This document shows positions 1-64,000 of a stretch of 64,000 bases of DNA, piece by piece. The stretch comes from Duganella sp. CF458. GTDB taxonomy: Bacteria > Pseudomonadota > Gammaproteobacteria > Burkholderiales > Burkholderiaceae_D. Location of the stretch: NCBI RefSeq assembly GCF_900113115.1, contig NZ_FOOF01000003.1, forward strand, positions 186,001-250,000. Direction: 5' to 3'. The translations under genes and the position numbers were made by a program. How positions within the stretch are numbered: position 1 is the first letter of the stretch; each line of letters begins with the position of its first letter. The notes under the pieces are model-generated. The model made no database searches, was not told the DNA's origin, and saw nothing but the letters and a program-made list of their open reading frames with translations.

Positions 1-14
1 GCCGGTTTTTTTTT
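1..14 (+). terminator. Tail of a rightward terminator (partial)
   Basis: The window opens with GCCGG followed by nine T residues. This looks like the closing arm and T-tract of a rho-independent terminator serving a rightward gene outside the window. In the metK direction the same stretch would give an A-run, so it is not the metK terminator. The left arm is off the edge, so the hairpin cannot be confirmed. Confidence 0.35.
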
Positions 15-30
15 GCTCGGGACAATTGCT

Positions 31-1194
31 TTACAGGCCGGCCGCAGCGCGCAGGATCGCTGCCTTGTCGGTACGCTCCCAGCTGAATTCCGGCTCTTCG
101 CGGCCGAAGTGGCCATAAGCCGCGGTCTTGGCGTAGATCGGGCGCAGCAGGTCCAGCATCTGCACGATGCCTTTCGGGCGCAGGTCGAAGTGCTCCTGCA
201 CCAGCTGGGCGATCTTCTCGTCGGAGATCACGCCGGTGCCTTCGGTGTACACGGTGATGTTAATCGGGCGTGCCACGCCGATCGCGTACGACACCTGCAC
301 CTGGCACTGGCGCGCCAGGCCGGAAGCCACCACGTTCTTGGCCACGTAGCGGGCGGCGTAGGCTGCCGAACGGTCCACCTTGGACGGGTCCTTGCCGGAG
401 AACGCACCGCCGCCGTGCGGGGCTGCGCCGCCGTAGGTGTCGACGATGATCTTGCGGCCGGTCAGGCCGCAGTCGCCCTGCGGGCCGCCGATGACGAAGC
501 GGCCGGTCGGGTTGACCAGGAACTTGGTGTCCTTGATCCATTCGGCCGGCAGCACCGGCTTGATGATCTCTTCGATCACCGCCTCTTCAATTTGCGAGTG
601 GCTCATCTCGGGCGCGTGCTGGGTCGACAGCACCACGGTATCCACGGCAACCGGGCGGCCATTCACGTAGCGCAGGGTGACCTGCGATTTCGCGTCCGGG
701 CGCAGCCATGGCAGGCGGCCATCCTTGCGCAGCTGCGACTGGCGCTCGACCAGGCGGTGCGAGTAGTAGATCGGCGCCGGCATCAGTTCCGGGGTTTCAT
801 CGCAGGCGTAGCCGAACATCAGGCCCTGGTCGCCGGCGCCCTGGTCCAGGTCGATGCCGGCACCTTCGTCGACGCCCTGGGCGATGTCCGGCGATTGCTT
901 GTCGTAAGCAACCAGCACGGCGCAGCCCTTGTAGTCGATACCGTATTCGGTGTTGTCGTAGCCGATACGCTTGATGGTATCGCGCGCTACTTGAATATAA
1001 TCCACGTTGGCGTGGGTGGTGATTTCACCTGCCAGCACCACCAGGCCGGTATTGCACAGCGTTTCCGCGGCGACGCGGGCGCGTGGGTCCTGGCTGAGGA
1101 TGGCATCCAGAATCGCATCGGAAATCTGGTCGGCTACCTTGTCCGGGTGGCCTTCAGAAACGGATTCGGAAGTGAAAAGGAAATCGTTGGACAT
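31..1194 (-). CDS. metK: S-adenosylmethionine synthetase
   Basis: This enzyme makes S-adenosylmethionine from methionine and ATP in the cytoplasm and supplies the cell's methyl donor. The 387-residue product has the family length. It shows the hallmark motifs in order: GHPDK (15-19, ATP binding), GAGDQG (119-124) and the glycine-rich GGGAFSGKD (261-269). The ATG at 1194 has a CAGGAG Shine-Dalgarno six bases upstream. The gene stands alone and is divergent from the lipid A acyltransferase pair. Its leader holds three copies of the heptamer CTTGCGA/TCGCAAG, one touching the start codon (see the separate entry). The assignment is essentially certain. Confidence 0.98.
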
Positions 1195-1285
1195 CGCAAG
1201 CTCCTGACTTTGGTTCTAAATAACATTGTCGCAAAACCAATATAGCTTGCGACGCTTTAGCGAAGTTTGTATCCCGCCTCGCAAG
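1194..1285 (-). promoter_or_regulatory. metK 5' region with three CTTGCGA/TCGCAAG heptamers
   Basis: On the plus strand TCGCAAG lies at 1194-1200 and 1279-1285, and its complement CTTGCGA at 1246-1252. In the metK direction the copy nearest the gene begins right after the Shine-Dalgarno and runs into the start codon. The middle copy can pair with either outer copy. A small palindrome, CGCTTTAGCG, lies at 1253-1262. A TATATT -10-like hexamer reads leftward at about 1240-1245. If that is the promoter, the outer pair is an operator rather than RNA. I do not recognise a known SAM riboswitch class here. Confidence 0.4.
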
Positions 1286-1382
1286 TTGTCTGTTAACTCA
1301 GCGGCTACTGCAACGTGGTATTTTACGCTTCTTAAAAAATTTTTGTGCAGAGCAACGTAAAAATGCTCTTATAAATTAAGAA

Positions 1383-2243
1383 ATGCTGTTAAGAATATTT
1401 CGCTTTTTCTCCATCTTCCCCTTGCCGCTGCTGCACGCCCTGGGCGTCGGGCTCGGCTGGCTGGTCTACCTGCTGTCTCCTGCGTACCGGCGCCGCATGC
1501 GCGCCAACCTGACCCAGGCCGGCTTTTCCGCCCAACTCGGCAGCGCTATCGGCGAAGCCGGCAAGGCCATTGCCGAACTGCCCTTCATCTGGTGTGCCGA
1601 CCCGCAGCGCGTGACCGACCGCGCCACCGTGGAGAATTGGGACCTGGTGCAGCAATACCTGGATGCCGGCCAAGGCATCGTGTTCCTGACGCCGCACCTG
1701 GGCTGCTTTGAAATCACCGCCCAGGAAATCGCCCACCGCACCGAGCTGATGGTGATGTACCGCCCGCCGCGCAAGGAAGCGATGAAGCCGCTGATCGAAG
1801 GCGCCCGTGCCCGCAAGAACCTGTTGTTGGCGCCAGCCAATATGAGCGGGGTGCGCATGCTGGCCAAGTTCCTGAAGAAGGGCCGGCCGATCGGCCTGCT
1901 GCCCGACCAGGTGCCGCAGGAAGGCGAAGGCGTGTGGGCCGACTTCTTTGGCCGCACTGCCTACACCATGACCTTGCCGGCCAAGATGGCGCAACTGGGC
2001 GATGCCGTGATCCTGATCGTCTACGCCGAACGCCTGCCCGGCGGCAAAGGCTATGTGGTGCGCTTCGTGCCGTTCGAAGGCTCGCTGGCTGGCGATTCCG
2101 CAGCCCAGGCGCGTGCCATCAACGCCGCAATGGAAAAACTGATCGCGCGCTGCCCGGCCCAGTATTACTGGAGCTATAACCGCTACAAGGTACCGGCCGG
2201 CGTGGCCGGTCCGGGCGCCGCGGCGCAGGAGGCGTCGGCATGA
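1383..2243 (+). CDS. Lipid A biosynthesis acyltransferase (LpxL/HtrB family), copy 1
   Basis: This is an inner-membrane acyltransferase that adds a secondary acyl chain from acyl-ACP to a lipid A precursor. The 286-residue product begins with a hydrophobic anchor (about residues 8-30). It then carries the catalytic HX4(D/E) motif as HLGCFE, within TPHLGCFEI near residue 102, and the later LLPDQVP block typical of LpxL/LpxM proteins. There is no clear Shine-Dalgarno before the ATG at 1383, and TATAAA at 1370-1375 sits very close to it, so the transcript may be nearly leaderless. It overlaps the next acyltransferase by four bases and probably forms an operon with it and dapF. Which of the two is the primary lauroyl transferase cannot be decided from sequence. 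Confidence 0.9.
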   Translation: MLLRIFRFFSIFPLPLLHALGVGLGWLVYLLSPAYRRRMRANLTQAGFSAQLGSAIGEAGKAIAELPFIWCADPQRVTDRATVENWDLVQQYLDAGQGIVFLTPHLGCFEITAQEIAHRTELMVMYRPPRKEAMKPLIEGARARKNLLLAPANMSGVRMLAKFLKKGRPIGLLPDQVPQEGEGVWADFFGRTAYTMTLPAKMAQLGDAVILIVYAERLPGGKGYVVRFVPFEGSLAGDSAAQARAINAAMEKLIARCPAQYYWSYNRYKVPAGVAGPGAAAQEASA

Positions 2244-3136
2244 GGCTCTTGCTTGGGATGATGTGGCTGCTGCACTGGCTGCCGCTGCCGGTGCTGGGCC
2301 GGCTCGGCAAGGCGGTCGGCAACCTGCTGTTTGTGGTGATGGGCCCGCGCCGCGAGATCGCGTTGACCAACTTGCGCCTGACCATGCCGGAATTGACCGA
2401 AGCGCAGCGTCGCGACATCGCGCGCCGGCACTTCCAGGCTTACTCGCGCAGCGTGTTGGAACGTTCGATCCTGTGGTGGGCCTCCGAACCACGCCTGCGC
2501 AAGCTGATCAAGGTGGAAACCAGCGCCGGCATGCCGGCCGGCCAGGTGCCGGTGGCCGCGATGACGCAACAGCCGACTATCCTGCTGTGCCCGCATTTCG
2601 TCTGCCTCGACGTGGGCGGTGCCGCGATCGCCATGGAAGCGTCGGCATCGTCCATGTACGTCGCGCAAAAGAACAAGGTCTTCGATGAAGTGCTGCGCGC
2701 CGGCCGCGCGCGTTTCAAGCCGGTCAGGCTGTTCACCCGCCAGGACGGCATCAAGCCCATCCTGCGTGCGCTGAAGGACAAGCTGCCCTACTTCATGCTG
2801 CCGGACATGGACTTCGGCGACAAGGATGCCGAATTCGTGCCCTTTTTCGGCGTGCCTGCCGCCACCCTGACTGCCACCGCGCGCATCGCCGCCGCAACCG
2901 GCGGCCAGGTGATGCCGGTGATCGCCACCTTCCTGCCCGATTATGCGGGTTACCGTGTGAAGTTCTATCCGGTGTGGGAGAATTACCCGGGGCCCGACAT
3001 GGTGGCGGCAACGCGCCGCATGAACGAATTCATTGAAGAACGCGTCAGGGAAGCGCCTGCCGAATACTTCTGGACCCACAAGCGCTTCAAGACCCGCCCG
3101 GAAGGCCAGCCTTCCTTCTATTCGAAGAAACGATGA
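2240..3136 (+). CDS. Lipid A biosynthesis acyltransferase (LpxL/HtrB family), copy 2
   Basis: This is a second secondary acyltransferase of lipid A assembly, 298 residues, with an N-terminal membrane anchor and the catalytic motif HFVCLD in [13 protein letters not shown]. It keeps the canonical HX4D form, whereas its upstream paralogue has HX4E. Later blocks [10 protein letters not shown] and a C-terminal [15 protein letters not shown] are typical of the family. ATGA overlaps link it to the copy before it and to dapF after it, so translation is probably coupled. Tandem LpxL-like genes suggest the two add different acyl chains, as LpxL and LpxM do in E. coli. That is inference. Confidence 0.9.
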
Positions 3137-3996
3137 AACTCAAATTCACCAAGATGCACGGCGCCGGCAATGACTTCGTGGTCATTGACGCCATCAACCA
3201 GCAAGTCGACTTCAGCCCGGCCCAATGGCAGGCGCTGGCCGACCGCCGTTTCGGCGTGGGTGCGGACCAGATGCTGGTGGTGGAAAAGTCGAGCGTGCCG
3301 GGTTGCGATTTCCGCTACCGCATCTTCAACAACGACGGCGGCGAAGTGGAGCAGTGCGGCAACGGCTCGCGCGCCTTCGTCAAGTTCGTGGTGGAAAAAG
3401 GCCTGACCGCGGCGCGCAAGATCAGGGTGGAAACCCTGGCCGGCATCATTGAACCGCGCCTGGAGGACGATGGCAGCATTACCGTCGACATGGGCGCGCC
3501 GGTGCTGGAGCCGGCGCAAGTGCCGTTCGATGCCGACGGCTTGCAGGGCCAGCCGGAAGGCCGCGAAACCCTGTGGCCGCTGGTGCTGGAACTGGGCGGC
3601 CAGCGCGAGTCGGTGCAGGTGTCGGTGGTGTCGATGGGTAACCCGCATGCGGTGCAGGTGGTGGCCGATGTGGACAGTGCGCCGGTGGAACTGGTGGGCC
3701 CGCTGATCGAGCACCATCCACGCTTCCCGAAGCGGGTCAATGCCGGCTTCATGCAACTGCTGGAGCGCCAACATGTGAAGCTGCGCGTGTTCGAACGCGG
3801 GGCCGGCGAAACGCTGGCGTGCGGCACGGGCGCCTGCGCCGCGGTGGTGGCGGGCATCCGCCGCGGCTTGCTCGATTCACCGGTGCGGGTCGATGCGCGC
3901 GGCGGCCAGCTGTCGATTGCCTGGGCCGGCGAAGGCCGGCCGGTCTACCTGACAGGGCCGGCGGTGACGGTCTTTGAGGGTGAGATCACCGTCTAA
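3133..3996 (+). CDS. dapF: Diaminopimelate epimerase
   Basis: The enzyme converts LL- to meso-diaminopimelate for lysine and peptidoglycan synthesis. The 287-residue protein begins with the family signature [13 protein letters not shown]. It carries both cysteines of the cofactor-independent two-base mechanism, in [11 protein letters not shown] (near residue 75) and LACGTGACA (near residue 230). The start overlaps the preceding acyltransferase stop by four bases. The gene is convergent with the Sel1-repeat gene, 17 bases away, and a short imperfect hairpin (AAACC...GGTTT) lies in the gap. Identity is secure. Confidence 0.97.
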
Positions 3997-4013
3997 AACC
4001 GGTCAAGCGGGTT

Positions 4014-5267
4014 TCACGCAGCCGCCATCATGTCGGCGCCCAGCCAGCTCTTGAGCCGGTACAGGCGCTGGCGGTAGTTTCCTTCCATATCCGCATCGAC
4101 CTGCTCGAACAGCCGTACGATGCGATCGAGCTTCTGCCGCTCCGCCGCGGTGCGCACCAACACCAGGCGGCGCTTGCTGCGCCCATAGCTGGCGCGGATA
4201 TCGACCACCAGGCAATGGCCCTGGTCGGCCGCCTTCACATCCAATAGCAACGCTTCGGCCCGCGTCAGGCGGAACATGGCCGCCAGTTCGATGCGCGCCG
4301 CCAGCAACGGCTGGCTGCTGAGGATTTCACGCGTCAGCAAAGGCAACAAGGGATCGGCCCAGCCGGCCGGCGGCGGTGGCGGCGCGATCCGCTCCAGCGC
4401 CTGCTGTGCTTCGGCACTGCCCTGCGCCGCTGCTTTCTGCAGCCAGTACACCGCCCGGACATCATTGTCTTCGGCGCCACGGCGCGCGCGCCAGGCATGG
4501 ATGCCGCATTCGAGCTGCGCGCCGCTATGGCCCATGTCCGCCGCGCGCTCCAGGCAGGCATGGGCCTCGCTCGCACTGCGCTGGGAAAATTCGGGGCGGA
4601 TATAAATGCGCGACATGGCAAACCAGGCGTCCGCCAGTCCTTGTTCGCCGGCCTGCGCCAGCCAGCGCAGGGCGCGCTTGAAGTTGACCGTGCCGCTGCT
4701 GGACTCCACCCGGTCGCCCTCGCTGTTCATGCGCGCCAGGTGCAGGCCCAGCGTCAGCTGGGCATCGCGGTCGCCGCCCTGGGCGGCCAGGGTGCGCAAG
4801 CGCAGCAGTTCGTCCTGGTCGGCGTCCGGCTCGGCCTCCAGTGCGCGCCAGGCCTCCGGCACGCTGGCCGGCAGCTCCGGGCCGGGCAGCGCCGCACGTG
4901 GCGGCGCGGCCGGCATGGCGGCCTGGCGCGACTGGCCGGCCGCGGCGGGCGGCGCCGGCTCGACGCGCCGCAACTGCCCCAGCACCCGCACCGCTGCCGG
5001 GATGCCTTCCTGCGCGGCGCGCACGAACCACTGCAAGGCCTGGGCCCGCGCAGGCTGCGCCACTTCGAAGGGGATATGGGCGCCAATCAGTCGCCAGGCT
5101 TCTTCCACGCCCTGGGTCGCGGCGCGGCAGAGCCAATGCAAGGCTGTCGGCATGTTTTGTGGCAGGCTGGCCCCGCCGAAAAGGTAGAGCTTGCCCAACG
5201 CGAGTTGGGCTGCGGCGTCTCCTGACCGCGCTCCCCTGATGATCACCAGCTCGTCTCGATTTGCCAT
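4014..5267 (-). CDS. Sel1-repeat (TPR-like) protein of unknown function
   Basis: The product has 417 residues when started at the ATG at 5267 (MANRDELVII). A longer frame upstream lacks family-like sequence. It contains several Sel1-like repeats of about 36 residues, each with the A-x-L-x-L-G core and alternating small residues: AAAQLALGKLYLFG, GIPAAVRVLGQLRR, GDRDAQLTLGLHLA, GHSGAQLECGIHAW and GSAEAQQALERI. The C-terminal 120 residues lack repeats. No signal peptide or membrane segment is evident, so it is probably a cytoplasmic scaffold. Sel1 proteins mediate protein contacts in signalling or envelope stress, but nothing here indicates a partner. It faces away from the porin. Confidence 0.8.
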   Translation of the reverse strand: MANRDELVIIRGARSGDAAAQLALGKLYLFGGASLPQNMPTALHWLCRAATQGVEEAWRLIGAHIPFEVAQPARAQALQWFVRAAQEGIPAAVRVLGQLRRVEPAPPAAAGQSRQAAMPAAPPRAALPGPELPASVPEAWRALEAEPDADQDELLRLRTLAAQGGDRDAQLTLGLHLARMNSEGDRVESSSGTVNFKRALRWLAQAGEQGLADAWFAMSRIYIRPEFSQRSASEAHACLERAADMGHSGAQLECGIHAWRARRGAEDNDVRAVYWLQKAAAQGSAEAQQALERIAPPPPPAGWADPLLPLLTREILSSQPLLAARIELAAMFRLTRAEALLLDVKAADQGHCLVVDIRASYGRSKRRLVLVRTAAERQKLDRIVRLFEQVDADMEGNYRQRLYRLKSWLGADMMAAA

Positions 5268-5565
5268 CGATGTATCCGGTTCCAAGGAATAAGCTGCATG
5301 TCCAGTGTAGCCGCCCCACCAAAGGGTGGCGCATGACTCCCGGACTTTTTGATGTGTGACAAATGTGACAGGCCTAGCTTTCGGCTTCCTTACAGGTCTT
5401 GCACGAAATGAGCAGGCTGGCAAGCGTTTCAAAAATACAACAGGGGCGCCCGCTTTTGACCATTTTTCGTGCAGCTACATGACCAATCGGCCCGGATGCG
5501 GCGCGATCTGCACTTATCGTATAACCATCCCCGTACCCGGTTTGACTTATCAAAAGGACGAACAC

Positions 5566-6660
5566 ATGAAGAAATCGTTATTGGCCCTGGCCTTGATGGG
5601 CGCCTTCAGCAGTGCTGCCTTTGCGCAATCCTCCGTCACCATTTATGGCACGCTGGATGCCGGCATTACCAAGACCACCAATACGGCGAACACCGCCATT
5701 CAGGAAGCCAAACGCGACAACAACAGGCTGGGCTTCCGCGGCGTCGAAGATCTGGGCAGCGGCCTGAAGGCCCTGTTCCACCTGGAGATCCGCTTCGAAC
5801 CCGACACCGGCACCATCGAAGGCGTCAACCGTCCGCTGTTCCAGGGCCAGAGCCGGGTCGGCCTGCAAGGCGGCTTCGGCACCATCCGCGCCGGCCGCGC
5901 GCTGACCTCGCTGCAGGAAACCAGCACCCAGTTCGAACCATGGTCCGGCATGCCGAACCAGGCCGGCTTCCAGACCGACATCATGGTCTCCGGCTACCGC
6001 ACCTCCCTGTCCGGCAGCGGCTCCGATCCGTTCGGCCAGGCCGGCAACTCCGGCAACCGCTTCTCCAACGCGATCTGGTACAACACGCCGGTCTTCAACG
6101 GCTTCCAGCTGAACGTCAACATCGGCAGCAAGGAAAACAATGGCCTGCCCACGGCCATCGTCGGCCGCGGCACCGTGGCGGCGCCGCAGTATCCGGTGGG
6201 CTCGCTGGCCGGCGCCTATCCGTATTCGGTCAGCGCCACCTATATGGCGCCGGGCACCGCGCCGCAGTGGGCCATCTATGCCGGTACCGAACGCAATGCG
6301 ACCGAGGTCAAGTGGCATTCGGTCGGCGCCTACTTCCGTCCGATGCCGGAACTGAAGCTGATGGCCAATTACGGCAAGCAGGACCTGGGCCACATCATGG
6401 CCGCCAACGACGGCATCACTGCCTGGATGCTGGGCGCCAACTACACTTATGGTCCCGGCATGTTCCGCGTGGGCTACGGCCAGAAGGATCCGGACGGCCA
6501 GCTCAAGACCAAACAGTTCTCGGTCGGCTACGAATACAACCTCTCGCCGCGCACCTACCTGTACCTCGACCTGTCGCAGAAGAAACTGCCGCTCACCGCG
6601 GCGTCGACCTCGGACGTCAACCAGAACCATTACGCGCTGGGCATCCACCACAACTTCTGA
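5566..6660 (+). CDS. Gram-negative general porin (Porin_4 / OmpC-like)
   Basis: This is an outer-membrane trimeric beta-barrel porin for small hydrophilic solutes. The 364-residue precursor starts with a clear signal peptide cleaved at AFA-QSS (about residue 20). It continues with the classic betaproteobacterial start SSVTIYGTLDAGI and the GFRGVEDLGSGLKALFHLE block. It ends in HHNF, the terminal phenylalanine being the BAM recognition residue. The ATG at 5566 follows AAAGGACG. The upstream gap (5268-5565) carries TATAAC at about 5519-5524 as a possible -10 and two TGTGACA direct repeats at 5355-5361 and 5364-5370. Substrate preference cannot be read. Confidence 0.95.
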   Translation: MKKSLLALALMGAFSSAAFAQSSVTIYGTLDAGITKTTNTANTAIQEAKRDNNRLGFRGVEDLGSGLKALFHLEIRFEPDTGTIEGVNRPLFQGQSRVGLQGGFGTIRAGRALTSLQETSTQFEPWSGMPNQAGFQTDIMVSGYRTSLSGSGSDPFGQAGNSGNRFSNAIWYNTPVFNGFQLNVNIGSKENNGLPTAIVGRGTVAAPQYPVGSLAGAYPYSVSATYMAPGTAPQWAIYAGTERNATEVKWHSVGAYFRPMPELKLMANYGKQDLGHIMAANDGITAWMLGANYTYGPGMFRVGYGQKDPDGQLKTKQFSVGYEYNLSPRTYLYLDLSQKKLPLTAASTSDVNQNHYALGIHHNF

Positions 6661-6759
6661 ACCTGCACATGGCGGCCGGGCCCGCAGGGCCTGGTCCACC
6701 AAGCGCCTGCCCCTTCGGTTAAAATGTCCACGCCTGCAATATTCGATGTGACATCAACA

Positions 6760-7431
6760 ATGACCGACACCCTGGATTCCGCAATCGTCGCGCAGTACCT
6801 GGCCGACCATCCGCATTTCTTCGAAGAACACGCCAACCTGCTGGGCGACGTCAGGCTGTCCAGCCCGCTGACCGGGCGCGCGGTGTCGCTGCAGGAGCGC
6901 CAGATGGAAGTCATGCGCGACAAATATAAAGCGCTGGAATTGCGCATGGCCGACCTGACCCGCCATGCCGAGGCCAACGCCGCCATCGCCAACCGTTTCC
7001 ACAGCTGGAACCGGGCCATCCTGCAAACGCGCGACGATGCCGCCGTGCCGCGCGCCGTGGCGCAAGGCCTGGTCGACAGCTTCACCGTGCCGGCGGCCAC
7101 CCTGCGCCTGTTCAACGTGGCGCCGGAATTCGCCGGCGAATGGTTTGCCAGCGGCGTGTCGGAAGACGCCCGCCTGTTCGCCAACAGCCTGCTGACACCG
7201 TACTGCGGCAGCAATAACGATTTCGAAGCCGTGCGCTGGCTGGACCAGGCGGAGCAGGTCAAGTCCGCCGTGATCCTGCCGCTGCGCAAGCCAGGCTCCA
7301 AGGGCCCGGCCTTCGGCCTGCTGATCATGGGTTCGCCCGACCCGGAACGTTTCACTTCCCTGATGGCGACCGACTTCCTGGTCCACATCGGCGAAACCGC
7401 CAGCGTGGCCCTGGCCCCCCTGCTCGCTTGA
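6760..7431 (+). CDS. DUF484 family protein
   Basis: This is a 223-residue cytoplasmic protein of the DUF484 family, whose fold resembles a GAF domain. The N-terminal helix motif VAQYLADHPHFFEEHANLLGD and the following QERQMEVMRDKYKALE coiled segment are diagnostic. Members commonly sit directly upstream of xerC, as here, with a four-base gap, but no biochemical role is established. I chose the ATG at 6760 because it begins just before the conserved region. An in-frame ATG at 6724 adds twelve residues but overlaps a TTAAAAT -10-like sequence. Neither has a strong Shine-Dalgarno. Confidence 0.88.
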   Translation: MTDTLDSAIVAQYLADHPHFFEEHANLLGDVRLSSPLTGRAVSLQERQMEVMRDKYKALELRMADLTRHAEANAAIANRFHSWNRAILQTRDDAAVPRAVAQGLVDSFTVPAATLRLFNVAPEFAGEWFASGVSEDARLFANSLLTPYCGSNNDFEAVRWLDQAEQVKSAVILPLRKPGSKGPAFGLLIMGSPDPERFTSLMATDFLVHIGETASVALAPLLA

Positions 7432-7435
7432 TGCC

Positions 7436-8380
7436 ATGAGCGGCGCCGGCAAGCTGGAACAGGCCGACGCCTACCTGGCCCACCTGGCCACCCAGCGCAA
7501 ACTGTCCGCGCACACGGTGGCCGCCTATGGCCGCGACCTGCGCGAGCTGGCCGCCCTGTCCGACGGCAAGGCCTGGCACGCCCTCACCCACTTCGATATC
7601 CGCCGCTATGCGGCCCAGCTCCATGGCCGCGGCCTGGATGCGCGCAGCATTGCGCGCAAGCTGTCCGGCTGGCGCGGCTTCTTCGCCTGGCTCGGCCAGC
7701 ACAGCACGCTGGCGGCCAATCCGGTGGAAGGCGTGCGCGCCCCGAAACGCGCCAAGACCCTGCCCAAGGCCCTGTCGGTGGACGATGCGGTGCAACTGGT
7801 GGCCCCCGCTGCGCCGCAGGCGGGCGCGGGCGAACCGGCCCGGCTGTGCAACCGCGCCATGTTCGAATTGCTGTACTCGAGCGGCTTGCGGGTGTCCGAA
7901 CTGGCCGGCCTGGACCGCGAATTCCGCAAGGCCGGCGACGGCCAGCCCGCTTCGCTGGGCTGGCTGGAACTGGACAACGCCGAAGTGGTGGTCACCGGCA
8001 AGGGCAGCAAGATGCGCCGCGTCCCGGTCGGCAGCGCCGCCCTCGCGGCGCTGCGAGCCTGGCTGGCGGTGCGCCCCGCGCCGGCCGATGGCAGCAGCGC
8101 ACTGTTCGTCAACGAGCGCGGCAACCGCGTCACGCCGCGCGTGGTGCAGTTGCGGCTGAGGGCGCATGGCATCCAGGCCGGCGCGCCGGTCGCGGTGCAC
8201 CCGCACATGCTGCGCCACTCGTTTGCCTCGCATGTCTTGCAGTCGTCGGGCGACCTGCGCGCGGTGCAGGAAATGCTGGGCCACGCCAGCATTACCTCGA
8301 CCCAGGTCTACACCGCGCTGGATTTCCAGCACCTGGCGCTGGTCTATGACAAGGCCCACCCAAGGGCTAAAATTAAATAG
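7436..8380 (+). CDS. xerC: Tyrosine recombinase XerC
   Basis: This recombinase acts with XerD at dif to resolve chromosome dimers. The 314-residue protein has the N-terminal SAM-like core-binding domain (about 5-95) and the C-terminal catalytic domain. The catalytic residues are visible in order: Arg in SSGLRVSEL, Lys in VTGKGSKMRR, the HxxR of HMLRHSFASH, His in LGHASI, and the tyrosine nucleophile in TQVYTAL. Its place downstream of DUF484 and upstream of the GTPase-dksA pair is the usual arrangement for chromosomal xerC in Burkholderiales. It is therefore the housekeeping enzyme and not a phage integrase. Confidence 0.96.
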   Translation: MSGAGKLEQADAYLAHLATQRKLSAHTVAAYGRDLRELAALSDGKAWHALTHFDIRRYAAQLHGRGLDARSIARKLSGWRGFFAWLGQHSTLAANPVEGVRAPKRAKTLPKALSVDDAVQLVAPAAPQAGAGEPARLCNRAMFELLYSSGLRVSELAGLDREFRKAGDGQPASLGWLELDNAEVVVTGKGSKMRRVPVGSAALAALRAWLAVRPAPADGSSALFVNERGNRVTPRVVQLRLRAHGIQAGAPVAVHPHMLRHSFASHVLQSSGDLRAVQEMLGHASITSTQVYTALDFQHLALVYDKAHPRAKIK

Positions 8381-8472
8381 CCGGGAACTTGATCCTGCTC
8401 AAGTTTGCCCATTTGCCAGCATTTCCAGAATTCCGGCATAATCGACCGATTCCCAATGCTTCCCGTACCACT

Positions 8473-9537
8473 ATGGCCATGATCCCAACCACCATCCTGA
8501 CCGGCTTTCTTGGCGCCGGCAAAACCACGCTGCTGAACCGCATCTTGCGCGAAGAGCATGGCATGAAGATCGCCGTGATTGAAAACGAATTCGGCCAGGA
8601 GAATATCGACAACGAGATCCTGGTGCAGGAATCGCGCGAGCAAATCGTGGAGATGAACAACGGCTGCATCTGCTGCACCGTGCGCGGCGACCTGATCGTC
8701 GGCCTGAGCGACCTGGCCAAGCGCCGCGCCGCCGGCGAGATCGCATTCGACCGCGTGGTGATTGAAACCACCGGCCTGGCCAATCCCGGTCCGGTGGCCC
8801 AGACTTTCTTCATCGACGAGGAAGTAGGCGCTCACTATATGCTCGACGCCGTGGTCACGGTGGTCGATGCGCGCCACGCCATGCAGCAGCTTGACGAACA
8901 CGAAGAAGCCCAGCGCCAGGTCGGCTTTGCCGACAAGATCCTGCTGTCCAAGACCGACCTGGTGGATGCCGCCGCGGTCGACGCGCTGAGCGCGCGCCTG
9001 AAGCGCATCAACCCGCGCGCGCCGATCGGCCGTTCCGATTTCGGCAAGGCACCGCTGGCCGAGGTGCTGGACCTGCGCGGCTTCAACTTGAACGAAAAGC
9101 TGGAAATCGACCCCGACTTCCTGGCCGAGGACGAGCACGGCCACGAGCACGACCATGAGCACTGCGGGCACGACCCTGAGCACGGCCATGTGCACGACGA
9201 GCACTGCGGCCATCACGACCACCACCACGCCCATCACACCGACGATATCGCGGCCTTCGTGTTCAAGAGCGAACGCCCGTTTGACCCGGCCAAGCTGGAT
9301 GAATTCCTGGGCGGTCTGGTAGATGTGTACGGTCCTCGCATGTTGCGTTACAAAGGCGTATTGTTGATGCAGGGCGCAGAAAGGAAAGTGGTATTCCAGG
9401 GCGTGCATCAATTGATGGGCAGCGACCTGGGTGCAAAATGGGGCGAAAACGAGACACGGGCCAGCAAAATGGTGTTTATTGGCAAAAATCTCCCGAAAGA
9501 CATCTTTATTACTGGCCTTGAACAATGTTTGGTATAA
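8473..9537 (+). CDS. COG0523 (CobW/YjiA-type) GTPase, putative metallochaperone
   Basis: This is a 354-residue G3E-family GTPase. It shows Walker A GFLGAGKTTLLN (11-22), the metal-binding GCICC motif (64-68) that defines COG0523, and the C-terminal CobW_C domain. Between them, at about residues 219-257, lies a run of His, Asp, Glu and two Cys (repeats like HEHDHEHCGHD and HHDHHHAHH), a probable zinc or nickel store. COG0523 proteins deliver or insert metals, often under zinc limitation, using GTP. The ATG at 8473 fits the conserved start, with a second ATG six bases on. It lies 71 bases upstream of dksA. Confidence 0.9.
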   Translation: MAMIPTTILTGFLGAGKTTLLNRILREEHGMKIAVIENEFGQENIDNEILVQESREQIVEMNNGCICCTVRGDLIVGLSDLAKRRAAGEIAFDRVVIETTGLANPGPVAQTFFIDEEVGAHYMLDAVVTVVDARHAMQQLDEHEEAQRQVGFADKILLSKTDLVDAAAVDALSARLKRINPRAPIGRSDFGKAPLAEVLDLRGFNLNEKLEIDPDFLAEDEHGHEHDHEHCGHDPEHGHVHDEHCGHHDHHHAHHTDDIAAFVFKSERPFDPAKLDEFLGGLVDVYGPRMLRYKGVLLMQGAERKVVFQGVHQLMGSDLGAKWGENETRASKMVFIGKNLPKDIFITGLEQCLV

Positions 9538-9608
9538 ACTAAGGCGTTTTTTTGGCGCCACCCACGCAGAAATTTGAAAACTCCGTCGTATCGAAGGTAA
9601 GCGAAGTC

Positions 9609-10052
9609 ATGACAAAAGCAAATAAATCGACCCCCGCCGCGGATGTCCTGCTCACCGAAGAAGAAATTCTGAAGATGAGCGAAAAGGACTATATGAACCC
9701 GGCCCAGATGGCGTTTTTCAAGAACAAGCTGCAAAACCTTGAAAAAGAATTGCTGAAAAACGCTGGCGAAACCACCGAACACCTGCGCGAAACCGTGCTG
9801 GTGCCGGACCCCGCCGACCGCGCCACCATCGAAGAAGAGCACGCACTGGAATTGCGTACCCGCGACCGCGAACGCAAACTGCTGAAGAAAGTGCAGCAAT
9901 CGATCGCGGCCATCGACAATAACGACTATGGTTATTGCGAGGAAACGGGCGAACCGATCGGCATTCCACGCCTGATCGCACGGCCAACGGCTACCCTGTC
10001 GCTGGAAGCACAGCAGCGTCGCGAGCTGAAACAGAAGCTGTACGGCGACTGA
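9609..10052 (+). CDS. dksA: RNA polymerase-binding transcription factor DksA (one-cysteine form)
   Basis: DksA inserts a coiled coil into the RNA polymerase secondary channel and, with ppGpp, controls rRNA and biosynthesis promoters. The 147-residue product has the coiled-coil region (about 35-105) and the globular DYGYCEETGEPIGIPRL end. E. coli DksA has a CxxC...CxxC zinc site; here only Cys110 remains, and the other three positions are Thr113, Ser131 and Ala134. The fold must therefore be stable without zinc, as is usual in Burkholderiales and alphaproteobacteria. The ATG at 9609 follows GAAGGTAAG. An upstream TTG at 9552 is less likely. A strong terminator follows. Confidence 0.95.
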   Translation: MTKANKSTPAADVLLTEEEILKMSEKDYMNPAQMAFFKNKLQNLEKELLKNAGETTEHLRETVLVPDPADRATIEEEHALELRTRDRERKLLKKVQQSIAAIDNNDYGYCEETGEPIGIPRLIARPTATLSLEAQQRRELKQKLYGD

Positions 10053-10070
10053 TCTGCCACAAAACGAGAA

Positions 10071-10096
10071 AAAGGCACGCTTAGGCGTGCTTTTTT
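10071..10096 (+). terminator. Rho-independent terminator after dksA
   Basis: AAGGCACGC pairs with GCGTGCTTT around a TTAG loop, with one G-T wobble, and runs directly into a T-tract. It lies 19 bases after the dksA stop and should end the xerC/GTPase/dksA transcript before the next gene. Confidence 0.9.
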
Positions 10097-10156
10097 CTTT
10101 TCTTTACACGTACGGTACGCCCTTATAATTTTCCGTTGGGCTACACTAGTGATCCT

Positions 10157-11491
10157 ATGGGACTGTTCTCCATCTTTAAAAAAGGCAAGGTTGAGGAAAG
10201 CGTCGTCGAAACTGACGATGCGGACGCTGCACGCCTGGCCGCGAACAGCGAACTGGAGCGCCAACGCGCGCAACAGTCGGACCTGCAACGCGAAATCGCC
10301 CGCGCCACCGCGATGAAGATCGACGCCATCGAGGCGGCGATGGCGGCGGACATCTTTAACGAACCGGAACCAGCCTGGGCCCGCAAGCCGCGCACGCTGC
10401 AGCCAGCTTCGGCCGCTGCCGCCAACGACGGCGCCACCCTGCCCCTGCTGGACCAATACACCACCGAACTGCTGGGCGATGAGGATGTGCCTCTGGAAGC
10501 GGCGGCCGCCGAAAGCGCGCCGATCGTGGAAGAGATCGCGATCCTGTATTCCAATGGCCAGGCGGAAGTGGCCGAACAGATGCTGCTGGGCAGCCTGCCG
10601 GACTCGGCGCAGGACCGCACCGTGTGGTGGATGTTGTTCGACCTCTACCAGGTATTGGGCCGGCAGGAATCGTTCGAGAACGTATCGATCGATTACGCCA
10701 GCCAGTACGAAACCTCGCCGCCGTCCTGGATTCCGCCCGCCAGCGCCGACAGCAAGAAGCCGGAAGTGGCGCGCGGCTACTCCGGCGTGGCGCCTACCCT
10801 GGGCCTGAGCGGCGTGCTGAACGCTTCGGTGGCGCCGCAACTGGAACGGCTCGACAGCATGGACGAGAAGAAGCCGCTGCGGCTGGACTTCTCGCGCGTC
10901 AACGGCGTCGATCCGGACGGCAGCGCCCTGCTGCTGGCAGCGCTGAAGAAGGTGCAGGCCAGCGACCGCGAACTGATCGTGGTCGGTGCCGCCGAACTGG
11001 CCGAACAGGTGCGCGATATCCTGAGCATCGGCAACCGCGACGTGGGCGAGGGACCGTGGCTGCTGTATCTCGAACTACTGCGCCTGCTGAACCAGGAAAA
11101 GGAATTCGAGGAAGCGTCGATGGACTACTGCGTCACCTTCGAGGTGTCGCCGCCGCCGTTCGTCGCGCCCAAGAAGGTTGCCAATGCCCCGCGCCAGGCC
11201 ACGGCGGCCGCTTCCGACCGCTTCATGCTGCCGGCCTTGATCGAAGGCGACATCGGCGGCCTGCTGAGCGCCATCGATGCCTACGCCAGCGAAAACCCGG
11301 TGGTGGTATTCGATTGCGGCCGCCTGGCGCGCATGGAGTTTGGCGCGGCCAGCGCGCTGCAGAACAAGGTGGCGGAGTTGGCCAGCGGCGAGCGCCGCGT
11401 CGAGTTCCGCGACCTGAACCACCTGGTCGCCGCACTGATGCGCCTGCTGGGCTATGCTGAAATAGCGCGGCTCTTCCCCCACAAGTACTGA
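10157..11491 (+). CDS. STAS-like domain protein of unknown function
   Basis: The product has 444 residues. An N-terminal basic stretch MGLFSIFKKGK is followed by a charged helical region (about 15-65). A segment with two similar motifs comes next (WWMLFDLYQVLGRQESFENVSIDYASQYE and LLYLELLRLLNQEKEFEEASMDYCVTFE), each after a low-complexity linker. Two STAS-like modules surround these: KPLRLDFSRVNGVDPDGSALLLAAL and NPVVVFDCGRLARMEFGAASAL. STAS domains usually mediate anti-sigma-factor or partner-switch contacts. The duplicated layout suggests an internal repeat. No signal peptide or membrane segment is seen. It sits between dksA and hslV. The function is unknown and the STAS call rests on motif shape. 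Confidence 0.7.
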   Translation: MGLFSIFKKGKVEESVVETDDADAARLAANSELERQRAQQSDLQREIARATAMKIDAIEAAMAADIFNEPEPAWARKPRTLQPASAAAANDGATLPLLDQYTTELLGDEDVPLEAAAAESAPIVEEIAILYSNGQAEVAEQMLLGSLPDSAQDRTVWWMLFDLYQVLGRQESFENVSIDYASQYETSPPSWIPPASADSKKPEVARGYSGVAPTLGLSGVLNASVAPQLERLDSMDEKKPLRLDFSRVNGVDPDGSALLLAALKKVQASDRELIVVGAAELAEQVRDILSIGNRDVGEGPWLLYLELLRLLNQEKEFEEASMDYCVTFEVSPPPFVAPKKVANAPRQATAAASDRFMLPALIEGDIGGLLSAIDAYASENPVVVFDCGRLARMEFGAASALQNKVAELASGERRVEFRDLNHLVAALMRLLGYAEIARLFPHKY

Positions 11492-11495
11492 GCAG

Positions 11496-11523
11496 TTGAA
11501 TTTTGGGGCTGCGGCCCCAAAAT
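11496..11523 (+). promoter_or_regulatory. Predicted heat-shock (sigma-32/RpoH) promoter of hslVU
   Basis: TTGAA at 11496-11500 and CCCCAAAAT at 11515-11523, separated by 14 bases, match the RpoH consensus (CTTGAA, 13-17 bases, CCCCATNT). hslVU is an RpoH target in enterobacteria. The -35 begins five bases after the stop of the preceding gene, and the hslV start is 31 bases downstream. The spacer and -10 also form a perfect nine-base inverted repeat (TTTTGGGGC/GCCCCAAAA). It lacks a following T-tract, so a promoter is the better reading than a terminator. Confidence 0.75.
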
Positions 11524-11554
11524 ACCGCGTTAATCCTCATACAAAGGCATTAAC

Positions 11555-12097
11555 ATGGAACAATTTCACGGCACCACCATCCTGTGCGTGCGTCGCGGCA
11601 CGGATGTCGCGATCGGCGGCGATGGCCAGGTCACGCTGGGCAACATCGTCATGAAGGGCACCGCCCGCAAGGTGCGCAAGCTGTACCAGAACAAAGTCCT
11701 GTGCGGCTTTGCCGGCGGTACTGCCGACGCCTTCACCCTGCTCGACCGCTTCGAAGCCAAGCTGGAAAAACACCAGGGCCACCTGTTGCGCGCCTCGGTC
11801 GAGATGGCCAAGGACTGGCGCACCGACCGCGTGCTGCGCCGCCTGGAAGCCATGTTGCTGGTGGCCGACAAGGATGCCACCCTGGTCATCACCGGTAACG
11901 GCGACGTGCTGGAACCGGAAGGCGGCGTCGGCGCCATCGGCTCCGGCGGCAGCTACGCCCAATCGGCCGCCAAGGCCCTGATCGAGAATACCGACCTGTC
12001 GCCGACCGACATCGTGAAGAAGTCGCTCACCATCGCTGGCGAGCTGTGCATCTACACCAACCTGAACCACATCATCGAGACCCTGGACCAAGCATGA
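11555..12097 (+). CDS. hslV: ATP-dependent protease subunit HslV
   Basis: This is the peptidase of the HslUV (ClpQY) heat-shock protease, a proteasome-like Ntn hydrolase forming a double hexamer. The 180-residue protein begins [14 protein letters not shown]. After removal of the short propeptide the Thr in HGTT becomes the N-terminal nucleophile. [32 protein letters not shown] and [16 protein letters not shown] are family blocks. ATGA overlap with hslU gives translational coupling, and the predicted RpoH promoter lies directly upstream. Confidence 0.98.
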
Positions 12098-13428
12098 ACA
12101 TGACCCCGCAAGAAATCGTCGGCGAACTCGACAAACATGTGGTCGGCCAGGGCAAGGCCAAGAAGGCGGTCGCCATTGCGCTGCGCAACCGCTGGCGCCG
12201 CCAGCAGGTGGAAGAACCGCTGCGCCATGAGATCACCCCGAAAAACATCCTGATGATCGGCCCGACCGGCGTCGGCAAGACCGAGATCGCGCGCCGCCTG
12301 GCCAAGCTGGCCGATGCGCCCTTCATCAAGGTGGAAGCCACCAAGTTCACCGAAGTGGGCTATGTGGGCCGCGACGTCGACACCATCATCCGCGACCTGA
12401 TCGACATCGGCGTGAAACAGACCCGCCAGTCGGAAATGGCCAAGGTGCGCGCGCGCGCCGAAGATGCGGCGGAAGACCGCATCCTCGACATCCTGCTGCC
12501 GCCGCCGCGCGATTTCGGCTTTGCCAATGCTTCGGCCGAACCGCGCGCCGACGACACTACCCGCCAGACCTTCCGCAAGCGCCTGCGGCAGGGCGAGCTG
12601 GACGACAAGGAAATCGAGATCGAGCTGGCCGAGCAAAGCCCGACCATGGAAATCATGGCGCCGCCAGGCATGGAAGAGATGACGGAGCAGATCAAGTCGA
12701 TGTTCTCCGGCATGGGCGGCGGCCGCAAGAAGGCGCGCAAGGTCAAGATCAAGGAAGCCATGAAGTTCCTGCTGGACGAGGAAGCGGCCAAGCTGGTCAA
12801 CGAAGACGAAATGAAGCAGAAGGCCCTCACCAACGTGGAACAGAACGGCATCGTGTTCCTGGACGAGGTGGACAAGATCGCCTCGCGCTCGGAGGCGGGC
12901 GGCGCCGACGTGTCGCGTGCCGGCGTGCAGCGCGACCTGCTGCCGCTGGTGGAGGGCACCACCGTCAACACCAAGTACGGCATGGTGCGCACCGACCATA
13001 TCCTGTTCATCGCCTCAGGCGCCTTCCACCTGGCCAAGCCGTCCGACCTGATCCCCGAGCTGCAGGGCCGCTTCCCGATCCGCGTCGAACTGGAATCGTT
13101 GGCGATCGCCGATTTCGAGCGTATCCTGACCAGCACCGACGCTTGCCTGACCAAGCAGTACCAGGCCTTGCTGGCGACCGAAGGGGTGCACCTGGAGTTC
13201 GCGCCGGACGGCATCACCCGCCTGGCGGAAATCGCTTTCCAGGTCAACGAGCGCACCGAAAACATCGGCGCGCGCCGCCTGTACACGGTGATGGAAAAGC
13301 TGCTGGAGGAGATCTCCTACACTGCCACCGAAACCGGCGACCAGACCCTTGCCATCGATGCCGCCTATGTGAACCAACGGCTGGATGCGCTGGCCGTCAA
13401 CGAAGACTTGTCGCGTTATGTACTGTAA
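12094..13428 (+). CDS. hslU: HslU ATPase/unfoldase
   Basis: This is the AAA+ hexameric unfoldase that feeds substrates to HslV. The 444-residue protein starts [19 protein letters not shown]. It carries Walker [10 protein letters not shown], Walker [12 protein letters not shown], the pore-loop region following [13 protein letters not shown], an intermediate I-domain of about 130 residues, and a C-terminus ending DLSRYVL, which fits the tail that inserts into HslV. The ATG at 12094 overlaps the hslV stop. Confidence 0.98.
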
Positions 13429-13436
13429 GTACTGTC

Positions 13437-13673
13437 ATGGCTAACAAGCAGCTGGCAACCCGGCAGAAGATGCGGATCCGCGTCGAGCCCTCGCAGAACT
13501 TTGGCAAGCCCCGCAACCCGATTGCGGCGCTGGCCAAGGCGCGTGCGGCGGGTCCGCACGACAAGAACCGCAGCACTGCCGAACGCCAGGCCGCCAAGAA
13601 GCTGATCGACAAGAAGCTGGACGGCGACGACGAGGGCAAAGAGCCTTACCAGATCGGCCCGAGGAACAGGTAA
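13437..13673 (+). CDS. Small basic hypothetical protein
   Basis: This is a 78-residue Lys/Arg-rich protein (MANKQLATRQKMRIRVEPSQ...), eight bases after hslU. It has no signal peptide or membrane segment. The SQNFGKPRNPIAALAKARAAGPHDK segment looks like a conserved motif, and similar small basic proteins are, as I recall, annotated in Burkholderiales, but I assign no function. There is no clear Shine-Dalgarno, so translation may depend on hslU readthrough coupling. Its last 28 bases overlap the convergent patatin gene, which makes it less certain than its neighbours. Confidence 0.5.
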   Translation: MANKQLATRQKMRIRVEPSQNFGKPRNPIAALAKARAAGPHDKNRSTAERQAAKKLIDKKLDGDDEGKEPYQIGPRNR

Positions 13674-15904
13674 AGCGTCTGTTCGCCGTCGCGGGTGGCG
13701 CCGGCGCCGAGGAACAGGGGGCCGAAACGGGTTTCCACCGACAGGAAAGCGCTGCCTGCCTGTTTCAAGGCGCGCCCGGTGGCGCTCACCCCGCGGTCGA
13801 AGCCGCCGCCCGTCTCCAGCGAGAAGCCGGCCCGCATATTGCCGCCGAAAGCACTCGGCAGCGAAGCAATACGGCGCGCCAGCACCAGGCGGCCCAACAG
13901 GATGGTCGGCTCCTGGATCGAATCGGTCGGCGTGCCCGACAGGCGCAGGAAGCCGCCCAGCGTGACCGGCGAAGCGCCGGCTTGCGCCTTGGCCCATTCC
14001 AGCGACACGTGGCCGGCCCAGTCATTCCAGGCAAAAGCCTGCAGCGCGGTCGCGCCCCAGTTGACGCCACCGGTACCGACGCCCCTGCCGCTGCCCGGCG
14101 TCTGCTCGCGGCCGATGGTGATCAGCGTGCCGCGCGTCGGGAAGGCCAGCGAATCGAGCGTATCGACGCGGAAGCGGGCAAAGCTCTTGCTGTCGTAGAC
14201 GCGCTCCACCGGCAAGGTCGGGTCTTGCGGGATCAGGCGCCGCACCGAATTGGCCTGGCGCGTCACGCCCACCGACAATTCGCCCCAGTTGCCGAACTGG
14301 CGCCCCAGCGCAATCGACGCGGCACGCGTGCTGTAAGCCACGCGCGCCATGCGCTGCTCCTTCTGGAAGATATCGCCGGCAATCCTGCCGACCTGGGCCG
14401 ACGGCATCACGAACCATTGCGAGCCGGCGCCCAGCGGCTGCCACCACTGCACGCCAAGGCCGCGCTCATTGCCCAGCCGCCCTTCGGTACGCAGTTCTCC
14501 GCCCCAGCTATTCAGGGCCGACAGCACATGCATCACCTTGATGGCGAAGTTGTTCGAATCGCGGAAGTCGCTGGCCAGTTCGAGCCCGACGCGCATGCGG
14601 CTGCGGGCCCATTCGGCTTCCGTGGTGCGGATGGTGACCGTGCGCTCGCCGTCCACGTCGTCGATATCGGTTTCCACCCGCGCCATGTCGCCGCGGCCGT
14701 ACAGCGCCATGGCCGCTTGCCGCACCTGCTCGCGCGTGGTCGGCTTGCCGGGCTCCAGGCCGGACTGCTTTTCCAGCACTTCGGGATTGACTTCACGCGT
14801 GCCCTGGATCTGCACCTTGGCCAATTTCACCGGCCGGTCGGAATCCACCGGCGCCGCCAGGCGCAGGCTTTCCATGCCGATGTAGTCGCGTTCGGGCAGG
14901 GCCAGCGCAGCCAGGCGCGGCGCCAGTTCGCGCGCGGCTGCTTCGCCGGCGGCCATGGCCTTGTCCCAGGTGGAGAAATCGAGGAAGGTGATGCCATCGA
15001 GCTTGGGTGCGATCAGGATGTCGTCCTTGCGCAATTCGCTGAGCGAGCGCTGCACGTTCTGCTCGGTCAGGATCTGCAGCATCTGGTTGGCGACGCCCAG
15101 CGCGCTGCCCAATTCCTTTTCCGGCGCCAGCGTGGTGCCGACGTTGACCGCGATGACGATGTCGGCGCCCATGGCGCGCGCCATGTCGACCGGCAGGTTG
15201 CGTACCAGGCCCCCATCCACCACCAGGTGGTCCTTGATGCGCACCGGCGCGAACACGCCCGGCACGGCCAGCGAGGCGCGGATGGTCTGGAACAGGGGCG
15301 TGTTGTCGAGCACCACCAGCTCGCCGGTCAGCAGGTCGGAGGCCACCGAGCGGAACGGCAGCGGCAACTGGCTGACAGGCAGGTCGCGCGTGCCGCGCGG
15401 CAGCAGGCGCTGCAGGGCCATTTCCAGTGCGGCATTGCTGGCGGCGCCGGGCGGGCCCAGCACGCCGTTGCGGGTGATGCCGAACTCGATGCGGGACGGG
15501 ATCTGGATGTCTTCGTCGCGGCGGCGGAAATGCAGTTCGTCGCGCGCGGGACGGTCGGCCACTACGCTGTCCCAGTCGGTGGTGGCCGCCATGCGCTCGA
15601 GGTCTTTGACCGAGGCGCCGGCGGCCCAGGCGCCGCCGATCACGCTGCCCATCGAGGTGCCGACCACGATATCGACCGGGATGCGCATTTCCTGCAGGGC
15701 GCGCAGGACGCCGACGTGGGCGAAGCCGCGGGCGCCGCCGCCACTTAGGACCAGGGCGACTTTTGGGCGCTTTTGAACCGGTACCCCGGTGTCAGACCCA
15801 CTGGGTCCGACACCAGCCTGCAGCAGTCGCGTATCGGGGTACGGCTGGTCGGCAGCGCAAGCAAGACCTGCGCAAAGGAGCAGGGCTAGGACTACGCGCC
15901 TCAT
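13646..15904 (-). CDS. Patatin-like phospholipase, type Vd autotransporter (PlpD-like)
   Basis: This 752-residue protein has a signal peptide (about 1-17) and then a patatin lipase domain with oxyanion motif GGGARG (55-60), nucleophile GTSMG (Ser84) and catalytic Asp230 in VVDGG. A POTRA-like segment follows (about 345-420). A C-terminal 16-strand-type barrel ends in YLFLGPIW. That order is the type Vd (PlpD/FplA) design: a secreted lipase with its own outer-membrane pore. Its start overlaps the gspC stop by four bases, making it the last gene of the type II secretion operon. An imperfect palindrome at 15788-15814 lies inside its coding sequence. Confidence 0.9.
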   Translation of the reverse strand: MRRVVLALLLCAGLACAADQPYPDTRLLQAGVGPSGSDTGVPVQKRPKVALVLSGGGARGFAHVGVLRALQEMRIPVDIVVGTSMGSVIGGAWAAGASVKDLERMAATTDWDSVVADRPARDELHFRRRDEDIQIPSRIEFGITRNGVLGPPGAASNAALEMALQRLLPRGTRDLPVSQLPLPFRSVASDLLTGELVVLDNTPLFQTIRASLAVPGVFAPVRIKDHLVVDGGLVRNLPVDMARAMGADIVIAVNVGTTLAPEKELGSALGVANQMLQILTEQNVQRSLSELRKDDILIAPKLDGITFLDFSTWDKAMAAGEAAARELAPRLAALALPERDYIGMESLRLAAPVDSDRPVKLAKVQIQGTREVNPEVLEKQSGLEPGKPTTREQVRQAAMALYGRGDMARVETDIDDVDGERTVTIRTTEAEWARSRMRVGLELASDFRDSNNFAIKVMHVLSALNSWGGELRTEGRLGNERGLGVQWWQPLGAGSQWFVMPSAQVGRIAGDIFQKEQRMARVAYSTRAASIALGRQFGNWGELSVGVTRQANSVRRLIPQDPTLPVERVYDSKSFARFRVDTLDSLAFPTRGTLITIGREQTPGSGRGVGTGGVNWGATALQAFAWNDWAGHVSLEWAKAQAGASPVTLGGFLRLSGTPTDSIQEPTILLGRLVLARRIASLPSAFGGNMRAGFSLETGGGFDRGVSATGRALKQAGSAFLSVETRFGPLFLGAGATRDGEQTLYLFLGPIW
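15788..15814. repeat. REP-like imperfect palindrome inside the patatin gene
   Basis: GGTGTCAGACCC (15788-15799) and GGGTCCGACACC (15803-15814) are inverted repeats matching at 11 of 12 positions around a three-base loop. It lies in frame in the patatin gene and encodes residues 31-39, just after the signal peptide. I recall GGTGTCAGACCC-type palindromes as common dispersed repeats in Massilia-like genomes, but this window has only one copy that I noticed. Confidence 0.5.
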
Positions 15905-16482
15905 CGCGCTTGCTGTGCTCCGCCGGTTGGCTGCGCGGAGGTGGTGGGCGGCTGGGCCGGTGCCATCTGCACCGGCGGCGGCGCCATCTGCGGCGGCGCG
16001 GGCGTGCCCAATGGCGGCGGCTGCGGCGGTTCTTGCGGCCCGCCCATGCCCAGCGGCGACGCGATGCCGCCGCTCGAACTCACACCCTGGTCGCTCATCA
16101 GGTCAAGGCGCTTCTGCACCCCGCCTTCCATCAGGATCACATGGCGTGGCTGCACCTCCTTCACGCTGACGCCCGGCGACAGTTCGGAACCGACCGGGAA
16201 GGCCTTGGCCGGCTGTCCATCGGCCGAAATGATTGCCACGCTGCCATGGCCGCGGGTATCGGCCACCACGCCGCGCAACTGGTAATTGCTGACGGCGGCC
16301 AGCGCGGTATTCCCGCCAAACAGCCCGCGCGCGGCATCCATATTCGCTTCCGGCACCTGCGCCACCGGCACTGCGGCGATCGGGCGCTGCTTCGGCCTGA
16401 ATAGCTGCATGCCCCAGTAGGCCAGCGAGGCAGACAGCACCGCGACGGCGGCCACACTGCAGATCAAAGGCAAACGTTTCAA
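15901..16482 (-). CDS. gspC: Type II secretion system inner-membrane protein GspC
   Basis: GspC links the inner-membrane platform to the secretin GspD through its periplasmic HR domain. The 193-residue protein has one N-terminal transmembrane segment (about 5-26). An HR-like beta domain follows (about 50-130), with LRGVVADTRGHGSVAIISADGQPAKAFPVGSELSPGVSVKEV. The tail (about 140-193) is rich in Pro, Gln and Ala, where many GspC proteins carry a PDZ or coiled-coil domain, so this is a short form. It is the twelfth T2SS gene, sixteen bases after gspF, and overlaps the patatin gene by four bases. Confidence 0.88.
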   Translation of the reverse strand: MKRLPLICSVAAVAVLSASLAYWGMQLFRPKQRPIAAVPVAQVPEANMDAARGLFGGNTALAAVSNYQLRGVVADTRGHGSVAIISADGQPAKAFPVGSELSPGVSVKEVQPRHVILMEGGVQKRLDLMSDQGVSSSGGIASPLGMGGPQEPPQPPPLGTPAPPQMAPPPVQMAPAQPPTTSAQPTGGAQQAR

Positions 16483-16497
16483 TTCAATTCTCCAGGT

Positions 16498-17718
16498 TCA
16501 GCGCACGAGCTGATTGATTTCGATGATCGGCATCAGCACGGCCAACACGATCAGCAGCACCACCACGCCCATCGCCAGGATCAGCATCGGCTCCAGCAGG
16601 CCGGCGATGGTCAGCGTGCGGCGTTCCAGGTCGGCTTCCTGGGCGCTGGCGGCGCGGTCCAGCATGGCAGGCAGTTCGCCGGTGATTTCGCCGGCGCGGA
16701 TCATGTGGATCAGCATCGGCGGGAAGTGCTTTTGCGCCGACAGCGAACGGGCCAGGCTGGCGCCTTCGCGCACCGAGTCGCTGGCCTGCTCGACCAGGTC
16801 GCGCATGGCCACATTGGACAGCGTGTCGCGGCTGGTTTCCAGCGCGCGCAGGATCGGCACGCCGGAACCGGTGGTGATCGCCAGGGTGCTGGCGAAGCGC
16901 GAGGTATTCAGGCTGCGTTCGAACTTGCCGTACAGCGGAGCGGTCAGCAGCCAGGTATGCCAGCGCAGCTTGATCTCGGGATTCTGCAGCATGCGCCGCA
17001 CCACGAAGCCGCCGGCCACCAGGATGCCCAGCATGGCAAAGCCGTAGCTGCGCACGAAGTCCGAAATGGCCAGCATGATCACCGTCAGCAGCGGTAGCTT
17101 TTGCTTGGTGTTGGCGAACACCGACACGATCTGCGGCACCACATACGTGAGCAGGAAGATCACGATCAGGAAGGCCACCACGGTGACGATGGCCGGGTAG
17201 GTGAAGGCCAGCTTGACCTTCTGCACCAGCGCGTTGCGGCGTTCGATGTAGTCGGCAAGGCGCGACAGCACGCGCGACAGCTGGCCGATCTGTTCGCCCG
17301 ACGCGACCAGCGCGCGGTAGATTTCCTGGAAGTCGCGCGGATGGCGCGACAGCACGTCCGACAGCGAGGAGCCGCCCATCACTTCCGAGCGGATCGAGGC
17401 CACCAGGTCGCGCACGTAGGGGCGTTCGGCCTGCTCCAGCAGCGCGGTGAAGGCCTGCTCCAGCGGCAGGCCGGCTTCCAGCAGGCTGGCCAGCTGGCGC
17501 GTGAACAGCGCCAGCTCGGTAGTGCTGAGCTTTTCGCCGAAACCGCGGCGCGAGGTGGCGCCGCTGGCGTCGACCTGCGCCGCAATGGCGTCGACCTTGA
17601 TCGGCACCAGGCCTTGCGAACGCAGGTCGGCGCGCGCGGAACGGGCGCTGTCGGCGTTGACCACGCCCTTCTTGGTGGCGCCTGCCGCGTCGACGGCTTC
17701 ATAACGGAAGGCCGGCAT
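16498..17718 (-). CDS. gspF: Type II secretion system inner-membrane platform protein GspF
   Basis: GspF is the polytopic inner-membrane protein that the ATPase GspE works on to extend the pseudopilus. At 406 residues it has the standard two T2SF repeats (about 70-193 and 270-395) with FTRQLASLLEAGLPLEQAF and FASTLAITTGSGVPILRAL, and three hydrophobic segments. The start MPAFRYEAVDAAGATKKG is canonical. It lies three bases after gspE. Confidence 0.96.
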   Translation of the reverse strand: MPAFRYEAVDAAGATKKGVVNADSARSARADLRSQGLVPIKVDAIAAQVDASGATSRRGFGEKLSTTELALFTRQLASLLEAGLPLEQAFTALLEQAERPYVRDLVASIRSEVMGGSSLSDVLSRHPRDFQEIYRALVASGEQIGQLSRVLSRLADYIERRNALVQKVKLAFTYPAIVTVVAFLIVIFLLTYVVPQIVSVFANTKQKLPLLTVIMLAISDFVRSYGFAMLGILVAGGFVVRRMLQNPEIKLRWHTWLLTAPLYGKFERSLNTSRFASTLAITTGSGVPILRALETSRDTLSNVAMRDLVEQASDSVREGASLARSLSAQKHFPPMLIHMIRAGEITGELPAMLDRAASAQEADLERRTLTIAGLLEPMLILAMGVVVLLIVLAVLMPIIEINQLVR

Positions 17719-17721
17719 CGC

Positions 17722-19146
17722 TTAGTCCTTCGTCACGCGCAGCAATTCGGCCGGCGTGGTCACGCCCTGCTGCAGCCAGCGTTCGCCGTCTTCGCGCATG
17801 GTGATCATGCCGCCATGCTGCTGCGCGGTGACGCGGATCTCGGCTTCCGAGGTGCGGTCGTGGATCTGGGCGCGGATATGTTCGTCCGTCTGCAGCAGCT
17901 CGTAGATGCCGACCCGCCCCTGGTAGCCGGTATTGCCGCAATGCTCGCAGCCCACGGCTTTCCATTGCGTGCCGTCGAAGCTCTTGCAGCTCGGGCACAG
18001 CTTGCGCACCAGGCGCTGGGCCAGCACGCCGAGCAGGGACGAGGACAGCAGGAACGGCTCGATCCCCATGTCCAGCAAACGCGTCACGGCGGCAGCCGCG
18101 TCGTTGGTGTGCAGGGTCGCCAGCACCAGGTGGCCGGTCAGCGAAGCCTGCACCGCGATCTGCGCGGTTTCCAGGTCGCGGATCTCGCCAATCATGATCA
18201 CGTCCGGGTCCTGGCGCAGGATGGCGCGCAAGGCCTTGGCGAAGGTCATGTCGATACGCGCGTTGACCTGGGTCTGGCCGACGCCGTGCAGGTCGTATTC
18301 GACCGGGTCTTCCACCGTCATGATGTTGGTGGAGGTGTTGTTCAGCATGGACAGCGCGGCGTACAGCGTGGTGGTCTTGCCGGAGCCGGTCGGGCCGGTG
18401 ACCAGCACGATGCCGTGCGGCTGGTTGATCAGGCTATTGAACTGCCCCGTCATCTTCTCGCTCATGCCGAGGTGGGACAGGTCGAGCCGGCCCGCTTCCT
18501 TGTCCAGCAGACGCAGCACGGCGCGTTCGCCGTGGCCGGTCGGCAGCGTGGAGACGCGCACGTCCACCGGCTTGCCGCCCACGCGCAGCGTGATGCGGCC
18601 GTCTTGCGGCAGGCGCTTTTCGGCGATGTCGAGCTGCGCCATGATCTTGATGCGCGAAATCAGCGAACCGTGGATCGCCTTGCGCGGGCGCACGATGTCG
18701 CGCAGCGCGCCGTCGACACGGAAACGCACCACCGAGGTCTGTTCGAACGGTTCGATGTGAATGTCCGATGCGCCATCGCGCAACGCCTGCGTCAGCAGCG
18801 CATTGATCATGCGGATCACCGGCGCGTCGTCGGACGATTCCAGCAGGTCTTCAATCGCCGGCACGTCCTGCAGCAGCTTGGTCAGGTCCAGGTCGGCGTC
18901 GAATTCTTCCGCCACCTGCGAAGCGTCGCCGCTGGCACTGGCATAGGCGGTGGCAATGGCCGCTTCCAGGTCGGCGCGCGACAGGTGCTTGAGGTTGATG
19001 CGGCCGAAGCGGCGCGACACCTCCGCAATCGCGGAAGCAGGCGTGGCGGCCGACATCATCACATCGACCGCGTGCTCGGCTTCGGCGCTGGGCTGGGCCA
19101 GCACCAGGAAGTCGCGCGCAAAGGCGTAGGGCAGCAGGTTGCTCAT
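17722..19146 (-). CDS. gspE: Type II secretion ATPase GspE
   Basis: This is the cytoplasmic hexameric ATPase that powers pseudopilus assembly. The 474-residue protein has an N-terminal N1E region, Walker [11 protein letters not shown] (251-260), an Asp-box [12 protein letters not shown], a His-box [11 protein letters not shown], and a tetracysteine zinc motif formed by CPSC and CEHC. The start overlaps the gspD stop. It is slightly shorter at the N-terminus than enterobacterial GspE but otherwise complete. Confidence 0.97.
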
Positions 19147-21347
19147 TGCTGTTGCTTCTGTTCAGGCACGGTGCGCGGCGCCGGTGGAATCGGACGGACC
19201 ATCTGGCCGCCGCCATTCGGCTCGCCGTTCACCAGTTCCGGCAAGGTCGGGCGGCCCAGGTCCTGCACCACCATGCTCGATTCCGGCTTGGACGCTTCCT
19301 GCGAGGCGCGGATGAAGTCGTAGCGGTCGGCCGTCAGGCTCATTTGCTGTTCGCGGTTGCGCACCACCACCGGACGCAGGAACACCATCAGGTTGGTTTT
19401 CTTGCGGCTGCGCTTCTGGTATTTGAACAGGTTGCCGATGATCGGCAGATCGCCCAGGCCCGGCACTTTTTCCACGCCGTCGCTGGTGTCGTCCTGGATC
19501 AGGCCACCAAGGATCAGCACCTGGCCGTCGTCGGCCAGGATATTGGTTTCGATCACGCGGTTCTTCAGGATCAGGCCACTGGTCGAGGTCACGCTGGCAT
19601 CGATGCTCGAACTCTCGTTATAAATGGCCAGCTTGATGGTGCCGCCTTCGGAAATCTGCGGCCGCACCTTGAGCGTGATGCCGACGTCCTTGCGGTCCAC
19701 CGTGGTGAACGGATTGCTGGTGGTGCCGGCCGTGGTGTTGTAGGAGCCGGTCACGATCGGCACGTTCTGGCCGACCTTGATGGTCGCCACTTCGTTGTCC
19801 AGCGTGATCATGTTCGGCGTGGACAGGATGTTGCTGTCGCCGTCCGAACCGAGCGCGTGGGCGATCGCGCCCAGGCCCAGCTTGCCGTTCGCGAGCTGCT
19901 TGAACACGCCCAGCGTCAGGCCGGCGCCCGGCGGCGTCGGCTGCGTGGTACCGGTGGCGCCGTTGGACAGGTTGTTCAGGCTGATGATGTTGTTGCCGGA
20001 ATCGGTGGCGAACGAGGTGCCGCCGCCGATGCGGTAGCTGCTGTTGGAGTTGCCGCTCAGGCCGGCCCACTGCACGCCGAATTCGGACAGCTTGTCGGCG
20101 TTGACTTCGACGATCATCGATTCGATATAGACCTGGGCGCGGCGCACGTCCAGCTGGTCGATCACGCTGCGCAGGTTGCGGTAAACGGCTTCCGGCGCGG
20201 TGATGATCAGGGTGTTGGTGGTGGCGTCCGCCTGGATATAGCCGGCCGAACCGCCGCCGCCGCCCTGCGAGCCGCTGCGGCTGCCGCTTTGCAGCGCAGG
20301 ATTGCTCGGGCCATTCTGGCCGCTGCCCGACTGCGAGGATGCGCCCAGGCCGGACTGGCCCATCTGGCTGTTGCCGGCGCCGGCGCCGCCCAGCGAGGAC
20401 AGGCTGCCGCTATTGCTGCCGGACTGGCTGCTGCCGCCATCGCCCGACACCACGGATCGCAGGGTCTCGGCCAGCTTGGTGGCTTCCGCATTCTTCAGGT
20501 AGACCACGTGCACATTGCCGGCCTGCGCGGTCGGCTGGTCCAGCTTTGCGATCAGCGACTTGGCCAGGTTGGCGCGTGCCGCCGACGGTGCCCGCACCAC
20601 CAGCGAATTGGTGCGCGGGTCCGGCACCAGGGTGACGCGGCCGGAGTCGCCGCCGGCGCCCGGTTCCATCAGCTTGTTGATCATGGCCGCCAGGTCGCTG
20701 GCGATGGCGTAGCGCACCGGCACCACGTCCAGGTCGGCCGACGACGGCGCATCGAGCGAAGCCACGATCTTGGCCAGGCGCTTCAGGTTGTCCGAATAGT
20801 CGGTGATCACCAGGGTGTTGTTGCCCGGGTTGGCGTTGATGGTGTTGTTCGGCGTGATCAGGGGCCGCAGCACGGTCACCAGGTTGGCCGAGTTTTCGTG
20901 GTTCAGGTGGAACACCTGGGTCACGATCTGGTCGCCCTGCGGGCTTTTCTGGCCGCCGATCACGGTCGGCGACGCCTGCAGCTTGGCTTCCGCTTCCGGC
21001 ACCACCTTGGCGTAGCCGTCGCCGCTGACGATGGCGTAGCCTTGCAGGCGCAGCGCGGAGGCCAGCAGCTGGAAGGCTTGCGATTTGGTGATGGATTTTT
21101 CCGACACCAGGGTCAGCGTGCCTTTCACGCGCGGGTCGATCAGGAAGGTGATGTTGGTGTAGTGGCCGACGGCCTTGATCACCGATTCGATGTCGGCGCC
21201 GACAAAATTCAGCGCGGCTTCGTCATTGGGCTGGGCCCAGGCCGGCACCGGAGCGGCGGCAGGCGCCAGCGCACAGCACAACAGCGCGGCAGCGCTCAGG
21301 CGGCGCAGCGCCGGGAAGGAGGTTGGGCTTGCAGTGTGTGTTTTCAT
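19143..21347 (-). CDS. gspD: Type II secretion system secretin GspD
   Basis: This is the outer-membrane secretin forming the exit channel. The 734-residue precursor has a signal peptide cleaved near PAWA-QPND (about 38), the N0 domain ([16 protein letters not shown]), N1-N3 repeats, and the secretin core with [14 protein letters not shown] and [10 protein letters not shown]. Within N3 there is a Gly/Ser/Gln-rich low-complexity insert at about residues 301-369. A C-terminal tail rich in Pro follows the S domain region. ATG overlaps the gspN stop by one base (TAATG). Confidence 0.97.
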
Positions 21348-22120
21348 TATCGGAACTCTAGTGCAATGACGTTTTTAACGCTGTTTGGCTTACGCTGGCC
21401 CAGCATGCTTAACAAGCCGCCAAGCTGGTCTTCAAATCCTGTTGCCGCTTCCGCCTGGCCGGAAAACTCCAAGCGGCCCTGCGCGAACTTTCCCGCACCG
21501 CTTAACAGCAGCGGGCCGCGTTGCGAATTCAGCGCCAGCGCGGCTTGCTGGCCTTTCCAGTCGAAGGCCAGCTGGTAACTGCCCAAAGGCTTCACCGGCG
21601 TCAGGCGCGACGACATGTCCTGCATTTCCAGCGTGGTGCGCCCGTTCAGCGACACCGCCTGTCCTGCGCGCGCCAGGTGCAGCGACGACCAGGACAATTT
21701 CATGCGGCCGCTCGGCGCCAGGGTGTTCAGGGGCGCGCCCAGTCCGGCCAGGCCGTCGGCCGGCAGCATCAGGGCGGCCGGGCTGACGTCCCAGCTGCTC
21801 CAGCCACCGCGCAGCGACACCGGCTGCGTCAGCGCGTCCGGATTTTGCAATTCCACGTCCACGCTGCCGAACAGCACCAACGGCGACAAGCGCCAGCTGA
21901 AGCGTCCGGGCAGCAGCGGCGTCACCGCGCCATCCTTGCTGGCGGCGCCGCCGATGAAGGCGGAACCGCGCCACAGCGTACCCTGCGCATCGCCCAGGGT
22001 CAAACGGCCGCCGCTCTGGCTTTCCACCACTTGCCCCATCCAGCTGGCGGGCAGGAAAACCAGCACCGTCAGGCCTGCGCTGAGCACAATGGCCAGCAAC
22101 CACAAGACCGCGCGCTTCAT
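21347..22120 (-). CDS. gspN: Type II secretion system protein GspN
   Basis: This is a 257-residue single-pass protein with an N-terminal membrane segment (about 5-25) and a periplasmic beta-rich region, matching the GspN family of non-enterobacterial T2SS operons. Diagnostic blocks are LPASWMGQVVESQSGGRLTLGDAQGTLWRGSA and GAGKFAQGRLEFSGQAEA. GspN is an optional component of uncertain role. It is coupled to gspM (four-base overlap) and gspD (one-base overlap). Confidence 0.9.
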   Translation of the reverse strand: MKRAVLWLLAIVLSAGLTVLVFLPASWMGQVVESQSGGRLTLGDAQGTLWRGSAFIGGAASKDGAVTPLLPGRFSWRLSPLVLFGSVDVELQNPDALTQPVSLRGGWSSWDVSPAALMLPADGLAGLGAPLNTLAPSGRMKLSWSSLHLARAGQAVSLNGRTTLEMQDMSSRLTPVKPLGSYQLAFDWKGQQAALALNSQRGPLLLSGAGKFAQGRLEFSGQAEAATGFEDQLGGLLSMLGQRKPNSVKNVIALEFR

Positions 22121-22635
22121 TGTGCGGAAGACTCCTGGCGCAGGGTCAGGTTGGCATCCACCTGGCCGGCGGGGCCTTGCTGCGTCACGCTGCCTTCCTG
22201 CACCACCACGCGCTGCTCACGGCGCATCGCGTCCAGCCAGGTCACCAGGCCGGGAAACGGCACACCCTTGAATTCCACTTTAATGTAATCGCCCGTGACT
22301 GCCAGGTTTTGCGTGGCCAGGCCGGCCGCTTGCAGCCGCGCCGCCACACCGTCCTTGCTCAAAGGCTGCGGCTGGACCGGCGGCTGGGCCGCCAACTGGG
22401 TCGCCTCGCCGGCCAGCGCCTGCAGCTCCGCCAATTGCTGGTTCATGCGCGGCAGGTCTTTTTGCAGCCTGGCGCGGCCAGTCAAGGCCGGGTCGATCAG
22501 CACGCCCCATACCAGGCCCAGGGCAACCACGATGCCGCCGATGGCCAGCATGCGCTGCTCCTGTTCGTTGCGCGCGCCCCACCAGGCGGCGGCCGCCGCG
22601 CGGTAGCCGTTGATCTTGTCGTTCAGGCGCGCCAT
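22117..22635 (-). CDS. gspM: Type II secretion system protein GspM
   Basis: This inner-membrane protein of the assembly platform pairs with GspL. The 172-residue product has a short cytoplasmic N-terminus (MARLNDKINGYRAAAAAWWGARNEQEQR), one transmembrane segment (about 30-50) and a periplasmic ferredoxin-like domain. I chose the ATG at 22635, which overlaps the gspL stop by one base (TAATG). An upstream frame adds nine unlikely residues. Confidence 0.93.
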   Translation of the reverse strand: MARLNDKINGYRAAAAAWWGARNEQEQRMLAIGGIVVALGLVWGVLIDPALTGRARLQKDLPRMNQQLAELQALAGEATQLAAQPPVQPQPLSKDGVAARLQAAGLATQNLAVTGDYIKVEFKGVPFPGLVTWLDAMRREQRVVVQEGSVTQQGPAGQVDANLTLRQESSAQ

Positions 22636-23867
22636 TACTTGCCCCCTGCCTTCACCAGCCACACGCCCGGGCCGCTTTCGGTGGCGCTCATCTTGCGCTG
22701 GGCCAGCGCGGCCTGCACTTGCGCCAGCGCGTTGGCGTCGACGCTGTTCGGCTTGAACTTGACCGTCATGCTGCGTTCCTTGTAATCGATGCCCGCCACC
22801 GCTTCGCGGTTGGGCAGCACGGCCAGCGCTTCGCCCAGCACCGCGCTCATCGTGGTGAATTCGTCGGCCGTGCCGCCGCCGCTGCCGGCGCGCGCCACCG
22901 CGATATTGCGCCGCATTTGCTCAACCGGGTCGCCGATCATCGGCAGGTTCGGGTAGGCGGAGCGGAACACCTGCGTCATGTTCTGGCGCAGCGCGCTTTC
23001 CTCGCGCTTGAGGCGCATCCATTCCCAGTTCATGCCGACGATATTGACCAGCACGGCGGCGACGGCGATGCGGTAAGGCCATTTCCAGCGCGCCCAGGCG
23101 CGCGCGGTAGCGCCGCTGACGGCGCCCAGGCCGGCCGCCAGGTCGAACGGTACCGCTTTCGCAGCGGCGATGCGGTGCACCCAGTTGTCTTCTTCCAGCG
23201 TGATGCCGGGCACGTTGGCCGCTGCCGCCGCATATTCGGCACGCTGGGCCGGCGCCACGTACAGCGTGACCGGAGCCTCGCCGGCCAGTGCGCGCAGGGT
23301 GTGCAGCGCCGCTTCGGCGGCATTCGGCAGGGTCAGGCCCAGGCCTTCATTGGGGGCGCTGCGCAAGGTCAGTTCCAGGCCGGCGTCGTCCACGCCCAGG
23401 GCGGCCGACACGCTGCCCGGCGCCAGCGGCAGGCTCAGTTGCACCGGCAGCGCGGATACGCCGTGCGCGCCTTGCGCCACCAGGGCCTTGACCAGCACTT
23501 CCAGCCAGGCGCGGTTGGCCACCGCCACCACGCGTTCGTCGCTGTCGCCGCTGGCCGGCGCCAAGGCCAGCACGCAGTCGGCCGGATCGCCCAGCACTTG
23601 TTCTTCCACCAGGTTCGGCAGGGCGGCCTTCAAGCGGGCGCCCGACAGCGGCGGCATTTTGACTTTCAGCAGCGAGACATCGGCGGCGGCCAGCAGCAGC
23701 ACCACGCGGCGCGCGCCCGACACCAGCTGGCCCAGGTTGCCCAGCGCACCGGCGCCCTGCTGCATCACGTTGCCGCCATCGCCCACCAGCGCGAACTGGC
23801 AACTCGCCGGCACGCCGTTGTCGGCGGCCGCGGCGCGGGCCGGATACCGAATGTAGAGTGTTGTCAA
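22635..23867 (-). CDS. gspL: Type II secretion system protein GspL
   Basis: GspL connects the ATPase GspE to the inner-membrane platform. The 410-residue protein has an actin-like cytoplasmic domain (about 1-250), a transmembrane helix near 270 (WPYRIAVAAVLVNIVGM) and a periplasmic ferredoxin-like domain with EALAVLPNREAVAGIDYKERSMTVKF. Order and overlap with gspM are standard. The gap to gspK is 19 bases, the widest within gspG-gspN. Confidence 0.94.
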   Translation of the reverse strand: MTTLYIRYPARAAAADNGVPASCQFALVGDGGNVMQQGAGALGNLGQLVSGARRVVLLLAAADVSLLKVKMPPLSGARLKAALPNLVEEQVLGDPADCVLALAPASGDSDERVVAVANRAWLEVLVKALVAQGAHGVSALPVQLSLPLAPGSVSAALGVDDAGLELTLRSAPNEGLGLTLPNAAEAALHTLRALAGEAPVTLYVAPAQRAEYAAAAANVPGITLEEDNWVHRIAAAKAVPFDLAAGLGAVSGATARAWARWKWPYRIAVAAVLVNIVGMNWEWMRLKREESALRQNMTQVFRSAYPNLPMIGDPVEQMRRNIAVARAGSGGGTADEFTTMSAVLGEALAVLPNREAVAGIDYKERSMTVKFKPNSVDANALAQVQAALAQRKMSATESGPGVWLVKAGGK

Positions 23868-23886
23868 AGCTGGCCTTCCCTATTCC

Positions 23887-24867
23887 TTAAATTTCCCGTA
23901 TCCACACCACCTGGGTGCCGTTCTGGTCGCGATGGATCAGCGACCACGACACCAGTTCCGCCCGATCCAGCTTGACCCGGCTCATCACCAGGAAGTAATC
24001 GCTGCGGCAATCCATATCGCTGTCCTGCAGCAGCGGCGGCTTACCCGCGTTCTGCTTGAAGTTGCCGACGTTGAGGAACGGGGCGCGCTTGCGCGCCACC
24101 ACCAGGTTCTGCCCCTCCGACAGCGAGCCGTTGATCAGGGCCGCCAGCACTTCCGCCGGCGCCGTGTTGACGTTGACCGGCGTCGCCGCCGGCAGCACGA
24201 CGACAAAATCGCGCAGCTTGTCGATGGCTTTCTGGTCGAAACCCGACACCGACAGCAGGTCCTCGGCCCGCAGCATCTTCATCGGCTGTCCGCTGCCCGG
24301 CAGCACCGGCTCGATGTCCGGCGTGGGCGGGGTTCCCGGCGGCGGCTGCAGCAAGCCGGCGCCCTCGCTGCGCGCCACCTGGGTCGCGACCGCCTTGGCC
24401 AGCGCCGGATCCAGCTGCAGGATCTGCAGCAGCCGCGCAAAGACCGCCATCTGCTTCTTGTTGATGCCGCCAGCCCCGGTCGTACTGGCCAGATTTACAA
24501 GATTGTAGCGCGATTGTGCGTCGTAATTCTGTCCAGAAATGGTAGCGTCGAAAGTTTCGCCTTCGATCTTTTCGCGTTTGACGAAGTCGTCGAGCCGGGT
24601 TTCGGCCAACGGCGTGGCCCACAGGCCGTCGGCGCGCGTCATGGTACGGCTATCCAGCATGTCCTGGCGCAGGATAAGCCTCGCCAGATCAAGGCCGGAA
24701 CGCACGATCCAGCGCGTCTGGGAATGCAGGCGCTGGTTTTCGATCGAGCGTACCTGCACCTGCTGCTGCCAGAACAGGCTGGCCACGATGGTCACGGCCA
24801 GGGTGGTCAATAGTAGCGCCGTAACAACAGCTACCCCGCGCTGGCGGGCCGCAAAGCGTGGTTTCAT
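23887..24867 (-). CDS. gspK: Type II secretion minor pseudopilin GspK
   Basis: This is the large minor pseudopilin at the pilus tip. The 326-residue protein starts MKPRFAARQRGVAVVTALLLTTLAVTIVASLFW. It has a prepilin peptidase site at G-VAVV and, as usual for GspK, no Glu5. The big insertion domain has the SVSGFDQKAIDKLRDFVVVLPAATPVNVNTAPAEVL signature. The ATG at 24867 overlaps the gspJ stop. A longer frame from 25152 runs antiparallel to known gspJ sequence and is not used. Confidence 0.95.
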   Translation of the reverse strand: MKPRFAARQRGVAVVTALLLTTLAVTIVASLFWQQQVQVRSIENQRLHSQTRWIVRSGLDLARLILRQDMLDSRTMTRADGLWATPLAETRLDDFVKREKIEGETFDATISGQNYDAQSRYNLVNLASTTGAGGINKKQMAVFARLLQILQLDPALAKAVATQVARSEGAGLLQPPPGTPPTPDIEPVLPGSGQPMKMLRAEDLLSVSGFDQKAIDKLRDFVVVLPAATPVNVNTAPAEVLAALINGSLSEGQNLVVARKRAPFLNVGNFKQNAGKPPLLQDSDMDCRSDYFLVMSRVKLDRAELVSWSLIHRDQNGTQVVWIREI

Positions 24868-25532
24868 ACGGACCCCAGCAGGAAAACTTTGACCAGCGGC
24901 GCCGGCTGGCCCTGGATCTGCAGCGAGATTTCCAGCCCGGTCGGGCCTTCCGCCTTGTTCGCTGGCTTGGGGGTGAAGTCCTTGCACTTGTTCGGGTCGG
25001 GATCTTCGCATTTCGGTGCGGCAGGCTCGCTGGCGGCATTGTTCGGCTGCCGCCAGCCGCCGCCTTCCCACACCCGGAATTCCATATTGGCCACGCCGGC
25101 CTGCAAGCCCACCATCGACTGCGTCGTGCTTTGTTCGAGGGCGGCCTTCCACAGCGCGTCCAGTTGCAGCAGGTCGCGCGCACCCTGCGACTCGGTGCGC
25201 GCCAGCAGGCCGTCGCGGATGGTGTAGCTGACCACCTGCAGCTGCGACGCCGCATTCTCGACCAGCACGGTGCGCACAAAGACCAGGCGGTTACTTTCGG
25301 CCAGCATGTTCTGGCGTTCGCGCAGCAGCGTCTTGTCGGCGATCTGTTCCAGGTCGCTTTGCAGCTGGGCGAAGGTGAGCTGGGTGCCGCGCGTCTGCTC
25401 CATGTTCTGCGTCAACTGCTCGCGCGAACGCACGATGCCGTCCAGCCCGCGCCAGCCCAGCACGGCGACGATGGCCAGCACGGTGATCGCCACCAGCAGT
25501 TCAATCAGGGTAAAGCCGCGCGCGCTGTTCAT
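24864..25532 (-). CDS. gspJ: Type II secretion minor pseudopilin GspJ
   Basis: This 222-residue minor pseudopilin has the cleavage motif SARG-FTLIELLVAITVLAIVAVLGWRGLD, including Glu5, and the GspJ signature TLLRERQNMLAESNRLVFVRTV. It forms a tip complex with GspI and GspK. Four-base overlaps join it to gspI and gspK. Confidence 0.95.
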   Translation of the reverse strand: MNSARGFTLIELLVAITVLAIVAVLGWRGLDGIVRSREQLTQNMEQTRGTQLTFAQLQSDLEQIADKTLLRERQNMLAESNRLVFVRTVLVENAASQLQVVSYTIRDGLLARTESQGARDLLQLDALWKAALEQSTTQSMVGLQAGVANMEFRVWEGGGWRQPNNAASEPAAPKCEDPDPNKCKDFTPKPANKAEGPTGLEISLQIQGQPAPLVKVFLLGSV

Positions 25533-25891
25533 TCCTGCAGCACCAGTTGGTTCAGGGACGTGATGCGGCGTTGCGGCGCGCTCGCTTCGAAGACGCTCAC
25601 TTCGATCCGGCGCATGCGCGGGTTCGGCAGCGTGAACACCACTTCTTCACAAATGAAGTTGAAATCGGCTTGCGGGCACTCGAAGGTGGTCTTGCCCGGC
25701 GCCGGCCACACCTTGGCCAGGCGCACCTGCACCATGCGGTTTTCGGCCGACCAGATGGCCATCATATTGGTGCGCAGGCCTTCGCTGTTCTGGGTCAGGC
25801 TGCCCATGGCGCGCAAGGCGGCGCCCAGCGCGGTGCAGACGATCAGCAGCGCCACCAGCACTTCCAGCAGGGTAAAGCCTCGTTGCCGCAT
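25529..25891 (-). CDS. gspI: Type II secretion minor pseudopilin GspI
   Basis: This 120-residue minor pseudopilin starts MRQRG-FTLLEVLVALLIVCTALGAALRAMGSL, with Glu5 present. It ends with the short beta domain containing NRMVQVRLAKVWPAPGKTTFECPQADFNF. It nucleates the tip complex with GspJ and GspK. It lies three bases downstream of gspH and overlaps gspJ by four bases. Confidence 0.95.
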   Translation of the reverse strand: MRQRGFTLLEVLVALLIVCTALGAALRAMGSLTQNSEGLRTNMMAIWSAENRMVQVRLAKVWPAPGKTTFECPQADFNFICEEVVFTLPNPRMRRIEVSVFEASAPQRRITSLNQLVLQE

Positions 25892-25894
25892 AGT

Positions 25895-26401
25895 TCAGTC
25901 CACCGTGAAATGGCCGACACCGTCGGCACGGATGACGGCGCGCAGGTCGCCGCTGGCCATGGTCAGCGCGAAAGGCCGGTCGACCGGCTCGCGGCCGAAC
26001 ACGATGCGCATGCTGCCCGGCACATTGGTCGGCGGGTCGAGCAGCAGGGTCATGGGGCTGAACTGAAAAGGACGCTCGCGCAGCAGGTCGTCCTGCGGCA
26101 GCGTTTCCCAGGTCTTGTCGTTACGCACCAGGAAGCGGTAACTGTCCGGTCCTGCCTCGAAGGCGATCGGCCGGTTGCGCACGATGGCTTCATCGCGCGC
26201 CAATTGCATCAGGAGCGCGATGCGCTGCGCTTCCTTCTGCATGGCTTGCGCCTGGGACGGCGCGACATTCATCACGGTCAGGCCGAGCGTGATGCCGATG
26301 ATGACCAGCACCACCAGCAGCTCGATCAGCGTAAAGCCGTCCCGATGCGCGGCCCAACGCGCGGCCGAACGCTTAGATTTCCCAGGAACCGATATCTGCA
26401 T
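25895..26401 (-). CDS. gspH: Type II secretion minor pseudopilin GspH
   Basis: This minor pseudopilin bridges the tip complex and the GspG shaft. It has 168 residues from the ATG at 26401, with leader MQISVPGKSKRSAARWAAHRDG, the processing site G-FTLIELLVVLVIIGITLGL and a GspH beta domain. This start lies 29 bases inside gspG. No later in-frame start precedes the prepilin motif, so the overlap is probably real. Confidence 0.92.
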   Translation of the reverse strand: MQISVPGKSKRSAARWAAHRDGFTLIELLVVLVIIGITLGLTVMNVAPSQAQAMQKEAQRIALLMQLARDEAIVRNRPIAFEAGPDSYRFLVRNDKTWETLPQDDLLRERPFQFSPMTLLLDPPTNVPGSMRIVFGREPVDRPFALTMASGDLRAVIRADGVGHFTVD

Positions 26402-26807
26402 CGTCGCCGCTGCCGCCTGGCTGGCCGTCGGCGCCATAGGAGAACACATCGATTTCACCTTTTACGCCCGGGGACAGGAACTGGTACGGGTTGCCCCACG
26501 GGTCCTTCGGCATTTTTTCCAGGTACGGCGCCTTCCAGCCGTTGGCGGCGGGGCCGGCGGTCGGCTTGGCCATCAGCGATTGCAGGCCCTGCTCGGTGGT
26601 CGGGTAGCGCTGGTTATCCAGCTTGTACATCTTCAGCGCCTGCATGATGGTGGAGATTTCGACCTTGGCAGCGGCAGTCTTGGACTGGCCGACGCGGTCC
26701 AGCACCTTAGGCAGCACCAGTGCCGCCAGCACGCCCATGATCACGACAACCACCATGATTTCAATCAGCGTGAAGCCGCCGGAGCGGCGTTTGCTTGGTT
26801 TTTGCAT
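26373..26807 (-). CDS. gspG: Type II secretion major pseudopilin GspG
   Basis: This is the main shaft subunit of the pseudopilus. The 144-residue precursor MQKPSKRRSGG-FTLIEIMVVVVIMGVLAALVLPKVLDR has a PilD-type cleavage site with Glu5. It carries the GspG signature LDNQRYPTTEQGLQSLMAKP and a calcium-site region near the C-terminus (DVFSYGADGQPGGSGDDADI). It is the first gene of the operon. The prepilin peptidase GspO/PilD is not in the window. Confidence 0.97.
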   Translation of the reverse strand: MQKPSKRRSGGFTLIEIMVVVVIMGVLAALVLPKVLDRVGQSKTAAAKVEISTIMQALKMYKLDNQRYPTTEQGLQSLMAKPTAGPAANGWKAPYLEKMPKDPWGNPYQFLSPGVKGEIDVFSYGADGQPGGSGDDADIGSWEI

Positions 26808-26832
26808 AAGATTCACTAAAAATTAAACTGGC

Positions 26833-26838
26833 AGTATA
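26833..26838 (-). promoter_or_regulatory. Possible -10 of the T2SS operon
   Basis: TATACT reads leftward here, 25 bases upstream of the gspG ATG and overlapping the stop of the upstream amidohydrolase by only its neighbourhood. No good -35 sits 17 bases further, so the operon may instead be read from upstream. Confidence 0.25.
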
Positions 26839-26844
26839 AGTGAT

Positions 26845-28971
26845 TCAATCGTGCTTGCGGCCAATTGCGCCAGCGCGGCGCAACACGCCGTCGTTCGAGC
26901 CGGCGATATTGGCCGGCACGGCTTCCAGCGGCTTCACCGCCGGCACGTTGGCGACGAAAGGCTTGATGCCCAGCGCCTCGTCCACTTCCTTAGGATAGAT
27001 CACCTGGCCGCGGGTGATCACGGCAGACACCTTGCGCAGGTCTTCGATATCCCTGGTCGGGTCGCCGTCGACCAGCACCAGGTCGGCCAGCTTGCCGGTC
27101 TCGATGCTGCCGCGGTCGGCGCTGGTGCGGGTGTAGCGGGCGCCGTTGCGGGTCGCCACCTGGATTGCTTCGGCCGGGGTCAGGCCGGCCTTGACCAGCA
27201 GCGCCAGCTCCGAATGCAGGGTGAAGCCGGCCAGGTCGTCGGTGCCGGCCACGATCGGCACGCCGGCCTTATGCAGGATGCCGACGAACTGCACCATCTT
27301 GGCGAACGATTTCTCGTAGCGCGCCTGGGTCGCCGCATCCGGGATCTTCATGGTGCCGACGTGGAAGCCGCGCGCCACGTCGGGCGGCATATTGCCTTCC
27401 ACTGCCGCCCACGGCTCGTTGACGTCGCCGTCCTTCTGCTTCAGGAAGGCGAAGGTGGCCAGGGTCGGGTCGATCACGATCTGCTTTTTCTTGAGCGTGG
27501 CGACGAAGTCCTTCACTTCCTTCGAGTTGAAGTCCAGGCCGGCGACTTTCTCGGCCGGCAGGTAGAAGCGTTCCAGGCTGCGGGTTTCCACGCCCGGCTT
27601 GAACAGGAAGTTCAGCATGACCTGGTTGATGTGCTGCAGTTCGTCATAGCCGGCATCCAGCGCCTGCTGCGCGCGCAGCCCGGCCGGCACGTGGCCGGAC
27701 ACCCGCATGCCGCGCGAGTGGGCATAGGCCACGGTGTCCTTCAGGATCTCTTTCGGGAAGGAGTTGTAGATCTTGAGCTGCGGATAGCCATGTTCGGCAT
27801 ACCAGTCGATGGCGCGCTTGGACTGCTCCAGCGTCTTCACCACGAAGCCGCCGTTGGAGGAATACGCGCTTTCGCCCTCCAGGAAGCCGGCCGGCACGAT
27901 TTGCGGCGCCAGCAGCTCGCCGTCGGCGGTTTCGTCGATCATCATCTGCAGCTGGGCGTTGTCGTTGCCCATGTCGCGCAGCGTGGTCACGCCGGCGGCA
28001 ACGTGCAGCGCGCCTTCCCAGCGGCCGATGTGGCCGTGCATGTCGAACAGGCCCGGCAGCATGATGCGGCCGCCGGCGTCGATCTCGTTGACGGCGCCGC
28101 GCACCGGCGCGCCGGCCGGCAGGATGGCGGCGATGCGGCCGCGCAGCACGTACACGTCGGACGGCGCCCCGACAGTGGCCTTGTTGCTGTCGAAGATGCG
28201 GGCGTTCTTCACCACGGTCAGGCCTTGCAGCGGGTGCTGCAGCTTGGCCGCCATATCGTTCAGCATTTTCGCCTCGGCGACTTTCTGGCGCTCGGCCAGC
28301 AGCTTGCCGTTGTCCTGCCAGCCTTCGATGGCGAACACGTAAGTGCCCGGTTCCACCACTGCGAACAGGGAAGGATGGGCGCCCTTGGTGATCCACAGGA
28401 ATTTCGGGCTCAGCCCCAGGCCGGTCTGCGCCACCAGTTGCACCTGTTGCGACTGGCCCTTGGGGCCGGCAACCTGCGCCTCATCGAGCACCACCTGTTT
28501 CAGGGTGCCGGAGGGCAGCAGCGGGATGCTGGCCGAGGGCGTCCTGGCCAGCGCGGCGATCGCGCGCGAATCGACTTCGAAGCTGCCGTTCAGCGCCACA
28601 TAGACGGCCGGGCCGCTGACGTCTTGCGCGCCCTGCTCGGTGGTGGATGTCCACTGCGCCTTGCCGCCCTTGCGTTCGAAGGACTCGTCCACCACCGCGC
28701 CGAAGGTCGACGTGCCCTTGGAGTGGTAGTAGGACATGGTGCCGTCGGCGGCCAGGCGGAATTCCTCCGTCAGTTCCGGGCCGCGGCCGTTGTCCTTGTA
28801 GATGTAGCGAACCTTGGTCAATCCGTCGTCGTGGCTTTCCACCACTTGCTCGCCCATCTGCTTGCCGTTGTTCTCGGAAATGATGACGTAGCGGGTGGTT
28901 TGCGTGACTGCTGCTTGTGCGCTGAACGCACTCGCAATGGCCAGCGCCAGGACGGCGGAAACTCGCTTCAT
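26845..28971 (-). CDS. Secreted amidohydrolase family protein
   Basis: This 708-residue periplasmic or exported metal-dependent hydrolase has a signal peptide (MKRVSAVLALAIASAFSAQA). An N-terminal beta-rich region of about 230 residues follows (roughly 25-255) with no clear family. The amidohydrolase domain then shows LPGLFDMHGHIG (metal-binding HxH), MRVSGHVPAGL, LQHINQVM and VAGTDDLAGFTLHSEL. The order fits the imidazolonepropionase-like subgroup. The natural substrate is unknown, possibly a peptide or N-acyl compound. It lies 37 bases upstream of gspG and 15 bases downstream of the moeB-like gene. Confidence 0.82.
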   Translation of the reverse strand: MKRVSAVLALAIASAFSAQAAVTQTTRYVIISENNGKQMGEQVVESHDDGLTKVRYIYKDNGRGPELTEEFRLAADGTMSYYHSKGTSTFGAVVDESFERKGGKAQWTSTTEQGAQDVSGPAVYVALNGSFEVDSRAIAALARTPSASIPLLPSGTLKQVVLDEAQVAGPKGQSQQVQLVAQTGLGLSPKFLWITKGAHPSLFAVVEPGTYVFAIEGWQDNGKLLAERQKVAEAKMLNDMAAKLQHPLQGLTVVKNARIFDSNKATVGAPSDVYVLRGRIAAILPAGAPVRGAVNEIDAGGRIMLPGLFDMHGHIGRWEGALHVAAGVTTLRDMGNDNAQLQMMIDETADGELLAPQIVPAGFLEGESAYSSNGGFVVKTLEQSKRAIDWYAEHGYPQLKIYNSFPKEILKDTVAYAHSRGMRVSGHVPAGLRAQQALDAGYDELQHINQVMLNFLFKPGVETRSLERFYLPAEKVAGLDFNSKEVKDFVATLKKKQIVIDPTLATFAFLKQKDGDVNEPWAAVEGNMPPDVARGFHVGTMKIPDAATQARYEKSFAKMVQFVGILHKAGVPIVAGTDDLAGFTLHSELALLVKAGLTPAEAIQVATRNGARYTRTSADRGSIETGKLADLVLVDGDPTRDIEDLRKVSAVITRGQVIYPKEVDEALGIKPFVANVPAVKPLEAVPANIAGSNDGVLRRAGAIGRKHD

Positions 28972-28986
28972 TGTTGGATCTCCTGA

Positions 28987-29757
28987 TTATGGATGTTGTG
29001 TCCCGCAGACAGGACAGGCTTCGTTGCGGGTGATGCTAATGCTGCTCCACTCCATGCGCAATCCATCCAGCAGCAGCAGACGGCCGGACAGCGATTCGCC
29101 GATGCCCATCACCAGCTTGAGCGCTTCGGCCGCCTGCATGGCGCCGACCACGCCCACCAGCGGCGCGAACACGCCCATGGTGGAGCAGGCCACGTCCTCG
29201 AAAGGCTGGTCTTGCGGGAACAGGCAGGAGTAGCAAGGCCCGAGCTGCTGCCCGCCATCGGCGCGGCGCGTATCGAACACGCTGACCTGGCCGTCGAAGC
29301 GGATCACGGCGCCGGACACCAGCGGCACGCGGTGCGCCACGCAGGCGCGGTTGACGGCATGGCGGGTCTTGAAATTGTCAGTGCAGTCCAGCACCACGTC
29401 GTGCTGCGCCACCAGCGCCGCCAGGCGCGCGTCGTCGACCCGCTCGACCAGGGCGCTCACCCGGCATTCCGGATTGATGGCGTTCAGCGTAGTACGCGCC
29501 GATTCAGCCTTGGGCTGGCCGACGCGTTCGGTGGTATGGGCGATCTGGCGCTGCAGGTTGGTCAGGTCGACGCTGTCATGGTCGACGATGGTCAGCTGGC
29601 CGATGCCGGCCGATGCCAGGTAGAGCGCTGCCGGCGAGCCGAGGCCGCCGGCGCCGATCACCAGCGCCCGGCCCTGCAAGATCGCCTGCTGCCCCTCGAT
29701 GCCGATTTCGTCGAGCAGGATATGGCGCGAATAACGCAGCAGCTGCTGGTCGTTCAT
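28987..29757 (-). CDS. moeB: MoeB/ThiF family adenylyltransferase
   Basis: This is an E1-like enzyme that adenylates the C-terminal glycine of a sulfur-carrier protein (MoaD or ThiS). The 256-residue product has YSRHILLDEIGIEGQQ at its start, the ATP-binding GAGGLGSPAALYLASAGIG, catalytic-region CSTMGVFAPLVG, and a zinc-binding pair CYSC/CPVC. It cannot be assigned between molybdopterin and thiamine synthesis from sequence alone; the symbol follows usual practice. Its start is directly adjacent to the ctpA stop. Confidence 0.85.
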   Translation of the reverse strand: MNDQQLLRYSRHILLDEIGIEGQQAILQGRALVIGAGGLGSPAALYLASAGIGQLTIVDHDSVDLTNLQRQIAHTTERVGQPKAESARTTLNAINPECRVSALVERVDDARLAALVAQHDVVLDCTDNFKTRHAVNRACVAHRVPLVSGAVIRFDGQVSVFDTRRADGGQQLGPCYSCLFPQDQPFEDVACSTMGVFAPLVGVVGAMQAAEALKLVMGIGESLSGRLLLLDGLRMEWSSISITRNEACPVCGTQHP

Positions 29758-31167
29758 TTACTTCGCTGCCAACTCGGGCTTGGAAGCTGTCTTGACCGGC
29801 AAGCCCTTGAAATGACGCAGGGCCTGTTCCAGCTGGAAGTCGTCCTTGCCGCCGAATTCGAAAGGCTTCTGTTTTTTCGCGGCGGCCAGCAGGCGCTGCT
29901 CTTCTTCCAGTTCGTCGCGGCGGATGCGGCCTTGCTTGTCCTCTTCACCCTCGCTGTTGGCCAGGTGCTTCTGCAAATCGGCTTCGCGCAGGCGCAGGCT
30001 GTTGATGGCGTCGCCCTCCGAGGTCTCGTCCACCAGCACGTCGGGCACGATGCCCTTGGCCTGGATGCCGCGGCCGTGCGGCGTGAAGTAGCGCGCGGTG
30101 GTCAGCTTGACGGCCGAATCGGCGGTGATCTGGCGCAGCGTCTGCACCGAGCCCTTGCCGAAGGTCTGGCTGCCCATCACGATGGCGCGCTTGTAATCCT
30201 GCAGGGCGCCGGCCACGATCTCGGAAGCCGAGGCGGAACCGCCGTTGACCAGCACCACCATCGGCACCGTCTTCAGCGCGGCCGGCAGCTTGGCCAGCGG
30301 GTCGCCGCCGCTGCGGCTGGAGTAGTTTTCCGAGGTGGCGTGGAAAGCCTGCTTGGAATCGGCCAACTGGCCGTCGGTGGACACCACCAACGCATCTTTC
30401 GGCAGGAAGGCGGCCGAGACGCCGACCGCGCCCTGCACCACGCCGCCCGGGTCGTTGCGCAGGTCCAGCACCAGGCCTTTGATATGCGGGTTCCTGGCGT
30501 ACAGGGCGCTGAGCTTCTTCGCCATGTCTTCCACCGTCGGTTCCTGGAATTGCGAGATGCGCAGCCAGGCGTAGTCCGGCTCCACCATCTTCACCTTCAC
30601 GCTCTGCACGCGGATCTCTTCGCGCACGATAGGAATCAGCAGCGGCTTCTCTTCATCCTTGCGCGATACCGTCAGCACTACCTTGGTGCGCGGTTCGCCG
30701 CGCATTTTCTTGATCGCGTCGTCCAGCGACAGGCCTTTCAGCGGCTGGCTGTCGAGGCGGGTAATCAGGTCGCCCGCCTTGATGCCGGCACGCCAGGCCG
30801 GTGAATCCTCGATTGGCGCCACTACCTTGATGTAGCCGTCTTCCACCCCGACTTCGATGCCGATGCCGACGAACTTGCCGTGGATCGATTCGCGCATTTC
30901 CTTGAATGCGGTCTTATCGAGATAGGTGGAATGGGGATCGAGCGAAGAGACCATGCCGGCGATGGCGTCCTGCAGCAGCTTCTTGTCGTCGACCTGTTCG
31001 ACGTAGTCGGACTTGATCAGGCTGAAAACTTCGGACAGGGTACGCAGTTCTTCCAGCGGCAAAGGCGTGGCAGCCTTTTGCGCCAGGGCGGAAAACTGCA
31101 TCGAGACGGCTACGCCAGCCACCATACCAAGGCCGACCAGGCCGAGACTCTTCGTTTTGTTGCCCAT
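29758..31167 (-). CDS. S41 family C-terminal processing peptidase (CtpA-like)
   Basis: This is a 469-residue periplasmic serine protease anchored by an N-terminal hydrophobic segment (about 8-30). It has a PDZ domain (about 90-180) and the S41 catalytic core with the Ser/Lys dyad in GSASASEIVAGALQDYKRAIVMG and QTFGKGSVQT. CtpA enzymes trim peptidoglycan endopeptidases and other envelope proteins. It is co-directional with the EnvC-like gene, 16 bases away, consistent with a joint cell-wall role. Confidence 0.92.
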   Translation of the reverse strand: MGNKTKSLGLVGLGMVAGVAVSMQFSALAQKAATPLPLEELRTLSEVFSLIKSDYVEQVDDKKLLQDAIAGMVSSLDPHSTYLDKTAFKEMRESIHGKFVGIGIEVGVEDGYIKVVAPIEDSPAWRAGIKAGDLITRLDSQPLKGLSLDDAIKKMRGEPRTKVVLTVSRKDEEKPLLIPIVREEIRVQSVKVKMVEPDYAWLRISQFQEPTVEDMAKKLSALYARNPHIKGLVLDLRNDPGGVVQGAVGVSAAFLPKDALVVSTDGQLADSKQAFHATSENYSSRSGGDPLAKLPAALKTVPMVVLVNGGSASASEIVAGALQDYKRAIVMGSQTFGKGSVQTLRQITADSAVKLTTARYFTPHGRGIQAKGIVPDVLVDETSEGDAINSLRLREADLQKHLANSEGEEDKQGRIRRDELEEEQRLLAAAKKQKPFEFGGKDDFQLEQALRHFKGLPVKTASKPELAAK

Positions 31168-31183
31168 TGATTGCTTTCCGCCG

Positions 31184-32653
31184 CTAGAACTTGACCCACC
31201 CGGCCGGATCTATCGGCTTGCCCTGGTGGCGCATCTCAAAGTATAAACCCGATTCTTCGTAACCGCCGGTATTTCCGACGGTGGCGATCACCTCGCCCGC
31301 TTTCACCACGTCGCCGGCGCGTTTCAGCACAGACTCGTTGTAGCCGTAGCCGCTCCAGTACTGGCCGCCGTGGTCGATGATAATGAAATTGCCGTAGCCG
31401 CGCAGCGAAGTGGCGTACACCACGCGGCCTGCCGCCACGGCACGCACTTCGGCGCCGGCCGCGGCCTTCACTACCATGCCTTTCCAGGCCACGCCGTCGG
31501 CATTCTTGCTGCCGAAGCGCTTGTCCACCTTGCCGTTGACCGGCATCGGCAAGGCCCCTTTCAGCCTGGCGAACACGCCGTCCGGCACCACCGGCGCCAG
31601 CGCCACCTCGGATGGACGCGGCGACTTCTCGTCGCGCTGGTCGGAGGTTTCCGGCTTGGCGGCGGCCTTCGGCTCTTCTTCTGCCGGCAGCGGTTTGGGC
31701 GCCGGCTTGCCCGCCTTTTTCGCCTCCTGCGCCAGGCGCTCGCGCTCGGCCTGCGCCTTGGCGCGGGCCAGCGCACGCGCTTCGGCGTCCGCCTTGGCCT
31801 TGGCGGCCCGTTCGGCGGCCAGCTTTTCCTGGCGGGCTTTTTCGGCGGCGGCAATGCGCGCCTGCTCTTCGATCAGCTTGTTCAGTTTGTCGACCAGTGC
31901 ATCCAGCCGCTGGGCGTCCTGCTCCATGCGGCCGGCTTCCTTGCGCTGGGCCACCAGCTTCTTCGACAGGCTGGCCAGGGCGGCGGCGCGGCGGCCCTTT
32001 TCCTGTTCCAGCTTGACCTTTTGCTGGCGCTCTTCCTCGGCGATTTCGTCCAGTTCCTGTTTGGCGTTCTGGGCCTCGGCCTGGTTTTCCTCGACCTTTT
32101 TCAGGTTGGCGCGCAGCGAATCGAGCAGGCGCGCCTGCGACTGCGACACATAGGCCATCAGCTGCAATTCGCGGTTGATGCGGTTGGGATTGTCGCCCGA
32201 CAGGAGCAGCTTGATGCGGTCCTCGTTGCCGGCCACGTACTGCTCGCGCAGCAGCTTGGCCAGTTGCTGCTTCTGCGCCGCCACCGTGGCGGACAGGCGC
32301 AACTGCTCGGCGGCCAGTTCGGCCACCTTGCTATTGAGCTGGGATTGCTCCGCCGCCAAATCGCGCAGGGTGCGATTGGCGTCGGAAATGGCTTCCTCCG
32401 ACTCGGCCAGCGTATCGGCCGCGTCTTCCTTGGCGCTTTCGGTCTTGCCGATTTCCGCCTTCAGGGTGGCCAGCTTGCGCGACAGTGCCGCGCGCTCCGT
32501 CTCGGCAGCAGCCTTTTGCTTGCTGCGTTCGGTCGGCTTGCTGGCGGCGCGGGCGGCGTAGGCGCCCTGCGCCGTGCCCAGCGCCAGCAGCACAGCCAGC
32601 GCCAGGCCGCGCCAATACCGGACGCGCCCCCGGCGAATCGGATGCAGCGCCAC
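31184..32653 (-). CDS. EnvC-like murein hydrolase activator (LytM/M23 domain)
   Basis: The 489-residue protein has a signal peptide (about 1-33), a long coiled coil (about 40-250) and a second charged Lys/Glu/Ala helix region (about 260-350), followed by a C-terminal LytM domain (about 380-489). LytM metal ligands are replaced (WKGMVV, YGYN, LYFEM instead of Hxx, YxH, HxH). This is the EnvC pattern: it does not cut peptidoglycan but activates amidases AmiA/AmiB at the septum. It lies five bases downstream of gpmA in the same direction. Confidence 0.88.
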   Translation of the reverse strand: MALHPIRRGRVRYWRGLALAVLLALGTAQGAYAARAASKPTERSKQKAAAETERAALSRKLATLKAEIGKTESAKEDAADTLAESEEAISDANRTLRDLAAEQSQLNSKVAELAAEQLRLSATVAAQKQQLAKLLREQYVAGNEDRIKLLLSGDNPNRINRELQLMAYVSQSQARLLDSLRANLKKVEENQAEAQNAKQELDEIAEEERQQKVKLEQEKGRRAAALASLSKKLVAQRKEAGRMEQDAQRLDALVDKLNKLIEEQARIAAAEKARQEKLAAERAAKAKADAEARALARAKAQAERERLAQEAKKAGKPAPKPLPAEEEPKAAAKPETSDQRDEKSPRPSEVALAPVVPDGVFARLKGALPMPVNGKVDKRFGSKNADGVAWKGMVVKAAAGAEVRAVAAGRVVYATSLRGYGNFIIIDHGGQYWSGYGYNESVLKRAGDVVKAGEVIATVGNTGGYEESGLYFEMRHQGKPIDPAGWVKF

Positions 32654-32658
32654 GGGAA

Positions 32659-33405
32659 TTACTTGGCCTTGCCCTGGTTGGCCACGGCAGCCTGCGCTGC
32701 GGCGATGGCAGCCGGGTCGCCCAGGTAATAGTGCTTGATCGGCTTCAGGTCGGCATCGAGTTCGTACACCAGCGGCTGGCCGTTCGGGATGTTGAGGCCG
32801 ACGATTTCTGCGTCGCTGATACCGTCCAGCATCTTGATCAGGGCGCGCAGGCTGTTGCCGTGGGCCGAAATCAGGATCTGCTTGCCAGCCTTGATGGCCG
32901 GGGCGATGTCATCGTCCCAGGCTGGCATCACGCGCGCCACGGTGTCTTTCAGGCATTCGGTCAGCGGGATCGCATCCTGCGGCAGGCCGGCATAGCGCGG
33001 ATCGTTGAACGAGGTGCGGTCGTCGCCGGCTTCCAGGGCTGGCGGCGGGATATCGTAGCTGCGGCGCCATACCAGCACCTGCGCGTCGCCGAACTTGGCA
33101 GCGGTTTCGCCCTTGTCCAGGCCTTGCAACGCGCCGTAATGACGCTCGTTCAGGCGCCAATCATGCTTGATCGGCACGTACATTTCATCCATGCCGTCCA
33201 GGGTCAGCCACAGGGTGCGGATGGCGCGCTTGAGCACGGAGGTGTAGCACAGGTCGAAGGAGAAGCCGGCATCTTTCAGGATTTTGCCGGCGGATTTGGC
33301 CTCGTTGACGCCTTTTTCGGTCAGGTCCACGTCGGTCCAGCCGGTGAAGCGATTTTCCAGGTTCCAGGTGGACTCGCCGTGACGCATGAATACGATTTTA
33401 TACAT
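32659..33405 (-). CDS. gpmA: 2,3-bisphosphoglycerate-dependent phosphoglycerate mutase
   Basis: This glycolytic enzyme interconverts 3- and 2-phosphoglycerate through a phosphohistidine. The 248-residue protein has the RHGES motif near the start ([13 protein letters not shown]), the family block [16 protein letters not shown], and the second catalytic His in [14 protein letters not shown]. The ATG at 33405 ([11 protein letters not shown]) is the standard start; a longer frame upstream is not. It is divergent from the rhodanese gene. Confidence 0.97.
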
Positions 33406-33472
33406 AGAGCTATAACAATAGAGTTGGAAATGGGTGAAAATCGCCGCCGAAGCCACGAACAAGCATCTATTT

Positions 33473-33478
33473 TATAAT
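33473..33478 (+). promoter_or_regulatory. Candidate -10 for the rhodanese-grxC transcript
   Basis: A perfect TATAAT lies 30 bases before the GTG start of the rhodanese gene. I see no good -35 at the right distance. Confidence 0.5.
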
Positions 33479-33508
33479 GCGCAGATTAAGTTCAACCATT
33501 GGATTACC

Positions 33509-33910
33509 GTGAAATTCATCATCGACAATATTTTTCTGATCGCCATCGTCCTGTTGTCCGGCGGCGCCCTGCTGTTCCCAGTCCTGACCCAACGCGGCAA
33601 AAAAGCCTCCCCGGCCGAAGTCACCCTGCTGATCAACCGCGGCAAAGCCGGCATCCTCGATGTGCGCGCCAAGGACAAGGCGGAAAGCCGTATCATCGAT
33701 TCCAAGCATATTCCGCTGGCCGAACTGGGCAACCGCATGGGCGAACTGGACAAGTTCAAGAACAAGACCCTGGTGGTGGTATGCGATAAAGGGACCAGTG
33801 CCTTCAGCGCTGCCCGCATGCTGGAAAAGTCCGGTTTCTCCGACGTTGTCGTGATGGAAGGCGGCATCGATGCCTGGAAGTCGCAAAACCTGCCACTGAC
33901 ACGGAGCTAA
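33509..33910 (+). CDS. Membrane-anchored rhodanese-like protein
   Basis: This 133-residue protein has one N-terminal transmembrane segment (MKFIIDNIFLIAIVLLSGGALLFP) and a single rhodanese domain. The active-site loop is VVVCDKGTSA, with the catalytic cysteine retained. Such YibN-like proteins are sulfurtransferases of uncertain substrate, commonly next to grxC and secB. I used the GTG at 33509 because translation from there begins exactly at the membrane segment; the upstream ATG at 33434 predicts an implausible extension. It lies four bases before grxC. Confidence 0.88.
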   Translation: MKFIIDNIFLIAIVLLSGGALLFPVLTQRGKKASPAEVTLLINRGKAGILDVRAKDKAESRIIDSKHIPLAELGNRMGELDKFKNKTLVVVCDKGTSAFSAARMLEKSGFSDVVVMEGGIDAWKSQNLPLTRS

Positions 33911-33914
33911 GAAA

Positions 33915-34175
33915 ATGACTGCCAACGTTACCATGTACAGCACCCTGGTGTGCCCGTATTGCGTGCGCGCCGAACGTTTACTGGAAAGCAAGGGTGTCAC
34001 CGCCATCAACAAGATCCGCGTCGACCTCGACCCGGCCCAGCGCCAGCTGATGATGGAAAAGACCGGCCGCCGCACCGTGCCGCAGATCTATATCGGCGAC
34101 ACCCACGTTGGCGGTTTTGACGACTTGTATGCACTGGACCAGGCCGGCGGCCTCGACCCCTTGTTAAAAGGTTAA
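33915..34175 (+). CDS. grxC: Glutaredoxin 3
   Basis: This 86-residue dithiol glutaredoxin has the active site CPYC (VCPYCVRAERLL), the cis-Pro region RRTVPQIYIGDTHVGGFDDL, and a glutathione-binding GG pair. It reduces protein disulfides using glutathione. Rhodanese-grxC-secB is the usual proteobacterial order. Confidence 0.96.
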   Translation: MTANVTMYSTLVCPYCVRAERLLESKGVTAINKIRVDLDPAQRQLMMEKTGRRTVPQIYIGDTHVGGFDDLYALDQAGGLDPLLKG

Positions 34176-34314
34176 ACGCCCCCAAATACAACGGACAAAC
34201 CGGTAAAACGTTGGAAAATAAACTAGTTTTGCTACAATTGCCGTCGCGTTTGACTTGGGCTGACCCTCGTGGCCTGGACAAGCATTAACTATATAACTGA
34301 TACGAAAGCGTTCC

Positions 34315-34806
34315 ATGTCTGAAGAAAACCTGCAACCTGTGTTCCAAATCCAACGCGTCTACCTGAAAGACATGTCGCTGGAACAGCCTAATTCCCCAGC
34401 TATCTTCCTGGAGCAGGAAGCCCCTTCGATCGAAGTGGCGCTGGACGTTGGCGCTGAGCCGCTGTCCGAAGGCATCTTCGAGTCCACCGTCACCGTGACC
34501 GTGACTGCCAAGATCAAGGACAAAGTCGCTTTCCTGGTTGAAGGCAAACAAGCCGGCATCTTCGAAGCCCGCAACATTCCAGCCGAACAGCTGGATCCAC
34601 TGCTGGGCATCGGCTGCCCGAACATCGTGTACCCATACCTGCGTTCGAACATTGCCGACATGATCACCCGCGCCGGTTTCCCGCCGATCCACCTGGCCGA
34701 GATCAACTTCGAAGTGTTCTACCAGCAGCGCCTGGCAGCCATCGCCCAGCAGCAGGCTGCCGAAGCCGGCGCGACCCCGGTCGAAGGCTCGGCAACCGTT
34801 CAGTAA
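34315..34806 (+). CDS. secB: Protein-export chaperone SecB
   Basis: This is a tetrameric cytoplasmic chaperone that holds preproteins unfolded for SecA. At 163 residues it has the core blocks [28 protein letters not shown] and the signature [24 protein letters not shown]. The acidic/Ala tail is typical. It has its own leader of 139 bases after grxC. A strong terminator follows. Confidence 0.98.
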
Positions 34807-34823
34807 TACTTCTGCGATACTAT

Positions 34824-34841
34824 GGGGAACCACGGTTCCCC
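34824..34841 (+). other. Short perfect hairpin downstream of secB
   Basis: GGGGAAC (34824-34830 region) pairs with GTTCCCC around a four-base loop, just before the terminator hairpin. It may be an mRNA 3'-end stabiliser or part of a tandem terminator. Confidence 0.4.
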
Positions 34842-34846
34842 GGAAT

Positions 34847-34878
34847 GCAAAGGCCCCAGTGGGCCTTTGCGCATTTTT
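34847..34878 (+). terminator. Rho-independent terminator after secB
   Basis: A perfect ten-base stem (GCAAAGGCCC/GGGCCTTTGC, four-base loop) is followed after GCA by five T residues. It should separate secB from the SH3-gpsA pair. Confidence 0.9.
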
Positions 34879-34891
34879 AAGGTTCTAATCG

Positions 34892-35338
34892 ATGAATTTA
34901 CGCCGCATTGTCGCCCTTGCCGCAACGCTGCTGGCCTGCGCCAGCGCCCAGGCGATCGACTACCGGTCGGTCGGCGCCAATCCTGCCGTGCTGTACGGCG
35001 CCCCGTCGACCAGGGCTGCCAAGCAGTACATCGTTCCCTCCGGCGCCCCGCTGGAAGTGGTGCTGACGTATGGCGAATGGGTCAAGGTACGCGATATGGC
35101 CGGCGACCTGGCCTGGACCGAAGCCAAAGGCTTGAGCAACAAACAGCGTCATGTGATCGTGCGCGCAGCCAACACCAAGGTGCGCGGCGCCGCCGACGAT
35201 ACCTCGCCGGTGGTGTTCATCGCCGACAAGGGCGTGCTGCTGGAGCTGTCCGATTCGGTCGCCAATGGCTGGACCAAGGTGAAGCACCGCGACGGCCTGG
35301 TCGGCTTTGTGCGCAGCAACGACATCTGGGGTAATTGA
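34892..35338 (+). CDS. Secreted SH3-domain protein
   Basis: The 148-residue protein has a signal peptide ([21 protein letters not shown]) followed by two bacterial SH3-like modules, seen as [29 protein letters not shown] and [39 protein letters not shown]. It is periplasmic. Such domains bind peptidoglycan or partner proteins; the role is unknown. It lies five bases upstream of gpsA, so co-transcription is likely. Confidence 0.85.
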
Positions 35339-35343
35339 GCAAG

Positions 35344-36372
35344 ATGCAGCAAGAAAGCAAACGCAAGATCAGCGTGCTGGGCGCCGGCGCCTGGGGCACG
35401 GCAGTCGCCATCGCGGTCGCCGCCCGCCACGACGTGGTGCTGTGGGGACGCGATGGCGCCGCCATGGCCGAAATGGCGGCCGCCCGCGACAACACCCACT
35501 ACCTGAAAGGCTACCCTTTCCCGCCTGCGCTGCAGGTCAGTGCCGATTTCGACGCCGCCGTGGCCCATGCCGGCCAGGATGGCCTGCTGATCGCTGCCTG
35601 CCCGGTCGCCGGCCTGCGCCCGCTGTTGCAATCGCTCAAGGGCAAGCCGATTCCAAACATCGTCTGGCTGTGCAAAGGCTTCGAATACGACACCGGCATG
35701 CTGCCGCACCAGATCGTGCGTGAAGTGCTGGGCGACGGCGTGCCGGCCGGCGCGCTGTCCGGCCCATCGTTCGCGCAGGAAGTCGCCAAAGGCCTGCCTT
35801 GCGCCCTGACCATCGCCTCCGGCGACGCCGCCCTGTGCGAACTGGTGGTGGGCGCCGTGCATGGCGGCACCATGCGCGTCTATTCCAGCGACGACATCGT
35901 CGGCGTGGAAGTGGGCGGCGCGGTGAAGAATGTGCTGGCCATCGCCACCGGCGTGGCCGATGGCATGGGACTGGGCCTGAACGCGCGCGCCGCCTTGATC
36001 ACGCGCGGCCTGGCCGAAATCACCCGCCTCGGCACCGCGCTGGGCGGCAATGTCGAAACCTTCATGGGACTGACCGGCATGGGCGACCTGATCCTGACCT
36101 GCACCGGCGACCTGTCGCGCAACCGCCGCGTGGGCCTGGGCCTGGCGCAAGGCAAGTCGCTGGAAACCGTGGTCAATGAACTGGGCCATGTGGCCGAAGG
36201 CGTGCCTTGCGCGAAAGCGGTGCGCGAACTGGCGCGCCGCCTCAGCGTGGAAATGCCGATCACGAATGCCGTTGCCAGCGTGCTGTTCGACGGCCTGCAC
36301 CCGGCCGACCTGGTGCAAGGCCTGCTGGCACGCGACCCGCGCTACGAAAGCTTCAATCCGGCAGCAAAATAG
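35344..36372 (+). CDS. gpsA: Glycerol-3-phosphate dehydrogenase [NAD(P)+]
   Basis: The enzyme makes sn-glycerol-3-phosphate from dihydroxyacetone phosphate for phospholipid synthesis. The 342-residue protein has the Rossmann motif LGAGAWGTA and the signature [20 protein letters not shown]. The catalytic Lys is in [19 protein letters not shown] chose the ATG at 35344; a TTG nine bases earlier is possible. Its last 20 bases overlap the convergent cupin gene. Confidence 0.97.
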
Positions 36373-36685
36373 TCAGCAGCAACAGGGAGTCGGCGTTCGC
36401 CTGCAGTGCATGGGGCGCGCCGCCCTCCAGGTACAGCAGCTCGCCCGCACGCAGGATGGTGGTGCGGCCATGGGCATCGAAGGACACTTCCCCTTCCAGG
36501 CATTGCAGCGTGATCTGGCCGCGCACCGCGTGTGCCGGCAAGGCGCGGCCCGCGGGCACGGTCATGCGGATCAATTCGAGCTGTTCCGTCTTGGCCAGTG
36601 CAATCGAAGAAAACTGCGACAGGCTTTCACCGGCCTCGCGGCTGATCCGGACCACTTGCCCGGATGATGCGTGTGGTAGCGCCAT
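36353..36685 (-). CDS. Small cupin-domain protein
   Basis: This 110-residue single-domain cupin ([19 protein letters not shown]...) has the conserved core [37 protein letters not shown]. The start at 36685 has an excellent GGGAGGG Shine-Dalgarno. Metal ligands of the first cupin motif (HxH) appear as PAHAVRGQ, with only one His, so metal binding is uncertain. Function is unknown; such proteins often act as detoxifiers or sensors. It is downstream of aqpZ on the same strand and overlaps gpsA tail to tail. Confidence 0.82.
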
Positions 36686-36732
36686 ATACCCTCCCTGGAG
36701 AATTTCCATGATAGCAGCAGGCGCCGCCAGGC

Positions 36733-37422
36733 TTATTTCTGTTCGCGGCTGATAAAGCGGTAGATGCCGGCACCGACGCCGGCACCGATGATCGGCGCGA
36801 CCCAGAACAGCCACAACTGCGCCACGGCCCAGCCGCCGACATACAGCGCCACGCCGGTGCTGCGCGCCGGGTTGACCGAGGTGTTGGTGACCGGGATCGA
36901 AATCAGGTGGATCAGGGTCAGGCACAGGCCGATCGCAATCGGCGCGAAGCCGGCTGGCGCACGCTGGTCGGTCGCACCCAGGATCACCACCAGGAAGAAG
37001 GCCGTCATCACCACTTCCGTCACCAGGGCCGCCATCAGGCTGTAGCCGCCCGGCGAATGCTCGCCATAGCCGTTGGAAGCGAAGCCGGCGGCGACATCGA
37101 AGCCGGCCTTGCCGCTGGCGATCAGATACAGTACGCCGCCTGCTGCGATACCGCCCAGTACTTGGGCCACGATATAGCCCGGCAAGTCCTTGGCCGGAAA
37201 GCGGCCGCCCAGCCACAGGCCGACCGACACCGCCGGGTTCAAGTGGCAGCCCGAAATATGCCCGATGGCGAAGGCCATGGTCAGCACCGTCAGGCCAAAG
37301 GCCAGCGACACGCCATGCAAGCCGATCCCCACGCCGGGGAATGCCGCCGCCAGCACCGCGCTGCCGCAACCGCCCAATACCAGCCAGAACGTACCAAAGA
37401 ATTCCGCACCCAGTTTTTGCAT
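36733..37422 (-). CDS. aqpZ: Aquaporin Z
   Basis: This is an inner-membrane water channel with six transmembrane helices. At 229 residues it has both NPA boxes ([11 protein letters not shown] and [10 protein letters not shown]) and an arginine after the second box. The selectivity filter looks like that of water-specific AqpZ. The ATG at 37422 follows GGAGGTCG, a strong Shine-Dalgarno. It is divergent from the secreted amidohydrolase. Confidence 0.96.
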
Positions 37423-37488
37423 GTCGACCTCCGTTGACTGTTGGTAATCCACAAACAGACTAACTATAAATGGCGGAAATGACAACAA

Positions 37489-37494
37489 TATAAT
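37489..37494 (+). promoter_or_regulatory. Candidate -10 for the secreted amidohydrolase
   Basis: A perfect TATAAT lies 71 bases upstream of the chosen start in the divergent spacer with aqpZ. No convincing -35 was found. Confidence 0.35.
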
Positions 37495-37565
37495 GTGTTG
37501 CAATGCGGAACACACACGACCGGCAGCGTGCTACATTTGTGAACTTTCACCACGATAGGAATGCC

Positions 37566-38876
37566 ATGCCGTCCTCCTTCACCTTGCGTACCGCACTTGC
37601 TGCAGCGTTCACCGTCGCTTGCGGCGCGGCGTCTGCCGCGCCAACCCTGATCCAGGCCGGCACCCTGCTGGACAAACCGGGCCAGGCGCCGCGTGGCAAC
37701 TCGACCCTGGTGGTGGCAGACGGCAAGATCCAGGCCGTACTGGACGGCTTTGTCGGCGCCGAGCGCTATCCCGGCGCCAGGGTGATCGACCTGCGCCAGC
37801 GCTTCGTGCTGCCGGGCCTGATCGACAGCCACGTGCACCTGGTGTCCGACCGCGCCGGCATGGAAGGCGCGCTGGCCGGTGTCACCACCAGTGCCGCGGC
37901 CTGGGCCTACGAGGCGGAAATGAACGCCGGCAAAACGCTGAACGCAGGCTTCACCACCGTGCGCAACCTGGGCGACAGCGACCAGGGCATCACCCTGGCG
38001 CTGCGCGACGCGATTGCAAAGGGCTGGGCCAAAGGCCCGCGCATCATCGATGCCGGCACACCGATCTCGACCACCTCCGGCCATATGGACGGCCGCCTCG
38101 GCTACGCCGACTGGGTGCAGGAAGCCATCCACACCGACAATGTGTGCGATAGCGCCGAGGCATGCCGCAAAGCGGTGCGCCTGCAAATCGGCCGCGGCGT
38201 GGACGTGATCAAGATCGCCACCACCGGCGGCGTGAACAGCAAGATCGGCGCCGGCGTCAACAAGCAGATGTTCGATGATGAAGCCAAGGCCCTGATCGAG
38301 ACCGCCCACCTGTACGGCAAGAAAGTCGCCGTGCACGCGCATGGCAAGGATGGGGTCGACCTGGCGCTGACCATGGGCGCCGATTCGATCGAGCATGGAA
38401 CCTTGCTCGATGAAGGCAGCGTCAAGCTGTTCTTGAAAGCGGGCGCTTACTACGTCTCCACCATGTCGACCGTGAACGGTTACAAGGAACGCCTGGCGGC
38501 CAACCCGAATGCCTACGAACCTGCGGTGCTGGAAAAGATCAAATGGCGCATCGGCATCACCGGCAAGTCCTTCAAGCTGGCGCACAAGAACGGCGTGAAG
38601 ATCGCCTTCGGCACCGATGCGGGCGTGTCCAAGCATGGCCGCAATGCCGACGAGTTCGAATACATGGTGGAATTCGGCATGAGCCCGGCCGAAGCGATCA
38701 AGGCTGCCACCGTGAATGCCGCCGACCTGCTGGGCGTATCCGCCGTGGCCGGCACGCTGGAAGCGGGCAAGGCCGCCGATATTATTGCGGTCAACGGCGA
38801 TCCGCTGAAGGACGTGAAAGTCCTGAAGCAGGTACCGTTCGTGATGGCCGCCGGCACAGTCTTCAAGCAGGAATAG
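37566..38876 (+). CDS. Secreted metal-dependent hydrolase (amidohydrolase, prolidase-like)
   Basis: The 436-residue protein has a signal peptide (MPSSFTLRTALAAAFTVACGAASAA). The amidohydrolase core shows the LPGLIDSHVHLVSD metal motif, VDVIKIATTGGVNSK with the probable carboxylated lysine, VHAHGKDGVDLAL, and FGTDAGVSKHG. This pattern fits the Sgx9260/Xaa-Pro-like group of periplasmic dipeptidases. The start at 37566 has AGGA five bases upstream; the longer frame from 37503 would mask the signal peptide. Substrate is uncertain. Confidence 0.88.
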   Translation: MPSSFTLRTALAAAFTVACGAASAAPTLIQAGTLLDKPGQAPRGNSTLVVADGKIQAVLDGFVGAERYPGARVIDLRQRFVLPGLIDSHVHLVSDRAGMEGALAGVTTSAAAWAYEAEMNAGKTLNAGFTTVRNLGDSDQGITLALRDAIAKGWAKGPRIIDAGTPISTTSGHMDGRLGYADWVQEAIHTDNVCDSAEACRKAVRLQIGRGVDVIKIATTGGVNSKIGAGVNKQMFDDEAKALIETAHLYGKKVAVHAHGKDGVDLALTMGADSIEHGTLLDEGSVKLFLKAGAYYVSTMSTVNGYKERLAANPNAYEPAVLEKIKWRIGITGKSFKLAHKNGVKIAFGTDAGVSKHGRNADEFEYMVEFGMSPAEAIKAATVNAADLLGVSAVAGTLEAGKAADIIAVNGDPLKDVKVLKQVPFVMAAGTVFKQE

Positions 38877-38929
38877 CACGCGCCCAAATTTCGCTTGCGT
38901 TACCGAAGTAATTGCAATAAATTCAACCC

Positions 38930-39424
38930 ATGAGCAAGAATTCGTTCGTGGAGATGAACTGCCCCATCGCCCAAACCCTTGAACAGGTGGGCGAGTGGTG
39001 GACCTTTGTCATCCTGCGCAATGCGTTTTGCGGCATGAGCCGCTTCCAGGATTTCCAGCGCCACCTGGGCATCAGCACCAGCATCCTGGCGCGGCGGCTG
39101 GAAAAGCTGGTGGAGAACGGCATCCTGTTGCGCCAGCCCTCGGCCGACGACGCGCGCATTGTCCATTACCGCCTGACTGAAAAAGGCCGCGCGCTTGCCC
39201 CCATCCTGGCTGCCATGACGCAGTGGGGAGAGCAGTGGGCGCCGAACCCGCAAGGCGCACGCCTGACGATGGTGGAAAAGACTACCGGACTGCCGGTGGC
39301 CGGCGTCGGCATTCTCGCGGCGGATGGCCGCGCGCTGCAACCCGAACAGATCGAGACGGTGGCCGGCCCCGGCGCCGATGACAAGACGCACGCCCTGGTG
39401 CGCATAAGAGAGGAGACTGCATGA
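38930..39424 (+). CDS. HxlR-family transcriptional regulator
   Basis: This 164-residue winged-helix regulator has the HxlR hallmark CPIAQTLEQVGEWWTFVILRNAFCGMSRF, whose Cys can serve as a redox or electrophile sensor. The FQRHLGISTSILARRLEKLVENGIL helix pair follows. Its stop overlaps the start of the acyl-CoA ligase (ATGA), so it probably controls that gene or responds to a related compound. The ligand is unknown. Confidence 0.92.
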   Translation: MSKNSFVEMNCPIAQTLEQVGEWWTFVILRNAFCGMSRFQDFQRHLGISTSILARRLEKLVENGILLRQPSADDARIVHYRLTEKGRALAPILAAMTQWGEQWAPNPQGARLTMVEKTTGLPVAGVGILAADGRALQPEQIETVAGPGADDKTHALVRIREETA

Positions 39425-41121
39425 CCGCTGACAAAGTCTGGCTGAAGTCCTACCCCGATGGCATTCCCGCCACCATCGATCCCGAGCTGTATGGTTCCCT
39501 GCCGCACCTGCTGGAAGAATCGTTCTCCCGATTTTCCGAACGCAAGGCATACGCCTGCATGGGCAGCACCATGGGTTATCGCGAATGGGATCGCCATTCG
39601 CGCAACCTCGCCGCCTGGCTGCAACAGCGCGGCCTGCCGAAAGGTGCGCGGGTGGCGGTGATGATGCCGAATGTGCTGCAGTACCCGATCGCGGTGGCAG
39701 CGGTGCTGCGCGCAGGCTTCACGGTGGTCAACGTCAATCCGCTCTATACGGCACGCGAGCTGGAACACCAGTTGGCCGACTCCGGTGCGGAGGCCATTTT
39801 CATTCTCGAGAACTTCGCTACCACGCTGGAGAAGGTGCTGCCGCACACGCAGGTCAAGCACATCGTGGTCGCCAGCATGGGTGACCTGCTGGGCCTGGGC
39901 AAAGGCGCCCTGGTGAATTTCGTGGTGCGCAAGGTGAAGAAGCTGGTGCCCGGCTTCAGCCTGCCGGATGCGGTGTCGTTCCGCGCAGCCTTGCGCGCCG
40001 GCGCGGGGCTGGAATTGCGCAAGCCCGACCTGGGACATGACGACATCGCCTTCCTGCAGTACACGGGCGGCACGACCGGGCTGTCGAAAGGTGCGGTTCT
40101 GACCCACCGCAATGTGATCGCCAATATGCTGCAGAACGATGCGTGGGCCGGGCCGGCCTTGCTCCAGGAGCGCGATGGCCGGCAGGTCATCACGGTATGC
40201 GCGCTGCCGCTGTACCACATCCTCGCGCTGAACGCCTGCATGCTGATGGGCGCACGCTGGGGCGCCATGAACTTGCTGGTGCCGAATCCGCGCGACATGG
40301 CCGGCTTTGCGAAAGAGCTGGCCAAGTATCGGGTCAACTTCTTCCCGGGCGTGAATACGCTGTTCAATGCGCTGTTGAACCAGCCGGAGCTGGCCAAGGT
40401 CGACTTCTCCGGCCTGCGCATTACGCTGGGCGGCGGCATGGCGGTGCAGCAGGTGGTCAGCGAACGTTGGCTGAAACTGACCGGCAGCCCGATCCTGGAA
40501 GGCTACGGCTTGTCGGAAACGTCGCCCACGGCCACGCTATGCCGCCCGGACCAGCAAGGCTTCAGCGGCACCATCGGCTTGCCGGTGCCCTCCACCGAAG
40601 TAGCGATTCTCGACGATGACGGCAAGCCGGTGCCGTTCGGCCAACCTGGCGAGATTGCGATCCGCGGGCCGCAAGTCATGGCCGGCTACTGGCGCCGGCC
40701 AAGCGAAACCGCCATCGTGATGACGCCTTCCGGCTACTTCAAGTCGGGCGATATCGGCATCATGGATGAACAAGGCTATGTGCGCATTGTCGACCGCAAG
40801 AAGGACATGATCCTGGTGTCCGGCTTCAACGTCTATCCGACCGAAGTGGAGTGCGTGGTGGCGGCGCATCCGATGGTGCTCGAATGCGCCTGCGTTGGCG
40901 TGCCGGACGCCAACTCGGGCGAGGCCGTGAAGCTGTTCGTCGTGCGCAAGGACACCTTGCTCACCAGCGAGCAGTTGATGGACTTCTGCAAGCAGCAGTT
41001 GACCGCCTACAAAAAGCCCAAGCACATTGAATTCCGCGACAGCCTGCCCAAGTCCAACGTCGGCAAGATCCTGCGGCGCGAACTACGCGAAGCGCCGATC
41101 GAAGAAAAAGCCGCCGCATAA
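39421..41121 (+). CDS. Long-chain-fatty-acid-CoA ligase (FadD-like)
   Basis: This is a 566-residue adenylate-forming enzyme. It activates a carboxylate with ATP and CoA; fatty acids are the likely substrate. AMP-binding signature YTGGTTGLSKGAVLTH, the EGYGLSETSP motif and the C-terminal VDRKKDMILVSGFNVYPTEVE and SLPKSNVGKILRREL (catalytic Lys) are all present. FadD is usually about 560 residues, so the size fits. It is translationally coupled to the HxlR regulator. Confidence 0.92.
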   Translation: MTADKVWLKSYPDGIPATIDPELYGSLPHLLEESFSRFSERKAYACMGSTMGYREWDRHSRNLAAWLQQRGLPKGARVAVMMPNVLQYPIAVAAVLRAGFTVVNVNPLYTARELEHQLADSGAEAIFILENFATTLEKVLPHTQVKHIVVASMGDLLGLGKGALVNFVVRKVKKLVPGFSLPDAVSFRAALRAGAGLELRKPDLGHDDIAFLQYTGGTTGLSKGAVLTHRNVIANMLQNDAWAGPALLQERDGRQVITVCALPLYHILALNACMLMGARWGAMNLLVPNPRDMAGFAKELAKYRVNFFPGVNTLFNALLNQPELAKVDFSGLRITLGGGMAVQQVVSERWLKLTGSPILEGYGLSETSPTATLCRPDQQGFSGTIGLPVPSTEVAILDDDGKPVPFGQPGEIAIRGPQVMAGYWRRPSETAIVMTPSGYFKSGDIGIMDEQGYVRIVDRKKDMILVSGFNVYPTEVECVVAAHPMVLECACVGVPDANSGEAVKLFVVRKDTLLTSEQLMDFCKQQLTAYKKPKHIEFRDSLPKSNVGKILRRELREAPIEEKAAA

Positions 41122-41214
41122 GCCAGCGGCGCCGCGCGCGCCGCAAGCTTTAACCAACACTTAAAGGGCTTCCCTTACGGTTTGTGCCTATGGAACATCC
41201 CGGGTAACGGCGCC

Positions 41215-41220
41215 TATAAT
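41215..41220 (+). promoter_or_regulatory. -10 element of the His/Lys-rich protein gene
   Basis: A perfect TATAAT lies 44 bases upstream of the ATG at 41265 in a 143-base spacer that otherwise contains no gene. The -35 at 18 bases (TGGAAC) is weak. Confidence 0.55.
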
Positions 41221-41264
41221 GGCTGGGCGAACCGGCACGCCTTTGCCGCCCTCGGAGATTCCGC

Positions 41265-41456
41265 ATGAAACAACTGATCGTAGCAAGCCTGGCGCTCGCA
41301 CTGACCGTGCCGGCCTTTGCAAGTACCACGCACGCCAAAACCACCACGAGCCACCACAAGGCAAGCTCGACCAGCAGCAAGCACCACGTGGCAAAAAAGA
41401 AGGCCGCCGCGCATCATAAGGCCGCGAAGGCAACCACTCACCACAAGCACGCATGA
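41265..41456 (+). CDS. Small secreted His/Lys/Ala-rich protein
   Basis: This 63-residue precursor has a clear signal peptide (MKQLIVASLALALTVPAFA). The mature part of about 43 residues is made almost only of His, Lys, Ala, Ser and Thr (nine His in four HHK/HH clusters, such as SHHKASS, KHHVAKKKAAAHHK and THHKHA). It resembles periplasmic metal-sequestering or polyanion-binding peptides, but no family is recognised. The final codons overlap the next gene's ATG (ATGA). A good TATAAT precedes it. The function is inferred from composition only. Confidence 0.75.
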   Translation: MKQLIVASLALALTVPAFASTTHAKTTTSHHKASSTSSKHHVAKKKAAAHHKAAKATTHHKHA

Positions 41457-42217
41457 TTTTCGTCTGGGGCAGGAAGGCGGTCTATACCCACGCCGGCTAC
41501 GTCGCAGACTTCTGCCCCGTATGCCGGGCAAGCCGTGCGTTCTCCGTGCAGCGCATCGGCATGGCCTGGCATGTCTACTATGTCACCGTTTCCAAAGGCG
41601 AGCTGGCCGGATACCAGCGCACGTGCTGCGATTGCGGCATGGTGCTGCCAATGGAAGTCGGCCATTACACCCGGTTGAGCGCCGAACAGCTTCCGCTGGT
41701 GCAGCTGGAGCAAGCCACCAATCCCCATTTATCGATCCGCCACGCCGACGCACTGGCCGCTGCTGCGCGCCTGCGCGAGGCGCCATTACTGCTCGATGAA
41801 TCGGAACGCCGGCGCCAGATCGATGCCGCACTGCGCCTGCAAGCCGATGCGCTCGACGAATTCGAGGCAACCACGCGCCTTGACCGCGAGGTCTGGTGGA
41901 CCATCGGCGGCGCATTCGCATTCTGCGCCCTGGTGCTTATGGCGCTGCGCCAGCAGGCGCCGGAAAACATGGATAACGGTTTCATCATCGCCTTCTTCCT
42001 CAGCCTGGGCGCCGTGGCCTGGCAATTGAGCCAGATGGGAGAACGCTTCCTGGTCCGGGCCATCCTGCCCAAGCTGGCCCGCTCGCTGGCGCCGCTGCAG
42101 CCCAGCGCGACCGAACTCGATGAAGCATTCGAACGCATGCGCGAGCAGGGCCGCAAGCTGGCCAAGCGCGTGGACGGCGTGCGCGTGCAACAAGCCATTA
42201 GCGCCCTGCGCAACTAA
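41453..42217 (+). CDS. Membrane protein with N-terminal zinc-ribbon-like cysteines
   Basis: The 254-residue protein has Cys21/Cys24 (CPVC) and Cys58/59/61 (CCDC) in its first 65 residues, the spacing of a treble-clef or zinc ribbon. A charged helical stretch (about 80-140) and two hydrophobic segments follow (about 148-167 and 175-193). The C-terminal tail is basic and helical. No signal peptide is present, so the ribbon is probably cytoplasmic. It is translationally coupled to the His/Lys-rich secreted protein, so they may share a metal theme. No known family was recognised. Confidence 0.72.
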   Translation: MIFVWGRKAVYTHAGYVADFCPVCRASRAFSVQRIGMAWHVYYVTVSKGELAGYQRTCCDCGMVLPMEVGHYTRLSAEQLPLVQLEQATNPHLSIRHADALAAAARLREAPLLLDESERRRQIDAALRLQADALDEFEATTRLDREVWWTIGGAFAFCALVLMALRQQAPENMDNGFIIAFFLSLGAVAWQLSQMGERFLVRAILPKLARSLAPLQPSATELDEAFERMREQGRKLAKRVDGVRVQQAISALRN

Positions 42218-42303
42218 GCCAGCGCTCGTGAAACCAGTTGCGTTTACTTTCGATTCATCGTAGCTTACCTTTCGCATTGCAAACAATCTGAAAGGATACG
42301 GAG

Positions 42304-43554
42304 ATGAAACGAAGAATTTCGCTGTTAATCCTTGCGTTTTCCGCCATGACGGCCTTGGCGGGCCAGCCGGCCGCAAGCGGAGACGCGGTCGTCGCCCTGG
42401 CTGGCAACGGCTTTATCACCCGCACCGGTTCCGGCTCGACGGAAGTCATCAACAACAACGGCCTGGCCAACTGGACCAGCGCCAGCACCGTCACCAGCGT
42501 CTGGTTCCGCATGGCCGCCGCAGGCAATGCCACGCTGTCCTTGGACGCCAGCCTGGCCGGCAGCAAATCCAGCAAGATCCGCGTCACCGCCAACGGCACC
42601 CCGTTCGCCATCACCCTCACCAAGGGCAGGACCAAGACCTACGCGGTCGGCACCATCAACGTGCCTGCCGCCGGCTATGTGCGGGTTGACCTGCAGGGCA
42701 TCAGCAAGTCCGGCTCTTACTTCGGCGACGTGGCAGCGCTGCGCGTCAACACCAGCACAGCACTGGACTACGCCGACGACGCCGCCAACTACTACTGGTC
42801 GCGCCGCGGCCCGTCGGTCCACATGGGCTATGCGGTGCCGGCCAACACCGAGTACTTCTACAACGAGGTGACGGTGCCGCTCGGCGAAGACAAGATCGGC
42901 TCCTACTTCATGGCAAACGGATTCAACGGCGGCTACTTCGGCATCCAGGTCAATTCGCCGACCGAACGCCGCGTGCTGTTCTCGATCTGGGATGCCGACA
43001 GCGGCGCCAAGACCACGCTGGTGCGCAAGGGCCCGAACGTGGTCGACAACACGTTCGGCGGCGAAGGCACCGGCGGCCAGTCCTACCTGCTGTACAACTG
43101 GGTAGCCGGCAATACCTACCGCTTCATCACCCGCACGCTGCCGGACGGCGCAGGCGGGACCGACTTCTCAGCCTGGTTCTACGCCCCGGAAACCAACGCC
43201 TGGCGCTTCATCGCCACCTGGAAGCGCCCCGCCACCACCACTTACCATGCCGGCGTGTATTCCTTCCTGGAGAACTTCATCGACAGCAACGGCTACCTTG
43301 GCCGCAGCGTACAGTTCAACAACCAATGGGCACGCAGCACTGGCGGAGCCTGGAGCGAAGTGGTGAACGCACGCTTCACCGGCGATGCCACTGCTGCCAA
43401 CGCCCAGCGCATGGACTACGCGGGAGGCTTGCAGAACGGCAGATTCTATCTGCGCAATGGCGGTTTCTTTAGCCCGCACGTGCCGATCAAGCAGAACTTC
43501 GCTCGCCCGGCAACGGGACAGGCCCCAACGGTGGATGTCAGCACCCTGCCGTAG
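42304..43554 (+). CDS. Secreted DUF5077/DUF3472 domain protein
   Basis: This is a 416-residue exported protein: signal peptide (MKRRISLLILAFSAMTALA), then an N-terminal DUF5077-like beta domain (about 25-150) and a DUF3472-like domain (about 155-400). Recognisable blocks are YYWSRRGPSVHMGY, EYFYNEVTVPLGEDKIGSYFMANGFNGGYFGIQVNSPTERRVLFSIWD and YHAGVYSFLENF. These domains occur together in secreted carbohydrate-active or adhesion-type proteins. Enzymatic activity is not established. No overlap with the bufferin locus; 131 bases separate them. Confidence 0.78.
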   Translation: MKRRISLLILAFSAMTALAGQPAASGDAVVALAGNGFITRTGSGSTEVINNNGLANWTSASTVTSVWFRMAAAGNATLSLDASLAGSKSSKIRVTANGTPFAITLTKGRTKTYAVGTINVPAAGYVRVDLQGISKSGSYFGDVAALRVNTSTALDYADDAANYYWSRRGPSVHMGYAVPANTEYFYNEVTVPLGEDKIGSYFMANGFNGGYFGIQVNSPTERRVLFSIWDADSGAKTTLVRKGPNVVDNTFGGEGTGGQSYLLYNWVAGNTYRFITRTLPDGAGGTDFSAWFYAPETNAWRFIATWKRPATTTYHAGVYSFLENFIDSNGYLGRSVQFNNQWARSTGGAWSEVVNARFTGDATAANAQRMDYAGGLQNGRFYLRNGGFFSPHVPIKQNFARPATGQAPTVDVSTLP

Positions 43555-43570
43555 AGATTTTTGTATCCCA

Positions 43571-43597
43571 GTGTATCTGGCGCCATGCCAGATACAC
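43571..43597. repeat. Perfect 11-base inverted repeat between the DUF3472 gene and the bufferin locus
   Basis: GTGTATCTGGC and GCCAGATACAC form a perfect 11-base stem with a five-base loop (GCCAT). There is no T-tract after it, so it is either a weak terminator of the upstream gene, a dispersed palindrome, or an operator. It lies 89 bases before the first bufferin gene. Confidence 0.55.
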
Positions 43598-43685
43598 AAC
43601 TTGCGGAATCGCCCCACGCCACCGACACAAGCGATACACACTGCCCCCTTAATCTGGTCACACCTTAACCAAGGAGACCAAGATT

Positions 43686-43952
43686 ATGAAAACCACTTAC
43701 GCAGGACTCGCAGCCACCCTGGCTATCGCACTGTGCACCTCCGCCGCACATGCCGCAGAACCCAAGAAAGAAATGGAGAAGTGCTATGGCGTGGCGAAAG
43801 CCGGCCATAACGACTGCGCCGCAGGGCCGGGCACCTCGTGCGCCGCAACCTCCAAAGTCGACTACCAGGGCGACGCCTGGGTGCTGGTAGAAAAAGGCAC
43901 CTGCACCTCCATCAAAACCCCCAAGGGCTACGGCTCGCTGAAAGCGAAGTGA
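43686..43952 (+). CDS. bufA1: Bufferin-type RiPP precursor, DUF2282 family (BufA1-like)
   Basis: The 88-residue precursor has a Sec signal peptide (about 1-23, AHA-AEPKK). The mature part has four Cys at 33, 44, 52 and 73, in the DUF2282 pattern [22 protein letters not shown]...GTC. Family knowledge: in bufferins the central Cys are converted to thiooxazoles by a DUF692 enzyme and the exported product binds copper. AAGGAG lies nine bases before the ATG. Its stop overlaps the ATG of the hydrolase-like gene (TGATG). The assignment to copper is by family; no metal-specific regulator is seen. Confidence 0.88.
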
Positions 43953-44713
43953 TGAAGCGTGCCACTGCATCCGCGATCGCGCTGGCCGCAGGCCTTGCCG
44001 GCGCGGCACAGGCCGCCGCTCCAGCCGCCCAGCCGGCCGCGAAAAACATTGTGATCGTGCCGGGCGCCTTCATTGACGCCTCCAGCTGGCGCGTGGTGCA
44101 CGACACGCTGCGCCTGAAAGGCTTCAACGTCACCGTCGCCCAATTGCCGCACACCTCGCTCGATGACGACATTGCCATCGCCCGCAAGGCGATCTTCCAG
44201 CAGGTCGGCAACGTGGTCGTGGTCGGCAATGGGATCGGCGGCGCGGTGATGTCGAACGTGGCCACCGGCGACAAGGTGAAAGCACTGGTGTATGTCGCAG
44301 CCCTGATGCCTGAAGTCGGCGAAACCTCCCAGCAACTGCTGTCGTCGATGCCCGGCGCCGGCGAAGGCGTGAGGCCGGACCGCGCGGGCTTCCAGTACTA
44401 CGACGCCGCGCGTTTCCACGCCGACCTGGCAGCCGACCTGACGCCGAACCGCGTCGGCTTCATGGCGGCCTCGCAAGTCCCGGTCAGCAATGTGCTGATG
44501 GGGACGCCGAGCTGGTTCGCCACATGGCACCAGAAGCCGAGCTTCGGCATCGTCGCCACGCAAGACCGCCTGGTGAACCCGGAGCTGCAGCGCTGGATGT
44601 ACCAGCGCGCCGGCGCCAAGATCACCGAAATCGCAGCAAGCCATGCATTACAAGTATCGCAGCCGGAAGCGGTTGCGAAAGTCATCGAAGACGCTGCCCT
44701 TAGCGTCCTGTAA
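43952..44713 (+). CDS. Exported alpha/beta-hydrolase-fold protein lacking the nucleophile
   Basis: The 253-residue protein has a signal peptide ([21 protein letters not shown]). Its alpha/beta-hydrolase core is typical of the EstA/salicylate-hydrolase-like group, with NIVIVPGAFIDASSWRVVHDTL and KVKALVYVAALMP. The nucleophile elbow reads VGNGIGG (91-97), where the usual serine is Gly94. Candidate acid Asp205 (TQDRLVNP) and His231 (ASHAL) remain. It is therefore probably a non-catalytic binding protein or uses another mechanism. It begins inside the bufA1-like stop (TGATG), so it is part of the bufferin operon. Confidence 0.85.
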   Translation: MKRATASAIALAAGLAGAAQAAAPAAQPAAKNIVIVPGAFIDASSWRVVHDTLRLKGFNVTVAQLPHTSLDDDIAIARKAIFQQVGNVVVVGNGIGGAVMSNVATGDKVKALVYVAALMPEVGETSQQLLSSMPGAGEGVRPDRAGFQYYDAARFHADLAADLTPNRVGFMAASQVPVSNVLMGTPSWFATWHQKPSFGIVATQDRLVNPELQRWMYQRAGAKITEIAASHALQVSQPEAVAKVIEDAALSVL

Positions 44714-44741
44714 GTCCCACCCCAACCAAAGGAGATTCATC

Positions 44742-45011
44742 ATGAGCATCGCTACCAAAACCCGCGCTGGCCTGGCCGGCGCCGCCGCCCTGATCGCACT
44801 GGCTTCCCTGTCGGCACCAAGCTTCGCTGCGGAAAAAGCGAAGGAAGAACCAGGCCGCTGCTACGGCATCAACACCTGCAAGGGCACCAGCCTGTGCGCC
44901 ACCGCCAAGAACGACTGCAAAGGCCTGAACCAGTGCAAGGGCCAAGGCGTGCTGGTAAAAACCCCGACCGAGTGCAAGGCACTGGGCGGCACCCTGACCG
45001 AAGCCAAGTAA
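44742..45011 (+). CDS. bufA2: Bufferin-type RiPP precursor, BufA2-like
   Basis: The 89-residue precursor has a signal peptide (about 1-30, SFA-AEKAK). Six Cys (40, 46, 52, 59, 65, 78) lie in the mature part with spacing CYGINTC, KGTSLC, AKNDC, GLNQC and TEC. Repeats of CKG and K/N residues resemble the second bufferin family. AAAGGAG lies eight bases before the ATG at 44742. It lies 19 bases before the bufB start. A longer frame from 44643 covers the preceding gene and is not used. The family call is by motif and context. Confidence 0.8.
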   Translation: MSIATKTRAGLAGAAALIALASLSAPSFAAEKAKEEPGRCYGINTCKGTSLCATAKNDCKGLNQCKGQGVLVKTPTECKALGGTLTEAK

Positions 45012-45030
45012 GACTCGACGGAGACACACC

Positions 45031-45849
45031 ATGCACGCCCACCGCTTTGGCCTCGGCCTGCGCCGCGAACACTACCGCGATTTCCTCGAAGGCGACGTTG
45101 AGGTGGATTTCGTCGAAGTGATCTCGGAGAATTTCATGGTCGCCGGCGGCCAGCCACGCGACATCCTGCGCCGCGTGAGGGAAAAGCATCCCGTGGTGCT
45201 GCATGGTGTGTCGATGTCGCTCGGTTCAGCCGACGGCTTGCGGCGGGACTACCTGGCCCGCCTGTGCGCCCTGGTGGAGGAGATCGAGCCGATGTTCGTC
45301 TCCGATCACCTGAGCTGGTCGCGCATCGCCGGTTTCAACTCACACGACCTGCTGCCGCTGCCTTACACGCAGGAGGCGCTCGACATCATCTGCAACAACA
45401 TCGACCAGGCGCAGGAAGCGCTGGGACGCACCATGCTGGTCGAAAATCCCTCGAGCTACCTGGCATATGCCGAATCCACCATGACGGAATGGGAATTCAT
45501 CTCCGCAATGGCCAAGCGCACCGGCTGCGGCCTGCTGCTGGATGTGAACAACGTCTTCGTCAGCGCCAGCAACCATGGTTTCGACCCGCTCGACTTCCTG
45601 CGCGGCGTGCCCATGAACCGGGTATGCCAGATCCACCTCGCCGGCCATAGCCAGGGCGACGGCCTGCTGATCGACACCCACGACAGCGCCGTCAACGACG
45701 CTGTGTGGTCGCTGTACCAGCAGACGATCGCACGCTGCGGCCCCGTTGCCACCATGATCGAGCGCGATGGCGATATTCCGCCGCTGGCCGACCTGCTGGC
45801 CGAACTCGATACCGCACGCCGTCTCGCAACGCACAGGGAGGCAGCATGA
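45031..45849 (+). CDS. bufB: DUF692 multinuclear iron oxidative enzyme (BufB/MNIO)
   Basis: The 272-residue TIM-barrel protein has the DUF692 motifs in order: GLGLR (7-11), HGVSMSLG, SDHLSW, VENPSSYL, LLLDVNNVFVSA, HLAGH, DTHD and MIERDGDIP. The conserved His, Asp, Asn and Glu bind two or three irons. The family installs modifications on cysteines of precursor peptides, including thiooxazoles in bufferins. It is the only DUF692 gene in the operon although two precursors precede it. It overlaps bufC by four bases (ATGA). Assignment is firm; the substrate is inferred. Confidence 0.93.
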   Translation: MHAHRFGLGLRREHYRDFLEGDVEVDFVEVISENFMVAGGQPRDILRRVREKHPVVLHGVSMSLGSADGLRRDYLARLCALVEEIEPMFVSDHLSWSRIAGFNSHDLLPLPYTQEALDIICNNIDQAQEALGRTMLVENPSSYLAYAESTMTEWEFISAMAKRTGCGLLLDVNNVFVSASNHGFDPLDFLRGVPMNRVCQIHLAGHSQGDGLLIDTHDSAVNDAVWSLYQQTIARCGPVATMIERDGDIPPLADLLAELDTARRLATHREAA

Positions 45850-46586
45850 ACCTCGCCGACCTCCAGGGCGACTTCCGCGCCATGCTGGCGGCCTCCGCGC
45901 CAGTTGCCGGCGTGCCGGCCGGTCCGGGCCGCGCGGTGTACCAGAACAACTACCGCGCACAACTGGTCGGCTGCCTCGAAGAGAGCTACCCGCAACTGCG
46001 CACCTTCATCGGCGAAGAAGCCTTTTTGCACGCCGCAGCCACGCATATCAAGCGCAGCCCTCCCCACGCCTGGACGCTGGACGCCTACGCCGATGATTTC
46101 TGCGACACGCTGCAGGCCCTGTTTCCCGACAATCCCGATTTGCACGAACTGGCCTGGATCGAGCACGCGCTGAGCCAGGCGTTCATCGGCCCGGATGCCG
46201 CACCTGCCGCCGCCGAAGCACTGGCCGCCACCGACTGGGAGCACGCCCGCCTGACGCTGACGCCAACACTGCAATTGCGTATCGCCACCACCAACGCCGC
46301 CGACTTGTGGTTCGCCCTGCGCGACGGCAGCGGCAACGTCGAAGGCGAGATGCTTCCCGCGCCTGGCGGCCTGCTGGTGTGGCGCCGCGGCTTCGTTTCC
46401 TGCCTGCGCGCGCTGGACGCCATCGAATTCGCCGCGCTGACGCAAGTCCAGCGCGATGGCAGCTTCGCCGGCCTGTGCGCGCTGCTGGTAGAACGTGTCG
46501 GCGAAGAGCAAGGCATTGCCAGCGCCGGCGCCATGCTGGCCGACTGGCTTGGCAGTGAACTCATTACCGGAGTTGAAAATGAATGA
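45846..46586 (+). CDS. bufC: DUF2063 partner protein (BufC)
   Basis: This is the 246-residue partner of the DUF692 enzyme. The N-terminal DUF2063 domain (about 1-95) shows FRAMLAAS...VYQNNYRAQLVGCLEESYPQLRTFIGEEAFLHAAATHIKRSPP. A second domain follows (about 100-246). BufC-type proteins dock the precursor leader and the enzyme. The start at 45846 gives ATGA overlap with bufB. It overlaps the next gene by eight bases. Confidence 0.9.
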   Translation: MNLADLQGDFRAMLAASAPVAGVPAGPGRAVYQNNYRAQLVGCLEESYPQLRTFIGEEAFLHAAATHIKRSPPHAWTLDAYADDFCDTLQALFPDNPDLHELAWIEHALSQAFIGPDAAPAAAEALAATDWEHARLTLTPTLQLRIATTNAADLWFALRDGSGNVEGEMLPAPGGLLVWRRGFVSCLRALDAIEFAALTQVQRDGSFAGLCALLVERVGEEQGIASAGAMLADWLGSELITGVENE

Positions 46587-47145
46587 AACCCGCCGCCTGT
46601 TCCTGCTCTCCGCCCTCACCGGGCTGGCAGGAACCGCAAGCCTCGCCTTCGCCCCGGCGCTCGCCGGAGCCGCGCTGCCGATCCGCAGCGCCACCGAAGT
46701 CCTGCGCGCCGTAGCGGCCGCACAACCGGCGCTCAGCTACCACGCCGCCGGCCCGGACGATGGCCGCCCCATCGTGCTCGCCCGCAGCGCCGGTGAAGCC
46801 ATCGACCACTACACTGAGATCGCATCCCTATTGGCGGCGCAAGGCTACTTCGTTTTGCTGCCTACGTTACGCGAAGCGGATGCCGCCGTGCCCGGCCAGG
46901 ACCTGCTCGCGTTCATCGACAGCCTGCACATTCCGGAAGCCGTCTTCGTCGGCAGCGGCCATGGCGCGCAAGCAGCACGTGCCGCCGCCACGCATCGCCG
47001 CACGCGCGTCATCGGGCTCGTATTGTCAGACTCCGGCGCGGCGCCAACGTCCGTCCCCACCATCGGCCTCGCCGCCGGCGCCTCGGCGCAACAGATTGCC
47101 GACGCCGCCATCACACTCGCGCGCCAGGGTAAATGGCGCACCTGA
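46579..47145 (+). CDS. Short Tat-exported alpha/beta-hydrolase-like protein without nucleophile
   Basis: This 188-residue protein has a twin-arginine signal ([17 protein letters not shown]). The core resembles the N-terminal half of an alpha/beta-hydrolase ([36 protein letters not shown] and [17 protein letters not shown]). The elbow reads V124-G-S-G-H-G-A130, with Gly127 at the nucleophile position by alignment. The protein then ends at about residue 188 without the acid and His part of a complete fold, so it is truncated relative to the family. It starts eight bases inside bufC. No catalytic function is expected. Confidence 0.75.
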
Positions 47146-47168
47146 CACCTGACTACACGGAGACCAGC

Positions 47169-47651
47169 ATGAACACCAATTTCGCCCCATCCCCAGCCAC
47201 CGCACGTCCCGCCGCGGGCATCGTGTCAACCCGCATCGCAGCGCTTCACGCACTGGCCGCGCGCCTGCTGCCCGCCTCCGTGCAATTGCTGGCCGCCCGC
47301 TTGGGCATCGCCGCAATCTTCTTCCTCTCAGGCCGCACCAAAGTCGAGGGCTGGTTCACGCTGAAGGATTCGACAATCGACCTGTTCCGCTACGAATACA
47401 TGCTGCCGCTGATCCCGCCCGAGATTGCGGCGCCGATGGCCACCTTCGCCGAACACGCCCTGCCGCTGTTGCTGGTCGCAGGCCTGTTCACCCGCTTTGC
47501 CGCTCTCGGCCTACTGGCTATGACAGCCGTCATCGAAATCTTCGTCTACCCCCAAGCCTGGCCTACCCATCTGAGCTGGGCCGCCCTGCTGCTGCCCCTG
47601 ATCGCCCAAGGGGGTGGAAAACTCTCACTGGACCAGCTGTTGAAGCGATGA
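47169..47651 (+). CDS. DoxX family membrane protein
   Basis: This 160-residue inner-membrane protein has four hydrophobic segments (about 45-63, 90-112, 117-135, 138-152) and the DoxX blocks [23 protein letters not shown] and [36 protein letters not shown]. DoxX proteins occur in bufferin loci and may carry redox equivalents or quinones for thiol chemistry. The ATG at 47169 was chosen over an upstream alternative. It is the last gene of the operon. Confidence 0.88.
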
Positions 47652-47710
47652 ATTCCATGACAGTCGAGGATGCCAGGGCTTTCCTGGCGCTGTGGTGCGG
47701 CGATCATGGG

Positions 47711-47746
47711 CTAAAAGAAAAAGCCCAGCCGGTGAGGGCTGGGCTT
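47711..47746 (-). terminator. Terminator of the tRNA-Thr transcript
   Basis: Reading leftward, AAGCCCAGCC pairs with GGCTGGGCTT around a six-base loop and is followed by TTTTTCTTTT. It sits ten bases beyond the tRNA 3' end. Confidence 0.85.
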
Positions 47747-47755
47747 TCAAAATGC

Positions 47756-47831
47756 TGGTGCCGGCTGCAGGACTCGAACCCGCCACCTGATGATTACAAA
47801 TCAACTGCTCTACCTGATGAGCTAAGCCGGC
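47756..47831 (-). tRNA. tRNA-Thr (anticodon TGT)
   Basis: The 76-base leftward gene includes encoded CCA. Acceptor GCCGGC pairs at both ends; the D arm is GCTC/GAGC; the T loop has TTCGAGT. The anticodon loop is TTTGTAA, giving TGT. The anticodon stem (GTTGA/TCATC) has a T-T mismatch at positions 28-42. It lies between the bufferin operon and the candidate toxin-antitoxin pair, and its own terminator follows. Confidence 0.93.
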
Positions 47832-47858
47832 TGTGAAACTTTCGCCGCGAATTATACG

Positions 47859-48347
47859 CTACTTTTTGCTGACTTCGGATTTTTCCAGCGATTCGGCCTT
47901 GCTGGCCGTCTCGGTGCGGAACAAACCGCGTATCACGCCGAGGAAGGCCGCCAGCACATTGACCGTGACGCCCGTCGTGATCGCGATCAAAGCGGCATCG
48001 CTGATAACCTGCTTGCCAAGCATTGCGGCGATCAAGCCATTCGCCAGGATGAGGAAAATCCAGAAATGAATGCAGTCCGCGGCCAACTCATATGCTTTGG
48101 CGGCGTAAATATCACGTAGCTGGCGGTTGGCGCGCTTGTCTCGCACCTCTTCCGTCTCGAACAGGTCAGCTTTGCGGCGCGGGGCTTGCTGCGTTGCTTC
48201 GACCACGTCCTTCGGAATCGCCGCAGCGGCTGGAACGGCAGCTCCCGGTACATTGGGTGGAGGAGCGTCTTCGCTCACCGGTATAGCGGCTTGCAGGGCG
48301 GCAGTGGTTTGCCCGCTTGATCGCTCAACGCGCGGCCTCAAAGGCAA
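47859..48347 (-). CDS. Two-TM partner of the Panacea-domain protein (candidate toxin)
   Basis: The 162-residue product from a TTG at 48347 has a disordered Ala/Pro-rich N-terminus (about 1-60). A charged helix (KADLFETEEVRDKRANRQLRDIYAAKAYELA) follows, then two transmembrane segments (about 93-110, 117-138) and a charged tail (TASKAESLEKSEVSKK). It overlaps the 3' end of the Panacea gene by 23 bases. The start is uncertain: this TTG has AGGA seven bases upstream, a GTG at 48278 is another choice, and the open frame continues to 48539. It resembles membrane-acting toxins of panAT pairs. Confidence 0.6.
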   Translation of the reverse strand: MPLRPRVERSSGQTTAALQAAIPVSEDAPPPNVPGAAVPAAAAIPKDVVEATQQAPRRKADLFETEEVRDKRANRQLRDIYAAKAYELAADCIHFWIFLILANGLIAAMLGKQVISDAALIAITTGVTVNVLAAFLGVIRGLFRTETASKAESLEKSEVSKK

Positions 48348-48828
48348 AGTGTGGATCCTGATGAATATGCTGCGCCAATTCTTCGTTTTGCATGGGGCCA
48401 CCGTCGGCTCCGCCGGTCCTAAACCAAGCCGAGTCTTCCTGGTGCGTGATATACGATAGCTGCGCGCCAGAATACTCCCCGTAGACACGGATGATCTCGT
48501 CGACCAGCGCCCAGCTTTCCTTGTCATCAGCGCCGACATACGGCGTCACCTTCAGCAGCTTGCCGTCGCGCTCGACAAGGTGTCCGCCCAGCGCAGCAAT
48601 CGGTCTTGCGCCGTACTCTTTGAACTCGTGATAAAGCGAAGGGATGACGGGACCATATTGCCAACGGCAGAACACGTCATCCATCAACGGCTCCTGCTCC
48701 TTGGCCAGGCACCATGATTGTGCAAAGAATAGGAGCTTTTGCAGCTTCATCGGAGTCAGGTCGCGCAGCTTACCTTCTTGGGCACGCTTGATGAAGGCGT
48801 TTGCCACAGCCATTGCTGAATATGCCAT
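48325..48828 (-). CDS. Panacea/SocA-domain (DUF4065) protein, candidate antitoxin
   Basis: This 167-residue protein has the Panacea domain hallmark VANAFIKRAQEGKLRDLTPMKLQKLLFFAQSW and DVFCRWQYGPVIPSLYHEFKEYG. It has no signal peptide. Panacea domains act as broad antitoxins that bind directly to varied toxins, and SocA-like members are ClpX adaptors. The ATG at 48828 has a strong AAGGGGGG Shine-Dalgarno. The downstream two-TM gene overlaps by 23 bases, which is how a TA pair would look. It is the first gene of that pair, as expected for an antitoxin. Confidence 0.8.
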   Translation of the reverse strand: MAYSAMAVANAFIKRAQEGKLRDLTPMKLQKLLFFAQSWCLAKEQEPLMDDVFCRWQYGPVIPSLYHEFKEYGARPIAALGGHLVERDGKLLKVTPYVGADDKESWALVDEIIRVYGEYSGAQLSYITHQEDSAWFRTGGADGGPMQNEELAQHIHQDPHFAFEAAR

Positions 48829-48885
48829 TGCGCCCCCCCTTGAATGAAAATTGATCGACTGGTCTTAGTGTGCCACAAAATGACA

Positions 48886-48916
48886 AATGGCTTACGGGTA
48901 GACCACGTAAGCCATT
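48886..48916 (-). terminator. Terminator-like hairpin after sspB
   Basis: AATGGCTTACG and CGTAAGCCATT form a perfect 11-base stem, nine-base loop, followed in the leftward direction by a T-rich stretch (TTGTCATTTT). It lies 20 bases past the sspB stop. Confidence 0.65.
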
Positions 48917-48935
48917 GACTGAAGACAAGTTGGGA

Positions 48936-49421
48936 TTACTTGATGCGCGTCAGTGTTGGACGGCCACCTTTCTTGGGCGGTTCGCCGCCATCGTCCGGTC
49001 CATTCTCGTCATCGTTGCGTGGCGCCGGGGCGCTGGGCACGGAAGACAAGGTCGGAACGGGCGCAATGTCTTCGACTTGCGCAGGCGTTTTCGCTACGGG
49101 CGCCTGGTCCAGCAACGGTTCGAACGCCATGCCCTGGCCGTTTTCGTTGGCGTAGATCGCCATCACGTTATTGACCGGCACGTAGATCTCGCGCGATACG
49201 CCGCCGAAACGGGCGTGGAAGTGGATGGCGTCGTTATCCATCTTCAGGCCGGAAGTGGCGCCGAAGCTGATATTCAGGACGATCTCGCCCTTCCGCACGT
49301 ATTCCATCGGTACCTGGGTTGCTGCGTCGACCTTGACCGCCAGGTAGGGGGTATAGCCGCAATCGGTGCACCATTCGTAGATGGCGCGCAGCATGTAGGG
49401 CTTGGTGGAGATTTCTGACAT
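48936..49421 (-). CDS. sspB: ClpXP protease specificity-enhancing factor SspB
   Basis: SspB tethers ssrA-tagged substrates to ClpXP. The 161-residue protein starts MSEISTKPYMLRAIYEWCTDCGYTPYLAV, with substrate-binding blocks PMEYVRKGEIVLNISFGATSGLKM and REIYVPVNNVMAIYANENGQGM. A disordered Pro/Asp tail follows and ends in GGRPTLTRIK, the ClpX-binding XB motif. I used the ATG at 49421 in place of a TTG six bases earlier. It is downstream of sspA. Confidence 0.96.
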   Translation of the reverse strand: MSEISTKPYMLRAIYEWCTDCGYTPYLAVKVDAATQVPMEYVRKGEIVLNISFGATSGLKMDNDAIHFHARFGGVSREIYVPVNNVMAIYANENGQGMAFEPLLDQAPVAKTPAQVEDIAPVPTLSSVPSAPAPRNDDENGPDDGGEPPKKGGRPTLTRIK

Positions 49422-49481
49422 GTTCAAACTATATGGTGCGGCGCGCTCATTGCAAGCAAAGGCGCGCCGCCGGGGCCGTAA

Positions 49482-50093
49482 TTAACGGCGCATTACTTTC
49501 TCCGACGGAGTCAGCGCTTCGATGTAGGCAGGGCGCGAGAAGATACGCTCGGCGTACTTCATCAGCGGAGCTGCGGTCTTCGACAACTCGATGCCGTAGT
49601 GGTCCAGGCGCCACAGCAGCGGAGCCACTGCCACGTCCAGCATGGAGAACTCGTCGCCCAGCATGTACTTGTTCTTCAAGAACAGTGGAGCCAGCGTGGT
49701 CAGGCGGTCACGGATTTCTGCGCGGGCCTTGTCGTGGCTCTTGTCGTTCGTCTTGTTGCGCTCGCTTTCCAGCGTGTGCACGTGAACGAACAGCTCTTTC
49801 TCGAAGTTGAACAGCATCAGGCGGGCACGGGCGCGCATCAGCGGGTCGGCCGGCATCAGCTGCGGGTGCGGGAAGCGCTCGTCGATGTACTCATTGATGA
49901 TGTTCGATTCGTACAAAATCAGTTCGCGCTCGACCAGGATGGGTACCTGGCCGTACGGGTTCATGGTCGAAATGTCTTCCGGCTTGTTGAACAGGTCAAC
50001 ATCGCGCACTTCAAAGTCCATGCCTTTTTCAAACAGGACCAGGCGGCAGCGCTGGGAGAATGGGCAGGTCGTGCCCGAATAGAGAACCATCAT
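49482..50093 (-). CDS. sspA: Stringent starvation protein A
   Basis: This is a glutathione-S-transferase-like protein that binds RNA polymerase and adjusts transcription under stress. At 203 residues it has an N-terminal thioredoxin fold (MMVLYSGTTCPFSQRCRLVLFEKGMDFEV) and the helical C-terminal domain with PLLWRLDHYGIEL. The residues before the motif match GST-type SspA. ATGATG gives two possible starts; the first is used. It lies 60 bases upstream of sspB and follows the cytochrome bc1 operon, the normal betaproteobacterial order. Confidence 0.95.
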   Translation of the reverse strand: MMVLYSGTTCPFSQRCRLVLFEKGMDFEVRDVDLFNKPEDISTMNPYGQVPILVERELILYESNIINEYIDERFPHPQLMPADPLMRARARLMLFNFEKELFVHVHTLESERNKTNDKSHDKARAEIRDRLTTLAPLFLKNKYMLGDEFSMLDVAVAPLLWRLDHYGIELSKTAAPLMKYAERIFSRPAYIEALTPSEKVMRR

Positions 50094-50181
50094 TTTCCTA
50101 GTTCCTTAGAAACAAAGGGGGCGAGACCGCGAACGGTTCACCCCAGTTGGGCCGCCCGCACCAAGCAGGCGGCGCAAACAC

Positions 50182-50199
50182 GCGCCGGATCACCGGCGC
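50182..50199 (-). terminator. Possible attenuator between petC and sspA
   Basis: GCGCCGG and CCGGCGC form a perfect seven-base stem with a four-base loop. Only a short T-rich stretch (TGTTTG) follows in the leftward direction, so termination may be partial. Confidence 0.4.
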
Positions 50200-50205
50200 A
50201 AGCGA

Positions 50206-50970
50206 TTATTTGACTTCTTTCCAGTACGACGCGTTGAGGCGCCATGCCAGGGTAGCGAAGATAGTCATGAAGATCAGGACCCATACGCCCAGCTGCTTAC
50301 GCTTCTGTGCGGCTGGCTCGGCCATCCACTCCATGTAGCCAACGATGTCGGCCACGGCAGTGTCGTATTCCAGCTTGTTCATGCTGCCCTTCGTGACTGG
50401 CTCGAAGCCGACGAACTTGTGCACCTTCTTGCCGTGATTGTGCGGGTCGGCCACTTCTTCAAACTTGGCAGCCTGCACGCCCTGCAACTCCCACAGCACG
50501 TGTGGCATGGCCGCATTCGGCAGCACCATGTTGTTGAAGCCGGTTGGGCGGGTGTCGTCCTTGTAGAAGGTACGCAGGTAAGTGTACAGGTAGTCGCTGC
50601 CGGTGTTGGACGGCGTGGCCTTGGCGCGCGCGATCACGGACAAGTCAGGCGGCACGGTGCCGAACCAGGCCTTGGCGTCCTTGGCCGGCATGGCGGTGGT
50701 CATCATTTCGCCCACTTTCTCGCCGGTGAACAACAGGTTGTTCTTGATCTGGTCTTCGCTCAAGCCCAGGTCGCGCAGGCGGTTGTAACGCATGGACGAC
50801 GCATTGTGACAGTTCAGGCAGTAGTTCACGAACAGCTTGGCGCCGTTTTGCAGGGCAGCCATATTGTGCGAGCGGTCCGGGGCCTTCTCCAGCGGGAAGC
50901 CGCCTTCATTAGCGAAGGCGAGCGCCGGTACCAGGGCCAGGAGGGCCAGCAGTTTCTTCGAAAAGATCAT
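50206..50970 (-). CDS. petC: Ubiquinol-cytochrome c reductase, cytochrome c1
   Basis: This is the cytochrome c1 subunit of the bc1 complex, passing electrons to soluble cytochrome c. The 254-residue precursor has a signal peptide (MIFSKKLLALLALVPALAFA), the haem motif CLNCH (NYCLNCHNASS), the axial Met in the PNAAMPHVLW region, and one C-terminal membrane anchor. Third gene of petABC. Confidence 0.96.
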   Translation of the reverse strand: MIFSKKLLALLALVPALAFANEGGFPLEKAPDRSHNMAALQNGAKLFVNYCLNCHNASSMRYNRLRDLGLSEDQIKNNLLFTGEKVGEMMTTAMPAKDAKAWFGTVPPDLSVIARAKATPSNTGSDYLYTYLRTFYKDDTRPTGFNNMVLPNAAMPHVLWELQGVQAAKFEEVADPHNHGKKVHKFVGFEPVTKGSMNKLEYDTAVADIVGYMEWMAEPAAQKRKQLGVWVLIFMTIFATLAWRLNASYWKEVK

Positions 50971-51005
50971 TTATTAGTCCTTTGCTTAGCGTTCTGGTCG
51001 TCCGA

Positions 51006-52418
51006 TTAGTGCGCGTGGAACACAACGCGGTCCGGCACCTTCTTGAACGTACCCATCTCGCTCCACCATGGCATCAGCAGGAAGAAGCCGAAGTAGTACA
51101 GGGTTGCAATCTGCGCGATGATCGTGCCGATTGGGCTTGGCGGCTGGGTGCCCAGGTAGCCCAGGGCGACGAAGGAAACGGCCAGGCCGGCGTACACATA
51201 CTTGTGCCAATCAGGACGATAACGGATCGATTTCACCGGCGAGTGGTCCAGCCATGGCAGGAAGGCCAGGATCACCACGGAACCGCCGAAGAACACCACA
51301 CCCCAGAACTTCGCGTCCAGCGCGCCCGGCACCATGCCGACGATCATGGCCAGCGCGATCACGCTGACAGCGATCTTGACCATGCTCGACAGCTTGGACT
51401 TCATCCACAGGAAGGCGGTGTAGGCGGCGATGCCCACCATCAGCACCCACAGGAAGTCCGACGTGGTGGCACGCAGCACCGAGTAGAACGCGGTGAAGTA
51501 CCAGGTCGGCGCAATGTGCGGCGGGGTCTTCATCGAATCGCCCGGCAGGAAGTTGTTGTACTCCAGGAAGTAGCCGCCCATCTCAGGCGCGAAGAACACC
51601 ACCGCCGAGAAAATGGTCAGGAACACGGACACGCCGAACAGGTCGTGCACGGTGTAGTACGGGTGCGAAGGGATGGAATCGACCGGGTGGCCGTCCGGAC
51701 CCAGGTTTTCTTTCACTTCGATGCCGTCCGGGTTGGACGAGCCCACTTCGTGCAGCGCGATCAGGTGGGCAGCCACCAGGCCCAGCAGGACCAGCGGGAT
51801 GGCGATCACGTGGAAGGCGAAGAAGCGGTTCAGGGTCGCGTCGGACACCACGTAGTCGCCGCGGATCCACAGCGACAGGTCCGGGCCGATCAGGGGGATC
51901 GCACCGAACAGGTTGACGATCACCTGGGCGCCCCAGTACGACATCTGGCCCCATGGCAGCAGGTAGCCGAAGAAGGCCTCGGCCATCAGGCACAGGAAGA
52001 TGGCGAAACCGAACAGCCAGATCAGCTCACGTGGCTTGCGGTAGGAACCGTACATCAGGCCGCGGGTCATGTGCAGGTACACGATGATGAAGAAGGCCGA
52101 GGCGCCGGTCGAGTGCATATAACGCACCAGCCAGCCCCATGGCACTTCGCGCATGATGTATTCCACCGATGCGAACGCCAGGCCGGCGTCCGGCTTGTAG
52201 TGCATGGTCAGGAAGATGCCGGTGACGATCTGCAGCACCAGCACCAGCATGGCCAGCGAACCGAAGATGTACCAGAAGTTGAAGTTTTTCGGAGCGTAGT
52301 ATTTGCCCCATTGGTCGTTCCACAGCTTGGTGGCAGGGAAGCGGTCGTCGACCCAGCCCATCAGCTTCTTCGCTGCAGGTGCGTCGGCGGGGAATTTGGT
52401 TTCCTTGAATGCGCCCAT
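51006..52418 (-). CDS. petB: Ubiquinol-cytochrome c reductase, cytochrome b
   Basis: This is the membrane core of the bc1 complex with the two quinone sites and two b haems. At 470 residues it has eight transmembrane helices and the four haem histidines in two helices, seen in YMHSTGASAFFIIVYLHMTRG and FHVIAIPLVLLGLVAAHLIALHEVGSSNP. The PEWY-equivalent region lies at APTWYF (PTWYF). It is in the leftward operon between petA and petC. Confidence 0.97.
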   Translation of the reverse strand: MGAFKETKFPADAPAAKKLMGWVDDRFPATKLWNDQWGKYYAPKNFNFWYIFGSLAMLVLVLQIVTGIFLTMHYKPDAGLAFASVEYIMREVPWGWLVRYMHSTGASAFFIIVYLHMTRGLMYGSYRKPRELIWLFGFAIFLCLMAEAFFGYLLPWGQMSYWGAQVIVNLFGAIPLIGPDLSLWIRGDYVVSDATLNRFFAFHVIAIPLVLLGLVAAHLIALHEVGSSNPDGIEVKENLGPDGHPVDSIPSHPYYTVHDLFGVSVFLTIFSAVVFFAPEMGGYFLEYNNFLPGDSMKTPPHIAPTWYFTAFYSVLRATTSDFLWVLMVGIAAYTAFLWMKSKLSSMVKIAVSVIALAMIVGMVPGALDAKFWGVVFFGGSVVILAFLPWLDHSPVKSIRYRPDWHKYVYAGLAVSFVALGYLGTQPPSPIGTIIAQIATLYYFGFFLLMPWWSEMGTFKKVPDRVVFHAH

Positions 52419-52421
52419 GGA

Positions 52422-53030
52422 TTATGCCTCGCCTTTCTCGTCTTTACCGATGATCAGCTTGCTGTCGCCCAGGAACATATGGCGCGGCACTTGCAGGTTG
52501 TCCGGAGCAGGCTTGTTCTTGAATACGCGGCCGGCCAGGTCGAAGGTCGAGCCGTGGCATGGGCACAGGAAGCCGCCGAGCCAGTCGTCCGGCAGCGAAG
52601 GCTGGGCGCCTGGGGCGAATTTCGTCGACGGGGAGCAGCCGAGGTGGGAGCAGATGCCCACGGCGACCAGGATTTCGGGCTTGATCGAGCGATGTTGGTT
52701 GCGGGCGTATTCCGGCGTCAGGTCGTCGGGGGTTCGCTCGGATTTCGGATCGGCCAGTTCAGCCTCGTCTTTCGCCAGCGTTGCCACCATTTCCGGGGTA
52801 CGCTTCAGGATCCAGACTGGCTTGCCGCGCCATTCGACAGTTTTCATTTCGCCCGGCTGCAGCGTAGAGATATCCACTTCCACCGGTGCACCAGCTGCCT
52901 TCGCGCGCTCGGACGGCTGGAACGTGCTTACCAGGGCGCCAGTTGCACCCAAACCGACCACACCACCTGCCGCACATGTTGCGACGAGGAGACCGCGACG
53001 GCTCGAATCGACCTGCTTCTCGTTACTCAT
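52422..53030 (-). CDS. petA: Ubiquinol-cytochrome c reductase, Rieske iron-sulfur protein
   Basis: The 202-residue protein has a Tat-type signal anchor (SSRRGLLVATCAAGGVVGLG). Its Rieske motifs CSHLGCSP and CPCHGSTFD hold the 2Fe-2S cluster with Cys and His ligands. It is the first gene of the petABC operon. The divergent spacer to mscL (200 bases, AT-rich) holds the promoter. Confidence 0.97.
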   Translation of the reverse strand: MSNEKQVDSSRRGLLVATCAAGGVVGLGATGALVSTFQPSERAKAAGAPVEVDISTLQPGEMKTVEWRGKPVWILKRTPEMVATLAKDEAELADPKSERTPDDLTPEYARNQHRSIKPEILVAVGICSHLGCSPSTKFAPGAQPSLPDDWLGGFLCPCHGSTFDLAGRVFKNKPAPDNLQVPRHMFLGDSKLIIGKDEKGEA

Positions 53031-53230
53031 ACAAACCCCAATCAGTCAAAAATCCAAAATCTTTATTGTTAACAAAGCTTCTAGCAACCTTAAATTATAA
53101 AGTAGTGAAGATGCGATTTAAAGCAAAACCTTGCAATTAACCAATCCATCCCAATGTTGCGCCCCTTGCGTGTTCGATGAATTTGCAGCAAAGTTGATAC
53201 AAATCCATAAATTTTTGGGGGGAATGTGTT
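53031..53230. promoter_or_regulatory. AT-rich divergent spacer between petA and mscL
   Basis: The 200-base gap contains no reading frame of interest. It is notably AT-rich for this genome, with runs such as TAAATTATAAAG and ATAAATTTTTGGGGGG. Promoters of both operons must lie here; I cannot place them confidently. GGGGGGA lies upstream of the mscL ATG. Confidence 0.5.
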
Positions 53231-53656
53231 ATGGGAATGATGCAAGACTTTAAAGAATTTGCCATGAAGGGCAATGTGATCGACCTGGCGGTCGGTGTCA
53301 TCATTGGCGCAGCCTTCGGCAAAATCGTCGATTCCCTGGTGGCCGACGTCATCATGCCGCCGATCGGCATGCTGCTGGGCGGTCTCGATTTCGCCAACTA
53401 TTACATTCCTCTCAACGGACAGGCGCACAACCTGGCCCTGGCCGAAGCGAAGAAGCTGGGCGCGGTCATCGCCTATGGCAATTTCTTCACCATCCTGCTG
53501 AATTTCGTCATCCTGGCCTTCGTGATCTTCCAGATGGTACGCCTGGTGGCGAAATTGCGACGCGAGGAAGCGCCGGCTGCCGCTCCGGCAGAACCCGCGC
53601 CGCCTTCAGAAGATATTGTGCTCCTGCGCGAAATTCGCGATTCTTTGCGAAAATAG
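53231..53656 (+). CDS. mscL: Large-conductance mechanosensitive channel
   Basis: This pentameric inner-membrane channel opens under hypo-osmotic shock. At 141 residues it has the N-terminal amphipathic [27 protein letters not shown], two transmembrane helices (about 20-40 and 75-100), and the C-terminal helical bundle. Family length and motifs are all normal. It lies 31 bases before the HtrA-like gene. Confidence 0.97.
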
Positions 53657-53687
53657 GAGTTAACGCCCATTTTGTAGCAATACCGCC

Positions 53688-54821
53688 ATGCGAAGACTCT
53701 GGTTATTGTTTGCACAAACGGTGACCATCGCATTGGCACTGTTCTTTGTATACACGGCCGTGCAGCGGCCGTCCGTGCTCCCCAAGCCGGTGCCGCTCGC
53801 CGCCCACACGGCAGTGCTGGCCGACGCCAGCGCCCCGCCATCCCCCGGGTCTTACCGCGCCGCGGCCGGCCGCGCCATGCCGGCCGTCGTGAATATCCTG
53901 ACCACCAAGGCGGTGCGCAAGCGCCATCCGCTGTCGCGCGACCCGTTCTTCAAACGCTTTTTCGGCGACCGTGACGAGGAAGACGACCAGAACAGCCTCG
54001 GTTCCGGCGTCATCGTCAGCCCGCAAGGCTATATCCTGACCAATTACCACGTGGTGGAAGCGGCCGACGAGATCCAGGTGGTGTTGCCGGATGGCCGCAA
54101 GGCTGCCGCCAGGATGGTCGGCACCGACCCGGAAACCGACTTGGCCGTGGTCCGCATCGAGCTCGACAAGCTGCCGGTCGTCAACCTGGGCCAGGTCGAA
54201 CAGGCCAAGGTGGGCGACGTGGTCCTGGCCATCGGCAACCCGTTTGGCGTCGGCCAGACCGTCACCATGGGCATCATCTCCGCCTTGGGCCGCAACAACC
54301 TGCACATCAACCACTTCGAAAACTTCATCCAGACCGACGCTGCCATCAATTTCGGCAACTCGGGCGGCGCCCTGATCGATACCCAGGGCAACCTGCTGGG
54401 CATTAATTCGGCGATTTACTCCCAGACCGGCGGCTCGGTCGGCATCGGCTTTGCGATCCCGGTCAGCACGGCGCGCAATGTGCTGGACGCGATTATCAAG
54501 GATGGCCACGTGGTACGCGGCTGGATCGGCGTCGAATCGCAGGAGATCACGCCGGAACTGGCGCACAGCTTCGGCCTGGACCGAGATTCGGGCGCCATCA
54601 TCGCCGGCGTGGTGCGCAACGGCCCGGCCGACAAGGCCGGCATCAAGCCGGGCGACATCCTGCTGTCGGTGGACGGCAAGGCGGTCAAGGACACCAATGA
54701 AATGCTGAACCTGATCGCCCAGCTCTCGCCCGGCGGCCAGTCGACCATGCGCATCCTGCGCAAGAGCCGCGAAAGCGATCTCCAACTCACCGTGGGCAAA
54801 CGCCCCCCAGCCAAGAAATAA
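53688..54821 (+). CDS. HtrA/DegS-like periplasmic serine protease
   Basis: The 377-residue protein has an N-terminal membrane anchor (about 5-25), a trypsin-like domain with catalytic His121 (LTNYHVV), Asp151 (ETDLAVV) and Ser235 (NFGNSGGA), and one PDZ domain (about 280-370). The single PDZ and anchor fit DegS/AlgW more than DegP. Such proteases sense outer-membrane protein stress. It is followed one base later by the DUF2461 gene. Confidence 0.92.
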   Translation: MRRLWLLFAQTVTIALALFFVYTAVQRPSVLPKPVPLAAHTAVLADASAPPSPGSYRAAAGRAMPAVVNILTTKAVRKRHPLSRDPFFKRFFGDRDEEDDQNSLGSGVIVSPQGYILTNYHVVEAADEIQVVLPDGRKAAARMVGTDPETDLAVVRIELDKLPVVNLGQVEQAKVGDVVLAIGNPFGVGQTVTMGIISALGRNNLHINHFENFIQTDAAINFGNSGGALIDTQGNLLGINSAIYSQTGGSVGIGFAIPVSTARNVLDAIIKDGHVVRGWIGVESQEITPELAHSFGLDRDSGAIIAGVVRNGPADKAGIKPGDILLSVDGKAVKDTNEMLNLIAQLSPGGQSTMRILRKSRESDLQLTVGKRPPAKK

Positions 54822-54822
54822 T

Positions 54823-55515
54823 ATGCACCTGCGCGACCTCACCCGCTACCTGACGGAACTGTCCGATAACAATAACCGCCCTTGGTTCGTGATGAACAAA
54901 CCGCGCTACGACATCCTGCGCGAGGAATTCCTGGAACTGGTGACCCAGGTGATCGCGGAGCTGGGCAAGTTCGATGCCCAGGTCAAGTTCTGCAATCCGA
55001 AGAAGGCCATGTTCCGCATCAACCGCGACGTGCGCTTCGCCCACGACAAAAGTCCCTACAAGACCCACTTCTCGGCCGCCATCGCGCCCAACGATATGCG
55101 CCGGCCCAGCATGGCAGGTGGCCCGACCTGGTATTTCCAGATCAGTCCCGACGGCGTGCTGGGCATCGGCGCCGGCGAATACATCCCGCCGCCGCACCGC
55201 CTGAAAGCGCTGCGCAACCACATGGTCAACGATGCCGCCGGCTTCAAGAAGGCCTTGGCCAACAAGGCGCTCAAGGCGCGCTACGGCTCGATCACCGAAG
55301 AACACAAGCTGCAACGACCGCCGAAAGGCTTCGACCCGGAGCATGAGCACATTGAATTCATCAAGCTGAAAAGCTTCTTCGTCTACCAGGAAGTGAAGCT
55401 GCCGCTGAACAAGCCGGATGAGCTGCAGGGCATGATCATCGGCGCCTTCAAGGACGCCTGGCCGCTGGTGCAGTGGATGCGTGCCGCCCCGGTCGAAGAA
55501 CAGGAGGCAGCGTGA
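54823..55515 (+). CDS. DUF2461 family protein
   Basis: The 230-residue protein belongs to DUF2461 (TIGR02453). Blocks include LTELSDNNNRPWFVMNKPRYDILREEF, MFRINRDVRFAHDKSPYKTHFSAAIAP and YFQISPDGVLGIGAGEYIPPPHRLKALR. No signal peptide. The family has no known function. It follows the HtrA-like gene and its stop overlaps the GTG of the dehydrogenase gene. Confidence 0.88.
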   Translation: MHLRDLTRYLTELSDNNNRPWFVMNKPRYDILREEFLELVTQVIAELGKFDAQVKFCNPKKAMFRINRDVRFAHDKSPYKTHFSAAIAPNDMRRPSMAGGPTWYFQISPDGVLGIGAGEYIPPPHRLKALRNHMVNDAAGFKKALANKALKARYGSITEEHKLQRPPKGFDPEHEHIEFIKLKSFFVYQEVKLPLNKPDELQGMIIGAFKDAWPLVQWMRAAPVEEQEAA

Positions 55516-56588
55516 GCAACCATCGCATCGCAGTCATCGCCGGCGACGGCATCGGCAAGGAAGTGATGCCGGAAGGCTTGCGCACCCTGCAGGCCGCCGC
55601 AGCGCGTTTCGGCCTGCCGCTGGAATTCACCGCCTTCGAGTGGGCCAACTGCGACTACTACATGCAGCACGGCCAGATGATGCCGGCCGACTGGTTCGAC
55701 CAGCTCAAAGGCTTCGATGCGATCTACTTCGGTGCGGTCGGCTGGCCCGATGCGGTGCCCGACCACATTTCCCTGTGGGGCTCGCTGATCAAGTTCCGCC
55801 GCGAGTTCGACCAGTATGTGAACCTGCGCCCGGTACGCCTGATGCCGGGCGTGCCTTGTCCGCTGGCGGGAAAAAAGCCGGGCGACATCGATTTCTATGT
55901 GGTGCGTGAAAACACCGAGGGCGAATATTCCTCCGTCGGCGGCCGCCTGTTCGAAAATACCGAGCGCGAGGTCGTGCTGCAGGAAGCCGTGTTCACCCGC
56001 AAGGGCGTCGACCGCATCCTGCAGTTCGCCTTCGACCTGGCGCAATCGCGCCCGAAGAAGCACCTGACGTCCGCCACCAAGTCGAACGGCATCGCGATCA
56101 GCATGCCGTACTGGGACGAGCGCGTGAAAGCCATGTCCGCCAACTACCCTGGCGTGCGCTGGGACCAGTACCACGTGGACATCCTGGCGGCGCGCTTCGT
56201 ACTGAGCCCTGAGCGATTCGACGTGGTGGTGGCGTCCAACCTGTTCGGCGACATCCTGAGCGACCTTGGCCCCGCCTGCGCCGGTACCATCGGCATCGCG
56301 CCGTCGGCCAACCTGAATCCCGAACGCACCCTGCCCTCGCTGTTCGAGCCGGTGCATGGCTCGGCGCCGGATATCTACGGCAGGAACATCGCCAATCCGG
56401 TCGCCATGATCTGGTCCGGCGCCATGATGCTCGACTTCCTCGGCGATGGCGACGCCCGCTACACGCAGGCGCACGACACCATCATGCGCGCGATCGAAAC
56501 CGTGCTGGTACAAGGCCCGCGCACGCCGGACATGGGCGGCATTGCCTCCACCACCGAAATGGGCAAGGCTATCGCCGCCCTGGTTTAG
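55512..56588 (+). CDS. ttuC: Tartrate dehydrogenase/decarboxylase-like enzyme
   Basis: This 358-residue member of the isocitrate/isopropylmalate dehydrogenase family has IAVIAGDGIGKEV at the start, the TtuC-type YFGAVGWPDAVPDHISLWGSL, the VVRENTEGEYSS motif, and metal/NAD region NLFGDILSDLGPACAGTIGIAPSANLNPE. The tartrate dehydrogenase group uses Mn2+ and NAD+ and can also oxidise or decarboxylate malate. I used the GTG at 55512, which forms a GTGA overlap with the previous stop. The last four bases overlap the convergent LytTR gene. Confidence 0.88.
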   Translation: MSNHRIAVIAGDGIGKEVMPEGLRTLQAAAARFGLPLEFTAFEWANCDYYMQHGQMMPADWFDQLKGFDAIYFGAVGWPDAVPDHISLWGSLIKFRREFDQYVNLRPVRLMPGVPCPLAGKKPGDIDFYVVRENTEGEYSSVGGRLFENTEREVVLQEAVFTRKGVDRILQFAFDLAQSRPKKHLTSATKSNGIAISMPYWDERVKAMSANYPGVRWDQYHVDILAARFVLSPERFDVVVASNLFGDILSDLGPACAGTIGIAPSANLNPERTLPSLFEPVHGSAPDIYGRNIANPVAMIWSGAMMLDFLGDGDARYTQAHDTIMRAIETVLVQGPRTPDMGGIASTTEMGKAIAALV

Positions 56589-57343
56589 GCACCCAGCACG
56601 GCCTTCACGGCCGGCAAGTGACGCTCGCTGACCGGTACCCGGTCGCCGCAGCGCAGGACGAGTTGGCTGGCACCCTCGGTGTCGCGCTCCAGCGACGCCA
56701 CCTCGCTCAGCCGCACCAGCGCGCGCCGGTGCACGCGCAGGAAGCTGGCTGGATCCAGGTGCTGCTCCAGCCGCGCCAGCGGTACGCGATGCAGCACACG
56801 CCGCTGCGCCAGGCGCAGCTCGACGTAATTCCCCGCCGCTTCGATCCACAGCACTTCAGACACCTGCACGCATTCGATCCGGCCCACCGAGCGCACGTTC
56901 AACTGCTGCATATATTCCTGCCCCGCCGGCTCTGCAAAAGCGCGCATGGCGCGCGCATAGGCGGCACGCTGGCGTTGCTCCAGCATGGCGGCGGCCCGCT
57001 CCAGGGCTTGCGCCAGGCGCTGGTCGTCGAAGGGCTTGAGCAGGTAATCCAGTGCATGCACTTCAAAGGCTTCGATGGCGTGCTCGTTATAGGCGGTGGC
57101 AAAAATCACCAGTGGCGGCTCTTCGCGCTGCGCCAGTTCGCGCGCCAGTGCCAGGCCGGTCTCCTGCGGCATCTGGATGTCGAGGAAGATGACATCCACC
57201 TCCTGCCCGGCCAGGACGGCGCGCGCGGCCGCGGCGCTGGCGCATTCCCCGACGAGCTGCCAGCCCTCATGCGGTGCAAGCCCGTAACGCAGGTTGATGC
57301 GGCCGGGTTCTTCGTCGTCGACGATCAGGGCGCGGATCTTCAT
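56585..57343 (-). CDS. LytTR-family response regulator
   Basis: The 252-residue regulator has an N-terminal receiver domain with phosphoacceptor Asp55 (VIFLDIQMP) and Lys in the LLKPFDD loop, and a C-terminal LytTR DNA-binding domain (about 145-250; CVQVSEVLWIEAAGNYVEL and FLRVHRRALVRLSEVASLE). The LytTR domain contacts tandem repeats of about ten bases, two helical turns apart. It overlaps the sensor kinase gene by four bases. The likely target is the divergent operon at 58568. Confidence 0.95.
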   Translation of the reverse strand: MKIRALIVDDEEPGRINLRYGLAPHEGWQLVGECASAAAARAVLAGQEVDVIFLDIQMPQETGLALARELAQREEPPLVIFATAYNEHAIEAFEVHALDYLLKPFDDQRLAQALERAAAMLEQRQRAAYARAMRAFAEPAGQEYMQQLNVRSVGRIECVQVSEVLWIEAAGNYVELRLAQRRVLHRVPLARLEQHLDPASFLRVHRRALVRLSEVASLERDTEGASQLVLRCGDRVPVSERHLPAVKAVLGA

Positions 57344-58365
57344 GCGGCGAAGTACATCGGCATGGTGATTTCGGCGACAAAGCGCCCATCGGCACGCGCG
57401 GTGCGCAATCCGGCGCCGCTGCCGCAGGCAATGCGCAGGCGCGCTTCGATATTATGCAAGCCCATTCCCATGCCGGGATTGGAGGGCACATCGCGCACGG
57501 AATTGCTGATATGGATATGCAGCATGGCACCCTGCTCCGAAAAGCGCAGCTTGATATCGCTGTCGCCATCATGGCAATCGAGGTCATGCCGCAACGCGTT
57601 CTCCACCAGGGGCTGCAGCAGCAAGGGCGGGCAGTCGGCGGCCAGCACCGCACCGCTGTCGCCTTCGATGGACACGTGCAGCCGGTCGCCGTAACGCATC
57701 GCTTGCAGCGACAGGTAATCGCGCACGAACTGCAGTTCTTCGGCCAGCGTGACCCAATCGCGCGAACTGGCTGCCTGGGCGTAGCGCAGCAAACCGCTCA
57801 GGCGACTGATGGCGCTCAGTGTCGCGCCCTTGTCGTCCATGCGTACCAGGGCGCTGACCGCATTCAGGGCGTTGAACAGGAAATGCGGCTCAAGTTGCCC
57901 ACGCAGTGCCGCCAGGCGCTGCTGTTCCAGTTCCAGGCGCAAGGTCAGGTTGTCGGTCTCGCGTGCGCGCTGGATCTGCCAGATGCGGATGCCGGCCACC
58001 GTCACGAAGGTGAAGGTGGTCCAGGTCAGTTCGAGGAAGATGGCGAACCAGCTCCGGTCCTGCTGCAGCGAGACGAAGGCGCATTCCAGCGGCAGGAACA
58101 GGACCAGCACGAGCAGGTAGGTACGCGCGATACCGCGCGGGCTGGCCAGCGACTGCGGCCAGCGCTGCAGGGCGAGGTACAACACGGCGCTGAACACCAC
58201 CATCAGGGCATGCGCACTGCCCCATTCGCCGAGCAGCTCCCAATACGAGGGATTGGCGCCCCGCTGCAGCAGCGCGCCGTAGGAAGATGCGGCTCCGGTC
58301 AGGCAGATGACGCTCCATGCCAGCAGGCTGATGCCGAGGATACGTAGGAAATGCAAGGTTCTCAT
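57340..58365 (-). CDS. LytS/YehU-type sensor histidine kinase (HisKA-like PF06580)
   Basis: The 341-residue protein has a membrane region with four or so helices (about 5-30, 48-68, 82-100, 106-128) and then the His-kinase motif QLEPHFLFNALNAVSAL (phosphoacceptor His161). The ATPase domain has the GMGMGLHNIEARL G-box. No recognisable periplasmic sensor domain; the membrane part is probably the sensor. I used the ATG at 58365. A longer frame to 58521 crosses the spacer and is not used. Confidence 0.93.
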   Translation of the reverse strand: MRTLHFLRILGISLLAWSVICLTGAASSYGALLQRGANPSYWELLGEWGSAHALMVVFSAVLYLALQRWPQSLASPRGIARTYLLVLVLFLPLECAFVSLQQDRSWFAIFLELTWTTFTFVTVAGIRIWQIQRARETDNLTLRLELEQQRLAALRGQLEPHFLFNALNAVSALVRMDDKGATLSAISRLSGLLRYAQAASSRDWVTLAEELQFVRDYLSLQAMRYGDRLHVSIEGDSGAVLAADCPPLLLQPLVENALRHDLDCHDGDSDIKLRFSEQGAMLHIHISNSVRDVPSNPGMGMGLHNIEARLRIACGSGAGLRTARADGRFVAEITMPMYFAA

Positions 58366-58447
58366 GGCTGGACAGTATACCGGGGCTTTCCATCGGGCCC
58401 GACGTCCCCCGTCACACGGGCATCCGCCTTCGTCACACCGGCTTTCC

Positions 58448-58478
58448 TGCATTTCAGGTCGCCATTTCTGCATTTCGT
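58448..58478 (+). promoter_or_regulatory. Tandem direct repeat, predicted LytTR operator
   Basis: TGCATTTCAG (58448-58457) and TGCATTTCGT (58469-58478) are direct repeats 21 bases apart with an 11-base spacer. As I recall, E. coli YpdB binds GGCATTTCAT repeats with the same 11-base spacer. It lies between the kinase gene and the rightward operon, upstream of a TATAGT -10. Confidence 0.65.
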
Positions 58479-58511
58479 CGCACACCGGTAGTGCTGGACA
58501 CCGCACATATC

Positions 58512-58517
58512 TATAGT
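58512..58517 (+). promoter_or_regulatory. -10 element of the small secreted protein operon
   Basis: TATAGT lies 50 bases before the ATG at 58568. The -35 at 17 bases is poor (TAGTGC), consistent with dependence on an activator at the repeats just upstream. Confidence 0.5.
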
Positions 58518-58567
58518 TCAATCAACGAAACGCGAAATGAACTTAACCCAACCGAATGGAGAGCAAA

Positions 58568-58765
58568 ATGAACATCGCCAAAAACATGGAATACATCTTC
58601 CTCGCAGCAGTTGCCGTCATCAGCGCAACCGGCTTCGCCACCGCCGCCACCCCGCTGAAACACAGCGCACCGGCAGCCGTAGTCGCCAAGGCGGAAACCA
58701 AGGCAATGCCGGTGGTGACCGTCACCGCCAAGCGCCTGACCGCTGCTGAAAAAGCCGCGCTGTAA
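58568..58765 (+). CDS. Small secreted protein of unknown function
   Basis: The 65-residue precursor has a hydrophobic signal segment (MNIAKNMEYIFLAAVAVISATGFATAA) and a short mature tail (TPLKHSAPAAVVAKAETKAMPVVTVTAKRLTAAEKAAL). The VVTVTAKRLTAAEKA segment is like a motif seen in other small exported proteins of Oxalobacteraceae, as I recall, but no domain is recognised. The ATG at 58568 has GGAGAG upstream. It lies 33 bases before the DUF2807 gene. Confidence 0.7.
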   Translation: MNIAKNMEYIFLAAVAVISATGFATAATPLKHSAPAAVVAKAETKAMPVVTVTAKRLTAAEKAAL

Positions 58766-58798
58766 CGCAAACACACCGACACTTCACGGAGCCTCAAC

Positions 58799-59560
58799 AT
58801 GAAAAAGTTCTTCACCGCCACGATGATGACCGCAATGATGTTCGCCGCCGGCAGCGCCGCCCGCGCGGACGAGATCATCACCGAGGTGCGCGCAGTTGAC
58901 GGCCGCCCTGTGAAAGTAGTCCTGGATGGCGTGGTAGACCTGAAGCTGAAACAAGGCGCACCGGCCCTGGTACTCTCGGGCGACAAGCGCTTCCTGCAAA
59001 AGATTACGGTGACGCAGAACGGCGACACCATCCGCATCGGTACTGAAAACATGCGCGGCATCCACATCGGCCCGCGCAACCTGAAAGCGGAACTGACGCT
59101 GCCGCAACTGCGCGAACTGGTTTCCGCCGGCGTGGGCTCGGCCGAAGTGAAGGGATTCGACGGCGATGAAGTTCGCCTCTCCCTGGAAGGCGCCGGTGCC
59201 GTGAGCATGGCATCGCGCTACAAGAGGGTCGACGCGCGCCTGACCGGCGTGGGCAGCATGACCGTCAGCGATACCAAAGCTGACGTGGTGGACCTGAACC
59301 TGAAAGGTGCCGGCCAGATTGCGATCTCCGGTCAGAGCAAGCAGCTGAACGCCAAGTTGGGCGGCATCGGCAGCCTCGATGCGAAGCAACTGCAAAGCGA
59401 AAGCGTGGACGCCGACATGACCGGCCTTGGCAGCGCCACCTTCAACGCAAAGACTTCCGCCAACCTGCGCCTCTCCGGCATGGGTTCGGCAACAGTGTAC
59501 GGCAATCCGGCCAACCGACAGTCCACCGCACGCGGCCTGGGCAGCGTGTCCTGGAACTGA
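58799..59560 (+). CDS. Secreted DUF2807 (GIN domain) protein
   Basis: The 253-residue protein has a signal peptide (MKKFFTATMMTAMMFAAGSAARA) and then a DUF2807 right-handed beta-helix-like domain with many repeats of S-x-x-G-x-G-S-x (LEGAGAVSMAS, TGVGSMTVS, KGAGQIAIS, GGIGSLDAK, TGLGSATFN, SGMGSATVY). Function is unknown; the domain resembles adhesive or polysaccharide-binding folds. It ends just before a terminator that overlaps the convergent lipoprotein gene. Confidence 0.88.
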   Translation: MKKFFTATMMTAMMFAAGSAARADEIITEVRAVDGRPVKVVLDGVVDLKLKQGAPALVLSGDKRFLQKITVTQNGDTIRIGTENMRGIHIGPRNLKAELTLPQLRELVSAGVGSAEVKGFDGDEVRLSLEGAGAVSMASRYKRVDARLTGVGSMTVSDTKADVVDLNLKGAGQIAISGQSKQLNAKLGGIGSLDAKQLQSESVDADMTGLGSATFNAKTSANLRLSGMGSATVYGNPANRQSTARGLGSVSWN

Positions 59561-59593
59561 CGCCAACGTCTCCCTACCAACTCGTGAGTTGTT

Positions 59594-60391
59594 TCACGGT
59601 GCTTGCCGCCCGCTAACCCCGGGCGGCTTTTTTATTCCGGCGTCCTTGCCCAACACGATGCGCAGTTGCGGCTCACCGCTGCCGCGTACTTCAACCCGCG
59701 TCTCCTGCACATTGAAGGGGATGGTGTTCGTCAGGCGCACCACCTGCATCCCTTCCGCCCGCAAGCGCTGCGCCACCGCGGCAGCCATGCCGCGGATGCC
59801 ATTGCCATTGCTGACCTCCAGCCGCGCCGACGTTGCTGCCACGCTGGACGCACGCGGCACGCGCGCCGCCGGCTCCACGCGCGCAACTTCGACCAGGCCC
59901 GCGCCGACCTGGCGCACTTCAACGCGCGCCATCCCGTCCGGCCAAAGGCTGCCGGCAGCTTCACCGGGCTTGTCGTTGCGCGGGCCGCCTTCTTCCCGTT
60001 CACGCAACATGCGCGCTTGGCGCATTGCTTCCAGCGCACGGCCGCTGTCGCCGGTCGCCTCCAGCAGCGCCGCCAGGCGCTCCCAGGGCACCGGGTTGGA
60101 TGGCGCCAGCAGGCAGGCGCGTTCCAACGCGGCCTGGGCTTGCTTCGGATATCCGCCAAGGTAGTAAGCGTAGCCAAGGTCGCCAAGCTGGGCCGCTCCA
60201 GGGGTGCGCCGTACACGCTCCTCCAGCAAAGCGATGGCTTCGTCGTAGCGCCCGTCCCTGGCCAGCGCGGCAGGGGCTGGCGCAGCGGCTACCGCTGCCC
60301 CGGCGGGCACGATGGCCGGCGCCGGCGGCAGCACCGGCATGCTGCACGCAGCCATCATCCCCAAACCGGCAGCAATGATCGTCTTACGCAT
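59594..60391 (-). CDS. Tad-locus lipoprotein with TPR and LytR_C domains
   Basis: The 265-residue protein has a lipoprotein signal (MRKTIIAAGLGMMAACS, lipobox AAC) and TPR-like helices (about 40-135, DGRYDEAIALLEERVRRTPGAAQLGDLGYAYYLGG). A LytR_C domain follows at about 185-255 (RLEVSNGNGIRGMAAAVAQRLRAEGMQVVRLTN). TadD-like pilotins combine lipoprotein and TPR in Flp pilus loci. The last residues (KKPPGVSGRQAP) are encoded across a terminator used by the convergent gene. Confidence 0.8.
   Translation of the reverse strand: MRKTIIAAGLGMMAACSMPVLPPAPAIVPAGAAVAAAPAPAALARDGRYDEAIALLEERVRRTPGAAQLGDLGYAYYLGGYPKQAQAALERACLLAPSNPVPWERLAALLEATGDSGRALEAMRQARMLREREEGGPRNDKPGEAAGSLWPDGMARVEVRQVGAGLVEVARVEPAARVPRASSVAATSARLEVSNGNGIRGMAAAVAQRLRAEGMQVVRLTNTIPFNVQETRVEVRGSGEPQLRIVLGKDAGIKKPPGVSGRQAP
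59605..59633 (+). terminator. Terminator of the DUF2807 operon, inside the convergent lipoprotein gene
   Basis: GCCGCCC (59605-59611) and GGGCGGC (59621-59627) form a seven-base stem with a nine-base loop, followed by six T residues. It is within the coding sequence of the leftward lipoprotein gene. Confidence 0.8.
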
Positions 60392-60400
60392 GGCAAGCTC

Positions 60401-61342
60401 CTAACGCGCGCTTTGCGCAACAGGATGGAATACGGCCTTCATCTGGATCGATGCTGGCCCCAGCAACACGATCAGCAGCGCGGGAAAAATGCAGAAGATC
60501 AGCGGAAACAGGAGCTTCAGCGCCACTTTGGCCGCAGCCTCCTGCGCCACCACGGCGCGCTTGCGGCGCAGGTTATCCGCGTGCACACGCAAAGAGTCGC
60601 CCATGCTGGTGCCGAAGCGCTCCGCCTGCACCAGCATCGCCACCAGCGCATCGACATCCTCCACCCCGCTGCGCAAGGCCAGGTTGCGCAGCGCACGCTC
60701 CTTGGAAAAGCCGGAGCGCATCTCCATCAGCACGAGCTGCAACTCCTGCGCCAGCGCCAGGCTTTTGATGTGGATTTCGCCGGCGACCTTGGCCAGCGCG
60801 CGCTCCATGCTCAAACCTGCCTCGACGCAGATGGTCAGCAAATCGAGCGCATCCGGCAGGCTTTCGAAGATATCGCGCTGGCGCATCTCGGCGCGACGCG
60901 CCAGGACTCCGTTCGGCAGGTAGTAACCGATGGCGGCGCTGGCAAACAACACCAGCAGCAGATGGCCGTTGCTGGCGTTGTTTGCCAGCGTGGCAACCAG
61001 CGCCGGCAGGGCCAGTGCGAGCAGGGTCTTGGCTGCAAAATACAGCTTTGGCGCGGCTGGATGGCGCCAGCCGGCGTTCATGAAGCGGGTACGCAATGCC
61101 GACTGCTCCCAACCGTCTTCGGGCAGCGAAAGGCGGCTGAACGGCTCCGCCACCCGCGCCACCTTTTCGATCCACTCGCCCTGGCCGGGCGTGGGCGTTG
61201 CTTCGGCGGAGCCGGTGAAGGATTTCAGGCGCTCGCGCAAAGGCACGCTGGACAGGGCCAGCATCGCCCACAGCGCCAGGCCCGTCACCACGGCAAACAC
61301 CAGCAGCAGGAGCAGGATGCCGCGCAGGTCGGCGCCGCTCAT
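60401..61342 (-). CDS. tadC: Flp pilus assembly protein TadC
   Basis: This 313-residue inner-membrane platform protein of the Tad pilus has a T2SF/GspF-like domain. Blocks include FESLPDALDLLTICVEAGLSMERALAKVAGEI and ALVAMLVQAERFGTSMGDSLRVHADNLRRKRAVVAQEAAAK. Four hydrophobic segments are visible. The ATG at 61342 is chosen. It overlaps the tadB stop by four bases. Confidence 0.93.
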   Translation of the reverse strand: MSGADLRGILLLLLVFAVVTGLALWAMLALSSVPLRERLKSFTGSAEATPTPGQGEWIEKVARVAEPFSRLSLPEDGWEQSALRTRFMNAGWRHPAAPKLYFAAKTLLALALPALVATLANNASNGHLLLVLFASAAIGYYLPNGVLARRAEMRQRDIFESLPDALDLLTICVEAGLSMERALAKVAGEIHIKSLALAQELQLVLMEMRSGFSKERALRNLALRSGVEDVDALVAMLVQAERFGTSMGDSLRVHADNLRRKRAVVAQEAAAKVALKLLFPLIFCIFPALLIVLLGPASIQMKAVFHPVAQSAR

Positions 61343-62316
61343 ACGCGCACCCTGATCACCTGGCGCATCCACAACATGCCGGCCACCATGGCGCAGGCAC
61401 CGTACCACAGCATGCGTTGCCCATTGGGGTCCTGCCACAGGACTGCGCTGTATTTCGGGTTGGTCACCTGCATCGCAGCCATCAGTCCGAGCGGCATCAA
61501 GGTCAGGACCCAGGCCGACATGCGCCCTTCAGCCGACATCACCCGCACTTGCGCCAACAGCTGCAGGCGCGCGCGCGTCATGCGCGACACATTGTCCAGC
61601 AACTCGGCCAGGTTGCCGCCCGATTCGCGCTGGATCAGTACTGCGATCACCAGGTAGCGCAGGTCTGTCAGCGGCACGCGCGCCGCCAGGTTGTGCAGGG
61701 CGTCCTGCATGGTGACGCCGAAATTGACTTCCTCGTAGGTGGCGCGGAACTCGCCGCCCAGCGGATCGGCCACTTCGTCGCCCGCCATCTGCATCACATT
61801 GGCGAAGGAGTGGCCGGCGCGCAGCCCGCGCGCCAGAAAGTCGGCCATTTCCGGCAACTGCGACTCGATGCGGCGCACACGGGCGGCGCGCGCGCGCAGC
61901 AGCAGGAAGGCCGGTGCCGTCAATGACAGCGCGCCGGCAATGACCGAAGGCAGCGGCGGGAAGTGCAACACGGCTGGAACCAGCAGGCCGGCCAACGCAG
62001 CAGCTGCCTGCACTTGCAGGAAGCGCGCCACCTGCCAGCCCAGTCCCGCTTGCAGCAGCAGCCGGTCCAGCGTGCCGATGTGCGGCATGCGCCGCAGCAG
62101 CGCGTCAAGGGCCGGCGACTTGGCGTAACGGCGCTCCTTGAGGATGCTGATGCCGCCGCCGGCACTGTCGGTACGGCCCGACATCAGCCGCAAGCGGCGT
62201 GCGATACGCTGCGCGCCGTTGCCATGGGTGCTGCTCCACCACAGCCACACGCCCTCGCACAAGCAGATCACTGCAGCGAACAGCAGGACGGAAAAACCGG
62301 TCCAGGCGAAATTCAT
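61339..62316 (-). CDS. tadB: Flp pilus assembly protein TadB
   Basis: This 325-residue partner of TadC has a T2SF domain with LPEMADFLARGLRAGHSFANVMQMAGDEVADPLGGEF and YLVIAVLIQRESGGNLAELLDNVSRMTRARLQL. Two membrane segments lie at the N-terminus and two at the C-terminus. The start is the ATG at 62316 (MNFAWTGFSVLLFAAVICLCEG). It is ten bases after tadA. Confidence 0.93.
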   Translation of the reverse strand: MNFAWTGFSVLLFAAVICLCEGVWLWWSSTHGNGAQRIARRLRLMSGRTDSAGGGISILKERRYAKSPALDALLRRMPHIGTLDRLLLQAGLGWQVARFLQVQAAAALAGLLVPAVLHFPPLPSVIAGALSLTAPAFLLLRARAARVRRIESQLPEMADFLARGLRAGHSFANVMQMAGDEVADPLGGEFRATYEEVNFGVTMQDALHNLAARVPLTDLRYLVIAVLIQRESGGNLAELLDNVSRMTRARLQLLAQVRVMSAEGRMSAWVLTLMPLGLMAAMQVTNPKYSAVLWQDPNGQRMLWYGACAMVAGMLWMRQVIRVRV

Positions 62317-62326
62317 GGCCGCCTCC

Positions 62327-63670
62327 TTATTCGTACACCCTGCCGGGATCGAAGACGCTGTCAGGCACCGGCACGCCGAACATGCGCAGGCGTTCGGCAA
62401 AGCGCGGCCGCACGCCGGTGGCGTAGTAGTGCCCCTGCACCCTGCCCTGCGCATCCACGCCGGTCTGCTCGAAATGGAAAATCTCGTGCATCGCCACAGT
62501 GTCGCCTTCCATGCCGGTGACTTCCTGCAGGCTGACCAGCTTGCGCGTGCCGTCGGTCAGGCGCGAGAGCTGCATCACCACCGTGATGGCGGAGCAGATC
62601 TGCTGGCGCGCGGTGCGCGGCGCCAGGTTGGCGCCTGCCATGCCGACCATGCTCTCCAGCCGCGACAACGCATCGCGCGGTGAGTTGGCGTGGATGGTGG
62701 CGAACGAACCCTCGTGGCCGGTATTCATGGCCTGCAGCATGTCGATCGCCTCGGCGCCGCGCACTTCGCCCAGGATGATGCGGTCGGGGCGCATGCGCAG
62801 CGCATTGCGCACCAGCGCGCGCTGCGTCACTTCGCCTTTTCCCTCCACGTTCGGCAAGCGGGTTTCCAGGCGCACGATGTGCGGCTGCCGCAGTTGCAGC
62901 TCGGCCGCGTCTTCGATCGTGACGATGCGTTCACTGGACGGGATGAAGCCGGACAGCACATTGAGCAGCGTGGTCTTGCCGCTGCCGGTACCGCCCGAAA
63001 TCAGCACGTTCAGGCGCGCCTGTCCCAACGCCTTCAGCACTTCCGACATGGGCGGCGTCAGGCTCTTGAACTCCAGCAGCTTTTCCATCGACAGCGGCTG
63101 CGCCGAGAAGCGGCGGATCGACAGGATCGGTCCGTCCACCGCCAGCGGCGGAATGATGGCGTTGACGCGCGAACCATCCGGCAGGCGGGCATCGACCATC
63201 GGGCTCGATTCATCGACGCGCCGGCCCACGCGCGAGACGATCTTCTCGATGATCTTCATCAGGTGCGTGTTGTCGTGGAAGCTGATGCCGGTCAGCTCCA
63301 GCCGGCCGGTGCGTTCAACGTAGACCTGGGCATGGGTATTGACCAGGATGTCCGACACGCCGGGATCGGCCAGCAGTGGTTCCAGCGGCCCGAAGCCCAG
63401 CATCTCGTTCTGGATGTCCAGCACCAGCTTATGGCGTTCGCCCTGGTTCAGCACAATGCGTTCGTCGTCGACGATGCGCGCCACCAGCAGCGCCAATTCG
63501 TGCTTGAACTGTTCCGGTGTCAGGCGTTTCAGGCGTTCCAGGTCGATGCGCTCCAGGATCATCTGGTGCATGGACTTCTTCAGCTCCTGGTAGGCGCCGT
63601 CGGCCATGGCCGGGGCACTCGGCGCCTGCTGTCCATCGTCGCCCAGGGCCAGGCGTTCGCGCAAGCTCAT
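62327..63670 (-). CDS. tadA: Flp pilus ATPase TadA/CpaF
   Basis: This 447-residue secretion ATPase drives the Tad pilus. It has Walker [14 protein letters not shown], a Walker B-like [21 protein letters not shown], and conserved His region [13 protein letters not shown]. The N-terminal domain (about 1-180) includes the [18 protein letters not shown] block. The order after cpaE is standard. Confidence 0.95.
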
Positions 63671-63671
63671 G

Positions 63672-64000
63672 TCATTCTCCCATCGAAGTTTCGGCGCGGC
63701 CGAACAGCCGGTCGAACAAGCCTTTGCTTTCGGGCAGGCGGCGCTCGGTCACCGTCTCCACCAGCTCCGCCAGGCTGCGCGCCACCGGGCTGCTGCGGGC
63801 AAGTTGCAGCAGCGGAATGCCCTGGTTGACCGAATCGGTGGCGGACAGGTAATCGTTGGGCACCGTGTGCAGCACGTCGGCGCCCAGCGCCTGTTCCAGG
63901 TCGGCCAGGCGCAGCTTGCCGCCCTTTTCGTAGCGGTTGACGATCAGGCGGGTGCGCTCCTGCGGGTAGCCCAGCGAGCGGAAGATGTCGAGCAGGCGGC
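63672..64000 (-). CDS. CpaE/TadZ-like pilus localisation protein (5' end outside window)
   Basis: Only the C-terminal about 109 residues are visible (RLLDIFRSLGYPQERTRLIV...RAETSMGE). LIVNRYEKGGKLRLADLEQALGADVLHTVPNDYLSATDSVNQGIPL matches the end of CpaE/TadZ MinD-like ATPases. The C-terminal tail ends just before tadA. The frame continues past the window edge, so the start and the ATPase motifs cannot be seen. Confidence 0.85.
   Translation of the reverse strand, partial: RLLDIFRSLGYPQERTRLIVNRYEKGGKLRLADLEQALGADVLHTVPNDYLSATDSVNQGIPLLQLARSSPVARSLAELVETVTERRLPESKGLFDRLFGRAETSMGE

Follow-up and report, generated by a model that had tools for sequence, protein, structure and literature searches.

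A bufferin-type operon with two precursor families, one BufB/BufC pair and two hydrolase relatives that have probably lost catalysis

Can one MNIO (DUF692) enzyme, together with its DUF2063 partner, accept two precursor families with signal-peptide leaders? The question is raised by an operon of the soil bacterium Duganella sp. CF458, found in a stretch of 64,000 nucleotides (the window). Its seven genes all lie on the plus strand, in the order bufA1-H1-bufA2-bufB-bufC-H2-DoxX:

43686..43952, plus strand: bufA1, Buf1 (DUF2282, PF10048) precursor of 88 aa, 88.8 bits (cut-off 22.4)
43952..44713, plus strand: H1, alpha/beta-hydrolase fold with a Sec-like signal, Abhydrolase_6 (PF12697) 66.1 (cut-off 26.3)
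44742..45011, plus strand: bufA2, Buf2 precursor of 89 aa, NF050166 Cu_RiPP_BufA2 86.8 bits (cut-off 60)
45031..45849, plus strand: bufB, MNIO (DUF692) bufferin maturase, NF050167 MNIO_BufB 383 bits (cut-off 310)
45846..46586, plus strand: bufC, DUF2063 partner protein, PF09836 61.9 bits (cut-off 27.2)
46579..47145, plus strand: H2, mini form of 188 aa with a Tat-like signal, aligned with full-length relatives
47169..47651, plus strand: DoxX membrane protein, PF07681 60.9 bits (cut-off 23.6)

An earlier note on this DNA had described seven tightly packed, partly overlapping genes, and our gene calls agreed with it: neighbouring genes overlap at three junctions (by 1 base at bufA1-H1, by 4 at bufB-bufC and by 8 at bufC-H2), and the other gaps measure 28, 19 and 23 bases. 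The starts of H1, bufA2, bufC, H2 and DoxX were chosen by us within longer open frames, and the export signals were judged by eye. As in bufferin clusters, a BufB-type MNIO gene is followed by that of a DUF2063 partner, and a DoxX gene is present. The NCBIfam partner model NF050145 HvfC scored far below its cut-off on bufC (22 against 142), and NF050144 HvfX scored 51.4 on the DoxX gene, under its cut-off of 80.

The two precursors were proposed earlier to be a four-Cys DUF2282 peptide and a six-Cys BufA2-like peptide, and both the family matches and the Cys counts bore this out. BufA1 has a signal peptide with one Cys inside it, followed by four core Cys; BufA2 has a signal peptide and six Cys. 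The characters of Buf1 (DUF2282, four core Cys, signal peptide) and of Buf2 (a six-Cys BufA2) are thus found in the same operon. The precursors do belong to two families, but calling them unlike was slightly too strong, because the BufA2 model gave a weak sub-threshold match to BufA1 (18.9 bits, E 0.0013). Among mixed loci (L171, with two BufB, was excluded), the four core Cys were kept in 86/86 A1. Of the 86 A2, 79 have a CYG/CFG motif, and all of these show the six core Cys if an extra upstream Cys in two is ignored.

We consider it probable that this bufferin operon yields Buf1 and Buf2, both of them metal-binding RiPPs, by means of a single modifying complex. BufA1 and BufA2, each with a Sec-like signal peptide, would be presented by BufC to BufB, which, by analogy with characterised bufferins, would oxidise the core cysteines to thiooxazoles; the modified products would then be exported and may chelate copper in the periplasm.

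The earlier note had proposed a survey of DUF692 neighbourhoods in Oxalobacteraceae; those of the genus gave 14 loci of this BufB clade (window included) in 13/74 genomes. All 14 had both precursors, one BufB, one BufC, H1 and DoxX, and 13 had H2. Four gene orders were found among them, in one of which A1 adjoins C and A2 adjoins B. In a species-wide scan, of which the best 80 BufB loci were kept (8 of these from genomes that the genus survey had covered), 72 loci had both precursors and 50 had H1. That the precursor families are usually separate also held in a class-wide Buf2 search, with matches in 97/369 genomes, 67 of them above the cut-off: a Buf1 gene was found within about 6 kb in only 7/80 loci, the other 73 having none in the stretch, and H1 in 0/80. 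These were 80 above-cut-off loci other than the window's own, G401:C3 and G418:C18; several were cut by contig ends, and 16/80 show no BufB. The duplicate genus loci L008-L010, L012-L015 and L017 were excluded from the best-80 and class-wide counts and from the BufB tree, and three near-identical outgroup loci (L224-L226) were left out. Since the gene set recurs in related bacteria, this locus type is a natural panel for asking whether one enzyme handles two substrates.

The single DUF692/DUF2063 pair reported beside both precursors was confirmed, with one BufB and one BufC in the locus. One enzyme per precursor family is not what the locus holds, as the two other MNIO genes of the genome lie on other contigs. 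The first of these, at C14, is a second bufferin-type enzyme, a BufB-BufC fusion (349 bits, cut-off 310). A second DUF692 enzyme matched to one of the precursors would speak against sharing; the C14 enzyme does exist, but it adjoins a DUF2282 gene of its own. The other, at C32, had been taken as MbnB-like; no curated model reached its cut-off on it (310 for the best BufB model, which scored 134.8), and we now call it divergent. The C14 fusion could nevertheless allow a division of labour, in which BufB modifies BufA2 only and BufA1 is either modified in trans by the fusion or remains unmodified with another purpose. The available excerpts of PMC12452194 raise both possibilities, that precursors stay unmodified and that enzymes of another locus modify them, and the position of BufB on the Buf2 side of its tree (below) also fits. 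We regard this as unlikely, because 10/49 genomes with a mixed locus had a single MNIO gene (50 of 54 chosen loci used, L057, L110, L115 and L121 being out; assemblies without stated completeness), yet A1 retains its four Cys throughout the mixed loci. Furthermore, G022, which belongs to the same subclade of six genomes as the window, showed just one further MNIO, a divergent one that scored below all curated cut-offs, and A1 persists in every genus locus despite the reshuffled gene order.

Judging from the recurrence of the mixed locus and from the single-MNIO genomes, one BufB/BufC pair would most likely serve both precursors. The conserved core Cys of A1 and A2 and the low dN/dS in the window subclade (A1 0.106, A2 0.188, B 0.130, C 0.174, H1 0.137) favour this reading as well, and 4 of the 10 single-MNIO genomes have H1-type loci. 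A clean genetic test is possible in strains that have the locus and a single MNIO gene. Several observations count against a shared enzyme. In the other 6 single-MNIO genomes, A1 is divergent from A2-B-C and H1 is missing. The A1 and A2 signal peptides of one locus were not specially alike among close relatives: over 75 loci the global permutation gave p = 0.0005 and the within-cluster permutation p = 0.52, and over 21 cluster representatives p was 0.05. As the within-cluster value was non-significant, leader co-evolution was dropped as evidence. In six other genus loci, dN/dS was higher than in the window subclade (A1 0.463, A2 0.532, C 0.416).

In a tree of 89 of the 175 BufB rows, 26/26 H1-locus rows and 8/16 other mixed rows fell in one clade (99), inside the Buf2 side (99). 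This again favours a shared enzyme; against it, the clade also contains 6 A2-only rows and 1 A1-only row, and the mixed arrangement has further origins elsewhere in the tree. Because BufB stands among Buf2-type enzymes, it probably began with Buf2 and widened its range once a Buf1 gene joined the locus. According to the part of PMC13097082 available, a specificity site of the MNIO next to the catalytic Asp is linked to a Lys of the Buf2 substrate. At this site, mapped by motif, the window BufB has Gly (position 247), a point in favour of the shared enzyme, whereas Buf2-type enzymes have Asp. A general shift of the residue was rejected: the Asp was kept in 57/78 mixed-clade BufB, which counts against the shared-enzyme reading. 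Seven Buf2-only sequences outside the pattern show ERDD on visual inspection and were scored Asp.

We then turn to H1 and H2, described earlier as exported and hydrolase-like. For H1, the fold, the ancestry and the Sec-like signal stood, but the nucleophile position is Gly94 (codon 44231-44233): the G-x-S-x-G elbow of active Ser alpha/beta hydrolases is replaced by GNGIG, while Asp205 and His231 are kept. The AlphaFold model of H1, compared with the PDB by Foldseek (best E 2.7e-15, TM about 0.75), is predicted to share the fold of the hydroxynitrile lyase/SABP2/PytH family (1eb8, 1xkl, 5y57), with an identity of only about 15-22% and, in the window, that Gly at the nucleophile position. The nucleophile Ser was present in 14/14 paralogues and in 36/55 bufferin-locus H1; in the other 19 the position is Gly (13) or Asp (6). 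H1 has lost its Ser repeatedly, with Asp and His retained.

Ser-independent oxygenases of the alpha/beta-hydrolase fold use general-base chemistry. H1 could thus still be an enzyme, with an Asp-His dyad acting on the mature peptides or on a small ligand. Asp205 and His231 occur in every sequence, in the 36 Ser-bearing as in the 19 Ser-less ones, whether Gly or Asp has replaced the Ser in the latter, and the Ser-less H1 of the window subclade is under purifying selection (dN/dS 0.137). However, the Ser-less H1 share 49 invariant columns, so the conservation of Asp205 and His231 alone is unremarkable and structural constraint could retain them; moreover Gly38, which we take to lie near the oxyanion region, was lost in 3/19. 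We therefore find a dyad enzyme unlikely.

In H2, hydrolase ancestry and a Tat-like signal were likewise recognised, but nucleophile, acid and His are all missing. The window protein consists of the signal and the N-terminal part of an alpha/beta hydrolase, its catalytic half being deleted, and ends in KWRT; no Pfam or NCBIfam family scored above cut-off. Its full-length relatives are presumably epoxide-hydrolase-like, the family being named from the elbow motif. They have the cap domain and the His segment, both absent from the window H2, which reads GSGHGA and does not show the Asp nucleophile, cap and C-terminal His of such enzymes. Across loci, H2 was shortened to a mini-protein repeatedly. 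By motif, neither H1 nor H2 of the window is probably a hydrolase.

Tentatively, we propose that H1 and H2 are former hydrolases that now act as non-catalytic periplasmic partners of the dual-bufferin system, e.g. as chaperones or docking proteins for the mature peptides. With their export signals, both would most likely be periplasmic and bind or handle the peptides. Catalysis would have been lost repeatedly with key surfaces kept (Asn166, Arg167 and Tyr217 in H1; the Tat-like signal, N-terminal half and WRT tail in H2), and the mini-H2 may be stripped-down binding modules with more than one origin. Alternatively, the two genes could be hitch-hiking or decaying and play no part in bufferin biology: many loci showed no H2, several lineages have it in truncated form, catalytic residues are gone from both proteins, and within the window subclade H2 has the highest dN/dS of the operon (0.266). 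This seems quite improbable to us, as the constraint on the Ser-less H1 of that subclade (0.137) matches that on BufB (0.130). Eight Pseudomonas loci gave 0.180 for mini-H2, near BufC and DoxX, and 0.074 for the Ser-bearing H1. The bufferin-locus H1 form one clade (truncated H1 of L053 excluded) in which Asn166, Arg167 and Tyr217 are invariant, and a WRT C-terminus was found in 32/34 bufferin-locus H2 (without L120 and duplicates) against 0/25 homologues elsewhere in the genus, among the matches listed, 30 of which were taken. Bufferin loci can thus carry proteins with export signals that lose catalysis over evolution but remain under selection; this hints at a further step after peptide export.

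The gene set itself is already known, as far as the excerpts of an eLife 2021 paper go (PMC8719888): 'Pep4' of Pseudomonas is listed there as DUF2282 peptide, DoxX, hydrolase, short peptide, DUF692, DUF2063 and hydrolase, the order A1-DX-H1-A2-B-C-H2 that we found in Pseudomonas loci. The hydrolase-like genes, previously regarded as an odd addition, are therefore regular members of the locus type, and here are probably not hydrolases. The window operon has the Pep4 content but differs in gene order and in that both its hydrolases are without catalytic residues; the excerpted description does not name the second peptide a bufferin and gives neither a catalytic loss nor a function. With the Buf1/Buf2 clusters (PMC12452194; NF050166, NF050167), the operon shares the precursor families, MNIO, DUF2063 partner, DoxX and signal peptides. 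The excerpts of that paper report precursor genes in tandem and cases where one MNIO pair goes with several precursors but, unlike the window operon, no mixed Buf1 and Buf2 locus and no H1/H2-like proteins. Captophorins and thiooxazole metallophores, in the part of PMC13097082 available, likewise have an MNIO and DUF2063 pair acting on Cys, with one precursor per cluster instead of two. Among the papers found in the open literature, which did not include the founding bufferin paper, mixed loci with H1 and H2 were met only as the Pep4 list, and the related bufferin and Pep4 texts, in the parts available, make no mention of repeated Ser loss in H1 or of H2 shortening with a WRT end.

Upstream of bufA1, a promoter scan gave no sigma-70-like site; two elements were noticed there:

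43572..43596, no strand assigned: inverted repeat TGTATCTGGC-N5-GCCAGATACA
43626..43648, plus strand: block CACAAGCGATACACACTGCCCCC

The repeat, whose arms are identical in the window and in L048-L051, is a candidate operator or a candidate terminator of the preceding gene. A regulon around it was considered and dropped, as the exact repeat has a single copy in the genome and a looser pattern matches one other place. The block is possibly a promoter region; it was found exact upstream of the operon in 6/6 subclade genomes and matched in 20/238 loci, every one a copy of those six genomes.

The seven genes studied form one tight cluster:

43686-47651, plus strand: bufA1, H1, bufA2, bufB, bufC, H2 and DoxX

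The operon is of a dual-bufferin type, in which a Buf1 (DUF2282) precursor (A1) and a Buf2 precursor (A2) are accompanied by one MNIO/DUF2063 pair (BufB and BufC) and by two hydrolase-like proteins that are catalytically degenerate and bear predicted export signals. Its proteins passed the curated cut-offs of the profile models DUF2282, Abhydrolase_6, Cu_RiPP_BufA2, MNIO_BufB, DUF2063 and DoxX, and no curated family model scored above cut-off for H2 of the window. The locus type is already known and the dual-substrate idea has already been voiced, since, in the portions available to us, PMC8719888 lists in Pseudomonas a cluster, 'Pep4', with the same gene content, and PMC12452194 describes tandem precursor genes, states that several related precursors may be modified by one MNIO pair, and reports additional conserved genes in extremely low proportions. 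In the same portions, we found no description of a mixed Buf1/Buf2 clade, of single-MNIO genomes or of the fate of H1 and H2.

Among 74 genomes of the genus searched, the BufB clade of the window comprised 14 loci in 13 genomes, the window counted, with BufB identities of 69-100%. A1, A2, H1, DoxX (DX), one B and one C were present in all 14 and H2 in 13; it was not found at L018, the second of two mixed loci (both precursor genes together) carried by genome G050, which differs in gene order from the first, L014.

Gene orders at the 14 genus loci
A1-H1-A2-B-C-H2-DX: 6 loci
DX-A1-H1-A2-B-C-H2: 3 loci
H1-A1-A2-B-C-H2-DX: 1 locus
A1-C-DX-H1-A2-B(-H2): 4 loci, with the B/C pair divided between the two precursors

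The constant content despite the shuffled order argues for the operon genes being a functional set.

We scanned a BufB alignment over 84,980 species genomes and took the best 80 loci, 8 of which belong to genomes of the genus set above. Both precursors were present in 72 of these 80 and H1 in 50, and two BufB genes in one stretch were found in none. The closest named relatives by BufB among them were Duganella, Massilia and Pseudoduganella, and the H1 holders in the tree were Oxalobacteraceae, Burkholderiaceae, Pseudomonadaceae, Rhodanobacteraceae and one unplaced member of Burkholderiales. A divergent layout (A1-DoxX versus A2-B-C) without H1 was seen at 22 of the 80 loci, mostly of sphingomonads; at L101, the only one tested with Pfam, ECF sigma and NrsF genes lay between the arms. 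As a control, an even class-wide sample of 369 genomes gave Buf2 matches in 97, and 80 Buf2 loci were fetched. A1 was absent from the stretch in 73 and present in 7, which bears out the statement in the earlier note that the two precursor families usually occur apart. One of the seven, L171, carries an additional, separate B/C pair. H1 was found in 0/80 of these loci, and BufB was not seen in 16, for some by reason of a contig end. Elsewhere in the class, L141 and L157 are mixed loci without H1, in the orders A2-A1-B-C-DX and A2-B-C-A1; the BufB of L141 clusters with Buf1-only enzymes.

In a BufB tree built by a quick method from 89 of 175 rows, a single clade (99) took in all 26 rows from H1 loci and 8 of the 16 other mixed rows, the remaining 8 being placed elsewhere. 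It also held six rows with A2 alone, one with A1 alone and one with neither, and fell on the Buf2 side (99), with 11 of the 12 Buf1-only rows lying away from it. The position that follows the catalytic ERD motif was matched, by motif, to an MNIO site discussed in the available part of PMC13097082. It was Gly in the window BufB, and Asp in 57/78 mixed-clade enzymes and in 61/68 Buf2-only enzymes outside the clade (7 of them read by eye).

Both peptides are probably modified by BufB/BufC. The window genome (6.34 Mb) has three MNIO genes: the operon bufB; a BufB-BufC fusion on contig C14, above the BufB cut-off and with its own adjacent DUF2282 gene; and a divergent gene on C32, under every curated cut-off. 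In G022, of the window subclade (six genomes), a search at E up to 1e-20 found, apart from the operon BufB, one divergent MNIO only. MNIO genes were also counted in 49 further genomes with mixed loci (50 loci hand-chosen from the best 80 of the species-wide scan), and exactly one was found in 10 of the 49, in assemblies of unstated completeness:

H1 type: L058, L060, L096, L117
Divergent type without H1: L083, L089, L092, L101, L108, L125

The four core cysteines of A1 were retained in 86/86 mixed loci and the six of A2 in 79/86, those with a CYG/CFG motif (in two rows one more Cys lies upstream); the remaining 7 A2, of a divergent type, were left out of the Cys count. Leader similarity of A1 and A2 gave no support for a shared enzyme. 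The third MNIO gene of the window genome (L003, G000:C32:243932-244654; below all NCBIfam cut-offs) is preceded by an 84-aa peptide with GGCNCGLTGFD, for which a Pfam search gave no match; low-identity MNIO genes resembling it occur in six further genomes of the genus.

H1 and H2 probably have a role in the operon. An alpha/beta hydrolase fold was predicted for H1 (pLDDT 84, residues 1-28 low), and the PDB matches of the model were hydroxynitrile lyase, SABP2 and PytH, at 15-22% identity. The H1 of bufferin loci formed one clade of 55 rows (99/97), separate from 14 Ser-bearing genus paralogues, with Ser (36), Gly (13) or Asp (6) at the nucleophile position. Its tree required five changes among these residues, strong branches forcing at least two for Gly and at least two for Asp. 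Asp205 and His231 were kept in 55/55, as were Asn166, Arg167 and Tyr217, which mostly differ in the paralogues.

The H2 of relatives is full-length, with a Tat-like signal and the epoxide-hydrolase-like motifs GYDWGG and GHN; its catalytic part is lost in the window subclade, ten Pseudomonas loci and a few single lineages. A tree of 34 H2 required four changes, two of them forced by strong branches. A C-terminal WRT end was present in 32/34 bufferin-locus H2, and in 0/25 fetched homologues elsewhere in the genus, versus 5/5 bufferin-locus ones of the same set. In a single case, Massilia polaris L053, H1 was broken, H2 was without the tail and A2 was not found.

By rough, non-independent Nei-Gojobori pairwise means, dN/dS in the Ser-less window subclade was 0.137 for H1, 0.130 for BufB, 0.237 for DoxX and 0.266 for H2. 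Values were higher throughout in six other genus loci (H1 0.271, B 0.266, C 0.416, A1 0.463, A2 0.532), and in eight Pseudomonas loci the mini-H2 value of 0.180 was close to those of BufC (0.166) and DoxX (0.165).

Directly upstream of the operon lies a DUF3472/DUF5077 gene (42304-43554), which adjoins it in 5/6 subclade loci. A 10-bp inverted repeat upstream of bufA1 (43572-43596) occurs in exact form only once in the genome, and its arms are conserved across the subclade loci aligned.
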